Assembly (NCBI RefSeq): GCF_030285665.1
Contig: NZ_CP127295.1
Coordinates: forward strand, 6,882,001-6,946,000
DNA length: 64,000 bases
Source: Amycolatopsis mongoliensis
GTDB taxonomy: Bacteria; Actinomycetota; Actinomycetes; Mycobacteriales; Pseudonocardiaceae
Direction: 5' to 3'
Every line of letters starts with the position of its first letter. Within the stretch, counting starts at the first letter, position 1. Below the pieces are notes generated by a model. The model did not search any database. It was not told the origin of the DNA and saw nothing but the letters and a program-made list of their open reading frames with translations. The position numbers were made by a program, and so were the translations under genes. Positions 1 through 64,000 of this stretch are shown here, piece after piece.

Positions 1-363
1 GACCTTCTCGTGCCCGAGAGCGTCCAGGGTGGAGGTCAGCCAGCGCGCCTGGTCGGCGCCGTCGCGGATCGGCGCGGTCTGCTTGCTGCGCCCCGGTTCG
101 CCGATCAGGTCGAGGGCGTACACGGGCCCGCGGCGCAGCCACGCCCGGAGGTTCGGTTCCCACATGACCGCGGTCCCGGCCCGGCCCGGCAGCAGCACGG
201 CCGGCGTCGCCGTACCCGAGCCGAACCGGTACACCCGTGCGGTCCCGAAGGCGGTCGTGACGTCGCGTTGCCCGGTGCGCTCCGGCAACGCGGCCAGCCC
301 GCGCTCGTAGACGGCGTCGTACTCCCTCTCGGCCCTAGGAGAGGTGAACCCGCCCAGTTTCAT
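1..363 (-). CDS. alpha/beta-hydrolase, N-terminal part (cut by window edge)
   Basis: Reading leftward from the ATG at 361-363, an open frame runs without stop to the window edge (121 codons). It begins MKLGGFTSPRAE and contains VLLPGRAGT, an oxyanion-hole-like turn, then YALDLIGEPGRS, the strand 4 region typical of small alpha/beta-hydrolases. The nucleophile elbow would lie beyond position 1, so the catalytic triad cannot be checked. A good ribosome site (AAGGGGGG) precedes the ATG. The gene is divergent from the TetR gene at 448 and shares a 50-bp palindromic operator with it. The likely arrangement is a hydrolase repressed by the adjacent TetR protein. Family assignment is reasonable; substrate is unknown. 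Confidence 0.7.
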   Translation of the reverse strand, partial: MKLGGFTSPRAEREYDAVYERGLAALPERTGQRDVTTAFGTARVYRFGSGTATPAVLLPGRAGTAVMWEPNLRAWLRRGPVYALDLIGEPGRSKQTAPIRDGADQARWLTSTLDALGHEKV

Positions 364-381
364 GGCGCCCCCTTTTTCGCG

Positions 382-431
382 ATACGATCGGATTGTAAAG
401 CGGGTTCGGGCGGTTTGCAATCCGATCGTAT
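382..431. promoter_or_regulatory. TetR-type operator between divergent genes
   Basis: Arms at 382-399 (ATACGATCGGATTGTAAA) and 414-431 (TTTGCAATCCGATCGTAT) are reverse complements with one mismatch across 18 bp, separated by 14 bp. The palindrome lies between the start codons of the hydrolase (363) and the TetR gene (448), so one repressor could control both directions. Confidence 0.75.
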
Positions 432-447
432 TGGAAAGGGTGTGCGG

Positions 448-1032
448 GTGCCGAAGGTCGTCGATCACGAGGAACGCCGGCGACGGATCGCGGAGACGCT
501 CCGCCGCATCGCCGCCGACGAGGGTCTCGAGGCGGTCAGCCTGAGCCAGGTCGCGGCCGCCGCCGGCATCTCCAAGGGGCAGGTGCAGCACTACTTCCCG
601 AACAAGGACGCCATGCTGCGCTACGCGGTGCGGACGCTGCGCGACCAGGTCGAGCGCCAGATCGCCGCCGGGACCGCGACCGCCCCGCCGGACCTGCGGA
701 CGGTCCTGGTGGCCCTGCTGCCCCTCGACGAGGGCAGTCGCACGGAAGCGCTGGTGGCCACCGCGTTCCTCTGGCGCGCGTTCAAGGACGACGAGATCGC
801 CGCCCGGTTCCGGACGGGGTACGAGCAGCTGCGTGCGGGGCTGGCCGCACTCGTCGAAGCCGAGCAGGAGCGGGGTGCGTTCCCGGCGGGCCTGGACTCC
901 GGTCGCGAAGCGGACCTGCTCCTCGCGCTGACGACCGGCCTCGCCGACGCGGTCCTCCTCGGGCACCGGACCGGCCCGGAGGCCGTCGAGCTGATCGAAC
1001 TGCACCTCGCGCGACTCGCCGAGCGGGGCTGA
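448..1032 (+). CDS. TetR-family transcriptional regulator
   Basis: A 194-residue protein. The N-terminal helix-turn-helix is clear: ETLRRIAADEGLEAVSL, then SQVAAAAGISKGQVQHYF (about residues 12-48), where tetR-class recognition helices sit. The C-terminal two thirds is helical with no recognised ligand motif. The GTG at 448 is chosen because GGAAAGGG at 433-440 sits seven bases upstream; a GTG at 442 in the same frame is too close. The open frame extends further upstream but has no start signal and would cross the operator. It probably represses itself and the divergent hydrolase. The ligand is unknown. Confidence 0.88.
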   Translation: MPKVVDHEERRRRIAETLRRIAADEGLEAVSLSQVAAAAGISKGQVQHYFPNKDAMLRYAVRTLRDQVERQIAAGTATAPPDLRTVLVALLPLDEGSRTEALVATAFLWRAFKDDEIAARFRTGYEQLRAGLAALVEAEQERGAFPAGLDSGREADLLLALTTGLADAVLLGHRTGPEAVELIELHLARLAERG

Positions 1033-1042
1033 GGGCGCGGGG

Positions 1043-1900
1043 TCAGAGTTCGTCGGCCTGCTCGTCGGTGATCGTGTCGAGCACCTCGGTCGCGGTGGCG
1101 CGCGCGGCCGGCTTCGCCTCGGCGCTGAGGCCGAAGAACAACTCCTGGGCGGGTTCGGCCGGCCAGCCCGCCGGCAGGTGTTCCCGGGGCAGGCGTGGGT
1201 CGTGCCGGATGGTCTGCAGCCAGTCGGACTCCAGGAGCAGGTCCCGGGCGAGGCTGTCCGGCGCCTGGGCGAGCGGGTCCTGCCAGCGGGACAGGAACGC
1301 CCGGTAGCGCCCGGCCAGCCGGTCCACGTCCCAGGCCTCCTGGATGATCGCGGCGACCTCCGTGGGCGGCAAGGCCCGGCCCTGGAACACCTTCACGTGG
1401 CCGTCGGCGTCGAGGCCGTCGAGCAGCGGGGGCACGTCCACCTCGCCCGGCGCGATCCACAGCCCGCTCTGGAGGCTGCCGAAACCGGCCCACAGCAGGC
1501 GTGAGCGGAGGGCGTGCCGCTGGCGCTGCCACGACTCGGGCATCGAGAACCCGAGGAGTGTCCAGGTGCCGTCCCACTGCCGGTTGACGACGCCGTCCCG
1601 CCAGATACGCCGCTCGCCGTCGTGCAGGATGGCCCGCGACCGCTCGGTGAGTCCGATGTAGACGTGGCGGCCGCGGCGCACCCGGTGCAGCAGCCCGCGT
1701 CGCGCCATGCGGCTCAGCGTGGATCGGGTGGCGTGCTCGGAGACCCCGGCGCGGTCCAGCACGTCCAGCACGCTCGCGGTGGCGACGTGGATCCCGCGGC
1801 CGAGGACGTGGCCGCCGAAGAACGCGAGCAGCAGCGCCTGGGGACGCGGTGACTCGGCACCGATGCCCTCGGTGGCTTCCGAGACGGCGAGATCACTCAC
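1043..1900 (-). CDS. PaaX-family transcriptional regulator
   Basis: A 285-residue protein with the PaaX layout: an N-terminal winged helix (RPQALLLAFFGGHVLGRG, then ASVLDVLDRAGVSEHATRST), a central domain with DGTWTLLGFSMPE, and a C-terminal domain with AFLSRWQDP. PaaX proteins sense CoA thioesters such as phenylacetyl-CoA in known cases; no paa genes occur here, so the effector is open. It is divergent from the MFS gene at 2015 and may control it. GTG at 1898-1900 is chosen; TATGCT lies six bases upstream, which would fit a leaderless message. Much longer frames across the neighbouring MFS gene are antisense shadows. Confidence 0.82.
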   Translation of the reverse strand: MSDLAVSEATEGIGAESPRPQALLLAFFGGHVLGRGIHVATASVLDVLDRAGVSEHATRSTLSRMARRGLLHRVRRGRHVYIGLTERSRAILHDGERRIWRDGVVNRQWDGTWTLLGFSMPESWQRQRHALRSRLLWAGFGSLQSGLWIAPGEVDVPPLLDGLDADGHVKVFQGRALPPTEVAAIIQEAWDVDRLAGRYRAFLSRWQDPLAQAPDSLARDLLLESDWLQTIRHDPRLPREHLPAGWPAEPAQELFFGLSAEAKPAARATATEVLDTITDEQADEL

Positions 1901-1937
1901 GTCGCGAGCATAGGCGAGCCTGACATTGGGCAGTGTA

Positions 1938-1966
1938 TTGACTGCGATCACGAATATGCTTAACGT
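1938..1966 (+). promoter_or_regulatory. Sigma-70-type promoter for the MFS gene
   Basis: TTGACT at 1938-1943 and TAACGT at 1961-1966 are separated by 17 bp and lie 48 bp before the ATG at 2015. The pair matches the housekeeping consensus reasonably. It overlaps the upstream region of the divergent PaaX gene. Confidence 0.5.
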
Positions 1967-2014
1967 CGTCCTGGACGTGACGCGGGTCACGTGGGGTCGG
2001 CGACGGGTGGACCA

Positions 2015-3316
2015 ATGACAGAGAACTCCCGGACGCGGGCGCAGCTGCGCCGCGCGGTGCTCTCCAGCTACTTCGGCAGCGTGATCGAGTACTACGACTT
2101 CCTGCTCTACGCCACGGCTTCGGCGGTGGTCTTCGGCAAGGTGTTCTTCTCCAACCTGGATCCGGTGGTCGGGACGATCGCCAGCCTCGGCACCTTCGCC
2201 ACCGGCTACCTCGCGCGGCCGATCGGCGGGATCGTCTTCGGGCACTTCGGCGATCTGCTGGGGCGCAAGCGGATGCTCGTGATCACCATGACGATGATGG
2301 GCGTCGCGAGCACGCTGATCGGCCTGGTGCCCACCTACGCGCAGATCGGGCTGTGGGCACCGGCGCTGCTGGTCCTGCTCCGCGTGCTGCAGGGCATCGC
2401 CGTCGGCGGGGAGTGGGGCGGCGCGGTGCTGATGTCGGCCGAGCACGCGACCAGCCGCCGCGGGCTGTGGGCGAGCTTCACCAACGCCGGGGCGCCCAGC
2501 GGGATGGTGGTCTCCACGCTGCTGCTCACGCTCATGGGCGCGGTGACCACCGACGCGCAGTTCCTGGCGTGGGGCTGGCGCGTGCCGTTCCTGCTCAGCG
2601 TCGTGCTGCTGGCCATCGGCCTGTTCATCCGGCTGAAGGTCGACGAAACGCCGGTCTTCGCCGCGACGCGCCGGCCGGCGGGCGCACCGCTGCTGGAGGT
2701 GCTGCGCCGCCACCCCAAGAACCTGCTGCTGGCGATCGGTGTCGGCTTCGGCGCTTTCGTCGCGCAGGGCACGCTCACCACGTATGTCCTGTCCTACGCC
2801 GTGCACGCGGGCTTCGCGCGCCAGACCGTGCTCAACGCGATCACGCTGTCCTCGGTCGGTGCGGTGCTCGGCATCGTCGGCTTCTCGGCGTTGTCCGACC
2901 GCGTCGGCCGCCGTCCCGTCGTCATCGCCGGCGCGGTGGCCACCGCCGTGGTGGGATTCCTGCTGTTCCCCCTGATCGACACCCGCTCGGCGGCGCTGCT
3001 GACGCTCGCGGTCGTGCTGGGCCAGTCGATCGCGCACCCGGCGATGTACGGCCCGCTCGCCGCGCTCTACACGGAACTGTTCGCCACCCGCACCCGGTAC
3101 ACCGGCGCGTCCCTCGGCTACCAGATCGCGGGGCTGGGCGCGGGCATCGGGCCCGTGGTGTTCGCCTCGGTGGCCGGCTCGGGCACGGGCGTGATCTCCG
3201 CGGCGATCGCGGCCTGCTGCCTCGTCACGGTCTTGTGCGTGCTCGCCCTGCGCGAAAGCCACCGGATCGACCTGGCGGATCCGGCCGAGCCGCGGCTGAC
3301 CGGAGCCGAACGGTGA
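2015..3316 (+). CDS. MFS transporter, metabolite:H+ symporter (ShiA/ProP-like) type
   Basis: A 433-residue inner-membrane protein with about 12 hydrophobic segments. The N-terminus SSYFGSVIEYYDFLLYATAS and the loop GHFGDLLGRKRMLV are hallmarks of the metabolite:H+ symporter subfamily (SP/MHS), which imports organic acids, osmolytes or shikimate-like compounds. RVLQGIAVGGEWGGAVL is the family's TM4-5 signature, and SDRVGRRPVV is the second-half repeat. The start at 2015 has GGGTGG upstream. The stop overlaps the start of the next gene by 4 bp (GTGA), so the two are translationally coupled. The substrate cannot be read from sequence. Confidence 0.85.
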   Translation: MTENSRTRAQLRRAVLSSYFGSVIEYYDFLLYATASAVVFGKVFFSNLDPVVGTIASLGTFATGYLARPIGGIVFGHFGDLLGRKRMLVITMTMMGVASTLIGLVPTYAQIGLWAPALLVLLRVLQGIAVGGEWGGAVLMSAEHATSRRGLWASFTNAGAPSGMVVSTLLLTLMGAVTTDAQFLAWGWRVPFLLSVVLLAIGLFIRLKVDETPVFAATRRPAGAPLLEVLRRHPKNLLLAIGVGFGAFVAQGTLTTYVLSYAVHAGFARQTVLNAITLSSVGAVLGIVGFSALSDRVGRRPVVIAGAVATAVVGFLLFPLIDTRSAALLTLAVVLGQSIAHPAMYGPLAALYTELFATRTRYTGASLGYQIAGLGAGIGPVVFASVAGSGTGVISAAIAACCLVTVLCVLALRESHRIDLADPAEPRLTGAER

Positions 3317-4650
3317 CGCGGTGGACCAAGCTCGCCGCGCTGGTTTTCGCCGCGGTGCTGTCGATCGGTGCCGCACCGGCCGCGGTGGCGGCCGAGCCGG
3401 GACACCACACCGGGCAGCTGGCCGACGGCGCGACCTGGGTGGCGGACGTGCCGGCGCCGTGGAACGGCACGATCATCCTCTACAGCCACGGGTTCGGGCC
3501 GCTGGCGCCGCAGAACGCGCCGGACGCGGAGACGGCACGACAGCTGCTCGCCGAGGGCTACGCGCTCGTCGGCTCGTCCTACTCGGGACCGTCCTGGTGG
3601 GCGCTGGAGTCCGCGGTCGGTGACCAGTTCGGCGCCCTGTCCGCGCTCGAAGCGAAGATCGGCCCCGCGAAGCGCACCATCGCGTGGGGGACCTCGATGG
3701 GCGGACTGGTCAGCGCCCGGGAGGCGGAGGACCCGCACCGCCGGATCGACGGCGCGCTGACGACCTGCGGGCTGGTCGCCGGGGCGCTGAACCTCAACGC
3801 CTACCAGCTCCACGGCGAGTACGCGCTCGCGCACCTGCTCGCCCCCGGGCAGGAGATCAAGCTGGTCCGCTACGGCAGCCAGGACGAAGCCGCCGCGGCG
3901 GCCGCGGCTCTCACCGGGGTCACGAGCGCCGCCCAGGCCACGCCCGCCGGCCGGGCGCGGATCGCGCTCGCCGCCGCGCTGATGAACGTGCCCGTGTGGT
4001 ACACCGGCGCCACGGCGCCCGCGCCCGGGGACTACGAAACCCAAGAGGCACACCAGGAACAGGCGCTCAGCGGGTTCGTGCTGGGCTTCGTCATGACCGG
4101 CCGCCGGCAGATCGAGCTCGCCGCGGGCGGCAACAGCGCTGCCACCCGCGGCACCGACTACCGGGCCCTGCTCGGCAGCAGCACCCATGCCCGGCAGGTC
4201 CGGGAGCTGTACCGGCGGGCGGGGCTCGACCTCGACGCCGATCTGGCGAAGCTCGGCCGGGACGCGGACATCACGGCCGACCCCGGCGCCGTCGCGGCGC
4301 TCGCGCGGACTTCGGTGCCGACCGGGCGACTGCGGGTGCCCGCACTGGACGTGCACACCGTCGCCGACCAGCTCGTGCCGGTCGAGCAGGAGAACTGGTA
4401 CGCACGGCAGGTCGCCTCGGCGGGCGCCGGGCCCCTGCTGCGGCAGGCCTACGTCGAGAACACCGGGCACTGCGCGTTCGCGCCCGCGGAGACGATCGCC
4501 GGCCTCCACGCGCTCGAAACGCGCATCACGACCGGCCGGTGGGGCACCGCGACCGCGCCGGAGCAGCTCAACGCGGCCGCCGGCACCGGGCGCTACACGC
4601 GGGTCACCGTTCCCCGCCTGGTGGGCGCGATCGGGCCCGGGCGCGGGTAG
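3313..4650 (+). CDS. Secreted alpha/beta-hydrolase-like protein
   Basis: A 445-residue protein with a Sec signal peptide (LAALVFAAVLSIGAAPAAVA, cleavage near AAEPG). The mature part has NGTIILYSHGFGPLAPQ (oxyanion region), IAWGTSMGGLVS (nucleophile elbow G-T-S-M-G, serine near residue 123), and late VHTVADQLVPVEQENWY and ENTGHCAF, which supply plausible catalytic Asp and His. It is therefore probably an active extracellular hydrolase. It starts inside the stop codon of the MFS gene, implying a two-gene unit in which an extracellular substrate is cleaved and the product imported. That link is inference. The exact family could be esterase or tannase-like. Confidence 0.72.
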   Translation: MTRWTKLAALVFAAVLSIGAAPAAVAAEPGHHTGQLADGATWVADVPAPWNGTIILYSHGFGPLAPQNAPDAETARQLLAEGYALVGSSYSGPSWWALESAVGDQFGALSALEAKIGPAKRTIAWGTSMGGLVSAREAEDPHRRIDGALTTCGLVAGALNLNAYQLHGEYALAHLLAPGQEIKLVRYGSQDEAAAAAAALTGVTSAAQATPAGRARIALAAALMNVPVWYTGATAPAPGDYETQEAHQEQALSGFVLGFVMTGRRQIELAAGGNSAATRGTDYRALLGSSTHARQVRELYRRAGLDLDADLAKLGRDADITADPGAVAALARTSVPTGRLRVPALDVHTVADQLVPVEQENWYARQVASAGAGPLLRQAYVENTGHCAFAPAETIAGLHALETRITTGRWGTATAPEQLNAAAGTGRYTRVTVPRLVGAIGPGRG

Positions 4651-4707
4651 GCGCGTCCCGGCGTCGTGCCGACGCGCGGGGCGACCGCGACGCGTCGAGC
4701 CGAGGCG

Positions 4708-5253
4708 ATGGTTGAATCCGCCACGGCTGGGCAATCGCAGGGCGCGGACGTCTTCGGCAGCGAGGGCGGAGAGCGCGGAGCGGGTGGTGTCGTCGTGCCC
4801 GAAGGCAGGGAAGCCGGGGACGGGCCGGTGCCGTGGTCCTTGGACCTGCGCGGCACCACGGTCCCGGCGCTCGTGGAGGTCCGGCGCTGGGCTGCCCGGA
4901 CCCTCGGCCGGATTGCGGACGACCAGCTGGGGGACGTCCTGCTGGTGGCCACCGAGCTGGTGACCAACGCCTACGACCACGGCCGAGGGCCGTTGCGGGT
5001 CCGGATGAGCCACACGCCGGTGCCGTGCCGGGTGCGGATCGAAGTGGACGACAGCTGTCCCGACCACCCCGTGATCACCACGCCCGCGCCGGACACCCCC
5101 GGGGGCCGCGGGATGCAGATCGTGGACAAGCTGGCCACCGCCTGGGGCGTCCTGGACCACGCCACCGGCGGCAAGACGGTGTGGGCGGAGATCGTCTGCG
5201 ACCGGGCCGGCACCCCGCCGTGCGCCGCGGCGTCCCCGGCCACTGGCGAGTGA
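4708..5253 (+). CDS. ATP-binding protein of the anti-sigma/RsbW type (HATPase_c_2)
   Basis: From the ATG at 4708 this is about 181 residues. The conserved part starts at PWSLDLRGTTVPALVEVRRW and carries the N box VATELVTNAYDHG and the G1 box PGGRGMQIVDKLA of GHKL ATPases, then GGKTVWAEI. Single-domain proteins of this kind are abundant in actinomycetes and often act as anti-sigma factors or partners of STAS proteins. The first ~30 residues are low-complexity, so a GTG at 4795 or the GTG at 4666 may be the true start. No partner gene lies next to it; a STAS/ATPase fusion at 39.4-40.1 kb and a SigF/SigB-like sigma at 57.7 kb are candidates. Confidence 0.75.
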   Translation: MVESATAGQSQGADVFGSEGGERGAGGVVVPEGREAGDGPVPWSLDLRGTTVPALVEVRRWAARTLGRIADDQLGDVLLVATELVTNAYDHGRGPLRVRMSHTPVPCRVRIEVDDSCPDHPVITTPAPDTPGGRGMQIVDKLATAWGVLDHATGGKTVWAEIVCDRAGTPPCAAASPATGE

Positions 5254-5338
5254 CCTCTTCGGAATGCGTGGCGTGCCAAGGCCGCGGTGCCCCGTGCGCG
5301 GGCGGCCCTTGCGCAGGCGACCGGCGACACCTACCCTG

Positions 5339-5363
5339 ATTACACTACAACTTGTAGCGTAAT
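5339..5363. promoter_or_regulatory. Autoregulatory operator of the TetR gene
   Basis: ATTACACTACAA (5339-5350), one central C, then TTGTAGCGTAAT (5352-5363): 12-bp arms with a single mismatch. It ends just before the ribosome site GGAGGC of the TetR gene at 5373, where a bound repressor would block transcription. Confidence 0.7.
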
Positions 5364-5372
5364 GGAGGCGGT

Positions 5373-5948
5373 ATGCCTGGTCGTCCCCGAGATCCCGATC
5401 TCGAAAAGCGGCTCTCGGCCGCGGCGTGGTCGCTGCTGCAGAGCCGGGGTTACGACGCGCTGAAACTGACCGAAGTCGCGGCGCAGGCCCAAGCGCACCG
5501 CACCGACGTCTACCGGCGGTGGTCGAGCAAAGCGCAGCTCGTCGTCGACGTGCTCGCCGAACACCTGCCGCCCGTTTCCGACCCCGACACCGGGACACTC
5601 CGCTCGGATCTGAGGGCCATCGTCGGGGACTTCGCGGCGTCCTGGTCCTCGTCCTGGATCGACGGGCTCATGGGGCTCGTCGCCGATCTGCACCACGAGC
5701 CCGACGCCGAGCTCGCCTTCCGGAAGATGGCCGAGGGCCGAGGTGCGCCGCTGCGCAACGCCATCACCCGGGCGGTGCGGCGGGGCGAGATCGGCGAACC
5801 TCCCGACCTGTCCCTCGTGGGCGATCTGGTCGAGGGGCCGCTGATGCACCGCCGCATGCTCGCCCGCCGGCCGCTGACGCCGGACTACCTCGACGCCCTC
5901 GCCGCCTTGGCCCACGGTGTGCTGACCGGGACCACGGTGGCTCCGTGA
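5373..5948 (+). CDS. TetR-family transcriptional regulator
   Basis: A 191-residue protein: DPDLEKRLSAAAWSLLQSRG and LKLTEVAAQAQAHRTDVYRR form the helix-turn-helix, followed by a helical ligand domain ending PLTPDYLDALAALAHGVL. The strong ribosome site GGAGGC precedes the ATG. The palindrome at 5339-5363 suggests autorepression. Its stop overlaps the amidase GTG by 4 bp, and the chain amidase - hydrolase - MFS follows with overlaps or short gaps, so this regulator heads a four-gene operon that it probably controls. Confidence 0.88.
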   Translation: MPGRPRDPDLEKRLSAAAWSLLQSRGYDALKLTEVAAQAQAHRTDVYRRWSSKAQLVVDVLAEHLPPVSDPDTGTLRSDLRAIVGDFAASWSSSWIDGLMGLVADLHHEPDAELAFRKMAEGRGAPLRNAITRAVRRGEIGEPPDLSLVGDLVEGPLMHRRMLARRPLTPDYLDALAALAHGVLTGTTVAP

Positions 5949-7378
5949 GCGGCCGGCTGCACGAGCTTTCCGCCGCGGCGCAACGGGAATCCCTGCGCGC
6001 GGGCGACGTCAGCTCCCGGGAGCTGACGGAGCACTACCTGGGCCGCATCGAGAAGTTCGACGGCGGGCTCGGCGCCTTCACCACCGTCACGCCGGACCTC
6101 GCCCTCGAGGAAGCGGCCCGCGCGGACCAGCGCATCGCACGGGGGGAGTGGTCGCCGCTGCTGGGACTTCCCTTGGCCATCAAGGATCTGTACCCGGCAG
6201 CGGGAGCGCGGACGACCTTCGGCTCCGCCGCGCTGGCCACGTTCACCCCGCCTGCCGACACCTGGACGGTCGGACTGCTGCGGCAGGCCGGTGCGGCGCT
6301 CGTCGGCAAGACCAGCACCGCGGAGTTCGGCGCCACCTGCTACACCGACACCGACGTGACGGGGCGGCCGACCGTCACCCCGTACGACCTGACGCGCTAC
6401 GCGAGCGGCTCCAGCGGCGGCGCGGCCGCAGCCGTCGCCGCCGGGCTGGTGCCGCTCGCGCACGCGGGCGACGGGGCCGGGTCGACCCGCACGCCCGCGG
6501 CGACCTGCCACCTCGTCGGCGTGAAGCCCAGCCGGGGGCTGGTCAGCTCCTCGGTGCCGTTGTCCTCGCTCACCGCCACCACCATCGAAGGGCCGATCGC
6601 CCGGTCGGTGGCGGACGCCGCGCTGCTGCTGGACGTGATGGCGCAGCCCTGGAGCGGCGACCCGGACGGCTGGCGAGCGGACGGCAGCTTCGCCGACGCC
6701 GTCGAGCGGCCGCCCGCGCGGCCGCTGCGCGTCGCCGTGTGGACGGACTCCGGCCTGGGCGGCCTTCCACAGCACCCGGAGGTGGTCCGCGCCGTGGAGC
6801 GGACGGCGACCCTGCTCCAGGACCTGGGGCACCAGGTGCGCGAGGTGCAGATCCCGGCCCGTTGTGACGAGCCGGTGCGCCTGGCGCTGCGCACGCTGTT
6901 CGCCTCTTCCGTCCACGCGGCGGTGCAGTCGCTGGTCCCGCCGGGCCGCAGCGAAGTGCTGCAGCCCTACACCCGATACCTCTGCACCGAAGGGAAAGCG
7001 CTGTCCGGCAGCGATCTCTTTGCGGCGCAACGGGTGCTGGCGCGCTACGCGAGCGCCTTCCTGACGGCCCTCGAGAGCTTCGACGTCGCGCTGACCCCGG
7101 TGACGAACGGGCCGCCCGTTCCGGTCGGGCACTTCCAGGCCGGCGGGGTGGCGGCGATCGCCGACGCGATGCTGGCCTGGTCGGCCCCCACGCCGTGGGC
7201 CAACCTGACCGGCCAGCCCGCGGTTTCCCTGCCGTCGCACCTCGGCCGCGACGGGCTTCCGTACGGCGTGCAGCTCGTCGGACGCCGGCGTGCCGACGCC
7301 TCGCTGCTCGCCGTCGCCGCGCAACTCGAACGTTCGGCTCCGTGGAACGACGTCCACCCGTCCTGCTGGGATGATTGA
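5945..7378 (+). CDS. Amidase (amidase signature family)
   Basis: A 477-residue enzyme. It shows the whole Ser-cisSer-Lys framework: PLAIKDLY (catalytic Lys near residue 81), [20 protein letters not shown], where the cis-Ser lies, and [11 protein letters not shown], which carries the nucleophilic Ser. The family's usual DTGGSIRIPA is changed to [10 protein letters not shown] but the Ser is kept. C-terminal [12 protein letters not shown] and [10 protein letters not shown] are also typical. It hydrolyses a carboxamide in the cytoplasm; the substrate is unknown. It starts inside the TetR stop codon and is followed by a hydrolase and a transporter, so the operon probably handles one imported or exported amide. 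Confidence 0.88.
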
Positions 7379-7391
7379 GAGGCCACGCCTG

Positions 7392-8309
7392 ATGAAAACG
7401 CACACGCAGGTCACCGGGGGAGGTCCGGGGCACCTCGATCCCGGTCAGGGGCTCACCGAGCAGTTCGTCGTGCTGCCCGGCGGGCGGCGGCTGCGGGCCG
7501 TCACCGCCGGCGAGGGGGACGGGCCGGCGGTCGTGTTCGAAGCGGGCATGAGCGCGCCGGCCGCGTCGTGGGTGCACACCCAGCGCGAGGTCAGCGCGCG
7601 CACCCGCACCGTGGCCTACGACCGGGCGGGCTACGGCGGGAGCGACCCGGATCCGCACGACCGGACGATCGAGCGGATCGCCGACGACCTCACCGGACTC
7701 CTCGACGGTCTCGGTGAGACCCGGCCCGTCGTCCTGGTGGGGCACAGCTGGGGCGGGCCCGTCATCCGGTTGTTCGCCGAACGCCATCCGCACCGGGTCG
7801 CCGGCCTGGTCTTCGTCGACGCGACCGTCGCCGAGATCATCAGCGCCCGCGACGCCCGGATCCTGTCCTGGTCGTTCGGCGTACTGGCGGTGCTCGCGCG
7901 CCTGAGCGGCCGGAACCTGGTCGTGAAACTCACCGTGCCGCACCTGTCCCGCGCCATCACCGCGTCCGATGTGGACGTCATCGTCCGCGACTACGCTTGC
8001 GCCCGGGCGATGCGCGCCGGGCGCCGCGAGGCGGCGCAGGTCGTTGCGGCGCTGCCGGCCATGCGGCGTCTGCAGGCCGCGGGAACTCCGGACGTGCCGA
8101 CAATCTGCCTGCAGGCCGGGCGGATCGACCGCGGGATGGCCCAGGCACGCCCGCTGTTCAACCGGGTCGCGGCCGAGCTCATGGCCGCCGTGCCGGCCGG
8201 GCGCGTGGTCGTCGCCGAAGGGACCGGGCACCTCATCCCGCAGGAGAACCCCGCGGTCGTGCGCGACGCGATCTTCGAGATCGTCGATGCTTCGGCAGGC
8301 CGGCGATGA
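7392..8309 (+). CDS. Alpha/beta-hydrolase
   Basis: A 305-residue cytoplasmic protein of the classic fold: VVFEAGMSAPAASW (oxyanion region), TRTVAYDRAGYGGSDP, the elbow VLVGHSWGGPVIRLF with nucleophilic Ser near residue 119, LVFVDATV, and C-terminal EGTGHLIPQENP with the catalytic His. This resembles esterases and haloalkane/epoxide-hydrolase relatives. ATG 7392 has GAGAGG nine bases upstream; an ATG at 7371, overlapping the amidase stop, is possible. Its stop overlaps the next ATG (ATGA), so it is coupled to the MFS transporter. Confidence 0.85.
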   Translation: MKTHTQVTGGGPGHLDPGQGLTEQFVVLPGGRRLRAVTAGEGDGPAVVFEAGMSAPAASWVHTQREVSARTRTVAYDRAGYGGSDPDPHDRTIERIADDLTGLLDGLGETRPVVLVGHSWGGPVIRLFAERHPHRVAGLVFVDATVAEIISARDARILSWSFGVLAVLARLSGRNLVVKLTVPHLSRAITASDVDVIVRDYACARAMRAGRREAAQVVAALPAMRRLQAAGTPDVPTICLQAGRIDRGMAQARPLFNRVAAELMAAVPAGRVVVAEGTGHLIPQENPAVVRDAIFEIVDASAGRR

Positions 8310-9619
8310 TCCCCGAGGCGGTGGTCCCGCAGAGTGCGGCGGATGCCCCCGGGACGGTCACCCGGACCACCGGCCAGCGGCGCCTCATCGGGGCACTGGT
8401 CGGCACGAACGCCGCCGGCTACATCAGCATCGCGGTGCCGATGAACCTGCTGCTGGTCACCCACCTCACCGCGATCGCCGGCGCGGCGGCGACCTCCGCG
8501 TTCAGCCTGGTGACCGGGATCGGCGGGCTCGTCGGGCTGCTGGCGAACCCGCTCGGCGGCCGGGTCAGCGACCGCACGGCCGCCCGGTTCGGCCGGCGCC
8601 GCACCTGGATCCTCACCGGTGGACTCGGCGCGGCGATCCTGGTGACGACCATGGGCTGGACGACCGAGGTGTGGCAGGTGGCGCTGGGCTGGGCGCTCAT
8701 CACGGCGCTGGTCATGTTCCAGCTCGCGGCGAGCGCCGCGCTGGCCGCCGACCAGGTGGCTCCGGAGCGGCGGGGAGCGGCATCGGGCGTGGTGGCGTTC
8801 GTGGCCCTGGCCGGTCCGGCCCTGGGTTTCGCCGTGGTGAGCGCGATGCCGGCCGTCCCCCGGCTGCAGTGGGGCGTGGTCGGCGTGCTGAGCGCGGCGG
8901 GCGTGCTGATGGCCGTCCTGCTCGTGCGTGATCCCCGGCACCGGCCCCCGGCGGACGAACCGCGCCTCAGCCCGGCGATCATCCTGCGCTCGTACTGGGT
9001 CAGCCCGCGCAAGCACCCCGCGTTCGGCTGGGCGTGGGCGGTGCGCTTCCTGATCACCGCGGCGTGGGCCTCCAACAGCTACCTGGCCTTCGTGTTCACC
9101 CAGCGGTTCGCCGTCCCGGCCGGCGCGGTCCCGGGCATGATCTTCCTGCTGACCCTGATCGGGATCGCGTGTGTCGCCGTCACCGCCTGGCTGACCGGCT
9201 GGCTCTCCGACAAGATCCGGCGGCAGAAGCCGTTCGTGCTCGCCGGCGGCCTCGTGCTCGCCGCCGGGCTGGTCCTGGTGGCGCTCTCGCCCAGCATCCC
9301 GGTGGTGTACCTGGGCACCGCGATCATGTCGCTGGGCTACGGCACCTTCCTGGCCACCGACTTCGCTCTCTGCCTGCGCATGCTGCCCGATCCCGAATCG
9401 GCGGGGAAGGACTTCGCCGTGCTCAACATCGCGAGCACCCTGCCCGTCGCGGTCGTGCCCTTCGTGGCACCGGCACTGCTCGCGGCCGGCGGGTTCCTCG
9501 CCATGTTCGCCTGCCTCGCCGTGCTCAGCGTGGCCGGCGCGGTGAGCGTGCTCCGCGTCCCCGACATCGGCCAGGAAGGGCAGCCGCGCTTCGCGGCGAT
9601 GGACCGCGACGTCGGCTGA
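8306..9619 (+). CDS. MFS transporter
   Basis: A 437-residue protein with about 12 membrane segments. The motif A loop is GGRVSDRTAARFGRRRTW, and the second-half equivalent is GWLSDKIRRQKPFVL. The overall pattern fits drug/sugar-type MFS transporters. Last gene of the TetR-amidase-hydrolase operon (4-bp overlap with the hydrolase). It converges on the GH43-like gene with only 28 bp between stops and no strong hairpin visible. Direction and substrate are unknown. Confidence 0.82.
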   Translation: MIPEAVVPQSAADAPGTVTRTTGQRRLIGALVGTNAAGYISIAVPMNLLLVTHLTAIAGAAATSAFSLVTGIGGLVGLLANPLGGRVSDRTAARFGRRRTWILTGGLGAAILVTTMGWTTEVWQVALGWALITALVMFQLAASAALAADQVAPERRGAASGVVAFVALAGPALGFAVVSAMPAVPRLQWGVVGVLSAAGVLMAVLLVRDPRHRPPADEPRLSPAIILRSYWVSPRKHPAFGWAWAVRFLITAAWASNSYLAFVFTQRFAVPAGAVPGMIFLLTLIGIACVAVTAWLTGWLSDKIRRQKPFVLAGGLVLAAGLVLVALSPSIPVVYLGTAIMSLGYGTFLATDFALCLRMLPDPESAGKDFAVLNIASTLPVAVVPFVAPALLAAGGFLAMFACLAVLSVAGAVSVLRVPDIGQEGQPRFAAMDRDVG

Positions 9620-9647
9620 CGGCCGGGGCGGCGCCCGTTCCTTTCGC

Positions 9648-10697
9648 TCATTCGAAGAACTTGAGGCTCCAGCCGGTGTCGGTGGTCGCGCCGGGGACGT
9701 TGGCCCGGTGGTAGGTCGTCGACCCCCACCAGCAGAAGGTTCCCGTGTACCAGAAGCGGTTGGCCCACGAGTACGGCGTGCCTTCGGGGACGGCGTGGAA
9801 CATCAGCGGGAACTTCGGCCCGGCCGGCGGGCTCGTCGCGATGTCGCCGTCGAGCAGGACGAAGCTGTGGCTGCCCGGCCCGTCGACGTAGAGCGTCGGG
9901 TCCCAGCCGGCCATCATCGTCTCGCGGTGGGAGCCGAAGAGGCAGCCGTTCGACTTGTACCAGTCCCAGACGTACGTCGGGTCGCCGCCGGCGCGCAGGC
10001 GGACCTCGGCGACGCAGTACTGGTCGCTCCAGCTGCCGTTGGCCGAGTAGGCGATGTGCAGCTGGCCGTTCGGGTCCTTGATCGCCACGGGCGCTTCGTT
10101 GATGTACGGGTTGCCCACCACGCGTTCCCAGCTCTCCCGCGGCTGGGAGATGACGTACCGCGCGCCGGCCGGGGTGGTCGGCGTGCTCATCCGCGCGAGG
10201 TAGAGGTTCTGCTCGACGTTCGTGTCCCCGGCCCAGCCCGACCAGACGAACCACCGCTGCCCGCCGAAGGTGAACATCGTGCCGTCGATGGCCCACTTGC
10301 CGTCGGGCAGCGCCAGCTGGGTCTCCGCCGTGTAGCCGCTGTCGGCGACGGCTGAGCTGATCACGTACATCCGGTGCGCCGCACCGGTTCCGGCCGAGAA
10401 GTAGACGTAGAACCGGCCGCCGTCGGTGACGATCTCCGGTGCCCACACCTCCCCGCGGCCGCGGCTGTCCGACCAGATCTGCCGGGCGGGCGCGCCGGCC
10501 AGGCCGTCGGTCGACGCGGCTTGCCGCACGACGATCCCGCCCCCGGACGACTGCACGGCGACGTAGGTGGAGCCGACCCGGAGCACGCTGGGATCGGCTG
10601 CCCGCAAGGAGATCTGCCCGGCCTCCGCGGTGCCGGCGGTGACCGTGGCGAAGAGGAGGAAAACGCAAGCGAGGTACAGGAACCGGGAGAGCTTCAT
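9648..10697 (-). CDS. Secreted GH43-like glycosidase
   Basis: A 349-residue protein. The signal peptide is FLYLACVFLLFATVTAGTAEAG. The mature protein follows the five-bladed beta-propeller pattern of glycoside hydrolase family 43: RAADPSVLRVGSTY (catalytic-base Asp near residue 35), APEIVTDGGRFYVYFSA, KWAIDGTMFTFGGQRWFVWSG (pKa-modulating Asp), and INEAPVAIKDPNGQLHIAYS (general-acid Glu). These are likely arabinan- or xylan-active enzymes, but family members vary. ATG at 10695-10697 has GAGGGAT upstream; an upstream in-frame ATG lacks a ribosome site. It stands alone, divergent from lutABC. Confidence 0.75.
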   Translation of the reverse strand: MKLSRFLYLACVFLLFATVTAGTAEAGQISLRAADPSVLRVGSTYVAVQSSGGGIVVRQAASTDGLAGAPARQIWSDSRGRGEVWAPEIVTDGGRFYVYFSAGTGAAHRMYVISSAVADSGYTAETQLALPDGKWAIDGTMFTFGGQRWFVWSGWAGDTNVEQNLYLARMSTPTTPAGARYVISQPRESWERVVGNPYINEAPVAIKDPNGQLHIAYSANGSWSDQYCVAEVRLRAGGDPTYVWDWYKSNGCLFGSHRETMMAGWDPTLYVDGPGSHSFVLLDGDIATSPPAGPKFPLMFHAVPEGTPYSWANRFWYTGTFCWWGSTTYHRANVPGATTDTGWSLKFFE

Positions 10698-10951
10698 GAC
10701 CACATCCCTCGGTCGATCCGGGGCGGGAACCGACAGGATCACCCGTGATCGGGTCCCTCCGGTAGGGCCGCGGGTGCTTGCTCGATCAAGTCCGGGAGAA
10801 ATTGGTCTGAACCGGTGAGGTTCCGGTCGCCGGGCAGGCTCGGCGACGTCCCGCCGCGGACACGGGCACTGCTCTCGCCGGGACCGCCGGGTTCACAGCC
10901 GCCGTGCTCCGACACCGTTGAAACGTAGAAAATCCGCCGAGTCGGCTGACG

Positions 10952-10966
10952 GTTGACTTGGTCAAC
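10952..10966. promoter_or_regulatory. Palindromic operator upstream of lutABC
   Basis: GTTGAC (10952-10957) and GTCAAC (10961-10966) are perfect inverted arms around TTG. The sequence overlaps a TTGACT -35-like element, and TAGTAG at 10974 could be the -10. It lies 58 bp before lutA. FadR/LutR-type GntR repressors bind sites of this size, so this is a candidate lactate-responsive operator; no GntR gene is in the window. Confidence 0.5.
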
Positions 10967-10997
10967 TGGCCCATAGTAGCGTCCCGGAACACGATTT

Positions 10998-11007
10998 GAA
11001 ACGTTTC
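10998..11007. promoter_or_regulatory. GAAACGTTTC palindrome and its half-site repeat
   Basis: GAAACGTTTC is a perfect 10-bp palindrome just before the lutA ribosome site (GGAGGG at 11014-11019 region). The nonamer TTGAAACGT occurs here (10996-11004) and again at 10918-10926. LacI-family regulators favour central CG palindromes of this kind, and the other neighbour is a glycosidase. The rest of the 327-bp spacer (10698-11024) holds no gene I can support. Confidence 0.35.
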
Positions 11008-11024
11008 GATTCCGGAGGGCACGC

Positions 11025-11750
11025 ATGAAGGTCGCCGTGCTCGTCACCTGCATCAACGACTCCCTCTTCCCGGACACGGGCAAGGCGGTGTTCCGGCTGC
11101 TGCGCCGCCTCGGCGTGGACGCGGACTTCCCGGAAGCCCAGACCTGCTGCGGCCAGCCGATGGTCAACACCGGCTACCTCGACGAGGCCGTGCCGGTGGT
11201 GCGTGCCTTCGCGCACGCGTTCGCGGGCTACGACCACATCGTCACGCCGTCCGGTTCTTGCGCGGGCTCGGCGCGCCACCAGCACGGACTCGTCGCGCGA
11301 AGAGCCGGCGATCCCCGGCTGGCCGAAACCGGGCCGAAGGTCCACGAGCTGAGCGAGTTCCTCGTCGACGTGCTCGGCGTGACCGACGTGAACGCCTACT
11401 TCCCGCACCGCGTCACCTACCACCCGACCTGCCATTCGCTGCGCATGCTCGGCGTCGGCGACAAGCCGCTGAAGCTGTTGCGCGCGGTGCGCGGGCTCGA
11501 CCTCGTCGAGCTGCCCGCCGCCGAGGAGTGCTGCGGTTTCGGCGGCACCTTCGCGGTCAAGAACGCCGGGACGTCCACCGCCATGGGCGCGGACAAGGCC
11601 CGGCACGTGCGGGACACCGGCGCGGAGGTGCTCGTCGCGGGCGACAACTCGTGCCTGCTGCACCTCGGCGGCCTGCTGTCACGGCAGCGGTCCGGCGTCC
11701 GCGTGGTGCACCTGGCCGACGTGCTGGCCTCGACCGAGGAGGACGCGTGA
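11025..11750 (+). CDS. lutA: LutA, lactate-oxidation Fe-S protein
   Basis: A 241-residue protein with two CCG-domain motifs: QTCCGQPMVNTGY near residue 41 and EECCGFGGTFAVKN near residue 167, plus TYHPTCHSLRM. This is the layout of LutA/YkgE, one of three subunits that oxidise L-lactate to pyruvate independently of FMN lactate dehydrogenase. The cysteines bind an Fe-S cluster or serve as heterodisulfide-reductase-like sites. It has a GGAGGG ribosome site and a GTGA overlap with lutB. The operon is complete, so it should be functional. Confidence 0.93.
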   Translation: MKVAVLVTCINDSLFPDTGKAVFRLLRRLGVDADFPEAQTCCGQPMVNTGYLDEAVPVVRAFAHAFAGYDHIVTPSGSCAGSARHQHGLVARRAGDPRLAETGPKVHELSEFLVDVLGVTDVNAYFPHRVTYHPTCHSLRMLGVGDKPLKLLRAVRGLDLVELPAAEECCGFGGTFAVKNAGTSTAMGADKARHVRDTGAEVLVAGDNSCLLHLGGLLSRQRSGVRVVHLADVLASTEEDA

Positions 11751-13216
11751 GCGCCACCTTCGTCGGCATGCCCGCGTTCCCGGTCGCGGCCCGGGAAGCG
11801 CTCGCCGACACCCAGCTGCGCCGCAACCTCGCCCACGCCACCGGCACGATCCGCGCCAAGCGCGCGGCCGTCGTCGGCGAGGTGGCCGAGTGGGAGGAAC
11901 TGCGTCTCGCGGGTGCGGCGATCAAGGACAACACCCTGCGCCGCCTCGACGAGCACCTGCTGACGCTCGAAGCCGCCCTGCAGGCCCGGGGCGCGACCGT
12001 CCACTGGGCCCGCGACGCCCGGGAAGCCTGCGCCGTCGTGGCGGGCATCGCGCGGGACCACGGCGTCGACGAGGTCGTGAAGGTCAAGTCGATGGCCACG
12101 CAGGAGATCGGTCTCAACGAGGTACTGGCCGAGCACGGCGTCACCGCGTGGGAGACCGACCTCGCCGAGCTCATCGTGCAGCTCGGCGACGACCTGCCCA
12201 GCCACATCCTGGTGCCGGCGATCCACCGCAACCGCGCGGAGATCCGGGAGATCTTCCGCCGCGAGATGGGCGCGGCGGGCCGTCCGGCACCCGACGGGCT
12301 CACCGACGATCCGGCCGAGCTCGCCGGCGCGGCCCGGCTGCACCTGCGGGAGAAGTTCCTGCGGGCGAAGATGGCCGTCTCGGGCGCGAACTTCGCCGTC
12401 GCCGAGAGCGGCACCCTCGTGGTCGTCGAATCCGAGGGCAACGGCCGCATGTGCCTGACGCTGCCCGAGGTGCTCGTCTCGGTGGTGGGCATCGAAAAAG
12501 TCGTGCCCACGTGGTCCGATCTGGACGTGTTCCTCCAGCTCCTGCCGCGCTCCAGCACGGGGGAGCGGATGAACCCGTACACCTCGGCGTGGTCGGGTGT
12601 CACGCCCGGCGACGGGCCGCAGGAGATGCACGTCGTGCTGCTCGACAACGGCCGCACCCGGGCCCTCGCCGACGAGGTCGGCCGGCAGGCGCTGCGCTGC
12701 ATCCGCTGCTCGGCGTGCCTGAACGTCTGCCCGGTCTACGAACGGACCGGCGGGCACGCCTACGGCTCGGTCTACCCCGGGCCGATCGGCGCGATCCTCA
12801 ACCCGCTGCTCAAGGGCGTCGGCGTCGACGAGCAGACCGACTCCCTGCCGTACGCGTCCAGCCTGTGCGGCGCCTGCTTCGAGGCGTGCCCGGTGCGCAT
12901 CGACATCCCCGAGGTCCTGGTGCACCTGCGGTCCCAGGTGGTCGACGCGCATCGCGGCGGAGCACCGAAACCCGAGGCGGTGGCGATGAAAGCGGCGTCC
13001 TGGGTGCTCTCGGACGCCCGCCGGCTCGGCCTCGCCGAACGCGGGCTGGGGGTCGCCAACCGGGCTTTGACCCGCTTCGGCCGCCGCGTGCTGCCGGGCG
13101 GGCGGCGGGCGCTGTCCCGCCTGCCGTGGCCCGGTTCACTGTGGACCGACGCCCGGGACCTCCCCGCTCCGCCGCGCGAGTCGTTCCGCTCGTGGTGGCG
13201 GAAGGAAAAGCGGTGA
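11747..13216 (+). CDS. lutB: LutB, lactate-oxidation iron-sulfur subunit
   Basis: A 489-residue protein. The N-terminal half is the LUD domain (KVKSMATQEIGLNEVL, GANFAVAESGTLVVVESEGN). The ferredoxin-like region carries two 4Fe-4S motifs, CIRCSACLNVCPVY near residue 318 and CGACFEACPVRIDIPEV near residue 374. The C-terminal tail is basic and Trp-rich. It sits between lutA and lutC with 4-bp overlaps on both sides. GTG start at 11747. Membrane or quinone coupling is expected from the family but not visible. Confidence 0.93.
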   Translation: MSATFVGMPAFPVAAREALADTQLRRNLAHATGTIRAKRAAVVGEVAEWEELRLAGAAIKDNTLRRLDEHLLTLEAALQARGATVHWARDAREACAVVAGIARDHGVDEVVKVKSMATQEIGLNEVLAEHGVTAWETDLAELIVQLGDDLPSHILVPAIHRNRAEIREIFRREMGAAGRPAPDGLTDDPAELAGAARLHLREKFLRAKMAVSGANFAVAESGTLVVVESEGNGRMCLTLPEVLVSVVGIEKVVPTWSDLDVFLQLLPRSSTGERMNPYTSAWSGVTPGDGPQEMHVVLLDNGRTRALADEVGRQALRCIRCSACLNVCPVYERTGGHAYGSVYPGPIGAILNPLLKGVGVDEQTDSLPYASSLCGACFEACPVRIDIPEVLVHLRSQVVDAHRGGAPKPEAVAMKAASWVLSDARRLGLAERGLGVANRALTRFGRRVLPGGRRALSRLPWPGSLWTDARDLPAPPRESFRSWWRKEKR

Positions 13217-13824
13217 CCGCGCGCGAGGAGATCCTGGCCGCCGTCCGCGGTGCGCTGCGGGACGCGGACCGGACGGAGGCAGCGGTCCCGCGCGGCTACC
13301 GCTCCGCGACGGCACCGGACGTCGTCGAACTGTTCGCCGAGCGCGTGGTCGACTACCGCGCGGGCCTCACCCGCTGCACCACCGCCGAACTGCCCGGAGC
13401 CATCCGCGCCGCGCTGGGTGCGGCGCGGAAGGTCCTGGTGCCCGAAGGCTTTCCGGTCGAGATCGACGGCACGGCCGCGGCGGAAGCCGGGACGACGGCG
13501 GAACTGGCCGCCTTCGACGCCGTCGTCACCACGGCCGCGCTGGGCATCGCGACCACCGGAACCCTGGTGCTCGACCACGGACCCGGCCAGGGCCGGCGCG
13601 CGCTGAGCCTGGTGCCCGACATCCACGTGTGCGTGCTCCGCGAGGACCGGATCGTGCCCGGCGTGCCGCAGGCCGTGGCCGCCCTCGACCCGGCGCGCCC
13701 GCAGACGTGGATCAGCGGGCCGAGCGCCACCAGCGACATCGAGCTGACCCGGGTGGAAGGCGTGCACGGGCCCCGGACCCTGCACGTCATCGTCGTCGCG
13801 GGACCGCCTTCAGGGAGAGTTTGA
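13213..13824 (+). CDS. lutC: LutC, lactate-oxidation LUD-domain subunit
   Basis: A 203-residue LUD-domain protein. AALGIATTGTLVLDHGPGQGRRALSLV matches the family core, and LTRVEGVHGPRTLHVIVV is the typical C-terminal end. The N-terminal half is shorter and less conserved than in Bacillus LutC. It starts within the lutB stop (GTGA) and closes the operon. The next feature is a dispersed repeat element 32 bp on. A transcriptional terminator is not obvious apart from that repeat. Confidence 0.9.
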   Translation: MTAREEILAAVRGALRDADRTEAAVPRGYRSATAPDVVELFAERVVDYRAGLTRCTTAELPGAIRAALGAARKVLVPEGFPVEIDGTAAAEAGTTAELAAFDAVVTTAALGIATTGTLVLDHGPGQGRRALSLVPDIHVCVLREDRIVPGVPQAVAALDPARPQTWISGPSATSDIELTRVEGVHGPRTLHVIVVAGPPSGRV

Positions 13825-13855
13825 CCTGACCCGGCAGGCCATCGCTTGCCTTCTG

Positions 13856-14049
13856 GTGGCATCGGGTGCATCGGACCCGGATCTGCCGAGGGTCGCGGCG
13901 GCTGGTCCGGCGACATGAATGACTCATTCATGTCGCCGGACGAGGAGAATGACTCATTCATGTCGTCGCGGGAGGGCTGCACGGGCCGGGGTCCCGTGGC
14001 GCAGGCTCCCGGCACCTCGAACGGCAAACACCCTGCAACGCGCGACACC
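13856..14049. repeat. Dispersed intergenic repeat element, copy 1
   Basis: About 194 bp, alignable almost throughout with 16690-16881 and in part with 27141-27289. It starts GTGGCATCGGGTGCATCGG and ends CGGCAAACACCCTGCAACG plus a CGACAC tail. Its heart is a perfect inverted repeat: CCGGCGACATGAATGA (13907-13922), one C, and the reverse complement at 13924-13939. A second partial copy of the half-site (AATGACTCATTCATGTCG) follows at once. It separates lutC from a chimeric pseudogene. Confidence 0.85.
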
Positions 14050-14094
14050 AGGTGGCGCGAACAACCTCGGCGGCGGGCCGGACGTCCCCTGTTC

Positions 14095-14673
14095 ATGATC
14101 ACGACGAAACCGCCCGCGCTCACCCGGGTCGCCGCGCTGTCCGCGGTGGTCGGCGCCGCGCTGGTGGTCGTGGCCGCTCCGGCGGGCGCGGCCGACCAGG
14201 TGGTGACCGAGGTCGGCGCGGCCGGGCGGGCCGCCGCGCTGGCCCACTGGACGCCGGAGCGGATGCGGCAGTGGGTGGGCGATGGTTCCCTGCCCCCGGC
14301 CGAGCGGATCGGCCGGGAGTGGGCGGGGCCGGTGCCGCCGGGCGCGGCGAAAGCCGCATTGGTCAGCTTCACGAAGTCGGTGTCGGAGGAGTTCGGCCCG
14401 CACGGGGTGCGCGCCAACGCGATCAACCCGGGCCCGGTCGCGACGGACCTGTGGCTGGGCAGCGGCGGCGTCGCCGAAACGATCGCCGCCACCACCGGTG
14501 CGAATCCCGAGTCCGTCGCCGGCGAAGCCGCCGCCCACGCCGTCACCGGCCGCTTCACCAAACCCGCCGAGGTCGCGAACCTCGCGGCCCTTTTGGCCAG
14601 CGACCGGGTGGCCGGCAACATCACCGGGGCCACCTTCGCCATCGACGGCGGCTACACCGCCGAGACGCACTAG
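14095..14673 (+). pseudogene. Chimeric remnant: secreted peptidase N-terminus fused to SDR C-terminus
   Basis: The frame encodes 192 residues in two unrelated parts. Residues 1 to about 82 are an export signal (TRVAALSAVVGAALVVVAAP) and a propeptide-like stretch with AHWTPERMRQW, as in actinomycete trypsin-like peptidases. From residue 83, GAAKAALVSFTKSVSEEFGP and IDGGYTAETH are the C-terminal half of a short-chain dehydrogenase. The join falls near 14340, exactly before the Lys of the YxxxK motif; the Tyr and the whole cofactor domain are missing. It cannot be a working SDR or peptidase. It is probably the scar of a deletion between two genes. Expression is possible because the frame stays open. 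Confidence 0.75.
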
Positions 14674-14707
14674 GCACCGTCCGGCCGGGTCGTGCGATCC
14701 TGGCGGC

Positions 14708-15277
14708 ATGACCGATCGGTCCGCGCCGCGGCGGGAACTGGAGCGGACCCGTGACGGCGGTGGCCCCGGCGCGGACCACGCCCGCGTCGCGCTGACCGCC
14801 GAGGCCTCCGCCGACCGGCTGCGGGCCGCCATCCTCGCCCTGGCCACGGCCCGCGGCGCGGACAGCAGCACCTGCCCGTCGGACGCGGCCAGGGCGGTGG
14901 CCGCTGACTGGCGTCCTTTGCTGCCACCGGCGCGGGAACTGGCCAGGGAGCTCGCCCGCACCGGCCGGGTGCGGCTCACCCAGCGGGGCCGGTCGCTCGA
15001 CCCGGACGCCGAGTGGCGCGGGCCGATCAGGATCCGGCTGGCCGGCACCGCTCGACCACAACCCGAATCCGAAGGAACCAAGGCGGAGCATGACTTCGAC
15101 CAGGCAAGACGGCGACACCTGGGACCTGGCGTCCAGCGTCGGCGCGACGGCCACCGCGGCCGCGGCCGCCCGGGCGATCGCCACCCGCGAGGATCGCTCG
15201 CTCATCGACGACCCGTTCGCCGAACCGCTCGTCCGGGCGGTCGGCATCGACCTCCTCACCCGGCTGGCGTCCGGTGA
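14708..15277 (+). CDS. DUF3253 protein with overlong C-terminus
   Basis: From the ATG at 14708 residues 30-113 match the small DUF3253 family: [50 protein letters not shown] and GPIRIRLAG. This is a winged-helix-like domain of unknown role. Family members usually end right after this point. Here the frame continues to 15277, overlapping the methyltransferase by 188 bp, and the codons after 15050 lose the GC-rich third position (GCT CGA CCA CAA). The true stop has probably been lost by a small indel near 15050; in one other frame an ATGA overlap with the methyltransferase start at 15090 would result. Confidence 0.6.
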
Positions 15278-16010
15278 ACTGCCTCCCGGCGACCTGGTCG
15301 GGCAGGTGGCGATCGACGGGGCCAAGGTGCGCACCAGGTTCTACGACGACTTCTTCCTCGAAGCGACGAAGGCGGGGATCACCCAGGTCGTGATCCTGGC
15401 TTCGGGGCTGGATTCGCGTGCCTACCGGCTGGCCTGGCCGGCCGGGACCGTGGTGTACGAGCTCGACCGGCCGCCGGTCGTCGAGTTCAAGACCCGCACA
15501 CTGGCCGGGCTCGGCGCCGTGCCGACCGCCGACCGGCGGGTGGCCGCGGTCGATCTGCGCGAAGACTGGCCCGCGGCACTGCACACCGCCGGGTTCGACC
15601 CGGCCCGGCCGACCGCGTGGAGCGCCGAAGGCCTGCTGGGTTACCTGCCGCCGGAGGCGCAGGACCGCTTGCTGGACACCGTCACCGAGCTCAGCGCGCC
15701 GGGGAGCCGGGTGGCCACCGAAAGCAGGCCGAACCCGAAACCGGGCGACGAGGACAAGACGAAGGAACGCCTGGACCGCGTCTCCGAACAGTGGCGGGCG
15801 CGCGGCTTCGACACCGACATGGCGAAGCTGCGGTACTTCGGTGAGCGCAACGAGGCGGCTCCCTACCTGACCGGCCTCGGCTGGGTGCTGAAGGGAGCCA
15901 CGACCCGGGACCTGCTCGCCGCCCACGGCCTTGCGCCGCTGGAGGAGGACGACCTGCGCATGGGCGACCTGCGCTACGTCAGCGGCGTTCTCGGCACGGC
16001 CACGGAGTAG
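15090..16010 (+). CDS. SAM-dependent methyltransferase, LCMT/TIGR00027 family
   Basis: A 306-residue protein. [18 protein letters not shown] and [18 protein letters not shown] are the N-terminal signature of the actinobacterial class I O-methyltransferase-like family (leucine carboxyl methyltransferase relatives). [19 protein letters not shown] is the SAM-binding strand-loop, with [12 protein letters not shown] after it. [19 protein letters not shown] completes the pattern. These proteins are very numerous in Mycobacterium and relatives and mostly of unknown substrate. AAGGCGGAG lies immediately upstream of the ATG. Confidence 0.88.
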
Positions 16011-16092
16011 CGGCCACTCGCGCGCTGTCACAGGATCGGCGTCACCGGTGTCTGGAGGTCGTTCGGCCACGACACGAGTGAGGACCAGACCC

Positions 16093-16584
16093 ATGGAAAC
16101 GCGCTTCGACCTGATGAACAACGAGATCGGCGCCCGGTTCGGCAAGCGCTTCGCGAACCTCGGGCAGGTGATGGAGCGGTCGTCGCTGCCGAAGCCGACC
16201 CAGGAACTGGTCAGCCTGCGGGCCAGCCAGATCAACGGGTGCGGCTGGTGCATCGACATGCACACCAAGGAGGCCGCGGCGGCCGGGGAGACGGCGGTCC
16301 GGCTCAACCTCGTCGCCGCGTGGCGCGAGTCGACGGTGTTCACCGAGGCCGAGCGGGCCGCGCTGGCCCTGGCCGAGGAGGGCACCCGGCTCGCCGACGC
16401 CCACGACGGCGTGTCCGACGAGACCTGGGCCCGGGTGCGCGAGCACTACGACGACGACCAGGTCGCGGCCCTGGTCGCGCTGGTCGCGCTGATCAACGCG
16501 GCAAACCGGCTCGCCGTGATCGTGCACCAGAAGGGCGGGTCCTACCAGCCCGGGATGTTCACCGCGTTCGCCGAACGGGGATAG
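16093..16584 (+). CDS. Carboxymuconolactone decarboxylase/AhpD-like protein
   Basis: A 163-residue all-helical protein. LVSLRASQINGCGWCIDMHTKEA contains the C-x-x-C-x-x-x-H motif of AhpD-type alkylhydroperoxidases, so it may reduce peroxides through its two Cys. ALVALINAANRLAVIV is the conserved C-terminal helix. Start at 16093 is supported by GAGTGAGGA upstream. A strong hairpin follows the stop at once, so it is a transcription-unit end. Electron donor and substrate are unknown. Confidence 0.87.
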   Translation: METRFDLMNNEIGARFGKRFANLGQVMERSSLPKPTQELVSLRASQINGCGWCIDMHTKEAAAAGETAVRLNLVAAWRESTVFTEAERAALALAEEGTRLADAHDGVSDETWARVREHYDDDQVAALVALVALINAANRLAVIVHQKGGSYQPGMFTAFAERG

Positions 16585-16590
16585 CCACCG

Positions 16591-16625
16591 CCGGAGGCGC
16601 CCGACGGGCCGTCGGGCGCCTCCGG
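16591..16625 (+). terminator. Strong hairpin terminator
   Basis: Perfect 15-bp arms CCGGAGGCGCCCGAC (16591-16605) and GTCGGGCGCCTCCGG (16611-16625) with a 5-nt loop, seven bases after the stop codon. No T-run follows, as is usual for actinomycetes. Confidence 0.8.
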
Positions 16626-16635
16626 CCGGGGGACG

Positions 16636-16886
16636 GCTAGTGTCGCGCGCCTGAGGTTCGTTGACAGCGGCCCGGCCCTGCGCGCCAAAGTGGCATCGGG
16701 TGCATCGGACCCGGATCTGCCGAGGGTCGCGGCGGCTGGTCCGGCGACATGAATGAGTCATTCATGTCGTCGGACGAGGTGAATGGGTCATTCACTGCAT
16801 CGCGGCCGGGACTGCCCGGGCCGGGCTCTCATGACGCAGGTTCCCGCCGCCCGAACGGCAAACACCCTGCAACGCCCGACACTAGC
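16636..16886. repeat. Dispersed repeat element, copy 2, with terminal inverted repeats
   Basis: The part 16690-16881 is nearly identical in layout to copy 1: GTGGCATCGGG at the left, core arms at 16741-16756 and 16758-16773 (one mismatch), CAAACACCCTGCAACG near the right. A second small palindrome TGAATG-GGT-CATTCA follows the core. The flanks add a perfect 10-bp inverted pair, GCTAGTGTCG at 16636-16645 and CGACACTAGC at 16877-16886. The right arm covers the stop codon of the LPMO gene. This looks like a non-coding miniature mobile element; no target duplication is obvious. Confidence 0.75.
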
Positions 16887-17553
16887 GGCCCGAGAAGTTC
16901 ACGTCGCTGCAGAAGTAGTACGACTGGTCGAGGTGGCTCGCCTGCCAGATGGTGTAGACGACGTGCCGCCCGGTCCGGGCGCCCGCGTCGACGGCGATCT
17001 GGTACTGCCCGGCGGGGGCGATGCGGCCGGACTGGGCGACCGGTTCGAGAGCGCCCCAGCTCAGCGGCTGGGTGGCGGCGTCGAAGCCCTGCCGGGTGAT
17101 GTACACCCGCAGGTAGTCCGCGCCGTGGTGGGCCTGGTCGGTGACGGTGAGCGTGAACCTGTTGTCCTTGTTCGCCATCTGCCACGCGCCGACGGTGTCC
17201 AGTGCGTTGTACCGGGGGCTCTGCGTGCGGCCGCCGCTGCACAGCGTTCCGTCGGGGATGGCGGCCTGGTGGTTGCCGGCGACGCCTTCGCGGTAGAGCC
17301 CGTTCCAGTTCCACATCGCGTTGGGGTCGGCCTGCCAGGCCTGCCAGCACATCGGGTCCCGCGTCGCCATGGCCGGGTTCTGGAAGTCGCTGCCCCAGCG
17401 GTTCCAGCAGCCGTAGTTGCGTGACGGCGGGTCGGTGGCGGAACCGTGCGCCTCGGCGACACCGGTGAGCGCGCCGCCCAGCAGCACGGCGGTCACGGCC
17501 GTCACCGCCAGGGAGAGCAAGGTCTTGCGGGGGCGAATCCGTCGGGGAACCAC
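16882..17553 (-). CDS. AA10 lytic polysaccharide monooxygenase, secreted
   Basis: A 223-residue protein. After a signal peptide (TLLSLAVTAVTAVLLGGALT, cleavage at AEA/HGS) the mature chain starts with His, the first ligand of the copper histidine brace. DPPSRNYGCWNRW, DPMCWQAWQ, MWNWNGLYR and CSGGRTQ match the single-domain streptomycete AA10 enzymes. QAHHGADYLRVYITRQGFD supplies the second His. The enzyme oxidatively cleaves crystalline cellulose or chitin. GTG at 17551-17553 follows AAGGAGGA. A perfect CebR box lies 46 bp upstream, which argues for cellulose. The stop codon lies in the border of repeat copy 2. Confidence 0.9.
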   Translation of the reverse strand: MVPRRIRPRKTLLSLAVTAVTAVLLGGALTGVAEAHGSATDPPSRNYGCWNRWGSDFQNPAMATRDPMCWQAWQADPNAMWNWNGLYREGVAGNHQAAIPDGTLCSGGRTQSPRYNALDTVGAWQMANKDNRFTLTVTDQAHHGADYLRVYITRQGFDAATQPLSWGALEPVAQSGRIAPAGQYQIAVDAGARTGRHVVYTIWQASHLDQSYYFCSDVNFSGR

Positions 17554-17598
17554 TCTGTCCTCCTTGATCGGCGAAGACCGGCGAATCGGTCCGCGGGT

Positions 17599-17612
17599 TG
17601 GGAGCGCTCCCA
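17599..17612. promoter_or_regulatory. CebR box (cellobiose-responsive operator)
   Basis: TGGGAGCGCTCCCA is a perfect 14-bp palindrome identical to the consensus operator of the streptomycete cellulose-utilisation repressor CebR. It lies 46 bp upstream of the LPMO start codon, facing it. The site implies repression in the absence of cello-oligosaccharides. Confidence 0.85.
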
Positions 17613-17825
17613 GGTGTGCGCCGACCATACGCCCCGACGCGTGCCGGTGGCCAGAAACAAACCGCCGGGACACCGATGCGGTGCCCGGATTTCCGGTGCG
17701 GCGACGTGCTGAACGGCTCCTGAACGGCCGAGGGAGCCGGGCCGGCGCCCCCTGAACGGCCTCGCGTCCGGGAACGCACCGTGAGCGCGGAGCCGTGGTG
17801 GCTGCTCCGCCCGGGCGGATCCGGA

Positions 17826-17859
17826 AAATCGTCGCGCTCCCGCGGGAACGCGACGATTT
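17826..17859. promoter_or_regulatory. Inverted repeat in the 397-bp LPMO-cyclase spacer
   Basis: AAATCGTCGCG (17826-17836) and CGCGACGATTT (17849-17859) are perfect 11-bp arms around 12 bp, and the pairing extends outward (CCGGA/TCCGG) with a one-base bulge. It lies about 90 bp before the cyclase gene. It may be an operator or a hairpin. The spacer also has CTGAACGGC three times (near 17707-17760) of unknown meaning. Confidence 0.5.
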
Positions 17860-17890
17860 CCGGGGCCATCCGGCCGCCATCCACCGTGCT

Positions 17891-17903
17891 GATACTCCGT
17901 ATC
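17891..17903. promoter_or_regulatory. GATAC-N3-GTATC palindrome before the catabolic operon
   Basis: GATAC (17891-17895) and GTATC (17899-17903) are perfect arms around TCC, 48 bp before the cyclase start. A third GATAC is at about 17921. Small sites of this form suit GntR- or IclR-type regulators; none is encoded next to the operon. Confidence 0.4.
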
Positions 17904-17950
17904 CGCGATTTCGTCTTCCTCGATACCGCCCGGACCCCGACAGTGAAGGC

Positions 17951-18913
17951 GTGGACCGAACCGATCCCGAGGGCGCGATCGCCGCGGCCGCCCAGCGGTG
18001 CTCCAACCGGGGCCGCTGGGGCGCCGACGACGTCCTCGGCACCCTGAACTTCCTCGACGAAGCCAAACGCCGTGCGGGCGCGGCACTCGTCCGCCGCGGC
18101 GCGAGCTTCTCGCTCGCCCAGGCCTTCGGCGCCGACGGCCCGCAGAAGGGCTGGCGGCGCCGGACCAACCCGGTGCACACGATGCTGGACACCGGGGTGG
18201 ACGCCGAACGCGGCACGCAGGGCTTCCCGCACGGGCTCGGCGGCGCCGACGACGTCGTCTTCATGCCCCTGCAGGCCTCGACCCAGTGGGACGGGCTCGG
18301 CCACATCTTCGACCACGGCCTCGCCTACAACGGCCGCCGCGCCGGTGACGTCGTGACCAGCGAAGGCGATCGCGTCACCGGCATCGAGACGACCGCCGGC
18401 CTGATCGCCGGCCGCGGGGTCCTGCTCGACGTCGGGCGCGCGCTCGGTGACGACGGTGAGCTCCCGGACGGGTTCGCGATCACCGCCGAGCACCTCGCCG
18501 CCACCATCGCCGCGCAGGGCGCGACCGCCGCGGTCGGGCGCGGGGACCTGTTGCTGGTGCGCACCGGCCGGCTGACCCGCGCCCGCCGCGAAGGCTGGGG
18601 CGACTACGCCGGCGGCGACTCGCCGGGGCTGTCGTTCACCACCGCGGACTGGCTGCACGGCACGGAGATCGCCGGCATCGCGACCGACACGTGGGGCTTC
18701 GAGGTGCGGCCCAACGAGTTCGACGTCGCCTTCCAGCCGCTGCACCAGGTCGCCATCCCGCACATCGGGTTGTTCCTGGGGGAGATGTGGGACCTCGACG
18801 CGCTGGCCGCCGACTGCGCGGCCGACGGCGTCTTCGAGTTCTGGCTCACCGCCGCGCCGCTGCCGGTGACCGGCGCCGTGGGCGCGCCGGTCGCACCGAT
18901 CGCCGTCAAGTAA
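17951..18913 (+). CDS. Cyclase-family (kynurenine formamidase-like) hydrolase
   Basis: A 320-residue protein of the cyclase superfamily. GRWGADDVLGTLNFL is the N-terminal signature. STQWDGLGHIFDHGLAYNG carries the metal-binding H-x-x-D-like core (D-G-L-G-H), and VLLDVGRALG, FTTADWLHGTEIAGIATDTWGFEV and HQVAIPHIGLFLGEMWDLDAL follow the family order. Members hydrolyse amides or lactones in aromatic and other catabolic routes. The GTG at 17951 is a best guess; its ribosome site AAGG is unusually close. It is first in a run of seven same-strand genes. Confidence 0.82.
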   Translation: MDRTDPEGAIAAAAQRCSNRGRWGADDVLGTLNFLDEAKRRAGAALVRRGASFSLAQAFGADGPQKGWRRRTNPVHTMLDTGVDAERGTQGFPHGLGGADDVVFMPLQASTQWDGLGHIFDHGLAYNGRRAGDVVTSEGDRVTGIETTAGLIAGRGVLLDVGRALGDDGELPDGFAITAEHLAATIAAQGATAAVGRGDLLLVRTGRLTRARREGWGDYAGGDSPGLSFTTADWLHGTEIAGIATDTWGFEVRPNEFDVAFQPLHQVAIPHIGLFLGEMWDLDALAADCAADGVFEFWLTAAPLPVTGAVGAPVAPIAVK

Positions 18914-18927
18914 CCGAGGGAGCACCC

Positions 18928-20046
18928 ATGACCGCCGTGAACACCGTCCTCGTGGTGGGCGCCGGCCTCGCCGGTACCGGCACCGCGATCCTGCTCGCCT
19001 CCGGCGGCGTCGCGGTCGACCTCGTCGAGAGCTCCGCCGGAGCCGGCACCGAAGGCTCGGGCATCACCTTGCAGGGCAACGCCTTGCGGGTGCTGCGCGA
19101 ACTCGGCGTCTGGGACGCGGTGCGGGCCGAGGGCTACTGCTTCGACAGCCTGGGCCTGCGCGCACCGGACGCCGCCGGCACGCTGCTGGCCGAGATCCCC
19201 GACGCCCGCACGGGCGGCCCGGACCTGCCCGCGACCCTCGGGATACCCCGGCCCACGCTGGCGCGCATCTTCGTCGACCGGGCCCGCGAAGCCGGCGCGA
19301 AGGTCTGCTTCGGACTGTCGGTGGCCGGGCTGGCCGAAGGCGAGGTGACCTTTTCCGACGGTTCGATCGGCCACTACGACCTGGTCGTCGGCGCCGACGG
19401 GATCCGCTCCGCGACGCGCGGGCTGCTCGGGATCGACGCGCGGACCCGGGCGACCGGCATGGGGATCTGGCGCGCGTTCGGCCCGCGTCCGGCGTCGGTC
19501 ACGCGCACCGACCTCTACTACGGCGGCCCGTCCTACATCGCCGGCTACTGCCCGACCGGCGAAGACTCGCTCTACGCCTACGTCGTCGAAGCGGCCCGGA
19601 ACCGCGGCTCCCTCACCCCCGCCGAGCGGCTCGCGACCCTGCGGACCCTCGCGTCGGCCTACCACGGCCCGTGGGACGAGATCCGCGAGACACTGGTCGA
19701 CCCCGCCCGGGTGAACTACACGTGGTTCGAGACGCACGTGCTCCCGCCGCCGTGGCACCGCGGCCGCGTCGTGCTGATCGGCGACGCCGCGCACGCCTGC
19801 CCGCCCACCCTCGCCCAGGGCGGCGCGCAGGCCCTTGAAGACGCGACGGTGCTCGCCGAACTCCTGCTCGCCGCCGACGCGCTCGACGACGGGCTCTGGA
19901 CGGCGTTCACCGATCGGCGGTTCGGCCGCGCGAAGGCCGTCGTCGACGCCTCGAACCGGCTCGGCCAGTGGCTGCTCGACCACGAGCAGGGGGACGTCCC
20001 CGGCCTGATGCACGAGATCGCCGCCCTGGTCACCCCGCCCGCCTGA
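18928..20046 (+). CDS. FAD-dependent aromatic-ring monooxygenase
   Basis: A 372-residue flavoprotein of the p-hydroxybenzoate-hydroxylase class. The GxGxxG is VLVVGAGLAGTGTAILLAS, the DG motif is YDLVVGADGIRSATR near residue 155, and the GD motif is GRVVLIGDAAHACPPTLAQGG near residue 280, with ALEDATVLAELL after. It should hydroxylate a phenol or related ring using NAD(P)H and O2. GAGGGAGC precedes the ATG. It is followed directly by the VOC dioxygenase, consistent with hydroxylation followed by ring cleavage. Confidence 0.9.
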   Translation: MTAVNTVLVVGAGLAGTGTAILLASGGVAVDLVESSAGAGTEGSGITLQGNALRVLRELGVWDAVRAEGYCFDSLGLRAPDAAGTLLAEIPDARTGGPDLPATLGIPRPTLARIFVDRAREAGAKVCFGLSVAGLAEGEVTFSDGSIGHYDLVVGADGIRSATRGLLGIDARTRATGMGIWRAFGPRPASVTRTDLYYGGPSYIAGYCPTGEDSLYAYVVEAARNRGSLTPAERLATLRTLASAYHGPWDEIRETLVDPARVNYTWFETHVLPPPWHRGRVVLIGDAAHACPPTLAQGGAQALEDATVLAELLLAADALDDGLWTAFTDRRFGRAKAVVDASNRLGQWLLDHEQGDVPGLMHEIAALVTPPA

Positions 20047-20055
20047 GAGGAACCC

Positions 20056-20994
20056 ATGCCCGACCAGCTCATCACCCACCTGCGGCACGTCGACCTCGCC
20101 GTGCCCGACCTGTCCCGCCAGCAGGACTTCTTCACGAACGCCTGGGGCCTGTCCGCCGAGCACTCCGACACGGGGATCGCCTTCCTCGCCGCCGAAGGCT
20201 CCCCGGAGCAGTACGTCGTCCGGCTCCGGGAAGCGGCCGACAAGCGGATCGACCTCATCGCCTTCGGCGCCGGCTCACCGTCCGATGTGGACGCACTGGC
20301 CGGGCGCCTCGCCGTCGCGGGCGTCACGCTCGTCACCGAGCCGGGGACGATGACGACGCCCGGCGGCGGGTACGGGTTCCGGTTCTTCGACAACGAAGGC
20401 CGCACGATCGAGATCAGCGCCGAGGTCGCCGTGCGGCGGCACCGCCGGATCGAGGCGGGCGAGCACGTCCCGGTGCGGCTGTCCCACGTCGTCGTCAACT
20501 CCGCGAACCCGGAAGAAACCCGCGCCTTCTACGAAAAGCACCTCGGGTTCCGGCTCTCGGACATCCTGATGCACCCGCGGATGGGCGAGATGATGTGGTT
20601 CCTGCGAATCAACGCGTGGCACCACAGCCTCGCCGTCGCCCGCGGCCCGCACCCGTCGCTGCACCACGCGTCCTTCGAGCTGCGCGGCCTCGACGAGTAC
20701 CTGCGCGGCACCGGGAAGCTGCTGCGCGCGGGCGTCGAGAAGATCTGGGGCCCGGGCCGGCACCTGGCGGGCAACAACACGTTCTCCTACTTCCTCGACC
20801 CGCACGGCAACACCGTCGAGTACACGACGGAGCTGGAGCTGGTCGACGAGGACGCCTGGCACCCGCACCTGTACGACTTCAGCGACCCCGCGGTGAGCGA
20901 CCAGTGGGGCACGGCGAACGCGATGGACGAGTTCGTCGCCCGCAAGTCGTTCAACGACCCCGACCGCGGCCTGTTCGTCGCCCCGCCGGTCTGA
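20056..20994 (+). CDS. Two-domain VOC (extradiol-type) dioxygenase
   Basis: A 312-residue protein made of two vicinal-oxygen-chelate modules (about 5-130 and 143-275). The C-terminal module has the metal triad expected of type I extradiol dioxygenases: VRLSHVVVNS (His), LHHASFEL (His) and TVEYTTELELV (Glu). YFLDPHGNTVEY is the strand before the Glu. It likely cleaves a catechol made by the preceding monooxygenase. The usual conserved Tyr and His of the second sphere cannot be assigned with confidence, so other VOC chemistry is possible. Confidence 0.83.
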   Translation: MPDQLITHLRHVDLAVPDLSRQQDFFTNAWGLSAEHSDTGIAFLAAEGSPEQYVVRLREAADKRIDLIAFGAGSPSDVDALAGRLAVAGVTLVTEPGTMTTPGGGYGFRFFDNEGRTIEISAEVAVRRHRRIEAGEHVPVRLSHVVVNSANPEETRAFYEKHLGFRLSDILMHPRMGEMMWFLRINAWHHSLAVARGPHPSLHHASFELRGLDEYLRGTGKLLRAGVEKIWGPGRHLAGNNTFSYFLDPHGNTVEYTTELELVDEDAWHPHLYDFSDPAVSDQWGTANAMDEFVARKSFNDPDRGLFVAPPV

Positions 20995-20997
20995 GCC

Positions 20998-21954
20998 ATG
21001 CGGTTCGCCACTTATCTCCACGACGGAGTCACGCACGCCGGCGTCGTCGGCGACGACGGGCTGCACGCGCTGCCCGACGGCGCGACCGTCCTCGGGCTGG
21101 TCCGGAACGGGCTGCCCACGGCGCTGGCCCAGGGCACCCGCGCGCTGCGCTCGCCCGCCGTGCCGATCGAGCGGGTCCGGCTGCTGCCACCCCTGGACCC
21201 GCCGACCGTGCGGGACTTCGTGGCGTTCGAGGAGCACGTCGAGGGGGTCGTCGCGAGCGTCGGCGACGGCGCCGGGGTCGTCCCCGAGTGGTACGAGGCG
21301 CCGACGTTCTACTTCACCAACCCGTACGCGCTCGTCGGCGCGCACGACGACGTGCCGGTGCCACCGGGCTCGCGGCTGTTCGACTTCGAGCTCGAAGTGG
21401 CCGCGGTGATCGGCCACGACGGCACGTCGCTCACCCCCGCCGAAGCGCGCGACGCGATCTTCGGGTACACGATCCTCAACGACTGGTCCGCGCGGGACCT
21501 GCAACGCCGCGAGATGAAGGTCGACCTGGGGCCCGCCAAGGGCAAGGACTCGGCGACCACGCTGGGACCGTGGCTCGTCACCGCCGACGAGCTGGAGCCC
21601 TTTCGCGACGGCGACGGGTTCCTGGCACCGGCGATGCGGGTGTCGGTCAACGGCCGCGAAATCGGCCACGACCTGCTGTCCAACATGGGCTGGCCGTTCG
21701 AGGACCTGGTTTCCTACGCTTCGCGCGGCACGTGGGTCCGCGCGGGTGACGTCCTGGGCTCGGGCACCTGCGGCAACGGCGGGTGCCTCGCCGAGCTGTG
21801 GGGCCGCGGCCGGCCGGTCCCGGCGCTCGCCCCCGGTGACGTCGTCGAGATGACGGTCGAAGGGCTCGGCACGATCCGCAACACCGTCGTCGCGGGCGTG
21901 GATCTGCCGCCCGTCGCCCCGGCTCGCCCGCGGCCGCGGAAGCGCGCGCGATGA
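20998..21954 (+). CDS. Fumarylacetoacetate hydrolase-family protein
   Basis: A 318-residue enzyme. The C-terminal FAH fold is clear: FDFELEVAAVIG carries the metal-binding E-x-E, ILNDWSARDLQRREM and GKDSATTLGPWLVT the active-site segments, and GSGTCGNGGCLAELWG the C-terminal loop. The N-terminal part is a shorter lid. In aromatic meta-cleavage pathways such proteins hydrolyse C-C bonds or hydrate dienoates. It starts 3 bp after the dioxygenase stop and ends overlapping the SDR ATG. Confidence 0.88.
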   Translation: MRFATYLHDGVTHAGVVGDDGLHALPDGATVLGLVRNGLPTALAQGTRALRSPAVPIERVRLLPPLDPPTVRDFVAFEEHVEGVVASVGDGAGVVPEWYEAPTFYFTNPYALVGAHDDVPVPPGSRLFDFELEVAAVIGHDGTSLTPAEARDAIFGYTILNDWSARDLQRREMKVDLGPAKGKDSATTLGPWLVTADELEPFRDGDGFLAPAMRVSVNGREIGHDLLSNMGWPFEDLVSYASRGTWVRAGDVLGSGTCGNGGCLAELWGRGRPVPALAPGDVVEMTVEGLGTIRNTVVAGVDLPPVAPARPRPRKRAR

Positions 21955-22687
21955 CCGGCCGGGTGGCGGGGAAGGTCGTGGTGGTCACCGGTGCGGCCCG
22001 GGGCCAAGGCGCCGCGGAGGCGCGACTGCCGGCCGCCGAGGGCGCGCAGGTCGTCGGCGTCGACCTGGCCGAGGAACCGGCCGAGGAGCTGCCGGGCGTC
22101 GAGTACGCCCGCCTCGACGTCACCGATCGCGCCGGGTGGGCGGCGCTGGTGCGGGACCGGGACCGGATCGACGGGCTCGTCGCCAACGCGGGCATCACCT
22201 GGCGCGCCCGGCTGTCCGAGGTCGCACCGGAAGACCTGGCGCGGGTCCACGACGCAACGTCGGCGGGACGCTGCGGGCGATCCAGGCCGTGCTGCCGTGC
22301 ATGCCCGCCGGCGGCCCGATCGTCGTCGTCGGCTCGGTGGCCGCGCTGACCGGCCACTACCCGGCGGCCTGCACGGCGAGCAAGTGGGCGCTGCGCGGGC
22401 CGGCGAAGACGGCGTGCACCGAGCTCGGCCCACGCGGCATCCGCGTCAACACCGTGCACCCCGGCTACCTCGAGACGGCGATGACCGCGTCCGCGGCACC
22501 CGCGTTCCGCGCCGCGAACATCGCCGAAACGCCGCTGGGCCGCACCGGCGCCGTGGCCGACGTCGCTCCGCTGGTGGTGTTCCTGCTCAGCGACGACGCG
22601 TCGTTCATCACCGGCGCCGAGATCCCCGTCGACGGGGGACTGACCGCCCACGGAGGCGTCAAGTCCCTCGCCGGCGCACTCTCCTGA
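21951..22687 (+). pseudogene. Short-chain dehydrogenase, frameshifted and lacking the catalytic Tyr
   Basis: The start frame gives MTGRVAGKVVVVTGAARGQG, VDLAEEPAEE, LDVTDRAG and LVANAGITWRARLSE, the NAD-binding half of an SDR. At about 22254 a base is missing: GACGCAACGTC should read GAC-GCN-AAC-GTC (..VHD-V/A-NVGGT). The second frame then continues GGTLRAIQAVLPCMP to IPVDGGLTAHGG and the stop at 22685-22687. The catalytic Y-x-x-x-K reads C-T-A-S-K (TGC at 22370-22372), and usually conserved leucines are Pro (RLPAAEG, LRGPAKT). Two independent lesions argue for genuine decay rather than a sequencing slip. The rest of the operon is intact. Confidence 0.85.
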
Positions 22688-22698
22688 AAGGACGATCC

Positions 22699-23844
22699 GT
22701 GTTCGAATACTTCCCCGGCAACTACGTCTGGAACCTGGGCGTCGTCGCGACGCTCAACAGCGGCGGCCTCATCGACGAGGTCGACCGCGCCTGCCGCCCG
22801 ATCAAGGAGGCGGCCCAGCGCGGCGAAGACGCCGGCACCGCGGACTTCCTGCGCGCCTGGACCGCGTTGACCGACCAGCTCGTGACCCAGGCCGAGGAGG
22901 CGGAGAAGAACGGGCACCCGCGGACGGCGAAGCAGCTCTACGCCCGCGCCACCAACTATCTCTGCCAGGCCGAGCGCATGCAGAGCGCGTCGGCGCCCGA
23001 CCGGCTCGACACCTACCGGCGCGTCCTCGCCCTGCAGGAGAAGGCGTTCGAGACGGTCACCCGCGTCGAAATCCCGTACGAGGGAACCACTTTGCCGGCC
23101 TACTTCAGCCGTGCGGGCACCGGCCGGGCCCCGGTCGTGATCATGTGGAACGGGCTGGACTCGACCAAGGAGCACATGTACTCCTCCCGGCACTGGGAAG
23201 AGCTGGCCGCGCGCGGGATCTCGTGCCTGATGGTCGATTGCCCGGGTTCCGGGGAAGCGCTGCGCCTGCAGGGCCTCACCGCGCGCGTGGACACCGAAGC
23301 GTGGGCGGCCGCGTGCGTCGACTACCTCGAAACGCGCGCCGACGTCGACCCGGCCCGCATCGGCCTGGTCGGCTGGTCCCTCGGCGGCTACTACGCCCCG
23401 CGCGCGGCGGCGTTCGAGAAGCGGCTCGCGCTGGTCGTCGCGTGGGGCGCCAACCACGACTGGGGCGCGGTGCAGCGGCGCCGGCTGCAGCGCGAAGGCG
23501 AGCGCCCGGTGCCGCACTACTGGGAGCACGTCCGGTGGGTGTGGGGCCACGAGAACCTCGACGAGTTCATCGGCTTCGCCGCGGCGGTGAACCTCGACGG
23601 CGTCGTCGAGCGGATCACCGTGCCGTTCCTCGTCTGCCACGGCGAGAACGACCGGCAGATCCCGCTGGAGTACGCGCACCGCTCCTACGACCAGGCGACG
23701 GCCAGCCCGGACCGGCGGCTGCGGATCTTCACCGCGGAGGAGGGCGGGGCCGAGCACATCGGGCTCGACCACCTCTCCCACGTGAGCACCTTCATCGCCG
23801 GCTGGGTCGCCGACGCGTTCCGCGCCGGCCGGGCTTTGTCTTGA
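22699..23844 (+). CDS. Alpha/beta-hydrolase of the DUF1100/C-C hydrolase type
   Basis: A 381-residue protein. An N-terminal helical part (residues 1-110) precedes the hydrolase fold: APVVIMWNGLDSTKEHMY (oxyanion region), GLVGWSLGGYYAPRAAA with the nucleophile Ser near residue 217, LVCHGENDRQIPLEYA with Asp, and AEHIGLDHLSH with His. This layout is that of 2,6-dihydropseudooxynicotine hydrolase and FrsA-like proteins, which cleave C-C or ester bonds in catabolism. GTG start with GAAAGGA. It completes the catabolic operon, where it could cut a ring-fission product. Confidence 0.83.
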   Translation: MFEYFPGNYVWNLGVVATLNSGGLIDEVDRACRPIKEAAQRGEDAGTADFLRAWTALTDQLVTQAEEAEKNGHPRTAKQLYARATNYLCQAERMQSASAPDRLDTYRRVLALQEKAFETVTRVEIPYEGTTLPAYFSRAGTGRAPVVIMWNGLDSTKEHMYSSRHWEELAARGISCLMVDCPGSGEALRLQGLTARVDTEAWAAACVDYLETRADVDPARIGLVGWSLGGYYAPRAAAFEKRLALVVAWGANHDWGAVQRRRLQREGERPVPHYWEHVRWVWGHENLDEFIGFAAAVNLDGVVERITVPFLVCHGENDRQIPLEYAHRSYDQATASPDRRLRIFTAEEGGAEHIGLDHLSHVSTFIAGWVADAFRAGRALS

Positions 23845-23923
23845 CATAAGGACCGCGCCGTGGCTACCGTCGCGAACGCCGGAACGTCCGGGGCACGGCG
23901 GCCGGAAGGGCGGAAACCCGGGC

Positions 23924-24265
23924 ATGGCAGCGATCCACCACGTGGCGGTCGTCGTCGACGACCTCGACCAGTCGATCGGCTTCTACACGCGGGCGCTCGG
24001 CTTCCGGCTCTCCGCCGACCGCCCCGGCACCCTCGGCCCCGGTGCCTGGCTCGACGTCGGGGACCAGCAGCTCCACCTGATCGCAGGGTCGTCGGGTCCC
24101 TCGCGGGGGCAGCACTTCGCGGTGCTCGTGGACGATCTGGACGCGGAGGTCCGGAGGCTGCGCGCCGCCGGGGTCGACGTCAGCGATCCGGTGCCCGTCG
24201 GTGCCGCCCGCCAGTCCTTCCTCGCCGACCCCTCGGGGAACGCGATCGAGCTCCACGAGAAATAA
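23924..24265 (+). CDS. Small VOC-family protein (glyoxalase-like)
   Basis: A 113-residue single VOC module: IHHVAVVVDDLDQSIGFYTRALGF, LHLIAGSS, HFAVLVDDLDAEVRRLRAAG, FLADPSGNAIELHE. The metal ligands His, His and Glu are in the expected places. It could act as a lyase, isomerase or binding protein. It is 79 bp from the hydrolase and may belong to the same transcript. It ends before a palindrome at 24314. Confidence 0.82.
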   Translation: MAAIHHVAVVVDDLDQSIGFYTRALGFRLSADRPGTLGPGAWLDVGDQQLHLIAGSSGPSRGQHFAVLVDDLDAEVRRLRAAGVDVSDPVPVGAARQSFLADPSGNAIELHEK

Positions 24266-24313
24266 CCCCGAGGCAGGCGCCCCTCTTTTCAGGATGTGGA
24301 CGCCCTGGGACGG

Positions 24314-24329
24314 CGGCTCCGCGGAGCCG
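24314..24329. promoter_or_regulatory. Perfect 16-bp palindrome
   Basis: CGGCTCCG-CGGAGCCG lies 48 bp after the VOC stop and 30 bp before the small gene at 24360. With no loop bases it is more likely a protein site than an efficient terminator. Confidence 0.35.
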
Positions 24330-24359
24330 AGAATGTCCTGACGGCGGAAGGGGCGCACG

Positions 24360-24539
24360 ATGAAGCGGATGGTCCACGCGCTGGCACGGGCGCTCACCGG
24401 CTTCGGGTGGGTGCTGGTGCCCCCGGTCCCGCCGTTCGAACCCGGCTCGGCCGTACCGGTCCCGCGACCCGTGGCCGACACGCCGAGCGTGCCGTTGTCC
24501 CGCCGGGAACGCGAGGAGTTCCTGCGGATCATCGGCTGA
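24360..24539 (+). CDS. Small protein, resembles DUF6059
   Basis: A 59-residue frame with an excellent ribosome site (GGAAGGGG at 24346-24353, six bases before the ATG). The sequence has a hydrophobic patch, ALTGFGWVLVPPVPPFEP, a Pro-rich middle and a charged end, SRREREEFLRIIG. This shape resembles DUF6059 peptides of actinomycetes, often found near winged-helix or SARP-type regulators, and a winged-helix protein is encoded convergently 25 bp away. Function is unknown. Evidence rests on the start signal and codon usage. Confidence 0.6.
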   Translation: MKRMVHALARALTGFGWVLVPPVPPFEPGSAVPVPRPVADTPSVPLSRREREEFLRIIG

Positions 24540-24564
24540 GAAGTCCGAAAAGGACTCGAGTGCT

Positions 24565-25029
24565 TCAGGTCAGTGCCACCGGCGCCGAACCTTCGAAGCG
24601 GTAGCCGATCCCGCGGACCGTCGTGATCGGGTCCAGGTGCGGCGCCAGCTTGGCGCGGAGCTTGCGCACGTGGACGTCGACGGTCCGGTCGTTGCCGTCC
24701 TGGCGCGGCCACAGCGCGCTCTTCAGGGCGGTGCGGGTGAAGACCCGGTCGGGGTGCGCGCGGAGGAAGCGCAGCAGGTCGAACTCCAGCCGGGTCAGCT
24801 CGAGGTCCCTGCCCAGCAGGATCGCCCGCCGGGAGCCGGTTTCGACGTGCAGCAGCGGGACCGGCACGAGCTTCGGGCGCGGCCGGGCCGGGAAGACGTC
24901 GACGCTCGCCAGGCCGTCGAGCGCGGTCGCCAGCCGCTCGGCGACAAAGCCGGCGTCGCCGGGTGAGCCCGTGAGGTCGATCCGGATGGTCACGTCGAGC
25001 ACCTCGGGCCGGTCCGGCTGGATCGTCAT
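24565..25029 (-). CDS. OmpR/PhoB-type winged-helix DNA-binding protein without receiver domain
   Basis: From the ATG at 25027-25029, a 154-residue protein. The C-terminal half is a complete trans_reg_C domain: ILLGRDLELTRLEFDLLRFL, TRTALKSALWPRQDGNDRTV, DVHVRKLRAKLAP and ITTVRGIGYRFEG. The N-terminal ~65 residues (VTIRIDLTGSPGDAGFV) are not a response-regulator receiver and lack phospho-acceptor residues. Such orphan regulators respond to other inputs. It ends head-on to the small gene at 24360 and starts 155 bp from the PepSY gene. Confidence 0.8.
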   Translation of the reverse strand: MTIQPDRPEVLDVTIRIDLTGSPGDAGFVAERLATALDGLASVDVFPARPRPKLVPVPLLHVETGSRRAILLGRDLELTRLEFDLLRFLRAHPDRVFTRTALKSALWPRQDGNDRTVDVHVRKLRAKLAPHLDPITTVRGIGYRFEGSAPVALT

Positions 25030-25183
25030 GGCCGCGATTGTCGGTGCCGCGCGCGAAGAAGCGAAACGCGCCCGGCGAGTGGAACGGCTTGACGCACGGT
25101 GATTCCGGGATTCCCGGGAACCGTGCGCGGTGTTCAGCCGACCTCTCCTGCAGCGGCGGTCGCCGCGGACGGGAAGGAGCTCG

Positions 25184-26512
25184 ATGTCGATCGACCAGAG
25201 CGGCGAGCGCACAGCCGAGCCGGTGGCGGCGCCGCCGCGGCTCACCTGGGCGGCGATCCGGCCGCTGGTGCTGCGCCTGCACTTCTACGCCGGGGTGTTC
25301 ATCGGGCCGTTCCTGCTGGTCGCCGCGGTGACGGGGCTGGCCTACGTCTGGACGCCGCAGCTGGAGCAGGCTGTCTACGACCACGAGCTGCACGTCCCGG
25401 TGGCGCCCGGGGTCGTGCCGCTGGAGCAGCAGGCCGCCGTGGCCCGGGCCGTCGTGCCCGACGGGACGGTCATCGGGATCCGGCCCGGGCCCACGCCGGC
25501 CGACTCGACGCAGGTGATCTTCACCCGGCCCGGGCTCGAACCCAGCTACCACTGGACGGTGTTCGTCGACCCGCACACCGGGATCGTGCGCGGGCAGCTG
25601 GAAACCTACGGCTCGGGGCAGGCGATGCCGGTGCGCGGCTGGGTCGACACCCTGCACCGCAGCCTGCACCTGGGCGATTTCGGCCGGTGGTACAGCGAAC
25701 TGGCGGCCAGCTGGCTCTGGGTGGTCGTGCTGGGCGGGCTCGCGCTGTGGCTGGGGAAGCGGAAGTCGTCGCGGAGCAAGCGAGGACGCGTCCTGGCGTG
25801 GCACCGGACCACCGGGCTGGTGATCGCGGCCGGGTTGCTGTTCCTGTCGGCCACCGGGCTGACGTGGTCCGAACACGCGGGCACGAGCATCAGCGAACTG
25901 CGCTCCCGGCTGGACTGGACGACGCCGTCGGTGTCCACCGCGCTTCCGGCCGCCGCGCCCCAGGCCCGTGACGTCGGCGTGGACGCGGTGCGCGCGGCGA
26001 CGCTGGCGGCCGGGCTGGCGGACCCGGTGGAGATCCGCCCGCCGTCCGCGCCGGGAAAGGCCTATGTCGTCCAGCAGGTCGGCCGCGACTGGCCGACGAA
26101 GGCGGACTCGATGGCCGTCGACCCGGCGACCGGGCGGATCACCGACACGCTGCCGTTCGCGGACTACTCGCCGGCGGCGAAGCTGGCGCGGTGGGGGATC
26201 GACGCGCACATGGGCCTGCTGTTCGGCGTCGCCAACCAGATCCTGCTCACGGTGCTGGCGCTCGGGCTGATCGCGGTGATCGGCTGGGGGTACCGGATGT
26301 GGTGGCTGCGCCGCCCCACCCGCGGTGACGCGCGCGCCGGACGGCCGCCGGCACGCGGAACCTGGCGGCGGATCCCGGGCCGGGTGCTCGCACCCGTGCT
26401 CGTGGTGACCGCGGTGGTCGGCTACTTCCTGCCGGTGTTCGGCTTGTCCCTGCTGGGTTTCCTCGTCGTGGACCTGATCGCCGGGGTCCGCCGTCAGGAG
26501 GTGGCGTCGTGA
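25184..26512 (+). CDS. PepSY-associated TM protein (PiuB-like)
   Basis: A 442-residue membrane protein. VLRLHFYAGVFIGPFLLVAAVTGLAYVW is the first TM segment with the conserved H-F-Y-A-G. Two PepSY-like modules (about residues 60-150 and 270-320) lie outside, and RVLAWHRTTGLVIAAGLLFLSATGLTW, AKLARWGIDAHMGLLFGVANQILL contain the paired His that may hold haem or metal. GGAAGGAG precedes the ATG. Relatives are linked to iron or copper uptake and reductases. The next gene overlaps by 4 bp and CopC/CopA follow, so a copper role is plausible. Confidence 0.82.
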   Translation: MSIDQSGERTAEPVAAPPRLTWAAIRPLVLRLHFYAGVFIGPFLLVAAVTGLAYVWTPQLEQAVYDHELHVPVAPGVVPLEQQAAVARAVVPDGTVIGIRPGPTPADSTQVIFTRPGLEPSYHWTVFVDPHTGIVRGQLETYGSGQAMPVRGWVDTLHRSLHLGDFGRWYSELAASWLWVVVLGGLALWLGKRKSSRSKRGRVLAWHRTTGLVIAAGLLFLSATGLTWSEHAGTSISELRSRLDWTTPSVSTALPAAAPQARDVGVDAVRAATLAAGLADPVEIRPPSAPGKAYVVQQVGRDWPTKADSMAVDPATGRITDTLPFADYSPAAKLARWGIDAHMGLLFGVANQILLTVLALGLIAVIGWGYRMWWLRRPTRGDARAGRPPARGTWRRIPGRVLAPVLVVTAVVGYFLPVFGLSLLGFLVVDLIAGVRRQEVAS

Positions 26513-27120
26513 TCGAAGCGACCGGGCTGCGGTGGATCCTGACGATCGTGTTCGCCGGGATCGGGCTCTTCTGCCTCTACCGGTGTTTCCGGCGGGGGCC
26601 GGTGACGAGCCGGTTCGGTGACGTGCTGCACGCGGCGATGTGCGCGGCCATGGTGGCGATGGCGTGGCCGGCCACGATGGCCTTCGCCCGGTTGCCGCAG
26701 CTGGCGCTGTTCGGGTTCGCCGCGGTGTGGTTCGCCGTGGCCACCGCGCGGGGTGCCGCGCACGGCGGCCACGACGGCCGGTGGCAGCCCGGGTTCCACG
26801 CCGTGATGATGGCCGCGATGGCGTGGATGGTGTTCGCCATGCCCCGTGCCATGGTGGGCAGCGGAGCGGTGTCGACGACGGACATGCCGGGCATGGAGGG
26901 GATGTCCATGCCGCTGCCGGCGGCCGGGGGCGGGGTGCCGGCCGACGTCGTGGTCGTCGCGCTGGTGCTCGCGATCGCGTTCTGCCTGGCCGGGGTCGCG
27001 TTCCTCGCGCGGGCGATCGACGGGGCGCGCGCCGCCGCACCGCCGGTCCGGACGGCCGGGTGGGGTGCCGACGCCCTGATGGGCCTCGGCACCACCGTGA
27101 TGCTGCTCGCGATGCTGTGA
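26509..27120 (+). CDS. DUF5134 membrane protein, His/Met-rich
   Basis: A 203-residue protein with about five to six hydrophobic segments. It is rich in Met and His: AMCAAMVAMAWPATMAFA, GGHDGRWQPGFHAVMMAAMA, then TTDMPGMEGMSMPLP. This is the usual look of actinobacterial DUF5134, which often neighbours copper genes. The Met-rich outer loop could bind Cu(I). It starts in the PepSY stop codon (GTGA), so the two are co-translated. Function unproven. Confidence 0.8.
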   Translation: MIEATGLRWILTIVFAGIGLFCLYRCFRRGPVTSRFGDVLHAAMCAAMVAMAWPATMAFARLPQLALFGFAAVWFAVATARGAAHGGHDGRWQPGFHAVMMAAMAWMVFAMPRAMVGSGAVSTTDMPGMEGMSMPLPAAGGGVPADVVVVALVLAIAFCLAGVAFLARAIDGARAAAPPVRTAGWGADALMGLGTTVMLLAML

Positions 27121-27140
27121 GCTCGGGCCGGCGCGAGGAA

Positions 27141-27289
27141 GAGGGTCGCGGTGGCGGTGGCTGGTCCGACGACATGAATGACTCATTCATGTCGTCGGAC
27201 GAGGTGAATGGGTCATTCACTGCATCGCGGCCGAGGCTGGACGGGCTGGGCTCTCATGGCGCAGGTCCCGCCGCCCCGGACGACACTAG
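27141..27289. repeat. Dispersed repeat element, copy 3 (shorter)
   Basis: Matches copies 1 and 2 from GAGGGTCGCGG to the terminal CGACACTAG (27281-27289) but lacks their left ~45 bp and the CAAACACCCTGCAACG part. Its core is perfect: CCGACGACATGAATGA (27166-27181), one C, reverse complement at 27183-27198. The following TGAATG-GGT-CATTCA palindrome is as in copy 2. It lies between DUF5134 and the CopC gene. Confidence 0.82.
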
Positions 27290-27325
27290 AGTGATCTCTC
27301 CTGCCCACCGGACCGAGGGAACCGC

Positions 27326-27880
27326 ATGAAGATCGCCCGGCTCTTCGCCGCGTCGCTGCTCGCGCTCACCGGCCTGCTGGCCTTCGCCGGGCCGGCGTCC
27401 GCGCACACCGCCCTGAAGTCGAGCTCACCCGCGGACGGCGCCAGCCTGGCGGCCCCGCCCCGCAAGGTCGAGCTCACCTTCGAAGAACCCGTGACGCTGC
27501 AACCGGACCCGATCGCGGTGACCGGCCCGGACAGTGCGAAGTGGACGGTCTCCGCCTCGTCGGTGACGGACGCGGTGATCACGGCGGCGGTCCTCCCGGC
27601 CGGCCCGGCGGGCGCGTACACGCTGACCTACAAGGTCATCTCGGACGACGGCGACAAGGTGACCGGCGAGGTCCACTTCACCCTCACGGCGCCGGCCTCC
27701 GTGCCGACGACGGCGAGCCCGGTTTCGCCGTCCGCTCCGGCGGCGACCTCGGCCACACCGCTCGCCGCGGCCCCGCTCAGCGACGGCGGCGGTGTGCCGG
27801 CGTGGGTGTGGATCCTGGTCGCCGTGGTGGTTGTGGTCGCCGCGGTCGTGGTTGCCCTGCGGTTGCGCCGGGGGCGGTAG
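27326..27880 (+). CDS. copC: CopC-domain copper-resistance protein
   Basis: A 184-residue exported protein. The signal peptide ends GPASA, giving a mature N-terminal His (HTALKSSSPADGASL), the classic CopC Cu(II) ligand. PRKVELTFEEPVTL and YKVISDDGDKVTGEVHFTL complete the beta-barrel domain. A Pro/Ser/Ala linker (128-150) and one C-terminal TM helix (VWILVAVVVVVAAVVVAL) with a basic tail anchor it outside the cell. No CopD partner adjoins it; the PepSY/DUF5134 pair upstream is the nearest membrane partner. Confidence 0.88.
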   Translation: MKIARLFAASLLALTGLLAFAGPASAHTALKSSSPADGASLAAPPRKVELTFEEPVTLQPDPIAVTGPDSAKWTVSASSVTDAVITAAVLPAGPAGAYTLTYKVISDDGDKVTGEVHFTLTAPASVPTTASPVSPSAPAATSATPLAAAPLSDGGGVPAWVWILVAVVVVVAAVVVALRLRRGR

Positions 27881-27996
27881 CTGGCCGCTGGCCGGGCGGT
27901 TCGTCGCCTGGCCTGTTTGGCTGAGCAGCCCCGGCGCGGGGAAGCGGGGTGCTGACCGGGGCGGGGCGTGCAGGCAGTTTCGTGTTTCGGGGGTGT

Positions 27997-28260
27997 GCTC
28001 TCAGACTGCGTGGTGGCGGTTACCGGCCTTGGCGAGAGTCGGCTGCTGGCTGGTGCGGGCGCGTTGGGGTTCCGGGAGACTGTTCTCCGGCGTCTGGCCA
28101 GCTTTAGCGAGCGTCGGATGCGGGGTGGTGCAGGCGGGCTGTCCCCAAATCTGCTCTCAAGCCGCGCGGTGCTGGCTGGCCGGTCTTGGCAGAATCGGCC
28201 GCTGGCTGGCGCAGGCGCGTCGGGTCCGGGAGTCCGCTCTCAAGCTGCGCGGTGGCGGCT
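27997..28260. repeat. Degenerate ~80-bp tandem repeats
   Basis: The 359-bp space between copC and the anti-sigma gene contains about three and a half copies of a unit that starts GCTCTCAAGCTGCGCGGTGG and ends GGTGCGGGCGCG..CCGGGAG. Units begin near 27997, 28082, 28153 and 28236; units 2 and 3 are the most and least diverged. The last copy enters the 3' end of the anti-sigma gene and encodes its final RPASRHRAA. No gene is supported in 27881-28239. Confidence 0.7.
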
Positions 28261-28977
28261 GGCCGGCCGTCGCGGGAACCGGCTGCGGACCGGCACGAGC
28301 GGTGCGGGCGCAGCGTGCTCCGCGAGCCGCACCTCGTCGTCCGTGCCGAGGGCGTCGGCGGTCAGCGGTGCCGGTGCCGGGCGGCGCCGGTGTTCGCGGT
28401 GGACCACCACCAGCAGCACCAGGCCGACCAGCAGCAGCCCGTGCGTCAGCAGGCGGCCCGGGCCGACCTGGCCGCCGGACGCGTCGATCACGGACGTCAC
28501 CCCGAGCACGAGCGTGAAGCCGGCGAACAGCGGCAACTGCGCTCCGGCGGTCCGGGGGCGCAGCGCCGCCCACAGCAGCCCGATGCCCAGTGCGAGGTTC
28601 CAGGCCGCGCTTTCGTTGCTCAGGTGGACCGCGCCGGAGTGCGCGGCGTGGGCGTCCGCGGGCAGGAGGAACTCGGCGAACCCGAGTCCGGACTGGACGA
28701 GCCCGACCAGGGCCAGCGCGACCCGCGCCCCCCACTTCTCCCGGGACGGCAGCGGCGCCGTCGCGAGGATCGCGGCCGTGAGGTCGGGGACCTCGGGGGC
28801 CTGGCGCACCATCGAGCGGCGCAGCCGCCGGGCCTGGTCCTGCCAGGCCTGGCACGCGCCGCAGCCCTGCAGGTGGCGGTCCACCTCGGCTTCGGGCAGC
28901 GGGCCGGTCTCGCCGTCCATCGCGGCCGAGAGCGATTCCCGGAAAAGTGCGCAGTCCACGCGTAGATAGTCGCTCAT
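28240..28977 (-). CDS. Zinc-finger anti-sigma factor
   Basis: A 245-residue protein. VDRHLQGCGACQAWQDQARR is the H-x3-C-x2-C zinc-binding anti-sigma motif near residues 35-42. About four hydrophobic segments follow (LALVGLVQSGLGFAEFLL, LALGIGLLWAAL, LPLFAGFTLVLGVTSV, LLTHGLLLVGLVLLVVV), so it is an integral membrane sensor. The 3' end runs into tandem repeats, which suggests the tail is recent. It lies 23 bp after the ECF sigma gene and presumably sequesters it. Confidence 0.82.
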   Translation of the reverse strand: MSDYLRVDCALFRESLSAAMDGETGPLPEAEVDRHLQGCGACQAWQDQARRLRRSMVRQAPEVPDLTAAILATAPLPSREKWGARVALALVGLVQSGLGFAEFLLPADAHAAHSGAVHLSNESAAWNLALGIGLLWAALRPRTAGAQLPLFAGFTLVLGVTSVIDASGGQVGPGRLLTHGLLLVGLVLLVVVHREHRRRPAPAPLTADALGTDDEVRLAEHAAPAPLVPVRSRFPRRPASRHRAA

Positions 28978-29000
28978 GTGCCCGGCTTGGTTCCAGCGGA

Positions 29001-29579
29001 TCAGCCGACGGCGGTGCGCCGGCGCCCAGGTGCGTCGGCCATCGCCGCGAGCAGGTCGTCGCGGGCACGGGCGACCCGCGAGCGGATCGTGCCGACCGGG
29101 CACCCGCACACCTCGGCGGCGTCCGCGTACGACAACCCGAGGGCCTGGGTCAGCACGAACGCGTCCCGCCGCTCCGGATCCAGCGCCCCGACCAGCTGGT
29201 CCAGGACCACCTGCTCCTCCAGCAGCGACCGCGTCGCCGGCTCGTCGCGCGCGGAGAGCGTCTGCCAGTCGGCCGCGGACACCGACCGCGGGCGGCAGCG
29301 GGCGGCGCGGATGTGGTCGGCGACGGCGCGGCGGGCGATCGAGAGCAGCCACGTGCGCGCCGACGAGTCACCCTTGAACCGGCTCAACGACCCCAGCGCC
29401 CGCAGGTAGGTCTCCTGGACGAGGTCGTCCGCGGTCTGCGCGTCGCCGAGGCTCGCCACGAACCGCCGGACGTGCGGCTGCGTGGCGCGCACGAAGTGTT
29501 CCAGAGCGACCTGGTCGCCGCGGCCGGCGAGCCGGGCCCAGCGCGTGATCTCGTCATCATCCGCACGAAGTGGCCTCAC
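29001..29579 (-). CDS. ECF RNA polymerase sigma factor
   Basis: A 192-residue protein with region 2 (ALEHFVRATQPHVRRFVASL, DDLVQETYLRAL, GDSSARTWLLSIARR) and region 4 (LDPERRDAFVLTQALGLSYADAAEVCG, CPVGTIRSRVARARDDL). The layout fits a group with a zinc anti-sigma partner. GTG start at 29577-29579. It is divergent from copZ-copA, 144 bp apart, so the pair might respond to copper or envelope stress. That link is inference. Confidence 0.87.
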   Translation of the reverse strand: MRPLRADDDEITRWARLAGRGDQVALEHFVRATQPHVRRFVASLGDAQTADDLVQETYLRALGSLSRFKGDSSARTWLLSIARRAVADHIRAARCRPRSVSAADWQTLSARDEPATRSLLEEQVVLDQLVGALDPERRDAFVLTQALGLSYADAAEVCGCPVGTIRSRVARARDDLLAAMADAPGRRRTAVG

Positions 29580-29664
29580 ACCCGCTGATACGGCTCCGGG
29601 GCGAGAACGGTTGAAGATGATCTTGCCCGGAATCCGCCGGGAACCATCCGGGCCCGCCGGCCGA

Positions 29665-29680
29665 CCTTGTTACGGCAAGG
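29665..29680. promoter_or_regulatory. MerR/CueR-like operator before copZ
   Basis: CCTTG-TTACGG-CAAGG (perfect 5-bp arms; ACCTTG at 29664) lies 44 bp before copZ. Copper MerR regulators (CueR) bind ACCTTSC..GSAAGGT-like dyads inside long-spaced promoters. No MerR gene is in the window. Confidence 0.4.
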
Positions 29681-29723
29681 CCACTGCCCGATCTCGGGAA
29701 GGCCACGGCCGGAAGGCGAGACG

Positions 29724-29926
29724 ATGACTCAGAGTACTTACGCTGTGACGGGGATGACCTGCGGCCACTGCGCGGCTTCGGTCCGCGAAGAACTCGGCGA
29801 GCTGCCCGGCGTCCGGGCGGTCGACGTCGACGTGCCGGCCGGCCGGGTCGTCGTCACCAGTGAATCGGCCCTGGTTCTCGAGCACGTCGAGAACGCGGTC
29901 CGGGTCGCGGGCTACCAGCTCGTCCG

Positions 29927-29930
<4 letters not shown>
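29724..29930 (+). CDS. copZ: CopZ copper chaperone
   Basis: A 68-residue HMA domain: [19 protein letters not shown] with the C-x-x-C Cu(I) site at residues 12-15, [17 protein letters not shown], and [13 protein letters not shown]. It hands Cu(I) to the ATPase encoded next. The ATG follows GGAAGGCGAG and the stop overlaps the copA ATG (ATGA). Length is normal. Confidence 0.92.
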
Positions 29931-32206
<2,276 letters not shown>

Positions 32207-32322
32207 CGCGTCCGCATCCTGGCCGAAAACCGAGATCAACCGGACATAAGGTCACTCCTGCGCGTTACTTGCCGTCCACATGATGAGACGGTGGATCGAT
32301 CACGGGAAAAACTCCTTAAGGT

Positions 32323-32341
32323 CCGATCATCACTCGATCGG
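32323..32341. promoter_or_regulatory. Inverted repeat before the ABC transporter operon
   Basis: CCGATC (32323-32328) and GATCGG (32336-32341) are perfect arms with a 7-bp spacer, just 18 bp before the first gene's GTG. It is a possible operator. Confidence 0.35.
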
Positions 32342-32358
32342 CTGAACCTTGAGGTGCT

Positions 32359-33282
32359 GTGTCCGCCCCCTCCCTCTCGCCACTCGCCGCGCGCTCCCTG
32401 CCCGCCGCCGTGTGGCGCGCCGTCCGGTCCGGGCGGTGGACGTCCACCTGCGCGCTGCTGGCCGTCCTGATCGTGCTGCTCGCCGCCGGTGCCGACCTGG
32501 TCGTCCTGGCCGAGGGGCAGAGCCTCACGCCGGACATCGCGACGCTCGGCCCGACCGGGCTGCCCGCGGGCACGCTCGGCGGGGTGAGCGGCGCGCACTG
32601 GTTCGGCGTCGAGCCCCTGACCGGCGTCGACCTCTTCGCGCTCGTCGCGCACGGCGCCCGGACGTCGCTGCTGGTCGGGCTGGGCGCCACCGTGCTGGCC
32701 ACCGCGCTCGGCGTCGTGGTCGGGGTGAGCGCCGGCTACCTCGGCGGCTGGTGGGACCGGGTGGTCACCTGGACCGCCGACGTCATCCTCGGCTTCCCCT
32801 ACCTGATCTTCATGATCGCGCTCGGCGCGGTCCTGCCGGTGGACTTCCCGCGGCAGATCACGCTGATCGTCGTCCTCGGGCTCTTCGGCTGGCCGCGCAT
32901 CGCCCGCATCGTCCGGGCCCAGGCCCTGACGCTGGCCAAGCGCGACTTCGTCGCGGCGGCGCGGGCCGTCGGCGGCGGGCCGTGGCACGTGTTCACGAAG
33001 GAGCTGCTGCCCAACCTGTGGGCGCCGATCATCGTCGTCGCCAGCCTGTCCATCCCGTCGATGATCGGCAGCGAAGCGGCCCTGTCGTTCCTCGGCGTCG
33101 GCGTGCTGCCGCCCACCCCGAGCTGGGGCCGCACGATCAGCGCGGCCATCGACTTCTTCGAGACCGACCCGATGTACCTGGTCTTCCCCGGGCTGCTGCT
33201 GTTCCTGGTCACCCTGGCCTTCAACGTCGTCGGTGACGCGATCCGCGACACCCTCGACCCGCGGTCCGGGGGTGCTGCCTGA
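32359..33282 (+). CDS. Peptide/nickel-type ABC permease (DppC-like)
   Basis: A 307-residue permease. The N-terminal tail and first TM (STCALLAVLIVLLAAGADLV) are followed by a long outer loop (HWFGVEPLTGVDLFA) and the binding-protein-dependent transport domain. The EAA loop is RDFVAAARAVGGGPWHVFTKELLPN, which docks on the ATPase. IGSEAALSFLGVGVLPPTPSWG is diagnostic for DppC/OppC. GTG 32359 with GAGG. The C-type permease precedes the B-type, an uncommon order. Confidence 0.88.
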   Translation: MSAPSLSPLAARSLPAAVWRAVRSGRWTSTCALLAVLIVLLAAGADLVVLAEGQSLTPDIATLGPTGLPAGTLGGVSGAHWFGVEPLTGVDLFALVAHGARTSLLVGLGATVLATALGVVVGVSAGYLGGWWDRVVTWTADVILGFPYLIFMIALGAVLPVDFPRQITLIVVLGLFGWPRIARIVRAQALTLAKRDFVAAARAVGGGPWHVFTKELLPNLWAPIIVVASLSIPSMIGSEAALSFLGVGVLPPTPSWGRTISAAIDFFETDPMYLVFPGLLLFLVTLAFNVVGDAIRDTLDPRSGGAA

Positions 33283-34277
33283 TGCGCACCGCCCGCTTCG
33301 CCGCGACCCGCTTCGCCGGGATGCTGCTGGTCCTGCTCGTCGTCGCCTTCGTGACGTTCGTGGTGTTCTACGTCCTGCCCGCCGACCCGGCGCGGATGGC
33401 GTGCGGCCGCCCGTGCTCGCCGGAGAGCCTCGCGCTGGCGCGGGAGTTCATGGGCTACGACGTGCCGTGGTACCAGCAGTTCCTCGACTTCCTCGGCGGG
33501 ATCTTCGGCGGCCGCACGTTCGGCACCGGTGCCGCCGCGATCCACTGCACCGCACCGTGCTTCGGCTACGACTTCCAGAACAACGTCGACGTCCTCGGCG
33601 AGATCGGCAGCCGGGTCGGGGTCAGCTTCTCGGTCGCGCTCGGCGCGGCCGCGATCTGGATCGTCGCCGGCGTCGGGCTCGGCGTGCTTTCCGCGCTGCG
33701 CCGCGGCACGGCCGTCGACCGGGTCACGATGGCCGCCGCGATGGCCGGCGTGTCCATGCCTGCCTACCTGGCCGGGATGATCGGGATCACGATCTTCGCG
33801 TTCGCCCTCGACGTCGTCCCGAAGAACGGGTACGTGCCGCTGACCGAGGATCCCGCGCAGTGGGCGTGGCACCTCGTGCTGCCGTGGTTCGTGCTGGCGT
33901 TCCTGCACGCGGCGATCTACGCCCGGCTCACCCGCGGCCAGATGCTCGAAACCCTCGGCGAGGACTACATCCGCACCGCGTGGGCGAAAGGCCTCACCGA
34001 GCGCAAGGTGGTGGGGCGGCACGCGCTGCGCAACGTGCTGCTGCCGGTGGTCACCGTGTTCGGCGTCGACCTCGGCTCGCTGCTGGCCGGGACGGTGATC
34101 ACCGAACGGATCTTCGGCATGGCCGGGGTCGGCCGGCTGCTCGTCGACGCGATCTCGTCGCTCAACCTGCCGGTGCTCCTCGGCGTGACGCTGTTCTCCG
34201 CGCTGCTGGTCACGGTCCTGAACTTCCTGGTCGATCTCTGCTACGGCGCGCTCGATCCGCGAGCCCGCCTCGTCTGA
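33282..34277 (+). CDS. Peptide/nickel-type ABC permease (DppB-like)
   Basis: A 331-residue permease. RFAGMLLVLLVVAFVTFVVFYVLPADPARM is the standard DppB N-terminus (TM1 and PADPA). The EAA loop is LGEDYIRTAWAKGLTERKVVGRHALRN, followed by TVFGVDLGSLLAGTVITERIFGMAGVGRLL. An inserted loop with four Cys (RMACGRPCSPES and IHCTAPCFGYD) is outside the membrane and unusual; it may form disulfides. It starts on the preceding gene's stop codon (TGATG). Confidence 0.9.
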   Translation: MRTARFAATRFAGMLLVLLVVAFVTFVVFYVLPADPARMACGRPCSPESLALAREFMGYDVPWYQQFLDFLGGIFGGRTFGTGAAAIHCTAPCFGYDFQNNVDVLGEIGSRVGVSFSVALGAAAIWIVAGVGLGVLSALRRGTAVDRVTMAAAMAGVSMPAYLAGMIGITIFAFALDVVPKNGYVPLTEDPAQWAWHLVLPWFVLAFLHAAIYARLTRGQMLETLGEDYIRTAWAKGLTERKVVGRHALRNVLLPVVTVFGVDLGSLLAGTVITERIFGMAGVGRLLVDAISSLNLPVLLGVTLFSALLVTVLNFLVDLCYGALDPRARLV

Positions 34278-34287
34278 AGGGGTAACG

Positions 34288-35964
34288 ATGAAACGGGGAC
34301 ACTGGCTTGCCGCGGGGGTGACGGCCGCCGTCATGCTGCTGACGGCGTGCGGCGCCAACGACACACCGGCCTCCCAGGGCGGCACCGTCAAGCCGGGCGG
34401 GAACCTCGTCCTGCTCAACGACGCGCCGTCGATCACCTGGGACCCGGCGAAGAGCTCCAACCTCGTCGTCACCACGCTCGGGCTGATCCACCGGCGGCTG
34501 ACGTCGTGGGACGTCGCGCCGGGCAAGGACACCACGATCGTGCCCGACCTGGCCACCGACACCGGCCGGCCGAGCGACGGCGGCAAGACCTGGACGTTCA
34601 CCCTCAAGGACAACCTCAAGTACGCCGACGGCACGCCGATCAAGAGCGAGGACGTCAAGTGGGGCCTGGAGCGCTCGTTCGCGCCCGCGTTCTCCGGCGG
34701 CCTGGCCTACCACAAGGACCTGCTCTCGCCGGGCCTGGCGTACAAGGGCCCGTTCGACGGCGGCAAGGAGCTCGACACCATCCAGACGCCCGACGCGAAG
34801 ACGATCGTCTTCCACCTCGCGCGTCCCTACGGTGACTGGAACTGGGTCGCGAGCACGCCCGCGTTCTCGCCGGTGCCCAAGGGCAAGGGCGCCGAGGCGA
34901 ACTACAACGACCACCCGGTCGCCTCGGGTCCGTACCAGCTGCAGAGCTACGAGCGCGGCAAGTCCGCGAAGCTGGTCCGCAACCCGAACTGGAGCCGGGA
35001 CGAGGACACCACGCGCAAGGCGTACGCCGACACCATCGACTTCGAGCTCGGCCAGGACACCAGCGTCATCTCCAAGCGGCTGATCGACGACACCGGCAAG
35101 GACCGCAACGCCTTCGGGATGTCGTTCGCCTCGCCCGCCCAGCTGGCCCAGATCCAGGGCAACGCGTCGGCGAAGGCGCGGCTCGTGACGTCGGAATCCG
35201 GTGCGCTGGCGTATCTTTCGCTCAACACCCAGCGCGGCACCCTGACCAACCCCGAGGTGCGCCAGGCGTTCCAGTACGCCGTGGACAAGGCCGCCTACCA
35301 GGTCGCGAGCGCGGGCAGCGCCCAGCTCGCCGGCGACGTCGCCACGACGCTGATCACCCCCGGCCTGCAGGGCCGCGAGCAGTACGACCTCTACCCGGCG
35401 CCGCCGTCGGGTGACCCGGCGAAGGCCAAGCAGCTGCTGGCCGAGGCGGGCTTCCCGAACGGCCTCGACGGGCTGGTCCTGGCCACGCACAACGAGAACG
35501 GCTACCCGGAGAAGGCCGCGGCGATCCAGGCCGCCCTGGCGCGGGCGAACATCAAGGTCACCATCAAGCCGCTCGACGAGGACACCTACACGTCCGAAGT
35601 GGACACCAAGGGCCTGTCGGACTACGACCTGACGCTCACCTCGTGGCAGCCGGACATCCCGTCGGCCAACGCGAACATCCAGCCGCTGTTCCAGTCGACC
35701 GAGATCGGCAACGGCGGGTACAACGAATCCCGCTACAACAACCCCGACGTCGACAAGCTGATCGCGGAGGCGCAGGCCACCGTCGACCCGGCCGAGGCCG
35801 GCAAGAAGTGGGCGGCGCTGGACAAGAAGATCCTCGCCGACTCGCCCGTCGTGCCGCTGATCTACACCCGCAACTCGTTCCTGCACGGGTCGGCCGTGGG
35901 CGACGTCCAGATCGGCCGGTTCCCGGCCTACGTCGACTACCGCAAGTTCGGGATCGTCCAGTGA
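34288..35964 (+). CDS. ABC substrate-binding lipoprotein (SBP family 5)
   Basis: A 558-residue protein with a lipobox: TAAVMLLTACGAND, lipid Cys near residue 21. The mature protein is the large DppA/OppA-type binding protein: NLVLLNDAPSITWDPAKSSN, WTFTLKDNLKYADGTPIKSEDV, NDHPVASGPYQLQSYERGKS and VRQAFQYAVDKAAY are family landmarks. It collects peptides or similar solutes outside the membrane for the two permeases. Its GTGA overlap with the ATPase gene keeps the operon coupled. Ligand unknown. Confidence 0.9.
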   Translation: MKRGHWLAAGVTAAVMLLTACGANDTPASQGGTVKPGGNLVLLNDAPSITWDPAKSSNLVVTTLGLIHRRLTSWDVAPGKDTTIVPDLATDTGRPSDGGKTWTFTLKDNLKYADGTPIKSEDVKWGLERSFAPAFSGGLAYHKDLLSPGLAYKGPFDGGKELDTIQTPDAKTIVFHLARPYGDWNWVASTPAFSPVPKGKGAEANYNDHPVASGPYQLQSYERGKSAKLVRNPNWSRDEDTTRKAYADTIDFELGQDTSVISKRLIDDTGKDRNAFGMSFASPAQLAQIQGNASAKARLVTSESGALAYLSLNTQRGTLTNPEVRQAFQYAVDKAAYQVASAGSAQLAGDVATTLITPGLQGREQYDLYPAPPSGDPAKAKQLLAEAGFPNGLDGLVLATHNENGYPEKAAAIQAALARANIKVTIKPLDEDTYTSEVDTKGLSDYDLTLTSWQPDIPSANANIQPLFQSTEIGNGGYNESRYNNPDVDKLIAEAQATVDPAEAGKKWAALDKKILADSPVVPLIYTRNSFLHGSAVGDVQIGRFPAYVDYRKFGIVQ

Positions 35965-37670
35965 CCGGAGCCGGGCTCCTGCGGCTGCACGACGTCGCGG
36001 TCTCGTTCGGGGACGTCGAAGCCGTCCGCGGGGTCGGCTACGAGGTCCGCGCGGGCGAAGTCGTCGCGGTGGTCGGGGAGTCCGGCTCCGGCAAGACAGT
36101 CACCGCGATGTCCCTGCTCGGCCTGCTCCCGCCCACGGCGAAGGTGACCGGGCGCGCGGAGCTGGCCGGGCGGGACCTCTACGCGATGACCCCGGCCGAG
36201 CTGCGCGCGGTCCGCGGCGGCGAGGTCGGCATGGTGTTCCAGGAGCCGATGAGCGCGCTGAACCCGGTGTTCACCGTCGGCGACCAGCTCGTCGAAGCGA
36301 TCCGGACACACCGGGAGCTGTCGGCCGCCGCGGCCCGGGACCGCGCCGTCGAGCTGCTCGGCCTGGTCGGGCTGCCCACGCCCCGCGAGCGCCTCCGGTC
36401 CTACCCGCACGAGCTGTCCGGCGGGCAGCTGCAGCGCGTCGTGATCGCGATGGCGGTGGCGAACGAGCCGAAGCTGCTGATCGCCGACGAGCCGACCACG
36501 GCCCTGGACGTCACCGTGCAGGCGGAGATCCTCGAGCTGCTGCGAGACCTGCGCTCGCGGCTGGGCACGGCGGTCCTGCTGATCACGCACGACATGGGCG
36601 TGGTCGCCGACCTGGCCGACCGCGTGGTGGTGATGCACGACGGGCTCGTCGTCGAGCAGGGCACGGCCGGCGAGATCTTCTCCGCGCCCGCCGAGGACTA
36701 CACGCGACAGCTGCTCGGCTCGGTCGTCTCACTGTCCGGCACGGCGAACACGGGCCTCGAACGGGCGCTGTCCGCGGACATCGAGGTGGGCCCGGCCCAC
36801 GTCGCGGCCGCGGAGCACCCCGCCTCGGCGTCGGTCCCGGACGTTCCCGCCGAGGCGCCGCTGCTGCGCGTGGCGGAGATGTCGGTGACCTACCGCGGCC
36901 GGTTCCGCGCGATCGCCGTCCGCGCCGCCGACGGGGTCAACCTGCACGTCGACGCGGGGGAGGTGCTCGGGCTCGTCGGGGAGTCCGGGTCGGGCAAGAG
37001 CACCGTCGCCCGCGCCGTCACCGGGCTGCTCGCGCCCACGGCGGGGTCCGTCCACATCGGAGACACGGACATCACCCGCGTGCGCGGCCGGGCGGCGAAG
37101 GCGTTGCGGCGCCGGGTCGGTGTCGTGTTCCAGGACCCGCTGTCCTCGCTCAACCCGCGGACGACGGTGGGGGAGAGCGTCGCGACCCCGCTGCGGCTGC
37201 ACAAGGCCGTCCGTCCGTCCGAAGTGGACGGTCGGGTGGCGGAGCTGCTGTCGGCGGTTCAGCTCTCGCCGTCGCTGGCCGGGCGGTACCCCCACGAGTT
37301 GTCGGGGGGCCAGCGTCAGCGTGTGTGCATCGCGCGGGCCCTGGCGCTGCGTCCGGACCTGCTGGTGGCCGACGAGCCGACGAGCGCGCTCGACGTCACC
37401 ATCCAGGCGAAGATCCTCGACCTGCTCCGCGACCTGCGCCACGAGTTCGGGTTCGCGTGCCTGTTCATCAGCCACGACCTGGCGGTGATCGAGCAGCTGG
37501 CCGACCGGGTGGCGGTGATGCACCGCGGGCACGTCGTCGAGCAGGGCCCGACGAAGGAGGTGCTCACGGCACCGGCCCACCCGTACACGCAGCGGCTGCT
37601 GTCGGCGGCGCCGGTGGCGGACCCGGAGGCCCAGCGCAGGCGCCGCGAAGCCTGGCGGCGGCTGCGCTGA
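35961..37670 (+). CDS. Fused dual ABC ATPase (DppD-DppF-like)
   Basis: A 569-residue protein with two full nucleotide-binding domains. First: [15 protein letters not shown] (Walker A), [19 protein letters not shown] (signature), [14 protein letters not shown] (Walker B), THDMG. Second, from about residue 297: [56 protein letters not shown]. The second carries the usual extra C-terminal [15 protein letters not shown] of oligopeptide importers. Elsewhere these are usually two genes. It powers the upstream permeases. The final gene of the operon. Confidence 0.92.
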
Positions 37671-37790
37671 CCGGGGTGGTCACGGGAGCGTGAGGACCGC
37701 CCGGCAGCAGGTACACCGGGTGCGTGGAGATCGGCTCCGGCGGCACCCCCGACGACGCTGAGCCGGGTCTGGAGGCGCCGGGCCGCGGAT

Positions 37791-39236
37791 TCACGCCCGC
37801 ATCAGGATGAAGTCGCCGTGACCGCCGTAGCCGAGGACGTCTTCGGCGTACTGGGTGCCGTCGAAGGTGGGGAGCCACCAGCGGCCGCCGATCCGCACCA
37901 GCATCGGGTGCGGGATGTTGGTGCCGTACGGTGCGTTCAGCGTGCCCAGCTTGCGCAGCCGCAGGTCGTAGACCGGGTACTCGCGCGCGTTGCCGTCGCT
38001 GGCGAACAGGTACCACCGGCCGCCCACCCGTTGCAGGATGGTGCCTTCGGTCTGGCTGACCGACAGGTCCGCGCCCAGCAGCGTCAGGCCGTGGTCGTAG
38101 TCGGCGCCGCGGGGAGCGGCCGCCAGCGCGGGGTGGAACAGGAACGCGGGTTGCTGCGCCGGGCTTTCGACGAACCCGATGTGCCAGCGGCCGTCGATCT
38201 TCGTCAGCGCCGGGTCCCACGAACTCACCGTCGTGGGCAGCGGAAGCCGGGCGGTGGGCAGGACGTGCACGCCCGACAGCACGTCGGCGCGGGTCGTGGT
38301 GTGGCGCACGTGGACGCCGGTGAAGGCGAAGTCGCCCCAGGAGCTCATGAGCAGGATGAAGCGGTCGTGCTCGTCGTCGCGGACGATCTGGCCCGCGTGG
38401 TCGCCGAGCACGACGCCGTCGCGGGTGAAGAACAGGGCGGCCACCTGCTCCAGCTTCGACGGGTCGGCGAGGTCGAGCGTCCACACCGCCCAGTGCGCCT
38501 GCTGGAAGAAGCCGAGCCCGGCGTTGGTCATGGTCAGGTAGAGCTTGCCGTCGCGGATGTACGGCCGGCCGTCGGCGTACTGGACGACGTGGGGGTCGCG
38601 GACGCCGGCCTGGCCGAAGTAGCCGGCCCGCACCCGGCCCAGCCGCGCCGGGCCGCGGCTGCCGTAGGCGTACCCGAGCTTGCCCAGCACGGCGGGATCG
38701 CGGAGGTCGATCAGGGCGCGGACCCGGTCGCGCTCGGTCAGCAGCGGCCGCCAGCCCGATCCGGTGCCGGCCAGCACCGTGACCGCGTTTTCGTTGACCA
38801 CCACGGCGAACCCGAACGGCGCCCGCAGGGCCGCCGGCGCGGTCTTGACCACCGTGGTGCCGGCCGGCGTGGTGATCTCGATGCCCGCCTGTCCCGCGGC
38901 GGCGTCGTAGGTGCCGAGCACCGAGACCTCGTCCCCGGCCAGCCCGGCGACGACGAAAGCGCTTTCCTCCGGCACCTCGACGGTCACCGTCCCGTAGGGC
39001 GCCTTCGGCCGCACACCGGTCTTGACGAGCGTGCCGGGCCGGGCCCTCGTGTCGACCTGGACGAACTTCGGCGCGATCAGGTCGAACGGCCGGAACTGCT
39101 CTTCGACGGTGAACTTCAGGTCCAGGGGGCTCGGGGCGGCCGCTTCGGCGGTCCCGGCGAACAGGCTCGCCGTCACGCCGGTCACCCCCAGCGCGGTGAG
39201 GCTGCGCAGCACGGCACGTCGATCGAAGTCGGTCAC
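37791..39236 (-). CDS. Tat-exported beta-propeller glycosidase-like protein
   Basis: A 481-residue protein. The N-terminus has twin arginines and a hydrophobic stretch ([22 protein letters not shown], cut near AEAAA), suggesting Tat export. An N-terminal beta-rich domain (residues 30-150) precedes a propeller with [55 protein letters not shown] and [18 protein letters not shown], the repeat style of GH43/GH32-like enzymes. The RDPHVV Asp and an Glu near QTEGT may be catalytic, but assignment is uncertain. GTG start with GGAGGTCAAGG. It stands alone; the 120 bp downstream hold nothing. Confidence 0.65.
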
Positions 39237-39371
39237 CCTTGACCTCCGGGGCGGGGACGGATCGGGGAACGCACGACAACGGGCCCGCCCAGTTTGCAAC
39301 GTGGCACACCCGGTGGCAAGGGTGGCCGGTGCGGGTCGCCCGGACGCATCGGCCGCGCTGCCGCGACCGGC

Positions 39372-40121
39372 TCAGCCCGGCTCGCCGCAGCGCCGCTCGC
39401 TGGTGAGGACGGCCCAGACGACCTTGCCGCCGGACCACCGGGAGCTGCAGCCCCACTTTTCCGCCGAGCGCGCCACGATGTGCAAGCCCAGGCCGGCGGC
39501 GCCCGGTCGCGGCCGGGGGAGCAGCACGGCCGGGCGGGGATCGTCGTCGAGGACCGCGATGGTCAGCCGTCCGCGCCGCAGGTCCAGCCGCAGCGTGGCC
39601 GTGGAGGTGGTGTGCTGGGCCGCGTTGGTCGCGAGCTCGCCGGCGACGAGGATGCCGTCGTAGACGAACTGCGGGACTTCCCACTGCGCGCAGGCCTCGC
39701 GCACGGCCGCCCGCGCCATCGCGGACGCTTCGGGACCGCGGGGGAGGACCAGTTCGGCCTGCCGCCGCGAAGGTTTGCACAGCGCGCGTTCGGCACTGCC
39801 GACGTCCTCGCCGATCGCGACCTGGCGGTGGATCCCGTTTTCGCGCAGCGCCTGGGTCCGGCTCGCGGTGCCGGCCAGCGCGAACGGGATCCCCGGCCAG
39901 GTCCCGAGCCGCCGGGCGACCAGCCCGAACACACCCACCGGCGCGACGGCGTCGAGGTCGAGGCCGTCGATACCGGCGATCACGGCTTCCGGCTCGTCCG
40001 CCGCGACCTCCAGGAGACCGTCGCGCAGGCGCCGGTAGCTGCCCAGGTGCAGCCCCCCGGTCACGGTGACCAGTGTGTAGCGCGGCTGCGAGGCGACCTC
40101 GAAGTCGAGCGTGCCCAGCAT
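39372..40121 (-). CDS. STAS-like/HATPase fusion regulator
   Basis: A 249-residue protein. Residues 1-105 look like a STAS/MEDS-type domain (YTLVTVTGGLHLGSYRRLRDGL, AVIAGIDGLDLDAVAPVGVFGL). Residues 125-249 form a GHKL ATPase of the RsbW kind: GILVAGELATNAAQHTTSTA (N box) and PRPGAAGLGLHIVARSAEKWG (G box). The combination of antagonist-like and kinase-like parts in one chain is common in actinomycetes and suggests control of a sigma factor. GAGGAGAG precedes the ATG. Partner unknown. Confidence 0.78.
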   Translation of the reverse strand: MLGTLDFEVASQPRYTLVTVTGGLHLGSYRRLRDGLLEVAADEPEAVIAGIDGLDLDAVAPVGVFGLVARRLGTWPGIPFALAGTASRTQALRENGIHRQVAIGEDVGSAERALCKPSRRQAELVLPRGPEASAMARAAVREACAQWEVPQFVYDGILVAGELATNAAQHTTSTATLRLDLRRGRLTIAVLDDDPRPAVLLPRPRPGAAGLGLHIVARSAEKWGCSSRWSGGKVVWAVLTSERRCGEPG

Positions 40122-40219
40122 CGTCTCTCCTCGGGCGAGCGGCAGTGCGGTCCCGGTACCCTCCACGCTAGGACCACGGCGCCGGATCCGACAGCCCCGC
40201 CACCCGCGTGCCCGCCCGA

Positions 40220-40933
40220 TCAGGGCCGGGTGGCGCGGATGATCGCCGAATGGAGCCGGTCGCCCGCTTCGTGGGTGACGCGCACGTCCACGCCGACGAA
40301 CCCGGCATCGCGCAGGAGTTCCCGGTAGCGGCCGGCGGTGAGCGCGCCGCCGAGGCATTCGACCGCGCCGGTGCGGACCGCGCCTTCGGCGTCGGTCAGG
40401 GTGTCGTCGGCCAGGATGTCGGTGATGCCGAGGCGGCCGCCGGGGCGCAGCACACGGGCGATCTCCGCGAACACGGCGGGCTTGTCGGACGAGAGCGCGA
40501 TGACGCAGTCGGAGATGACGACGTCGGCCGAGGCGTCCGGCAGCGGGACGTCCTCGATCGTGCCCTTGACGAACTCGGCGTTGCGCACGCCGGCCCGCTC
40601 GGCGTGCCGGCGGGCGAGGACGAGCATGTCGTCGGTCATGTCGAGGCCGATGGCGCGCCCGGTGGGGCCGACGCGGCGGGCGGAGAGCAGGACGTCGAGG
40701 CCGCCGCCGGAACCGAGGTCGAGCACGGTCTCACCGGGGCGCAGGTCGGCGACGGCCAGCGGGTTGCCGCACCCGAGGCTGGTCGCGGCCACCTCCGCCG
40801 GGATCTCCTCGCCGGCGTAGTGGGCGGTACCGAGCCGGTCGGCGTCGGTGCGCAGGCCGGTTTCCTCCCCGGCGAGGGCTCGCCGGGCGGCAGTGGCGTA
40901 GCGGGCGCGGACGGCGTCGCGGTCGGGGTTCAC
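40220..40933 (-). CDS. arsM: ArsM-type arsenite methyltransferase
   Basis: A 237-residue class I methyltransferase. [31 protein letters not shown] is diagnostic for ArsM, including the Cys of the SLGCGNP motif. [16 protein letters not shown] binds SAM, and [26 protein letters not shown] includes the second conserved Cys. A third Cys ([11 protein letters not shown]) fits the As(III)-binding set. It methylates As(III) to volatile or less toxic forms. The GTG at 40931-40933 starts it, but the upstream frame is open and continuous with the acr3 remnant. Confidence 0.9.
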
Positions 40934-41221
40934 CGGGCGGCCTCGCAGGAGACGTCGGCGAACTGCCGGACAGCGCGGCCCATGACGACGTCGGCGGCGG
41001 TCGGGGAGCACGACACGCACCGCTGGTTGACCCGGTAGAGCCGGGCGGTGCCGCGCGGGGGCGATGGGCAACGAGATCCCGTCGACCTGCACCGCGGACA
41101 ACGCGGTGTTCAGCCCGGGCACCCAGCGGCCGGCCAGCAGCCCGGCGGTCATCGCGGCCGCGATCCACACCGGCAGGAGCCGGTCCGAAGGGGACAGGCC
41201 GCCGACGACGCGGGCGCTCAT
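40934..41221 (-). pseudogene. acr3: acr3 arsenite-efflux gene, 5' remnant
   Basis: The ATG at 41219-41221 overlaps the arsR stop. The first ~55 codons are the N-terminus of an ACR3 pump: SPSDRLLPVWIAAAMTAGLLAG, then NTALSAVQVDGISLPIA. At about 41062 the homology stops; the rest of the ~350-residue carrier is gone. From there the same frame reads through unrelated Arg-rich residues into arsM without a stop. An alternative frame (RLYRVNQRCVSCSPTAADVV..CEAAR, ending at the arsM start) may be the tail of another lost gene that I do not recognise. Arsenite efflux through this pump cannot work. Confidence 0.8.
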
Positions 41222-41580
41222 GCGGGGACGATCGCGTCGCCGGGGACCAGCACCGCCGACAGCCGGGCCAGCACCTCGGGGTGGATGCGGTAGTACACCC
41301 ACGTCCCGCGGCGCTCACCGGTGATCAGGCCGGACTCGCGCAGCACCTTCAGGTGGTGGGAGATCGTCGGGCCGGTCAGGTCGAACGCGTCGGTCAGGTC
41401 GCACACGCACGCCTCGCCCCCGGCGTGGGACGCGATCAACGACAGCAACCGCAGCCGGACCGGGTCGGCCATCGCCTTGAACAGCTTCGACAGCTCGACG
41501 GCCTGGTCTTCGTTCAGCGGCTCGTGGGCCAGAGGGGAGCAGCAGGCGTCCAGCGCGACGACCGGAAGCTGTTTCGACAT
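41218..41580 (-). CDS. arsR: ArsR-family arsenic-responsive repressor
   Basis: A 120-residue SmtB/ArsR winged-helix protein: LSKLFKAMADPVRLRLLSLIAS, ACVCDLTDAFDLTGPTISHHLKVLRESGLI, TWVYYRIHPEVL. The ACVCDL Cys pair in the alpha-3 helix is the metalloid site, and an extra N-terminal DACCSP is typical of actinobacterial ArsR/CmtR-like forms. It is divergent from cadI/arsI and shares the operator region 41592-41641. It overlaps the acr3 remnant by 4 bp. Confidence 0.9.
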   Translation of the reverse strand: MSKQLPVVALDACCSPLAHEPLNEDQAVELSKLFKAMADPVRLRLLSLIASHAGGEACVCDLTDAFDLTGPTISHHLKVLRESGLITGERRGTWVYYRIHPEVLARLSAVLVPGDAIVPA

Positions 41581-41591
41581 ACCTCTATCTT

Positions 41592-41641
41592 GACAAGTAT
41601 CTATTCAGAGGGCAATCTACTTAGACAGACATCTATTCAAG
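41592..41641. promoter_or_regulatory. ArsR operator region, two direct repeats
   Basis: GACAAGTATCTATTCAGA (41592-41609) and GACAGACATCTATTCAAG (41624-41641) are imperfect direct copies 32 bp apart, about three helical turns. The spacer between arsR and cadI is AT-rich compared with its surroundings. Both divergent promoters must lie here. Confidence 0.65.
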
Positions 41642-41650
41642 GAGGATGGG

Positions 41651-42115
41651 ATGTCACGGGTACAGCTGGCCCTGCGGGTCGGGGACCTCGAAGGCTCGAT
41701 CGACTTCTACTCGAAGCTGTTCGGTACCGAACCGGCCAAGCGCCGGCCCGGCTACGCCAACTTCGCCATCGCCGAACCCGCGCTCAAGCTCGTGCTCCTG
41801 GAGGGCGAGCCCGGCCAGGCCACCGTCATGGACCACCTCGGCGTCGAGGTCGAGTCCACCAGCCAGGTCAGCGCGGCGAGCAAGCGCCTGACGGGCGAGG
41901 GCCTCGAGACCTTGACCGAGGACGACACCACCTGCTGCTACGCGGTGCAGGACAAGGTGTGGGTGCACGGCCCGGGGCAGGAGCCCTGGGAGGTCTACAC
42001 GGTCAAGGCCGACTCCGCGACCTTCGGTGCCGACAGCGCCGCCACGCCGGCGACTTGCTGCACTTCGGACGCGGAAGCGGGACCGGCTGCCCAGCCAGAG
42101 GGCTGTTGCTCCTGA
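41651..42115 (+). CDS. cadI: CadI/ArsI-family VOC protein
   Basis: A 154-residue protein. MSRVQLALRVGDLEGSIDFY, AEPALKLVLLEG, MDHLGVEVES, DDTTCCYAVQDKVWVHGPG and EPWEVYTVKADSATFG follow Mycobacterium CadI closely and ArsI C-As lyases in pattern. His (MDH) and Glu (WEVYT) ligands and the adjacent Cys pair (TTCCYA) are present; residue 5 is Gln, as in CadI, where ArsI has His, so Fe-dependent C-As lyase activity is doubtful. The C-terminus adds two more Cys pairs (TCC, GCC). GGAGG at 41641. Divergent from arsR. Confidence 0.88.
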   Translation: MSRVQLALRVGDLEGSIDFYSKLFGTEPAKRRPGYANFAIAEPALKLVLLEGEPGQATVMDHLGVEVESTSQVSAASKRLTGEGLETLTEDDTTCCYAVQDKVWVHGPGQEPWEVYTVKADSATFGADSAATPATCCTSDAEAGPAAQPEGCCS

Positions 42116-42136
42116 CCGTGCAGGCGCCTTGGCCGG

Positions 42137-45100
42137 TCAGGGCTTCTGGTACGGGCGCGTCCCGCCGGTCTCGGCGTTGTGCTCGGTGACCTTGATGCCG
42201 TTCTGCTCCAGCTTCGGGTACTCGATCTTGTCGAAGATGTTGTCGGGCCGGCGGTAGGGGTAGATGTCGCCGTTCGGGTTCGGGATCCCGGTGCTGGTCT
42301 CCCTCCCGGGCTTGTCCGGGAAGACGACGTGGGTGTCCGGCGTCGAGTTCTTCGCGAACGTTTCCGACGCGTGGTCCCACTTCTCCTTGACGAAGTTCTT
42401 CTGGTCGAGGTTGGACGTGCCGTGGTCGCCGTGCGACCAGTACCCCTTGCCCGGGTCCTTCATCATCTTGTCGTCGACCCAGCCGGGCATCTTCAGGTGG
42501 TTGTCGGCGACGAGACCCTCGAGGGTGTTGCCGCCGTGCTGCTTGGCGACCGAGTTCGCCTTGAACTCGATCGAGCCCAGGTACGGGTCGTCCGGCGCGC
42601 CGTGGCCCTGCTTGTACCCGCCGGACCAGAAGAAGTGCTTGTCGGCGCGCATCATCTGGTCCAGGTCGGGCTTGAACTTCTCCCACTCCTCGCGCGTCAT
42701 GCGGTTCACGTCGACGCCGAGGTCGGGCTTCTTCGCCGGTGGCGGCTTGAGGTCCGGGTGCTGGTCGAAGTCGTCCGGGCGGGGCCGCTTCGTGCTCGAG
42801 GGCCCGCCGGTCTTGCCGCACGTGCCCACGAGCCCGAGCGGGTCGCCGGTGAGCAGCGGTTCGGTGACGTAGCCGACGGGGTCGGGCGCGGCGGCGAGCC
42901 CGAGCGGGTCCTGGCTGAGGTACCGCGCGGTTTCCGGGTCGTAGTAGCGGAACACGTTGTAGTGCAGCCCGGTTTCCTCGTCGCGGTGCTGCCCGGGGAA
43001 CGCCAGCGGGACGGCCGCCCCGTCGGCACCGGGCAGCGGCGCGCCCCAGAAGCTGCTGCGGTCCCGCCAGACCAGCGCGCCCCGCGCGTCCAGCAGCTCG
43101 GTCGGCGTGCCCGCGGGCGAGGTGATCACGCAGTGGAACCGTTCCTCGGACGCGGTGCGCTCGACCTGCACGACCGGGCGGCCGTCGGCGGGATGGCGCT
43201 CCCAGGTGAGGATCCGGCGCGATCCGTCCGCGCCGGACTCGACGCGCTCCACGAGATCGAAGCCGCTCCAGAGGAACCGCGTGTCGGCGGCGAGCTCGGG
43301 TTCGCCGTCGGCGCCGGTGACCCAGCGCCGCTTGGCGAACCGGCGGCCCAGCGGGTCGTAGTGGTACGTCCAGCGCGCGCCGTCCGGGGTCCGCACGCCG
43401 CGCATCCGGTCCAGCTGGTCCCACGAGTAGGTCCAGGACCGCTCGCCGCGGTGCCGGCCGGTGACCCGGCCCTGCGCGTCGCCGGTGTATCGGGTGCCGC
43501 CCGCCGAGACCAGCGTGTTCCCGCGGTAGGTCCGCGGACCCGGCAGCGACGGCGAGTCGGCCGAGGTGACACTGCCCGCGGCGTCGCGGGCGAACCGCTC
43601 GACCCCGCCGGGTCCGCGCGCCTCGCCGACCCGGCCCGCGGGGTCGAACTCCAGCCGCCAGGTGTCCCCGACCGCGGCGAGCCTGCCGTCGGGCCGGTAG
43701 CCGTAGGTGCGCTGCCCGACGCCGGCGATCTCCTCCTCGGCGAGCCGGTCCTCCGCGTCGAACCGCCGCCGGAGCAGCACCGTCCCGTCGACGCCGCGGG
43801 CGACCTCGCGCCCGGCCGCGTCGTGCTCGAACCCGACGTCGTGCCCGGCGATCCGCAGCGAGCGCGGCAGGCCCGCGTCGTCGAAGGTCCATGCACTGTC
43901 CACACCGGACGAGGTGCGGCGGCGCAGGAGCGTTCCTTCGTAGCTCCAGGCCACGCCGAGCCCGTTGATCGTCTCGGCGATCACCCGGCCGCGCCCGTCC
44001 CGGACGATCTCCAGGCGGGACTCGGCGTTCTCGGCGAGGGCCAGCCGGCCCAGGGCGTCGTAGGCGTAGCGGGTGACGTCCTCGGCCGTCCGCCGTTCGA
44101 CGACGTTGCCGAGGAGGTCGTAGGCGAACTCGGTGGGTTCGCCGAGGCCGTTGGTCATGCGCCGCAGCTGCCCGGCCTCGTCGTAGGCGTAGGTGAGCCG
44201 GCGGCCGTCGTAGTCGGTCTCCTCGACCAGACGCCCCGCCGGGTCGTAGGTGTAGCGCCAGGTGAGGCCCCGCGGGTTCGTCACCGCGGTGAGCCGCAGT
44301 TCGGTGTCGTAGCCGTAGGTCGTCCGCGCGCCCGCCGCGTCGATGTCGGCCACGGCGAGCCCGAACGGCCCGTACTGGCGGCGCCGCACGCCGCCTGCCG
44401 CGTCGCGGTACTCGACGACCTGCCCTTCCGCGTCGTGCAGCCAGGTTTCCCGGTCGCCGTGCGGGCCGATCCGCCAGGCGCGGCGGCCCTCGGCCGTCCA
44501 GCCCAGCCGGACCGCGCCGCCGGAGGCGGTGTGCACGAGCTGCGGCCGGCCGAACACGTCGCGGTCCCCGGGGCGCCCGTCGGTCGCCGGTGCGTCGGCG
44601 AGCGGGTCGGGCGCGGCTGCCGGATCGCCCGCCCCCGCGGCACCGGGCAGGACGGTGAACGGGTCGGCCGCGGGCACCACCCGGTGGACGGCGGCGTCGC
44701 CGTCGCCCACCTGCAGCCGCACCTCGCCCTCGGCCGCGGGTGCCGTCCGGACCACGGACCCGTCGGGGCGGATGACGGTGGCGAGCTCGCCGTCGCGGTA
44801 GTCGTACCGGGTTTCGCGGCCCAGTTCGTCCACTTGGGACAGCAGTTGGTCGTAGCGGCTCCAGGTGTAGCGCCGGGAGCCGCCCAGCGGGTCGATCCGT
44901 TCGACGAGCTGCCCGGCGTCGTTGAGCCGGTAGGTCCAGGTGTGGCCGAGCGCGTCGGTGTGCCGGGTGGCGCCGGGCTCGTAGGCGAACGTCGCGTTGT
45001 AGAAGCCGTTCGCCCCGACGGTGCGCACGCAGCGGCCGGCGGCGTCGTAGACGTAGCGGTACCAGGTGCCGGCGCGGTCCTGCCAGCCGACGAGCCGGTG

Positions 45101-46828
45101 CTCGAAGTCGTAGTCCAGCGTCATCGGGCGGCCCGCGAAGTCCGCGACGGTGGTCAGCTGGCCCAGCCGGTTGTAGCCGAACCGGACCAGCGGCGCGGCG
45201 TCGGGCGCGCCCAGGGCGACCACCCGGCCCTCGGCGGTGCCGATCCGGATCTCGACGCCGTCGTCGCGGCGCAGCGCGGTGGGCGTGCCGTCCGCGGCGT
45301 AGGCGATCTCGGTGCGGCTGCCGTTCTGCTCGATCGCCGTGAGCGCCGCGATCCGGCCGTTGCCGGTGAAGTGCAGTTCACGCTCGCCGGTGGAGAGCCG
45401 GTAGCCGCCGGGGGAGCGGTGCAGCGGGTGGCGCGGGCCTTCCAGCGGCAGCACGGGTCCGCCGGCGGGCACCGGGTAGACGAGGACCATGCCGTCCTCG
45501 GCGTGGAACCGGACGTGCTCGGGGCCGACCTCCAGCCGCTGGTCCAGGGTGGAGGCCCAGGACCGGCCGAACCAGCGGCCCGCGCGGTAGGCCGACAGGT
45601 GGGTGCGGGACAGCTCCAGGTCGCCCGCCTCGCTCGGCAGGGTCAGGTCGACCTGGGTCATCACGACCTCGCCGGTGGCGATGTCCACCGGGTCCCCGCA
45701 GTAGGTCTTCGAGTCCGACGGCAGGGCGCGGTCGCGCGGGCCGTCCCCCTTGGGGCCGCCCTTCGGCGTGCCCCCGCCGTCGGGCGCGCCCTTCGGGGTG
45801 CCCCCGGGCGGCGCCTCGACCTTCGGCGGCGGCGGGTCCGCCGGCGGGTCGGTCTTGGGTGGCGGGTCGCTCTTCGGGGGCGGGGTGTGGTCGCCGGAGG
45901 GTGTGGTCGAGTCGCCCTTCGCTCCCGAAGGTGTGGTGCTGTCCCCGCCCTTGGGCGTGGGCGGTGGGTCGGTCTTCGGCGGCGGGGCGTCCGGCCCGCC
46001 CTTGCCCTTGGGCCCGTCGAGGCCCTTGGGGTTGCCCTTGATGTCGATGCTCTTCGGCGGCGGCGCGGCCTTGCCCGGTTTGATGTTCTTGAGTGCCTTG
46101 GCGGCGTCGGAGAACAGGTCACCGGCTCGTTTGAGCAGCGGGATGAGTGCTTTCAGGGCGGTGACCAGCCGCTTGACCAGGTCGGCGATCTTCGACGCCG
46201 TTTTGGCGACCGCGTTGATGACCTGGGGCACGACCCAGGTCAGGCCGATGCCGAGGGTGAAGACGACCTGCAGTGCCCAGCTGATCAGGTGGCCGATGAG
46301 TTCGGCGATGATGTCGCGGACCAGCGCGCGGACCGCCGCGACGACTTCACCGGCGGTTTTGACGCCGCTGGAGGCGCCTTCGCAGCCCTTTTGCGCGGTC
46401 TCCAGCAGTGTCACGGTGTCCTGTGCGCGCTGCCGGTAGCTGTCTCCGCCGTTCCCGGTCCACGACGCGGTGTCGGTCTTGACCATGCCGGTCAGGTCTT
46501 CGCCGACGCTGCCCAGTTCGGTGGCGATGTTCTTCCAGGTCTCCGACTGGGCGGCGATCTCGTCGGCGTTGCCGGTCAGGCCGTTGAGGGCTTCCTTGAG
46601 CGGGCCGACGTGCTCGATCAACCAGCCGACGCCGGCGGCGAGGATCGCGCCGAACGGGTCCATCGCCATCGACAGGGCGTCCAGCGCGGTGCCGACGGCG
46701 CCGAGCGCGACCGAGGCCCAGTCGCCGCTTTCGATCGCCGACTTCAGGTCGTTCGCCGACTCCAGCAGCGACACACCCGAGTACGCCTTGGTCGAGTCCT
46801 TGGTCTCCGCGACCAGCGGGTTGCCCAC
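42137..46828 (-). CDS. RHS/YD-repeat polymorphic toxin with ADP-ribosyl cyclase-like C-terminal domain
   Basis: A 1563-residue protein. Residues 1-165 are a helical WXG100-like head with a W-T-G turn (ASWTGNGGDSY), suggesting type VII-like export. A hydrophobic stretch (170-215) and a Pro/Lys/Gly linker (250-375) follow. CGDPVDIATGEVVMTQVDL opens the RHS part (DUF6531), with many YD repeats (GRLVEETDYDGRRLTYAYDE) to the core end YLSQDPLGLAAA and GDPLGLVG (to 1335). The last ~190 residues match Aplysia ADP-ribosyl cyclase and CD38: HFFWSGGYKQGH (W1401), NTLEGLV (E1437), KEKWDHASETFA (W1484) and YRRPDNIFDKIEYPKL (E1536). These are the NAD-site residues of that family. GTG start with GAAAGG. No immunity gene lies downstream on this strand. 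Confidence 0.88.
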   Translation of the reverse strand: MGNPLVAETKDSTKAYSGVSLLESANDLKSAIESGDWASVALGAVGTALDALSMAMDPFGAILAAGVGWLIEHVGPLKEALNGLTGNADEIAAQSETWKNIATELGSVGEDLTGMVKTDTASWTGNGGDSYRQRAQDTVTLLETAQKGCEGASSGVKTAGEVVAAVRALVRDIIAELIGHLISWALQVVFTLGIGLTWVVPQVINAVAKTASKIADLVKRLVTALKALIPLLKRAGDLFSDAAKALKNIKPGKAAPPPKSIDIKGNPKGLDGPKGKGGPDAPPPKTDPPPTPKGGDSTTPSGAKGDSTTPSGDHTPPPKSDPPPKTDPPADPPPPKVEAPPGGTPKGAPDGGGTPKGGPKGDGPRDRALPSDSKTYCGDPVDIATGEVVMTQVDLTLPSEAGDLELSRTHLSAYRAGRWFGRSWASTLDQRLEVGPEHVRFHAEDGMVLVYPVPAGGPVLPLEGPRHPLHRSPGGYRLSTGERELHFTGNGRIAALTAIEQNGSRTEIAYAADGTPTALRRDDGVEIRIGTAEGRVVALGAPDAAPLVRFGYNRLGQLTTVADFAGRPMTLDYDFEHRLVGWQDRAGTWYRYVYDAAGRCVRTVGANGFYNATFAYEPGATRHTDALGHTWTYRLNDAGQLVERIDPLGGSRRYTWSRYDQLLSQVDELGRETRYDYRDGELATVIRPDGSVVRTAPAAEGEVRLQVGDGDAAVHRVVPAADPFTVLPGAAGAGDPAAAPDPLADAPATDGRPGDRDVFGRPQLVHTASGGAVRLGWTAEGRRAWRIGPHGDRETWLHDAEGQVVEYRDAAGGVRRRQYGPFGLAVADIDAAGARTTYGYDTELRLTAVTNPRGLTWRYTYDPAGRLVEETDYDGRRLTYAYDEAGQLRRMTNGLGEPTEFAYDLLGNVVERRTAEDVTRYAYDALGRLALAENAESRLEIVRDGRGRVIAETINGLGVAWSYEGTLLRRRTSSGVDSAWTFDDAGLPRSLRIAGHDVGFEHDAAGREVARGVDGTVLLRRRFDAEDRLAEEEIAGVGQRTYGYRPDGRLAAVGDTWRLEFDPAGRVGEARGPGGVERFARDAAGSVTSADSPSLPGPRTYRGNTLVSAGGTRYTGDAQGRVTGRHRGERSWTYSWDQLDRMRGVRTPDGARWTYHYDPLGRRFAKRRWVTGADGEPELAADTRFLWSGFDLVERVESGADGSRRILTWERHPADGRPVVQVERTASEERFHCVITSPAGTPTELLDARGALVWRDRSSFWGAPLPGADGAAVPLAFPGQHRDEETGLHYNVFRYYDPETARYLSQDPLGLAAAPDPVGYVTEPLLTGDPLGLVGTCGKTGGPSSTKRPRPDDFDQHPDLKPPPAKKPDLGVDVNRMTREEWEKFKPDLDQMMRADKHFFWSGGYKQGHGAPDDPYLGSIEFKANSVAKQHGGNTLEGLVADNHLKMPGWVDDKMMKDPGKGYWSHGDHGTSNLDQKNFVKEKWDHASETFAKNSTPDTHVVFPDKPGRETSTGIPNPNGDIYPYRRPDNIFDKIEYPKLEQNGIKVTEHNAETGGTRPYQKP

Positions 46829-46962
46829 TCCGCGACCTTTCTGACGTCCCGGCGAACTTTCCTGGAACTTTCAAGCAAGCCTGGACGAAAACTAGCAGCG
46901 CGTGGTGGGTGCCGGGATGAGCTGCCCGAAAATCCGGCGATCCCTGTCCCGGGCGGGCAACG

Positions 46963-47688
46963 TCACCGCACGGGCCGGCCGTCGAGGAAGAAGCCGCCGG
47001 TGGGGCCGTCGGCGGGCAGGGTCGCGGCCCAGACGATGCCGAGCGCGGCCTCCGCGGGTGAGCGGTCGTCGGCGTCGTCGCCGCGCTCGGGGTGGGTGGC
47101 GACCGAGCCGGGGTCGACGGCGTTGACCAGGATGCCCGTGTCGCGCAGTTCGGCGGCGAGGGACGCGGTGAGGGCGTTGAGGGCGTACTTGGCCAGCGAA
47201 TACCCGGGCGACCGGACGCCCCGGGTCGCGGCGGTGAACTGCGCGACGGCCGCGCTGGAGACAGCGACGATCCGGGCGGCCGGGGCGGCTCGCAGCAGCG
47301 GCAGGCACGCCTGGACCAGGGCCCAAGCGCCGAGGACGTCGACCGCGTAGGCGGTACTGGCCTCGGCCAGGTCCGCGTCGAGCACGGACGTCGTGGCGAA
47401 GTCGGGCATGGCGGCCGCGTTGTTGACCAGCACGTCGAGCCGGCCGGCGGTGGTGCGGACGAACTCGGCGCAGGCCGCGACGTCCGCCGGGTCCGTGACG
47501 TCGAGCCGCACCGCGTCCGCGGAGAGTCCTTCGGCGCCGAGCTTCGCGGCCAGCGCGCGCGTCCGGTCGAGGTCCCGGCCGGCGAGCACGGCGTGGTAGC
47601 CGCGGGTGGCGAGCTCACGGGCGACGGCGAACCCGAGGCCCTGAGGGCGGCTCGCGCCGGTGACGAGGGCGGTCTCGGTTTCGTTCAT
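46963..47688 (-). CDS. Short-chain dehydrogenase/reductase
   Basis: A 241-residue SDR. TALVTGASRPQGLGFAVAREL is the cofactor loop (G-A-S-R-P-Q-G-L-G), LDVLVNNAAAMPDF the NNAG variant, AARIVAVSSAAVAQF the Ser strand and SPGYSLAKYALNALTASLAAEL the active Y-x-x-x-K. It is intact, unlike the two other SDR traces in this window. It is divergent from the MarR gene at 47753 and shares a dyad with it. Substrate unknown. Confidence 0.9.
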   Translation of the reverse strand: MNETETALVTGASRPQGLGFAVARELATRGYHAVLAGRDLDRTRALAAKLGAEGLSADAVRLDVTDPADVAACAEFVRTTAGRLDVLVNNAAAMPDFATTSVLDADLAEASTAYAVDVLGAWALVQACLPLLRAAPAARIVAVSSAAVAQFTAATRGVRSPGYSLAKYALNALTASLAAELRDTGILVNAVDPGSVATHPERGDDADDRSPAEAALGIVWAATLPADGPTGGFFLDGRPVR

Positions 47689-47697
47689 GACTCATAC

Positions 47698-47714
47698 TGT
47701 AGGGATCTCCTACA
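47698..47714. promoter_or_regulatory. MarR-type operator between SDR and MarR genes
   Basis: TGTAGG (47698-47703) and CCTACA (47709-47714) are perfect arms with a 5-bp spacer, 10 bp upstream of the SDR start and 39 bp before the marR start. Position fits repression of both genes. Confidence 0.65.
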
Positions 47715-47752
47715 ATTGAGCCAACCCGCTTTTCCGCGGTAGGGTCGTGGCC

Positions 47753-48190
47753 ATGACCGACCGGCCCCGGGCGCTGCTGCGCTGGCCCACCTACGTGATG
47801 GGGCAGCTGCACCGCACCGGTGTCGGCCGCATCGACGAGGCGCTGGCCGGGACCGGCCTGGCCCTGCGCGACTACTACGTCCTGGTCTGCGTCGGCGAGT
47901 TCGGCCCGCTGGCCCAGCAGCGCGTCGCCGACCGGCTCGGCCTCGACCGCAGCGACCTGGTGAAGGTGCTCGACCGTCTCGAAGCCGCGGGCTGGGTGCT
48001 GCGGGAACGCGACACCGAGGACCGGCGCCGGCACGTCCTCACCCTGACCGAGGCCGGCCGGACCGCGGTCGCGCAGGTCGAGGAGGTCTCGGCCGCGGTC
48101 ACCGGCGAGCTGCTCTCCGAGCTGAGCCCGCGGGAACAGGAGACCCTGCACCGCTTGCTGCTCAAGGCTTTCGGAGAGCCGCCCGCCTGA
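47753..48190 (+). CDS. MarR-family transcriptional regulator
   Basis: A 145-residue protein: ALRDYYVLVCVGEFGPLAQQRVADRL and LDRSDLVKVLDRLEAAGWVLRERDTEDRRRHVLTLTEAG give the winged helix with the family's D-x-R wing. ATG 47753 is preferred; GTG 47747 is possible. It faces the intact SDR gene across the dyad at 47698-47714 and probably represses it in response to a phenolic or oxidant ligand. It ends 8 bp from the convergent desaturase gene. Confidence 0.88.
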   Translation: MTDRPRALLRWPTYVMGQLHRTGVGRIDEALAGTGLALRDYYVLVCVGEFGPLAQQRVADRLGLDRSDLVKVLDRLEAAGWVLRERDTEDRRRHVLTLTEAGRTAVAQVEEVSAAVTGELLSELSPREQETLHRLLLKAFGEPPA

Positions 48191-48198
48191 CGCGCCGC

Positions 48199-49134
48199 TC
48201 AGCCGTTCTTGAGCTTTTCCCGGCGCGCGGCCGCGGCGTCGCGGCGTTCTTCGAAGCGGGCCGCCTGGGCGTCGAGGGTCTTGAGGAAGGCCGCCAGCTC
48301 GTCGCGGGCGGCTTCGCCCACCGGGCCGAGGCCGGTCAGGTCGAACACCTTCCAGTAGCGCAGCAGCGGCAGGACGACGTCGTCGTGGTGGATCCGCAGG
48401 TCGTAGATGCCGGCCTTGGCGATCAGCGCCGCCTTCCTGGCGAAACTGGGGATCACCGCGCCCGGCATCGCGAACGACACGACCTCGTCGGTGATCGCGC
48501 GCATCATGGCGTCGGGGGAGATCTCCAGCGAGGCCTTCACCAGGTTGCGGTAGAAGACCATGTGGAGGTTCTCGTCCGTGGACACCCGGGCCAGCAGCCG
48601 TTCGGCCAGCGGGTCCTGCGTGTAGCGGCCGGTGTTGCGGTGCGAGATCCGGGTGGCCAGCTCCTGGAACGAGACGTAGGCGCACACCTGGAGCAGCGGC
48701 TTGTCGCCGGTGTCGTAGCCCGCCTGCATCGTCTCCATCCGCATGCGTTCCAGCTCGACGGGGTCGACGGCGCGGGTCACCAGCAGGTAGTCGCGGATGC
48801 AGATGCCGTGCCGGCCCTCTTCGGCCGTCCACCGGTGGACCCAGGTGCCCCACGCGCCGTCGCGGCCGAACGCGCGCTCGATCTCGCGGTGGTAGCTGGG
48901 GAGGTTGTCCTCGGTGAGGAGGTTGACCTCCAGCGCCGTCCGCGCGATCGGGGTGACCCGGGACTGCTCGGGGTCCCACGCCTCACCGCCGAGCTCGGCG
49001 AAGTCGCGCCCTTGGCTCCAGGGGACGTACTCGTGCGGCATCCACTCCTGGGCGGCGGCGAGGTGCCGGTTGAGGTTCTCTTCGACCGTCCCTTCCAGCT
49101 CGAACAACAGGCGCGTGCTTTCGGGAACCGGCAT
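48199..49134 (-). CDS. Acyl-ACP desaturase (DesA-like, diiron)
   Basis: A 311-residue ferritin-like protein. The diiron ligands are visible in order: LEGTVEENLNRHL (Glu), TAEEGRHGICIRDYL (E-E-x-x-H), VSFQELATRISHRNTG (Glu, with His) and VSTDENLHMVFYRNLV (D-E-N-x-H). WGTWVHRWTAEEGRH is typical of mycobacterial DesA1/DesA2 and plant stearoyl-ACP desaturases. It introduces a double bond in acyl-ACP chains and needs ferredoxin; no electron donor is encoded beside it. A nested palindrome lies directly upstream. Confidence 0.9.
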   Translation of the reverse strand: MPVPESTRLLFELEGTVEENLNRHLAAAQEWMPHEYVPWSQGRDFAELGGEAWDPEQSRVTPIARTALEVNLLTEDNLPSYHREIERAFGRDGAWGTWVHRWTAEEGRHGICIRDYLLVTRAVDPVELERMRMETMQAGYDTGDKPLLQVCAYVSFQELATRISHRNTGRYTQDPLAERLLARVSTDENLHMVFYRNLVKASLEISPDAMMRAITDEVVSFAMPGAVIPSFARKAALIAKAGIYDLRIHHDDVVLPLLRYWKVFDLTGLGPVGEAARDELAAFLKTLDAQAARFEERRDAAAARREKLKNG

Positions 49135-49149
49135 AAGGTCGTCCTTCCA

Positions 49150-49184
49150 TACCTACGCGACCGTAACTTACGGTGCCGTAGGTA
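49150..49184. promoter_or_regulatory. Nested palindromic operator of the desaturase gene
   Basis: The outer arms TACCTACG (49150-49157) and CGTAGGTA (49177-49184) and the inner arms ACCGTAA (49160-49166) and TTACGGT (49168-49174) are all perfect, sharing one centre at 49167. Only two base pairs of the 17-bp half differ. It starts 16 bp upstream of the ATG. This is the form of a TetR-type fatty-acid regulator site. The rest of 49135-49314 shows nothing else. Confidence 0.75.
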
Positions 49185-49314
49185 CTGTGAACGGACGCGG
49201 GGCCCGAGTGGTTCCCGCGGGTGGTGCCGGTCACGATTTCCGCAGCGGCGACGGCGGGGGCGAGCCCGGGCGGTAACCGGTCCGGTGTGGACGGTCAGCG
49301 GCGGGGCGGCGGGG

Positions 49315-52134
49315 TCACGGGGCCCAGGGCGCCGCGACGATCCAGCTGCTGTCGGCCGTCACCGTCTGGGGCCGGTCGGCGCCCGTGCCGCTGCCCGAGG
49401 CGATGTAGACCTGCGCGTCGAAGTGCCGCAGGAAAGCACCCGGGATGTTGAGCGACTCGAACGTCACCCCGGTGCCCCCGAGGCCCGGCCGCGTGCAGAA
49501 CGTCGCGTCCGCGCGCATCAGGGCCGTGCCGTTGTCCGGTGAGTTGCGGACGCGGCCGTCCTGGTGGCGCAGGAACTGCCCGGGGTAGTTCACCGACTCG
49601 AAGGAGTAGCACGAGGATTCGGCGAGCCCGCGCCGCACGGTGTAGGTGGCGTCCTGCTTGAGCAACGCGCTGCTGCCGGCGGTCACCACCTCGGTGTAGG
49701 CGAGGCCGCCGGCGTGCCGCAGGTACCGGTCGGTGTAGCCCCACGTCGTCACCCGCAGCGACTGCCGCGCGTTGACGGTGAGGGGCACCGAGCTGCGCCA
49801 CAGCGCCGGCGCCGACACGTTCCACGTCGCGTCGGCGGCGAAGCTCGTCGCGGTGTCCCACGGGTTCGGGCCACCGCTCTGGGCCAGGTACACGGTTTCG
49901 TTGTAGTGCCGCAGGTACCGGCCGGGGAGGTCGAGCGACTCGAACGACGTCCCGCCGGCGGCGAGCCCCGGCCGGCTGCACCAGGTGGCGTCGGCGGCGA
50001 ACGTGCCGCCGGTGTCGCCGTCGATGCGGACCCGGCTCGCGGCGTGGCGCAGGTACTGGCCGGGGAAGTTGACGGACTCGAACGAAAAGCAGCGCGGGTC
50101 CGCGAGCCCCGCGACGGTCCGGAACGAGGCGTCCTGCCGCGGGCCGTCGGCGCTGCCGGTGGTCAGGACGTCGGTGCGGGCGAAGGAGTCCGCGTGCCGC
50201 AGGTACCGGTCGGTGTAGCCGGGCGTGGTCACCCCGAACGACCGGATGTGCCCCAGCGTCAGCGGCACGGGGGCGTTCAGGTTCTTCGACGCGGCGATCA
50301 GGTCGGCGTGCGCGGCGCGGACGCGGGCGGTGTCGACCTTCTGCACCCGCCGGTCGTAGGTGAGCAGGCCGTTGTACTCGCCTTCGACGTCGGTGATCTC
50401 GGTGTAGACGACGGCCGAGAGGCCCTTGGTGGTCATCAGCTGTTTCGCGTCCCGGACCATGCCGGTGTAGCGGTCGTTCAGCTGCTCCGCGCTCGCCATC
50501 TGCTCGTAGGCGAAGAAGTTCCCGGTGGGGCTGTACTCGTGGCCCGGGTTGCGCAGGCCGAGGCCGCCGAACTCGCCGAGCACCGACACCCGGGTCCCGG
50601 ACGGCCGGGGCGCGTCCGGGCCGGTGTAGATGTGCCAGTCGATGATGTCGCCGGTGCCGGGGTCACCCTTCGAGGCGCAGCAGTTGAACCCGCTGTGGGC
50701 GTTCACCAGCCGGGTCGGGTCGTAGTTCTTCAGGCTGGTCGTGACGCGCCGGGTCTCGTCGAGGCTCCACTCGCCCCAGCCCTCGTTGAACGGCACGTAC
50801 GTCACGACGGCGGGGGAGAAGCGGTGCTCGTCGACGATCTCGCGCGCTTCGGTCTCGAACTCGGCGATCTGCGCCGGGGTGCGGTTCGAGTCCGCTGTCG
50901 GCGTCGACGGGATGTCCTGCCACACCAGTAATCCGAGCCGGTCGGCCCAGTAGTACCAGCGCGCCGGTTCCACCTTGATGTGCTTGCGGACCATGGTGAA
51001 GCCGAGTTCCTTGTGCTTCTGCAGATCCGAGGCCAAAGCCGCGTCGGTCGGCGCGGTGTACAGGCCGTCCGGCCAGAAGCCCTGGTCCAGGGTGCCGATC
51101 TGGAACACGAATTCGCCGTTGAGCGTCGGCCGCAGTACGCCGTTCACGTTCTTCGTGCCGACCTCGCGCATGCCGAAGTAGCTGACGACCTGGTCGACCG
51201 TCGTGCCCGCGGCGTTGCGCAGCGACACGCGCAGGTCGTAGAGGAACGGGTCGTCGGGCGACCACCGCCGCGCGTTCGGGACCGGCACCGAGAACTCCGT
51301 GAAGCCGCCGGTCGCGCTGCCGACGACGGCGCCGCCGGTCATCGACTCGGCGAGCACGGTGTACCCGCTGACGTCCCCGCGGCCGAACACCCGCACCCGG
51401 GCGGTGTTGTTCGCCAGGTTCGGGTAGATGTCGACGGAGTAGATCGACGAGGGCGCGGTCGGCTCGAGCCAGACGGTCTGCCAGATGCCGGAAGACGGCG
51501 TGTAGAAGATGTTCGAAGGCGTGTTGGCCTGCTTGCCGACGGGCTGCTTCTCGCCGCGGCCGTCGGTCGGGTCGTAGACGCGGACGACGATCTCGTTGGC
51601 GCCGCCGGTCAGCCGGGCGGTGATGTCGGTTTCGAAGCGGTCGTACCCGCCCTTGTGCGAGGCGACCTGGACGCCGTTGACCCACACGGTGGCTTCGTAG
51701 TCGACGGCGCCGAAGTGCAGCTGCACGTGCCGGCCCGCCCAGGCTTGCGGCACGGTGAAGGTGCGGCGGTAGAACATCAGGTCGCGGTTGTCGTTGCGCA
51801 TGATGCCCGACAGCGCCGACTCGACGGGGTAGGGCACGAGGATGCGCTCGGGCAGCGTCTGCCCGAGCGGCGGCGCGGCGTAGCGGTCGACGCTGCCGCC
51901 CGCGCCGGTGGCGGGGTTGAGGAACTCCCACTCCCCGTTGAGGGACTGCCAGTCGGGCCGCGTCATCTGCGGCCGGGGGTACTCCGGCAGCGGGTCGGTG
52001 GGGCTCACCTGGGACGTCCACGGCGTGGACAGCGGCGGGGGCTTCGGCGCGACCGCCGCGTTCGCGATCGAAGGCACCGGACCGGCGACGATCGTGCAGA
52101 GCAGCGCGAGAACCAGAACGGCGAGACGGCGCAT
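49315..52134 (-). CDS. Secreted GH2-family glycosidase with AbfB (CBM42-like) modules
   Basis: A 939-residue protein with signal peptide (LAVLVLALLCTIVAGPVPSIANA). Residues 55-320 are the GH2 sugar-binding and Ig-like domains (WQSLNGEWEFLNP, MFYRRTFTVPQAW, HFGAVDYEATVWVNG). The TIM barrel has YVPFNEGWGEW with acid/base Glu near 451 and VSVLGEFGGLG with the nucleophile near 521. From about 640, two beta-trefoil AbfB modules repeat RSFGVTTPGYTDRYLRHAD and LRVTTWGYTDRYLRHAG, with SFESVNFPGQYLRH and SFESVNYPGQFLRH. AbfB binds arabinofuranose side chains, so the target is probably an arabinose-bearing plant polysaccharide. The 191-bp upstream spacer is A/C-rich with no clear site. Confidence 0.88.
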   Translation of the reverse strand: MRRLAVLVLALLCTIVAGPVPSIANAAVAPKPPPLSTPWTSQVSPTDPLPEYPRPQMTRPDWQSLNGEWEFLNPATGAGGSVDRYAAPPLGQTLPERILVPYPVESALSGIMRNDNRDLMFYRRTFTVPQAWAGRHVQLHFGAVDYEATVWVNGVQVASHKGGYDRFETDITARLTGGANEIVVRVYDPTDGRGEKQPVGKQANTPSNIFYTPSSGIWQTVWLEPTAPSSIYSVDIYPNLANNTARVRVFGRGDVSGYTVLAESMTGGAVVGSATGGFTEFSVPVPNARRWSPDDPFLYDLRVSLRNAAGTTVDQVVSYFGMREVGTKNVNGVLRPTLNGEFVFQIGTLDQGFWPDGLYTAPTDAALASDLQKHKELGFTMVRKHIKVEPARWYYWADRLGLLVWQDIPSTPTADSNRTPAQIAEFETEAREIVDEHRFSPAVVTYVPFNEGWGEWSLDETRRVTTSLKNYDPTRLVNAHSGFNCCASKGDPGTGDIIDWHIYTGPDAPRPSGTRVSVLGEFGGLGLRNPGHEYSPTGNFFAYEQMASAEQLNDRYTGMVRDAKQLMTTKGLSAVVYTEITDVEGEYNGLLTYDRRVQKVDTARVRAAHADLIAASKNLNAPVPLTLGHIRSFGVTTPGYTDRYLRHADSFARTDVLTTGSADGPRQDASFRTVAGLADPRCFSFESVNFPGQYLRHAASRVRIDGDTGGTFAADATWCSRPGLAAGGTSFESLDLPGRYLRHYNETVYLAQSGGPNPWDTATSFAADATWNVSAPALWRSSVPLTVNARQSLRVTTWGYTDRYLRHAGGLAYTEVVTAGSSALLKQDATYTVRRGLAESSCYSFESVNYPGQFLRHQDGRVRNSPDNGTALMRADATFCTRPGLGGTGVTFESLNIPGAFLRHFDAQVYIASGSGTGADRPQTVTADSSWIVAAPWAP

Positions 52135-52325
52135 CGGACTCCTCGGGCGGGGGACGCACTACCGCGGGGCTCGACAATCGAACATAACACGGGACACAGG
52201 CAAACGGAACAAACCAGAAACCACCCGACAATCAACACTCGACTGGAGGATTCCGTCGTCCACACGCGCGACGCCCGCCCGGGGTTGAGTCTCGAATCGC
52301 CCGGCCCGGCGGAGAAGATGGCGTC

Positions 52326-52643
52326 GTGACGGACGAGTGGTACGCGGTGCGCTGCGTCTTCCGGTGGACCGGGACGGAGGAGCGGCCGTACGAGGAGCGG
52401 ATCACGCTGTGGCGGGCGGCCGATCTCGGCACGGCCGTGGCCCGAGCCGAGGCAGAGGCCCGGGAGTATGCCGCGGACACCGGGGTGACCTACCTCGGGC
52501 TCGCCCAGGGGTACGCGACCGGGGTGCAGGACCTCGCGCCCGGCTGCGAGGTCTTCTCGTTGCTGCGTGACAGTTCGCTGCCGCCGGAGAAGTACCTCGA
52601 TCGCCACTTCGACACCGGCGGGGAGCACCGGAGCGTGCTCTGA
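52326..52643 (+). CDS. DUF4288-like protein
   Basis: A 105-residue protein: EWYAVRCVFRWTGTEERPYEERITLWRA, then AVARAEAEAREYAADTGVTYLGLAQGYATGV and GCEVFSLLRDSSLPPEKYLDRHF. This matches the small DUF4288 family of unknown role. GTG start at 52326. It stands between the GH2 gene and the convergent scoB with 21 bp to the latter. Confidence 0.7.
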   Translation: MTDEWYAVRCVFRWTGTEERPYEERITLWRAADLGTAVARAEAEAREYAADTGVTYLGLAQGYATGVQDLAPGCEVFSLLRDSSLPPEKYLDRHFDTGGEHRSVL

Positions 52644-52664
52644 CCGGCAGCGGTGCCCTCCGGT

Positions 52665-53297
52665 TCAGGAGACGCGGATCCGCGGTTCGGTCTGCTTCCG
52701 CACCTGCTCGACGTCGACGCCCGGGGCCAGTTCGACGAGCTCGAGCCCGTCGGGCGTGACGTCGAGGACGCACAGGTCGGTGATGATGCGCTGGACGACA
52801 CCGCGGCCGGTGTAGGGCAGCGTGCACTCGTCGACGATCTTGGGTGACCCGTCGCGGGCGACGTGCTCCATCAGCACGATGACCTTCTTCGCGCCGTGGA
52901 CCAGGTCCATCGCGCCGCCCATGCCCTTGACCATCTTGCCGGGGATCATCCAGTTCGCCAGGTCGCCCGAGGCGGAGACCTGCATCGCGCCGAGGATGGC
53001 GGCGTCGATCTTGCCGCCGCGGATCATGCCGAAGGACAACGCCGAGTCGAAGAACGACGCGCCCTTGCGCACCGTGACGGTTTCCTTGCCCGCGTTGATC
53101 AGGTCCGGGTCGACGGCGTCCTCGGCCGGGTACGGGCCGACACCGAGGATGCCGTTCTCCGACTGCAGGACCAGTTCGACGTCGTCGGGGACGTGGTTGG
53201 GCACCAGGGTCGGCAGGCCGATCCCGAGGTTGACGTAGTCGCCGTCGCGCAGCTCGCCGGCGGCGCGGGCGGCCATTTCGTTGCGGTTCCAAGCCAT
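52665..53297 (-). CDS. scoB: 3-oxoacid CoA-transferase subunit B
   Basis: A 210-residue protein: [36 protein letters not shown] with the catalytic Glu in [53 protein letters not shown]. It is the beta subunit of succinyl-CoA:acetoacetate (SCOT) or similar 3-oxoacid transferase. It follows scoA with a 1-bp gap. The product of fumarylacetoacetase encoded 3 kb away is acetoacetate, its natural substrate. Confidence 0.92.
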
Positions 53298-53298
53298 G

Positions 53299-54078
53299 TC
53301 AGCCGGCCTCCGTTCCGGTGCGCACGGTGCGCTTCTCGATCGGCTTGTCCGCGGCCTGCTCCGGCGTCAGCGGAACCACGCGGTGCACGTACGCGCCGGG
53401 CAGGTGGACGGCGTTCGGGTCGAGCTCGCCCGGCTCGACCAGCTGCTCGACCTCGGCGATCGTGACCCGCCCGGACATGGCGGCCAGCGGGTTGAAGTTG
53501 CGGGCCGCGTCCTTGAAGACGAGGTTCCCGTGCCGGTCGCCGCGCCAGGCGCGGACCAGCCCGTAGTCGGCGACGATCGCGCGCTCGAGGACGTACTCCT
53601 TGCCGTCGAAGCTCTGCTTCTGCTTCGGCGGGCTCGCCTTCTCCACGGCCCCGGCGGCGTCGTACTTCCATGGCAGGCCACCGTCGGCGACCTGGGTGCC
53701 GGCCCCGGTGGCGGTGAAGAACGCGGGGATGCCGGAGCCGCCGGCGCGCAGCCGTTCGGCGAGCGTGCCCTGCGGGGTCAGCTCGACCTCCAGCTCGCCG
53801 CCGAGGTACTGGCGCGCGAACTCCTTGTTCTCCCCGACGTAGGAGGCGACCACCCGCCGCAGGCGGCCGGCGCCGAGCAGGACGCCCAGGCCCCAGCCGT
53901 CCACCCCGGCGTTGTTCGACACCACTTCGAGGTCCGCGGTCCCGGCCTCGAACAGCGCGTGGATGAGGACGGCGGGCACCCCGCACATCCCGAACCCGCC
54001 CACCGCGAGCGTGGCGCCGCCCGGGATGTCGGCGATGGCCTCCGCGGCCGACTCGATCACCTTGTCCATGGCCGACAT
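53299..54078 (-). CDS. scoA: 3-oxoacid CoA-transferase subunit A
   Basis: A 259-residue protein: [24 protein letters not shown] (the G-G-F-G loop), [57 protein letters not shown]. All are alpha-subunit landmarks. The ATG at 54076-54078 is chosen; an upstream in-frame start would run over the divergent IclR promoter. It transfers CoA from succinyl-CoA to acetoacetate or another oxoacid, together with ScoB. Confidence 0.92.
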
Positions 54079-54106
54079 CAGACTGGACCGCACATGCACG
54101 GTCAAC

Positions 54107-54172
54107 CAGTGAACGCGCTGGACCAGCGGATTGTTCGTCTCACGGTCGATATGGGTGGGGTAGTGTTCACTG
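54107..54172. promoter_or_regulatory. Divergent scoA-iclR control region
   Basis: CAGTGAAC (54107-54114) and GTTCACTG (54165-54172) are perfect 8-bp inverted copies, one next to each gene start, centred 58 bp apart. IclR regulators often bind paired sites as tetramers. The right copy touches the iclR start codon. Confidence 0.5.
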
Positions 54173-54173
54173 A

Positions 54174-54947
54174 GTGGACGCACCTGGAGACCTCGTCGGC
54201 CGGACCCACCGGACGCTGCGCGCCGTCGCCGTCCACGAGCCCGGGGGCGCGACGACGACGTCCGTGGCCCGGGAAGCGGGGCTGCCCCGGCCGACCGTGC
54301 ACCGGTTGCTGACGTCGCTGCAGGGCGTCGGCCTGGTGGAGCGGGAGCCGGACACCGACCACTGGGTGCTGGGCCCGGAGCTGTACTTCCTCGGCGTGGC
54401 CGCGGCCCGGCGCTACGACGTCACGGAGGCGGCGCTGCCCGTCGTCCGGCGGCTCGCCCTCGCGACGGGGGAGAGCGCGTTCTTCTCGGCGCGGCGCGGG
54501 GAGGAGACGATCTGCCTGATCCGCGAGGACGGCGCGTTCCCGATCCGCAGCCACGTCCTGTTCGAAGGAGCCCGGTTCCCGCTGGGCGTCGTCTCGGCCG
54601 GCATGGTGGTCCTCGCCCACCTGCCCGACCGGGAGGTGGACGACTACCTCGGCCGGGCGGACCTCGCCGCGACCTACGGGCCGCAGCACGGCGCCGGGGA
54701 GATCCGGCGGCACATCGCGGTGACCCGCACGCACGGCTACGCGGTGAACCCCGGTCTCGTGGTGGAGGGCAGCTGGGGGCTCGCGGCGGCGGTGTTCGAC
54801 CAGGCCGGATCGCCGCGGTGGGCGCTCACCCTGACCGGCGTGGCGCACCGGTTCGGCGCCGACCGGATCCCGCAGCTGGGCTCGTTGCTGCTGCGCGAAG
54901 CACACGCGCTGTCGGAGACGTTGGCACGCGGGCAAACGCGCGGGTAG
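54174..54947 (+). CDS. IclR-family transcriptional regulator
   Basis: A 257-residue protein: TTTSVAREAGLPRPTVHRLLTSLQGVGLVERE is the winged helix. The effector domain has ESAFFSARRGEETICLIREDG, GARFPLGVVSAGMVVLAHL and THGYAVNPGLVVEGSWGLAAAVFDQ. GTG start at 54174, leaving a 95-bp spacer to scoA with an inverted repeat. It very likely controls scoAB; PcaR/PcaU-type members act in aromatic-acid catabolism. It ends 73 bp before the MarR gene. Confidence 0.9.
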   Translation: MDAPGDLVGRTHRTLRAVAVHEPGGATTTSVAREAGLPRPTVHRLLTSLQGVGLVEREPDTDHWVLGPELYFLGVAAARRYDVTEAALPVVRRLALATGESAFFSARRGEETICLIREDGAFPIRSHVLFEGARFPLGVVSAGMVVLAHLPDREVDDYLGRADLAATYGPQHGAGEIRRHIAVTRTHGYAVNPGLVVEGSWGLAAAVFDQAGSPRWALTLTGVAHRFGADRIPQLGSLLLREAHALSETLARGQTRG

Positions 54948-54979
54948 GACTCGGCCGGTGGGTCCGCCCGGCCGCCGAG

Positions 54980-54993
54980 CGAAACCAGTTTCG
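54980..54993. promoter_or_regulatory. CGAAA-CCAG-TTTCG dyad before the MarR gene
   Basis: Perfect 5-bp arms, 28 bp before the MarR ATG at 55021, followed by AT-rich TTTGACTATTTGTTAG. It is a candidate autoregulatory site. GC-rich pairing at 54952-54979 just left of it (CTCGGC..GCCGAG) may be the iclR terminator. Confidence 0.4.
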
Positions 54994-55020
54994 AGTTTGA
55001 CTATTTGTTAGGGTGCTCCG

Positions 55021-55542
55021 ATGGACGAGGAGCTGGACTTCTGGTCGTTCGTCGAGCTGGCCAACCGCCGGCTCGCGGCGGAGTACGGCTTCCGCCACCA
55101 GCTGGCCACCGAGGTGCTGCTGACCCTCAACCGGGCTTCGGACCTGGTCACCTACGACCTGGAGGCCGCGGTGCACCGGCCGCGCGGCCGGTCGTGGTCG
55201 GCGTTCCGGCTGCTGTTCGTGGTCTGGCTGGCCGGGCCCCTGGAGCCGAAGAGCGCCGCGCGGCTCACCGGGATGAGCCGGGCGGCGGTGTCGAACCTGA
55301 TGAAGCCGCTCGTCGCGGACGGCCTGCTCGACCGCGTGCCGGACGAGCGCGACGGCCGCTCGGTCCGGTTGTCGCTGACCGAGGCGGGGCACGACGAGAT
55401 GGTCTCGGTGTTCCGCGAGCACAACGAGCGCGAGTCCGGCTGGACCGAAGCCCTCACCGAGACCGAACAGCGGATCCTGGTGATGCTGCTGGGCAAGCTG
55501 ATCACCGGCCGGACCGGGGCCGACACCCGCAGCCGCCGCTGA
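55021..55542 (+). CDS. MarR-family regulator (probable homogentisate-pathway regulator)
   Basis: A 173-residue protein: WSAFRLLFVVWLAGPLEPKSAARLTGMSRAAVSNLMKPLVADGLLDRVPDERDGRSVRLSLTEAG is a complete MarR winged helix. The N-terminal helices (ELDFWSFVELANRRLAAEYG) are long. HpaR/HmgR-type regulators of this size sit next to homogentisate genes, and here an hmgA remnant and fahA lie directly downstream. It would control them, perhaps through the ACTAT..ATAGT dyad at 55607-55627. Confidence 0.85.
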   Translation: MDEELDFWSFVELANRRLAAEYGFRHQLATEVLLTLNRASDLVTYDLEAAVHRPRGRSWSAFRLLFVVWLAGPLEPKSAARLTGMSRAAVSNLMKPLVADGLLDRVPDERDGRSVRLSLTEAGHDEMVSVFREHNERESGWTEALTETEQRILVMLLGKLITGRTGADTRSRR

Positions 55543-55669
55543 GCCGACGGGCGCCTTCGTCCCGGCTGACGCGGGGAAGAGGCCCTTCCCGAGACGCGGG
55601 GCGGGGACTATTCTCCCAGAAGATAGTAAAAGCATGAACTAAAATCGGCCGACCGGTCTGGAGGCGACC

Positions 55670-55783
55670 ATGGCGTACCACCGCCGCGCGGGGACCGTCC
55701 CGCCGAAGCGGCACTCCCGGCCCCGCACCGCCGAGGGCGCCGGCCGCGCGGGGACCTGGTCGCGACGCGGGCCGGTCGCGTGA
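55670..55783 (+). pseudogene. hmgA: hmgA (homogentisate 1,2-dioxygenase) 5' remnant
   Basis: A perfect ribosome site (GGAGGCGACC) leads to a 37-codon frame MAYHRRAGTVPPKRHSR. Homogentisate dioxygenases begin with the same pattern (M-x-Y-x-R-x-x-G-x-V-P-x-K-R-H-T-x). After about residue 17 similarity ends and the frame runs into TAEGAGRAGTWSRRGPVA and a stop that overlaps the next gene's GTG. The other ~370 residues are missing. The position between a MarR regulator and fahA is exactly where hmgA belongs. The leftover may now serve as a leader that couples translation of the next gene. Confidence 0.72.
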
Positions 55784-56580
55784 TCCCCGAGCTCTTCGCC
55801 GGCCTGTGCGACGACGCCGCGGTGTTCCCGCCCGGCCTGGCGCCCCTGCCGGACGCGCTCACGGCGCACGACACGTACAAGAAGGCCTGGTACACCGGCC
55901 TCGTCGGCCCGCTGGTGCTCGCCGCCCCGGCGCTCGACGCACTCGGGGACCTGCTCGGGCCCCGCGAAACCCCGCTCGCGGTCGCGGTGACGCTGCCCGG
56001 CGGGCCGGCCCAGCTGCCGGGCGTGCTCGCCGCCGCCGAGACCCTGCCGGTGGACCTGCGGGCCCTGGAGATCGCGGTGCCGGAAGGCATGGGACCGGAC
56101 GAACTCCTCGAAGCCGTGTCGGCCGCGAACGCACCCGTGTACGTCGAGATCCCGCGTGACGAGCGCTGCCTGCCGCTCCTGCGGGCGCTCGCCGGGACGG
56201 GCCACCGCGCGAAGTTCCGCACCGGCGGGGTCCGCGCCGACCTGTACCCCGGCGAAGCCGAGCTGGCCAGCGCGATCCGGGCCGCCGCCGAAGCCGGGGT
56301 GCCGTTCAAGGCCACCGCCGGGCTGCACCACGCGCTGCGCAACACCGACCCGGAGACCGGCTTCGAGCAGCACGGCTTCCTCAACCTGCTGCTCGCGGCC
56401 GGTGACCCCGGCTGCGCCGAAACCCTGCTCGCCGAGCGCGACGGCGCCGTGGTCGCCGCCGCGGTCCGGGAGCTCGACCCGGACGTCCGGGCGCGGTTCA
56501 CCTCGTTCGGCACGTGCAGCATCAGCGACCCCCTGACCGAGCTGGCCGCCCTCGGCCTGCTGCCCCGAGGAGAGGCATGA
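55780..56580 (+). CDS. Conserved protein linked to fumarylacetoacetase
   Basis: A 266-residue protein I do not recognise from motifs. LFAGLCDDAAVFPPGLAPLPDALTAHDTYKKAW and KFRTGGVRADLYPGEAELASAIRAA, GVPFKATAGLHHALRNTDPETGFEQHGFLNLLLAA are well-structured and probably catalytic or barrel-like (His-His and Glu-rich). No export signal. It starts in the remnant's stop codon and ends over the fahA ATG (ATGA), so it belongs to the tyrosine/homogentisate unit. Function unknown. Confidence 0.75.
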   Translation: MIPELFAGLCDDAAVFPPGLAPLPDALTAHDTYKKAWYTGLVGPLVLAAPALDALGDLLGPRETPLAVAVTLPGGPAQLPGVLAAAETLPVDLRALEIAVPEGMGPDELLEAVSAANAPVYVEIPRDERCLPLLRALAGTGHRAKFRTGGVRADLYPGEAELASAIRAAAEAGVPFKATAGLHHALRNTDPETGFEQHGFLNLLLAAGDPGCAETLLAERDGAVVAAAVRELDPDVRARFTSFGTCSISDPLTELAALGLLPRGEA

Positions 56581-57749
56581 CCACGATCGACATCCCCGCC
56601 GGGTCCCCGTTCGGGATCGCGAACCTGCCCTACGGCGTGTTCTCCGTCGGCGGCGGCGCCCCGCGCGTCGGCGTCCGCGTCGGGGACTCCGTGCTCGACC
56701 TGGCCCGCGCGCTCGGTGACGACGTCTTCGCCGCGCCGTCGCTGAACCCGTTCATGGCGCAGGGGTACGACCGCTGGGTGGCGGTCCGCTCGCAGGTGAC
56801 CTCGCTCGTGGCCGGCGAGGTGCCGGACGACGCCGTGCACGCGGTCGCCGACGTCACCCTGCACCTGCCGATCGAGGTTGCGGACTACGTCGACTTCTAC
56901 GCGTCCGAGCACCACGCGTCGAACGTCGGGCGGCTGTTCCGGCCGGACGCGGAACCGTTGCTGCCCAACTGGAAGCACCTCCCGGTCGGCTACCACGGCC
57001 GGGCCGGGACGGTGCTGGTCTCGGGCACGGACATCGTCCGCCCGAGCGGCCAGCGCAAGGGCGACCCGGCGCCGGTGTTCGGCCCGAGCACCCGCCTGGA
57101 CATCGAGGCGGAGCTGGGGTTCGTCGTCGGCACGGGCACGCCGCTGAACACCCCGATCGCCCCGGACGACTTCGCGCGGCACGTGTTCGGCGCGGTGCTG
57201 CTCAACGACTGGTCCGCCCGCGACATCCAGGCCTGGGAGTACGTGCCGCTGGGGCCGAACCTGGGCAAGAGCTTCGCGACGTCGATCTCGGCGTGGGTGG
57301 TCCCGATCCTGGCGCTGGAGGCCGCGCGGGTCCCGCTGCCCGGCCAGGACCCGGAGCCGCTGCCGTACCTGCGGGAAAGCCGGCCGTGGGGGCTGGACGT
57401 CGAGCTGGTCGTCGAGTGGAACGGTGAGGAGGTCAGCCGCCCGCCGTACCGCGAGATGTACTGGTCGCCCGCGCAGATGCTGGCGCACCTGACGGTCAAC
57501 GGCGCGTCGTCGCGCACCGGCGACCTCTACGGCTCCGGCACGATCTCGGGCCCGGAGAAGCACCAGCGCGGCGCGTTCCTCGAGCTGAGCTGGGGCGGCA
57601 AGGAGCCGTTGACGGTCAAGGGCGAGGAGCGCAGCTTCCTCCTCGACGGCGACGAGGTGGTGATCACCGGCACGGCCCCGGGCGCGAACGGCGAGCGCAT
57701 CGGCTTCGGCGAGGTTCGCGGCCGGATCCTCCCGGCCGGGGAAAGCTAG
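56577..57749 (+). CDS. fahA: Fumarylacetoacetase
   Basis: A 390-residue enzyme with the complete FAH plan: the N-terminal SH3-like domain (FGIANLPYGVFSVGGGAPRVGV), YVDFYASEHHASNVG with the catalytic His region, LPVGYHGRAGTVLVSG, DIEAELGFVVG with metal-binding E-x-E, LLNDWSARDIQAWEYVPLGPNLGKSFATSISAWVV and GSGTISGPEKHQRGAFLELSWGG. It splits 4-fumarylacetoacetate to fumarate and acetoacetate. It ends tail-to-tail with the sigma gene, sharing the CTAG. Confidence 0.95.
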   Translation: MTTIDIPAGSPFGIANLPYGVFSVGGGAPRVGVRVGDSVLDLARALGDDVFAAPSLNPFMAQGYDRWVAVRSQVTSLVAGEVPDDAVHAVADVTLHLPIEVADYVDFYASEHHASNVGRLFRPDAEPLLPNWKHLPVGYHGRAGTVLVSGTDIVRPSGQRKGDPAPVFGPSTRLDIEAELGFVVGTGTPLNTPIAPDDFARHVFGAVLLNDWSARDIQAWEYVPLGPNLGKSFATSISAWVVPILALEAARVPLPGQDPEPLPYLRESRPWGLDVELVVEWNGEEVSRPPYREMYWSPAQMLAHLTVNGASSRTGDLYGSGTISGPEKHQRGAFLELSWGGKEPLTVKGEERSFLLDGDEVVITGTAPGANGERIGFGEVRGRILPAGES

Positions 57750-58558
57750 TCGGCGACGATGCGGTGGCGCAGCTGCTCGAGCGTCTTGGTCAGCAGCCGG
57801 GACACCTGCATCTGCGAGACGCCGACCCGCTCGGCGATCTGGCTCTGCGTGAGCTCCTCGACGAACCGCATCTCGAGGATCGCGCGCTCCCGGGGCGGGA
57901 GGCCCGCCATCGCGGCCTGCAGGGTCAGGTGGTCGTCGGCCTTGCTGTACGGGGATTCGTGGTCGGCGAGCTGGTCGGCGACCGTGACGTCTTCGCCGCC
58001 GCGGACGGGGGCGTCGAGGGACGCCGGCTTGTAGGCCTCCGCGGCGAGGAGTCCTTCGCGGACGGTCTCGACGTCGATGTCGAGGTGGGCCGCGAGCTCG
58101 CTCGGGGTGGGGGAGCGGCCCAGGTCGTGGGCCAGCTCGCCGGTCGCCTTGGCGAGGTGCTGCTGCAGTTCCTTGAGCCCCCGCGGTACGCGCATCGACC
58201 AGGCGCTGTCGCGGAAGTGCCGGCGGACCTCGCCCATGATCGTCGGCACGGCGAAGGACAGGAAGTCGCGGCCCTTGCCCGGGTCGAAGCGGTCGACGGC
58301 GTGGATCAGGCCGGTCCGCGCGACCTGCACGAGGTCGTCGAAGGACTCGCCGCGGCCGCCGAAGCGCTTGGCGATGTTCTCGGCGAGCTCGAGGTGCTCG
58401 GTGATCAGCCGGTCGCGCAGATCGGTCCGCCGGGGGTCCTCGGCCGCCAGCCTGCGGTGCTCGTCGAACAGCGGGGCGCAGTGGGCGAACTGGTTGGACC
58501 GCCGCGGCGTGGACACGACGAGTGTCGCGGTGGGTCGCTCCGGTGCACTGACAACCAT
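57746..58558 (-). CDS. SigB/SigF-type RNA polymerase sigma factor
   Basis: A 270-residue sigma-70 group 3 factor. Region 2 is LITEHLELAENIAKRFGGRGESFDDLVQVARTGLIHAVDRFDPGKGRDFLSFAVPTIMGEVRRHFRD, region 3 is PRGLKELQQHLAKATGELAHDLGRSPTPSELAAHL, region 4 is PPRERAILEMRFVEELTQSQIAERVGVSQMQVSRLL. This is the general-stress/sporulation class controlled by anti-sigma kinases. A matching promoter lies just upstream. RsbW-like genes at 4.7 and 39.4 kb are possible partners. The ATG at 58556-58558 is preferred. Confidence 0.9.
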   Translation of the reverse strand: MVVSAPERPTATLVVSTPRRSNQFAHCAPLFDEHRRLAAEDPRRTDLRDRLITEHLELAENIAKRFGGRGESFDDLVQVARTGLIHAVDRFDPGKGRDFLSFAVPTIMGEVRRHFRDSAWSMRVPRGLKELQQHLAKATGELAHDLGRSPTPSELAAHLDIDVETVREGLLAAEAYKPASLDAPVRGGEDVTVADQLADHESPYSKADDHLTLQAAMAGLPPRERAILEMRFVEELTQSQIAERVGVSQMQVSRLLTKTLEQLRHRIVAD

Positions 58559-58567
58559 GGCGACCAG

Positions 58568-58593
58568 ATACCCAAAGCCGTCGCGAATCACAC
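58568..58593 (-). promoter_or_regulatory. SigF/SigB-type promoter of the sigma gene
   Basis: On the minus strand, GTGT (58590-58593), 16 bp, then GGGTAT (58568-58573). The class consensus is GTTT-N14-17-GGGTAT. Start of transcription would fall about 58561, nearly at the ATG, giving a very short or absent leader. It implies positive autoregulation. The remainder of 58559-58746 shows nothing clear. Confidence 0.6.
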
Positions 58594-58746
58594 GAACCGG
58601 AGACCGGGAAGCGGTGCATTGGTGCGTCCGGAGCAACGTGGCGAGCTGAATGCCCGCTCGCGCCACCGGCGGCGGACCCCGAGGCGCCGGGTGACCGGCC
58701 CGTTCCTCCCCTTCGGACATCCACATCGGACAGAAGAGGAAAGGAG

Positions 58747-59742
58747 TCAGTTTCCGCCGCAGGGCAGCGTCCCCGTGCGCAGGGCGTGGCCGCCGTCGTT
58801 CGCGTCGTCGGCCCACACCACCGCCTTGCGGCCGGCCGCGCACGTCGAGCGCGGGGCGATCGCGAACCCTTCGTTGTTGTAGTTCGGCATCTTCGACGGC
58901 CGCGCGTACGTCGCGGTCACGGTGAACTTGCCGTCGACGAGCTTCAGCGTCGCCGACCTGCCGTCGCACGTGTCATCGCAGACCGACCAGAGGCTGCCCG
59001 TCTCCGGTTCGAACTCCAGCTCCATGACCTTCGGGAACCCGGACGCGATGGTCGCCACGCGGGTGAACCCGCCGCCCGCCTGGTCGAGCGCGTACGCGTA
59101 GATCTTCCCTTCGTCCTCGAGGCCGACGAAGTACAGGCCGGTGCCGTGACCGGCGTAGGCCGCCGGGTCGTAGCGCGCCTTCGTGCGCTCGTCGCGGAAG
59201 CCGCCGGCGGTCAGGAACGTGTCCGGGACCCAGGTGATGCCCTCGAAGCCGCCGTTGTCGTCGACGCCGGGCAGATCGCCGGTGAGGTCCCACTCGGCGA
59301 CCGCGTTCAGCGACTTCGCCGAAGAACCGGTGTCGAACCGCAGCACCTTGAGCAGACTGCCGTCCTCGTCGTTGTCGCGTTCGGTCGCCGCGAACACGCC
59401 GTCGGGCGTGGCCACCACGCCTTCGGCGTCCGGGTCACCGCCGCCGTTCCGGTAGTGCAGCTGCTTCCCGGACGCCCAGCCGCTGTCCGGAGCCCAGGTG
59501 CTGCCCTGGCGGACGAGCCGGTACAGGGTGCCGGGGCCGTTCTTGACCGCCCACAGCACGCCGGCGCTCTCGAACGAGAGTCCACTGAGGTTTTCACCGA
59601 AGACACCGGCGGAGTCGGCGACCGCGACGGCCGGATCGCCCGGCCACTTCGCCGTCGCGGCGGCCTGGGCGCTGCCGGGGGAGACGGCGAGCAGTGCCGG
59701 AAGAAGTATCGCGGGTGCGGCGAACCGAGGGGAAATGCGCAC
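58747..59742 (-). CDS. Secreted esterase-like/phytase-like beta-propeller protein
   Basis: A 331-residue protein with signal peptide (FAAPAILLPALLAVSPGSAQA). NLSGLSFESAGVLWAVKNGPGTLYRL, DAEGVVATPDGVFAATERDND, GFEGITWVPDTFLTAGG, YFVGLEDEGKIYAYALD and NNEGFAIAPRSTCAAGRKAVVWADD repeat the blade pattern of proteins annotated as esterase-like activity of phytase. Two Cys pairs near the C-terminus (VCDDTCDG, RSTCAA..LPCGG) may form disulfides. It is divergent from the purple acid phosphatase, so both may serve phosphate acquisition. Activity is unproven. Confidence 0.75.
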   Translation of the reverse strand: MRISPRFAAPAILLPALLAVSPGSAQAAATAKWPGDPAVAVADSAGVFGENLSGLSFESAGVLWAVKNGPGTLYRLVRQGSTWAPDSGWASGKQLHYRNGGGDPDAEGVVATPDGVFAATERDNDEDGSLLKVLRFDTGSSAKSLNAVAEWDLTGDLPGVDDNGGFEGITWVPDTFLTAGGFRDERTKARYDPAAYAGHGTGLYFVGLEDEGKIYAYALDQAGGGFTRVATIASGFPKVMELEFEPETGSLWSVCDDTCDGRSATLKLVDGKFTVTATYARPSKMPNYNNEGFAIAPRSTCAAGRKAVVWADDANDGGHALRTGTLPCGGN

Positions 59743-59892
59743 GTCGTGCTCCTGAAGGCCGAAGGGGCGGGCAGCGCGGCGGCGTCAAGGATGATCTTGA
59801 CGAAGGCGACTGTACCCACGGCGGGCACCGCGCACATCCTCCGAACGGGTTGGGCCATCGGAGCCACGAGGGGCAAGATCCACGATCACCCG

Positions 59893-59921
59893 TTGACATA
59901 GTTAAGAAGGCTTCTTAACTT
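59893..59921 (+). promoter_or_regulatory. Leaderless promoter with palindromic operator
   Basis: TTGACA (59893-59898), 17 bp, TAACTT (59916-59921). The expected transcription start, seven bases on, is the A of the ATG at 59928. GTTAAGAAG-G-CTTCTTAAC (59901-59919), a perfect 9-bp-arm palindrome, covers the spacer and -10. A repressor here would shut the phosphatase promoter completely. Confidence 0.7.
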
Positions 59922-59927
59922 GAAGGC

Positions 59928-61550
59928 ATGCCCCCACACCGCCGGAACCCGGCCGAGGAACCGCGGCTCGCCGAGTGGTACGACCACCACGTCCGGAAGC
60001 ACACGCGGCGCGGCGTCTTCCGCGCAACCGCCGGCGGTGCCGCGCTCGCCACCGGACGACTCCTGCTGCCGGGAACCGCCGAGGCGGCACCGCCGCCCCG
60101 GATCGGGCCCACCGTCCTGCTCGGCGCCGAGACGGTCGCGGGCTCGACGCAACGTCCCTTCGGCCGCCACCTCGCCTACGGTGCCGACGCCTCACGGCAG
60201 GTCGTCGTCTCCTGGCAGACGCCGGCCCCGGTGACCGCGCCCTACCTCCGCATCGGCACCGCCGAGGGTGACTACGGCGCGACGGTGCCCGCCGAGGTGC
60301 GCGCGCTGAGGAGCGACCTGTCGTGGCAGACCGCGACGCACACCTTCTCGCCGCACAGCCCGTCGGCCATCACGCAGTACTACCTGCACGTCAAGCTGGA
60401 CAACCTGGTGCCGAACACCACCTACCACTACGTCCTCGGCCACCAGGGCTACGACCCCACCACCAGCGGGCGCGTCGGCGAGGTGGGCACGTTCCGCACC
60501 GCGCCGGCGGCCGGCCGCACCGAGAAGTTCTCCTTCACCGCCTTCGGCGACCAGGGCGTCGGCTACAACGCGCTGGCCACCAACAGCCTGATCGCCGACC
60601 TGGACCCGCGGTTCCACCTCGCCATGGGCGACCTGAGCTATGCGCTCGAGGGCGAAGGCGGGCACCCGGACGAAGACAAGTACGACGCCCGCAAGTGGGA
60701 CTCGTTCTTCGCCCAGAACGAGCCCGTCTCGGCCGGGATCCCGTGGATGGTCGCGATCGGCAACCACGAGATGGAGGGCTGGTACGACGACCACGGCTAC
60801 GGCGGCATGCGCGCCCGGTTCGCCATGCCGGACAACGCCTGGGCCGGCTCGACCTGCATCTACTCGTGGCGCTACCAGAACGTCGGCCTGATCAGCCTGG
60901 ACGGCAACGACATCTGCTACAACAGCCAGTCCAACCTGGACTACACCGAGGGCAGGCAGACCGCCTGGCTCGAGAGTCAGCTCGCCAGGTTCCGCGGTGA
61001 TCCGACCATCGAGTTCATCGTCGTCTACTGCCACCAGTGCACCTACTCGACGTCCGACGCGAACGGCGCCGAGCTGGGCGCGCAGCAGAAGTGGGCGCCG
61101 CTGTTCGACCGGTACCAGGTGGACCTGGTGCTCAACGGGCACAACCACCTCTACGAGCGCACCGACCCGATCAGGGCGGGCAAGGGCACCAAGAAGGCCG
61201 CGCCCGGCACCACCGTGAACTCCGCGAAGGACGGCGTCACCTACATCACCGCCGGGGGCGGCGGCGAGAGCATCAACGACTGGATCGACGAGGACGCGGG
61301 CGACTCCTACCTCGGCCACGTCCACGACGCGACGGTCACGATGCGGTGGGACGACGAGGAGGGCGGGGGCCACTCCGAGAAGGTCACCTGGTCGCGGGTG
61401 CGCTTCCGGGGCTACAGCCTGGTGAACGTCGAGGTCACCCCGGCGGCCGGCGGCACGCCCGGCCGGCTGAAGGTGCGTGCGCTCACCGAAGACAGCGTCC
61501 TCGTCGACGAACTGACCATCCGCCGCGGCCGACCGGAGGACACGCGATGA
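59928..61550 (+). CDS. Tat-exported purple acid phosphatase-like metallophosphoesterase
   Basis: A 540-residue protein. KHTRRGVFRATAGGAALATG is a twin-arginine signal. Residues 60-170 are the N-terminal fibronectin-like domain of purple acid phosphatases (VVVSWQTPAPVTAPYLRIGT, NTTYHYVLGHQGY). The metal site has FTAFGDQG, LAMGDLSYAL, VAIGNHEMEG, VVYCHQCTYS and LNGHNHLYERTDP in order, all intact. VTYITAGGGGESIN follows. It hydrolyses phosphomonoesters outside the cell. It overlaps the next gene by 4 bp. Probably induced by phosphate starvation or by the ligand of the palindrome-binding repressor. Confidence 0.92.
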   Translation: MPPHRRNPAEEPRLAEWYDHHVRKHTRRGVFRATAGGAALATGRLLLPGTAEAAPPPRIGPTVLLGAETVAGSTQRPFGRHLAYGADASRQVVVSWQTPAPVTAPYLRIGTAEGDYGATVPAEVRALRSDLSWQTATHTFSPHSPSAITQYYLHVKLDNLVPNTTYHYVLGHQGYDPTTSGRVGEVGTFRTAPAAGRTEKFSFTAFGDQGVGYNALATNSLIADLDPRFHLAMGDLSYALEGEGGHPDEDKYDARKWDSFFAQNEPVSAGIPWMVAIGNHEMEGWYDDHGYGGMRARFAMPDNAWAGSTCIYSWRYQNVGLISLDGNDICYNSQSNLDYTEGRQTAWLESQLARFRGDPTIEFIVVYCHQCTYSTSDANGAELGAQQKWAPLFDRYQVDLVLNGHNHLYERTDPIRAGKGTKKAAPGTTVNSAKDGVTYITAGGGGESINDWIDEDAGDSYLGHVHDATVTMRWDDEEGGGHSEKVTWSRVRFRGYSLVNVEVTPAAGGTPGRLKVRALTEDSVLVDELTIRRGRPEDTR

Positions 61551-63003
61551 CGACCCACCCTTCCCGGCGCGCGCTGCTGCGGGCCGGCGGGACCGCTCTG
61601 CTTCCCGGCCGGGCCACGCCGGCCGCCGCCGGGGCGAAGCTGCGCCCGTTCGGCCGGCACCTGGCGTTCGGGGCGGACCCGGCCACGCAGGTCACCGTGT
61701 CCTGGCAGGTGCCGGGGCCGGTGACCGGCTCCTACCTCCGCTTCGGCACCTCACCGGCGACGCTCGGCCCGCCCGTGGCCGCCGAAGTGCGTCCACTCGA
61801 GAGCAAGCTGTCCTGGCAGCGCCCGGAGGAGCACGACTTCCCGCCGCACGCGCCCGCGACGCACACGCAGTACTTCCTGCACGTCAGGCTGACCGGCCTG
61901 ACCCCGGACACGGAGTACCACTACGTGCTCGGGCACGCCGGGTACGACCCGGTGACCGCCGACCGGCTCGGCGAGGTGGCCGCCTTCCGCACGGCCGGCG
62001 CCGGCGGCCCGTTCACGTTCACCGCGTTCGGCGACCAGGGCGTCGGCTACAACGCGATCGCCGCCGGCAGCCGGGTGGCGGACCTCGCTCCGGCGTTCCA
62101 CCTGGCCCTGGGCGACCTGAGCTACGCGATGCACGAGCCCGACGGCAAGCCCGCCTCGGAGGACTTCGAATACGACGCGCGGAAATGGGACTCCTTCTTC
62201 GCACAGAACGACCCGGTGGCCTCGGGGATCCCGTGGATGGTCTCGCTCGGCCACCGCGAGTACGAGAAGGTCCACGGCAGCACCGGAAACGGCGGCGCGA
62301 AGGCGCGGTTCTCCATGCCGGACAACGCCTGGAGCGGGTCCACCGGGATCTATTCCTGGCGCTACCACAACGTCGGCCTGCTCAGCCTCGACTCCGGTGA
62401 GGTCTGCTACCGCTTCCCGGCCAAGCTCGACTACACCGCGGGCAGGCAGCTCGCGTGGATCGACGCGCAGCTGGGGAAGTTCCGGGCCGACCCGGCCGTC
62501 GCCTTCGTCGTGGTCTGCTTCAACCACTCCGTCTACAGCACCGGCGACCGGTACGGTGCGGAGCTCGGGGCGCAGGAGAAGTGGGCGCCCCTGTTCGACA
62601 AGCACGGGGTCGACCTCGTGCTCACCGGCCACAACCGGCTCTACGAGCGCACCGACCCGATCAAGGCCGGGAAGGGGACCAGGAAGGTCCCGCCGGGCGG
62701 CGCGGTGGCCGCCCGGACCGACGGCACCACCTACGTCACCGCCGGGGGCGGGGACAGGCTCTCGACGCGTTCTTCAAGAACGCGCCCGAGAGCTACCTGG
62801 GCCACGAGGACGGCTCCACCGGCGCCACGATGAAGTCGTACAAGAAGGGCAGTACGAAGGCCACCGAAACGAAGGTGACGTGGTCGCGGGTCCGGTACCG
62901 CGGGTACGGGCTGGTGGCGGTCGACGTCACGGCGGAGCAGATGGTCGTGCGCGCGCTCGCCGAGAACGGCGACCAGATCGACGAACTGACCCTCCGGCGC
63001 TGA
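61547..63003 (+). pseudogene. Decayed tandem copy of the purple acid phosphatase
   Basis: The frame from ATG 61547 parallels the preceding gene over its length, including a Tat signal (SRRALLRAGGTALL), FTAFGDQG and LALGDLSYAM. Active-site residues are lost: GNHE reads GHRE (about 62248-62260), HQC reads NHS, and GHNH reads GHNR. At 62752-62757 a base is missing (GGGGACAGG; GAC-CAG expected), so the frame changes from TAGGGGD to the one that continues ALDAFFKNAPESYLGHEDG and DGDQIDELTLRR-like end at 63003. Changed ligands plus a frameshift indicate a paralog under relaxed selection. Confidence 0.82.
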
Positions 63004-63014
63004 CGCCGAGGCGC

Positions 63015-64000
63015 TCAAGCATCGATGTCCGGCGGCAGCACCGGCAGCGTCAGCCACGACCGCCCGCCGACGTGGACCCGGTTGGTGGCCACGACCTTCC
63101 GGCGGTCGCCCACCTCGCGGGCACCGGTGTTCGTGTTGACGTCGAAGCGGGGGAAGTTGCTGGAGCTGACGTCGAGCCGGATGCGGTGCCCGGCCCGGAA
63201 CAGGTTCGCCGTGTCGGGGGCCTCGACGGTGATGTCGTAGACCTCGCCGGGGACCATCGGCGCCGGTTCGGCGAAGGAGTCCCGGTAGCGGCAGCGCAGG
63301 ATGCCGTCGGTGAGGTTCATCGCGAAGCCCTGCGGGTAGTCGGCGCTGGGCGGGTGGACGTCGACCAGTTTCACCGTGAAGTCCGTGTCGGCGGCGGTGG
63401 ACGACACCGCCAGCCGCACGGTGACCGGCCCGGCGACCGCGACGTCCCGCGCCAGCGGCGGGGTCTGGAACACGAGCACGTCCGGTCGGCTTTCCAGCGG
63501 CAGGAAGGGTTCCGACGCGCCGAAGAAGCGTTCGTCGGGGCACTGGTGGAACGCGCCCCCGCTCATCACCGGCTCGCCGGAGGTGACCTGGCCGCCGAGC
63601 GTGGGCACCGGGTCGGCCGGGTCGAAGTCGTACTCCAGGTACGCGGGGTCCGCCGGCGCCGGGGTGCGGGTGAGGCTGCCGTCGGCGCACAGGTGGAACA
63701 CCTGGTCCTCGGCGGTCTCCGGGGGCCACGCCGCCGCCGTGCGCCACCGGCCGCCGTGGTCGAGGCGGCCGTCGGCGGTCCGGCGCCCGGAGCCGCCGCC
63801 CATCAGGAAGTACCGCACCGGCGGCGGGGACTCGCCGTCGGCGGTGAGGTGCGCGTCGAACCAGCGCAGCCGCATCGTCACGTAGTCGTCGTCGAGGTTG
63901 CCGTCGAGCGGCGCTTCGGGGCCGAAGTCGACGTCACCGGCGTGCCGCACGCTGCGGGCGCCGTGGGTCCACGGCCCGAGCACGAGGTAGGCGGGGCTGT
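63015..64000 (-). CDS. CocE/NonD-family hydrolase, C-terminal part (cut by window edge)
   Basis: The last ~328 residues of an X-Pro-dipeptidyl-peptidase/CocE-like serine hydrolase; the frame is open to position 64000. LVLGPWTHGARSV is the catalytic-His region, LRWFDAHLTADGE closes the hydrolase domain, and LVFQTPPLARDVAVAGPVTVRLAVSS begins the C-terminal jelly roll, with YDITVEAPDTANLFRAGHRIRLDVSSSNFPRFDVN typical of the family. The nucleophile Ser lies outside the window. It acts on esters or peptides of unknown kind and converges on the phosphatase pseudogene. Confidence 0.9.
   Translation of the reverse strand, partial: SPAYLVLGPWTHGARSVRHAGDVDFGPEAPLDGNLDDDYVTMRLRWFDAHLTADGESPPPVRYFLMGGGSGRRTADGRLDHGGRWRTAAAWPPETAEDQVFHLCADGSLTRTPAPADPAYLEYDFDPADPVPTLGGQVTSGEPVMSGGAFHQCPDERFFGASEPFLPLESRPDVLVFQTPPLARDVAVAGPVTVRLAVSSTAADTDFTVKLVDVHPPSADYPQGFAMNLTDGILRCRYRDSFAEPAPMVPGEVYDITVEAPDTANLFRAGHRIRLDVSSSNFPRFDVNTNTGAREVGDRRKVVATNRVHVGGRSWLTLPVLPPDIDA

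What the first reader, a model, noticed from the sequence alone, without database searches (positions are those of the whole stretch)
42137..42710. RHS toxin with an ADP-ribosyl cyclase (CD38/Aplysia-type) warhead
The last ~190 residues of the 1563-residue RHS protein follow Aplysia ADP-ribosyl cyclase step by step: FWSGGYKQGH against its FWSGVYDEAH, NTLEG against TLEDT, a Trp in KEKWDHASETFA against SFWGMA, and YRRPDNIFDKIEYPKL against YRPDSFFGKYELPNL. The four residues that handle NAD in the family (two Trp, two Glu) all have counterparts (W1401, E1437, W1484, E1536). The predicted action is NAD consumption or cADPR/ADPR/NAADP production in a target cell. Cyclase warheads on a WXG/RHS carrier are rarely discussed, and the eukaryote-like signal product raises the possibility of a target outside bacteria.
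Basis: partly seen in the sequence, partly recalled or inferred. Interest (0 to 1): 0.88.

Follow-up and report, generated by a model that had tools for sequence, protein, structure and literature searches.

The report
NAD-destroying toxin lacking immunity neighbour
A bacterium of the genus Amycolatopsis carries a very large protein whose tail closely resembles bacterial toxins that destroy the cell fuel carrier NAD, and, unlike those published toxins, no protective partner gene was recognised beside it or beside its relatives, so it is open whom it is aimed at.

Summary

The unusual part lies beside the gene. At 28 RHS-ARC loci no immunity gene was recognised downstream: 16 run into a convergent gene (8 within 25 bp), 12 into other genes, a gene fragment or a 51-aa ORF. 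Imm74 is absent from 40 of 40 ARC-positive genomes searched, Imm63 from 39. At one conserved site the RHS gene comes or goes as a single-gene unit. This fits a non-bacterial target, a shielded toxin, or unlinked immunity; sequence alone does not decide.

The parts
42137..46828 (-). WXG/RHS carrier with C-terminal ARC warhead, 1563 aa, GTG start
   Evidence: ORF; codon-model gene call, score 684
46232..46573 (-). N-terminal WXG100-like / T7SS-type region (residues 86-199)
   Evidence: Pfam WXG100_2 E 1.6e-5 (25.3 bits, cut-off 27), T7SS_signal E 7e-5 (23.3, cut-off 27); AF2 model of the N-terminus too poor to use, pLDDT 45
45476..45697 (-). DUF6531 domain at the start of the RHS part (residues 378-451)
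   Evidence: PF20148 E 1.3e-19
44138..44248 (-). RHS repeat, best of 12 stretches (residues 861-897)
   Evidence: PF05593 E 1.7e-49
42830..43048 (-). RHS-associated core with two DPLGL motifs (residues 1261-1333)
   Evidence: TIGR03696 E 3.6e-17; DPLGL at 1307 and 1329; a role in self-cleavage is recalled, not tested
42140..42709 (-). ARC domain, NAD(P)+ hydrolase-type (residues 1374-1563)
42626..42628 (-). W1401, first active-site Trp
   Evidence: invariant in 24 of 24 aligned domains
42518..42520 (-). E1437, TLE Glu, counterpart of Tac1 E516 / CD38 E146 (hydrolysis over cADPR release)
   Evidence: invariant in 24 of 24; role from PMC12356396; assignment by alignment
42377..42379 (-). W1484, second active-site Trp
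   Evidence: invariant in 24 of 24
42221..42223 (-). E1536, catalytic Glu, counterpart of Tac1 E573 / CD38 E226
   Evidence: invariant in 24 of 24; role from PMC12356396; assignment by alignment
42116..42136 (.). 21-bp gap between the toxin stop and the stop of the convergent ArsI/CadI gene: no room for a directly downstream immunity gene
41651..42115 (+). convergent neighbour, ArsI/CadI heavy-metal enzyme (not part of the system)
   Evidence: NF041414 207 bits, cut-off 116
46963..47688 (-). upstream neighbour, SDR oxidoreductase (not part of the system)

Best explanation
The C-terminal domain is a bacterial Tox-ARC warhead that binds NAD(P)+ in the cleft between its two lobes, uses E1536 to release nicotinamide and E1437 to push the reaction to linear ADP-ribose, and so kills or arrests a target cell by draining NAD(P)+. 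The N-terminal WXG-like region would hand it to one of the genome's type VII (ESX) machines, and the RHS shell would carry the toxin and release it. Fold and active-site residues are shown by computation; activity, export and release are inferred from the families. The gene behaves as a solitary toxin gene: no immunity partner was recognised beside it or beside its relatives.
Against: No activity was measured. The WXG/T7SS matches are below their curated cut-offs and the N-terminal model failed, so export by T7SS is only likely. In ARCtox the mutant of the second Glu (E299A) lost toxicity but still depleted NAD like the wild type, so the roles of the two Glu are not fully settled. A cytosolic NADase without immunity should harm its maker: Tac1 variants with strongly reduced activity stayed toxic in E. 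coli; some safeguard must exist that was not found.
Confidence: 0.8

Rival explanations
1. Ordinary antibacterial ARC toxin whose immunity protein is encoded elsewhere in the genome and belongs to an undescribed family.
For: Other ARC toxins have immunity proteins of at least two unrelated folds (PMC12356396), so a third, unlinked one is possible; only Imm74 and Imm63 were searched genome-wide. Outside this family, an ARC-bearing ORF (L130) is followed 57 bp on by a same-strand 351-aa gene of unknown kind.
Against: No recognised same-strand partner at 28 loci; at one site the RHS gene comes or goes alone, which would part it from an unlinked immunity gene; the same genome keeps an immunity gene (Imm49) beside another T7SS-type protein.
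Confidence: 0.3
2. Toxin aimed at non-bacterial cells (fungi, protists, animals), so that no immunity is kept against attack by kin.
Against: PMC3482391 argued that Tox-ARC of free-living bacteria is for conflict within species because Imm74 goes with it; the maker would still need protection in its own cytosol; no target was tested; NAD loss harms any cell.
Confidence: 0.3
3. The RHS shell (or the pre-export state) keeps the ARC domain inactive in the maker, and the protein never re-enters kin; immunity is unnecessary whatever the target.
For: RHS repeats form a cocoon around the C-terminal toxin (stated in PMC10327511, passage); the two sibling RHS proteins on the same carrier in this genome also lack a same-strand next gene.
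Against: 8 ARC genes of the family on other carriers also have no recognised immunity gene next to them, and the RHS toxins of two papers seen have immunity genes.
Confidence: 0.25
4. Not a weapon: a secreted NAD-processing enzyme like Nac1 of Actinophytocola, acting on NAD outside cells.
For: Nac1 also lacks an apparent immunity partner (PMC12356396).
Against: Nac1 has Ala where all 24 aligned domains here have Glu, has a predicted Sec signal peptide, and makes cADPR and ADP-ribose; here the domain sits at the toxin position of an RHS carrier.
Confidence: 0.12

Closest known systems
Tac1 of Streptococcus parasanguinis (PDB 9OUF; PMC12356396)
   Different: LXG carrier and adjacent Imm74 immunity gene; here WXG/RHS carrier, Imm74 in 0 of 40 genomes searched
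ARCtox PANA_2924 of Pantoea ananatis (PDB 9RO8; PMC12605009)
   Different: T6SS PAAR carrier with adjacent immunity PANA_2923
Tox-ARC family of Zhang et al. 2012 (PMC3482391)
   Same: same domain class; RHS repeats and WXG T7SS carriers already listed
   Different: described as typically coupled to Imm74 (also Imm63); not found here
CD38 / BST1 / Aplysia ADP-ribosyl cyclase (PF02267)
   Same: core fold and four active-site residues
   Different: 12.2 bits against a cut-off of 25; bacterial fold lacks parts of the metazoan one (PMC12356396)
Nac1 of Actinophytocola oryzae (PMC12356396)
   Same: bacterial ARC without apparent immunity partner
   Different: Ala at the second Glu, makes cADPR beside ADP-ribose, predicted signal peptide, not tied to a toxin system

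Membership tests
Bacterial Tox-ARC (Tac1/ARCtox) | ARC fold | tested here: met
Bacterial Tox-ARC (Tac1/ARCtox) | two Trp and two Glu of the active site | tested here: met
   W1401, E1437, W1484, E1536; invariant in 24 of 24 aligned domains, aligned to 9OUF and 9RO8
Bacterial Tox-ARC (Tac1/ARCtox) | C-terminal position on a polymorphic-toxin carrier | tested here: met
   after DUF6531, RHS repeats and Rhs_assc_core
Bacterial Tox-ARC (Tac1/ARCtox) | NAD(P)+ hydrolysis | not testable with these tools
   needs an enzyme assay
Bacterial Tox-ARC toxin-immunity pair | adjacent cognate immunity gene (Imm74, Imm63 or other) | tested here: not met
   no same-strand partner in the window, none recognised at 28 RHS-ARC loci; Imm74 in 0 of 40 and Imm63 in 1 of 40 genomes, there on another contig than the ARC gene
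Metazoan ADP-ribosyl cyclase family PF02267 | score above Pfam's gathering cut-off | tested here: not met
   12.2 bits against 25
Metazoan ADP-ribosyl cyclase family PF02267 | CD38-like core fold | tested here: met
RHS polymorphic toxin | RHS/YD repeats and RHS-associated core | tested here: met
   PF05593 E 1.7e-49, 12 stretches; TIGR03696 62.7 bits, cut-off 32.5
T7SS (ESX) substrate | WXG/T7SS signal domain above cut-off | tested here: inconclusive
   WXG100_2 25.3 bits (27 needed), T7SS_signal 23.3 (27 needed), WXG100_ESAT6 18.3 (44.85 needed); N-terminal model pLDDT 45
T7SS (ESX) substrate | T7SS machinery in the genome | tested here: met
   3 EccC genes over the curated cut-off

The most novel reading that the evidence does not exclude
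In Pseudonocardiaceae the ARC toxin has become a solitary, immunity-free, type VII-exported NAD(P)ase that moves as a single gene and is used against cells that are not kin bacteria, most likely eukaryotes; that would be a lineage of polymorphic toxins released from the toxin-immunity rule.
Probability: 0.3. Interest if true: 0.72.

Novelty: new variant of a known kind. Interest (0 to 1): 0.45.

Why it matters
If the lack of immunity holds, these proteins test directly whether missing immunity marks toxins aimed at other kinds of cell, and how a bacterium can make a fast NAD-destroying enzyme without poisoning itself. The case also corrects the expected product (ADP-ribose, not cADPR).

Tried and rejected
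Signal-product reading (cADPR/NAADP): set aside because E1437 is kept in 24 of 24 aligned domains and the published enzymes with this Glu gave ADP-ribose.

Antisense ORF 42264-42872 (+, 202 aa) as a gene: not chosen by my codon-model gene caller.

A 106-aa same-strand ORF overlapping the end of the RHS gene in L058 looked like an immunity candidate; 7 of its 8 hits carry PaaX-type regulator names (the eighth is the protein itself, 'hypothetical'), so it is read as a PaaX fragment. A 51-aa ORF after L059 had no counterpart in the clusters printed and stays open.

Empty-site test at the window's own place: 30 CadI loci analysed, the window's own included; none of the other 29 had the SDR or the RHS gene within its 1500-bp flank, so inconclusive.

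Decayed toxin: not favoured. One copy (L056, G019) is broken; described only.

N-terminal fold: model unusable, so no fold search was made with it. Anti-phage defence library: no match.

Limits of the immunity search: my gene caller was trained on the window's codon use and asks for a minimum score, so small genes of odd composition can be missed; in L057 and L061 more than 1 kb follows the toxin without a called gene, and in L051 an uncalled regulator-like same-strand ORF starts about 60 bp on (by eye). The cluster list was capped at the 12 largest groups.

L013, L057, L063 and L066 have incomplete N-terminal ends in the fetched stretch but whole C-terminal ends and were kept. The 8 ARC genes on other carriers were set apart by me and not domain-scanned. 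Imm74/Imm63 were searched in 40 of the 42 ARC-positive family genomes (G624 and G639, weak matches, left out).

Full report
What is there. The minus-strand ORF 42137-46828 (1563 aa, GTG) is a single gene. From the N-terminus: a WXG100-like region (WXG100_2 E 1.6e-5, T7SS_signal E 7e-5, both below cut-off), DUF6531, 12 RHS-repeat stretches, an RHS-associated core with two DPLGL motifs, and about 190 further residues. The genome is one 10.8-Mb contig, completeness 100, in the genus of Amycolatopsis sp. 2-2 (G047 and L012 share contig length 10,665,068).

Active site and product. W1401, E1437, W1484 and E1536 are invariant in 24 of 24 aligned domains, with identity to the window's domain down to 33%. 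In the literature, alanine at each of the four ARCtox residues abolished toxicity, though the E299A mutant still depleted NAD like the wild type (PMC12605009); Tac1 E573 is essential, and removing Tac1 E516 (the TLE Glu, here E1437) lets cADPR out (PMC12356396). Nac1, with Ala there, makes cADPR and ADP-ribose. The 8 ARC genes of the family on other carriers also keep TLE (8 of 8). Linear ADP-ribose is therefore the expected product. This mapping rests on alignment, not on an assay.

Distribution. By the ARC domain (E <= 0.001, own genome counted): 25 of 60 same-genus genomes and 0 of 40 others of the order; 27 of 297 genomes of the family; 3 of 394 of the class. A protein search with the C-terminal 228 residues found 4 homologues, E <= 0.001. 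Two family members have ARC inside giant open frames of 6742 and 4476 aa.

Neighbours and immunity. In the window the toxin stop lies 21 bp from the stop of a convergent ArsI/CadI gene; upstream is an SDR gene. I called genes at the fetched ARC loci and tabled the next gene downstream for 28 RHS-ARC loci with a whole C-terminal end (27 plus the window). In 16 of 28 the next gene is convergent, in 8 of these within 25 bp. In 12 of 28 it is on the same strand: 7 lie at one permease site (6 amidohydrolase, 1 the hydrolase gene that follows it elsewhere), 1 is a CocE-like hydrolase (by eye), 1 a large regulator-like protein (by eye), 1 a transposase-like gene 1051 bp on (by eye), 1 a PaaX-regulator fragment and 1 a 51-aa ORF of unknown nature (L059). 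Among 94 same-strand candidate ORFs the 12 largest groups printed join only loci that share one genomic site, or close relatives. Of 8 ARC genes on other carriers none has a recognised immunity gene next to it; 4 have a same-strand next gene. Against the reading: outside the family an ARC-bearing ORF (L130) has a same-strand 351-aa gene 57 bp on, without a Pfam match better than E 0.09. Imm74 is found in 0 and Imm63 in 1 of 40 ARC-positive family genomes searched, the one on another contig than the ARC gene. A control from the same genome: a T7SS-type protein whose N-terminus resembles this RHS carrier (L070) is followed directly by an Imm49 gene (E 8.6e-56), so such genes can be recognised here. 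It is one control only. Two sibling RHS proteins on the same carrier, with other tails, also lack a same-strand next gene.

A single-gene unit. Of 30 fetched permease loci the 19 closest orthologues were compared: in 6 an RHS gene of this kind lies beside the permease (one decayed), in 4 permease and amidohydrolase are direct neighbours 159-214 bp apart, in 8 neither was found within the 1500-bp flank, in 1 the amidohydrolase lies on the other side. Comparing one filled and one empty site (L053, L134), homology runs 84 bp past the permease start and resumes about 20 bp after the RHS stop, so the unit that came or went is about 129 bp of leader, the RHS ORF and about 20 bp. Gain and loss cannot be told apart. 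At the window's own site the test gave no answer.

Selection. NG86 dN/dS of the ARC domain is 0.08-0.31 in the 9 pairs I chose, against 0.20-0.34 for the RHS core: a maintained protein.

What this means. The enzyme is best read as a NAD(P)+ hydrolase toxin. Export by one of the three ESX systems is likely, not shown. Missing immunity can mean a target other than kin bacteria, a shielded toxin, or an unlinked immunity gene of unknown family. I cannot separate these with sequence. An attenuated ARCtox clone inhibits yeast, and PMC3482391 links missing immunity with host-directed toxins, but the same paper argued that Tox-ARC of free-living bacteria is for conflict within species because Imm74 goes with it.

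Literature seen. PMC12605009: abstract, Results parts 1-2 of 3, Discussion. PMC12356396: abstract, all Results, Discussion. PMC3482391, PMC10327511, PMC13285283: passages only. Searches for 'ADP-ribosyl cyclase' with 'Amycolatopsis' (0 papers) and 'Pseudonocardiaceae' with 'polymorphic toxin' (0 papers) found nothing in the held library, which lacks most subscription journals.

Noticed in passing
L053:5292-10009 against L134: Natural empty site: permease and amidohydrolase are adjacent in 4 genomes and parted by an RHS-ARC gene in others; a TTTGGTATACCAAA palindrome before the amidohydrolase is kept on the far side.
   Followed up: yes
L068 (G000:C1 8906209 region), L069 (G000:C1 9320785 region): Two more RHS proteins with the same carrier in the own genome have other tails (one with a VirD5-like Pfam match, E 3.7e-6) and also no same-strand next gene.
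   Followed up: partly
L114, L121: ARC domain in the interior of giant proteins (open frames 6742 and 4476 aa), preceded by WXG-type genes by eye.
   Followed up: no
L056 (G019): Decayed RHS-ARC: carrier broken, a short ARC ORF remains at the conserved site.
   Followed up: partly
window 40220-42115: arsM-like methyltransferase, arsR and ArsI/CadI genes directly beside the toxin. arsR lies beside cadI in 30 of 30 loci analysed, the other side of cadI varies.
   Followed up: partly
L116 to L120, L122: Smaller ARC proteins of the family follow a gene that resembles the N-terminal region of the RHS carrier as a separate protein (by eye), a possible T7SS partner.
   Followed up: no
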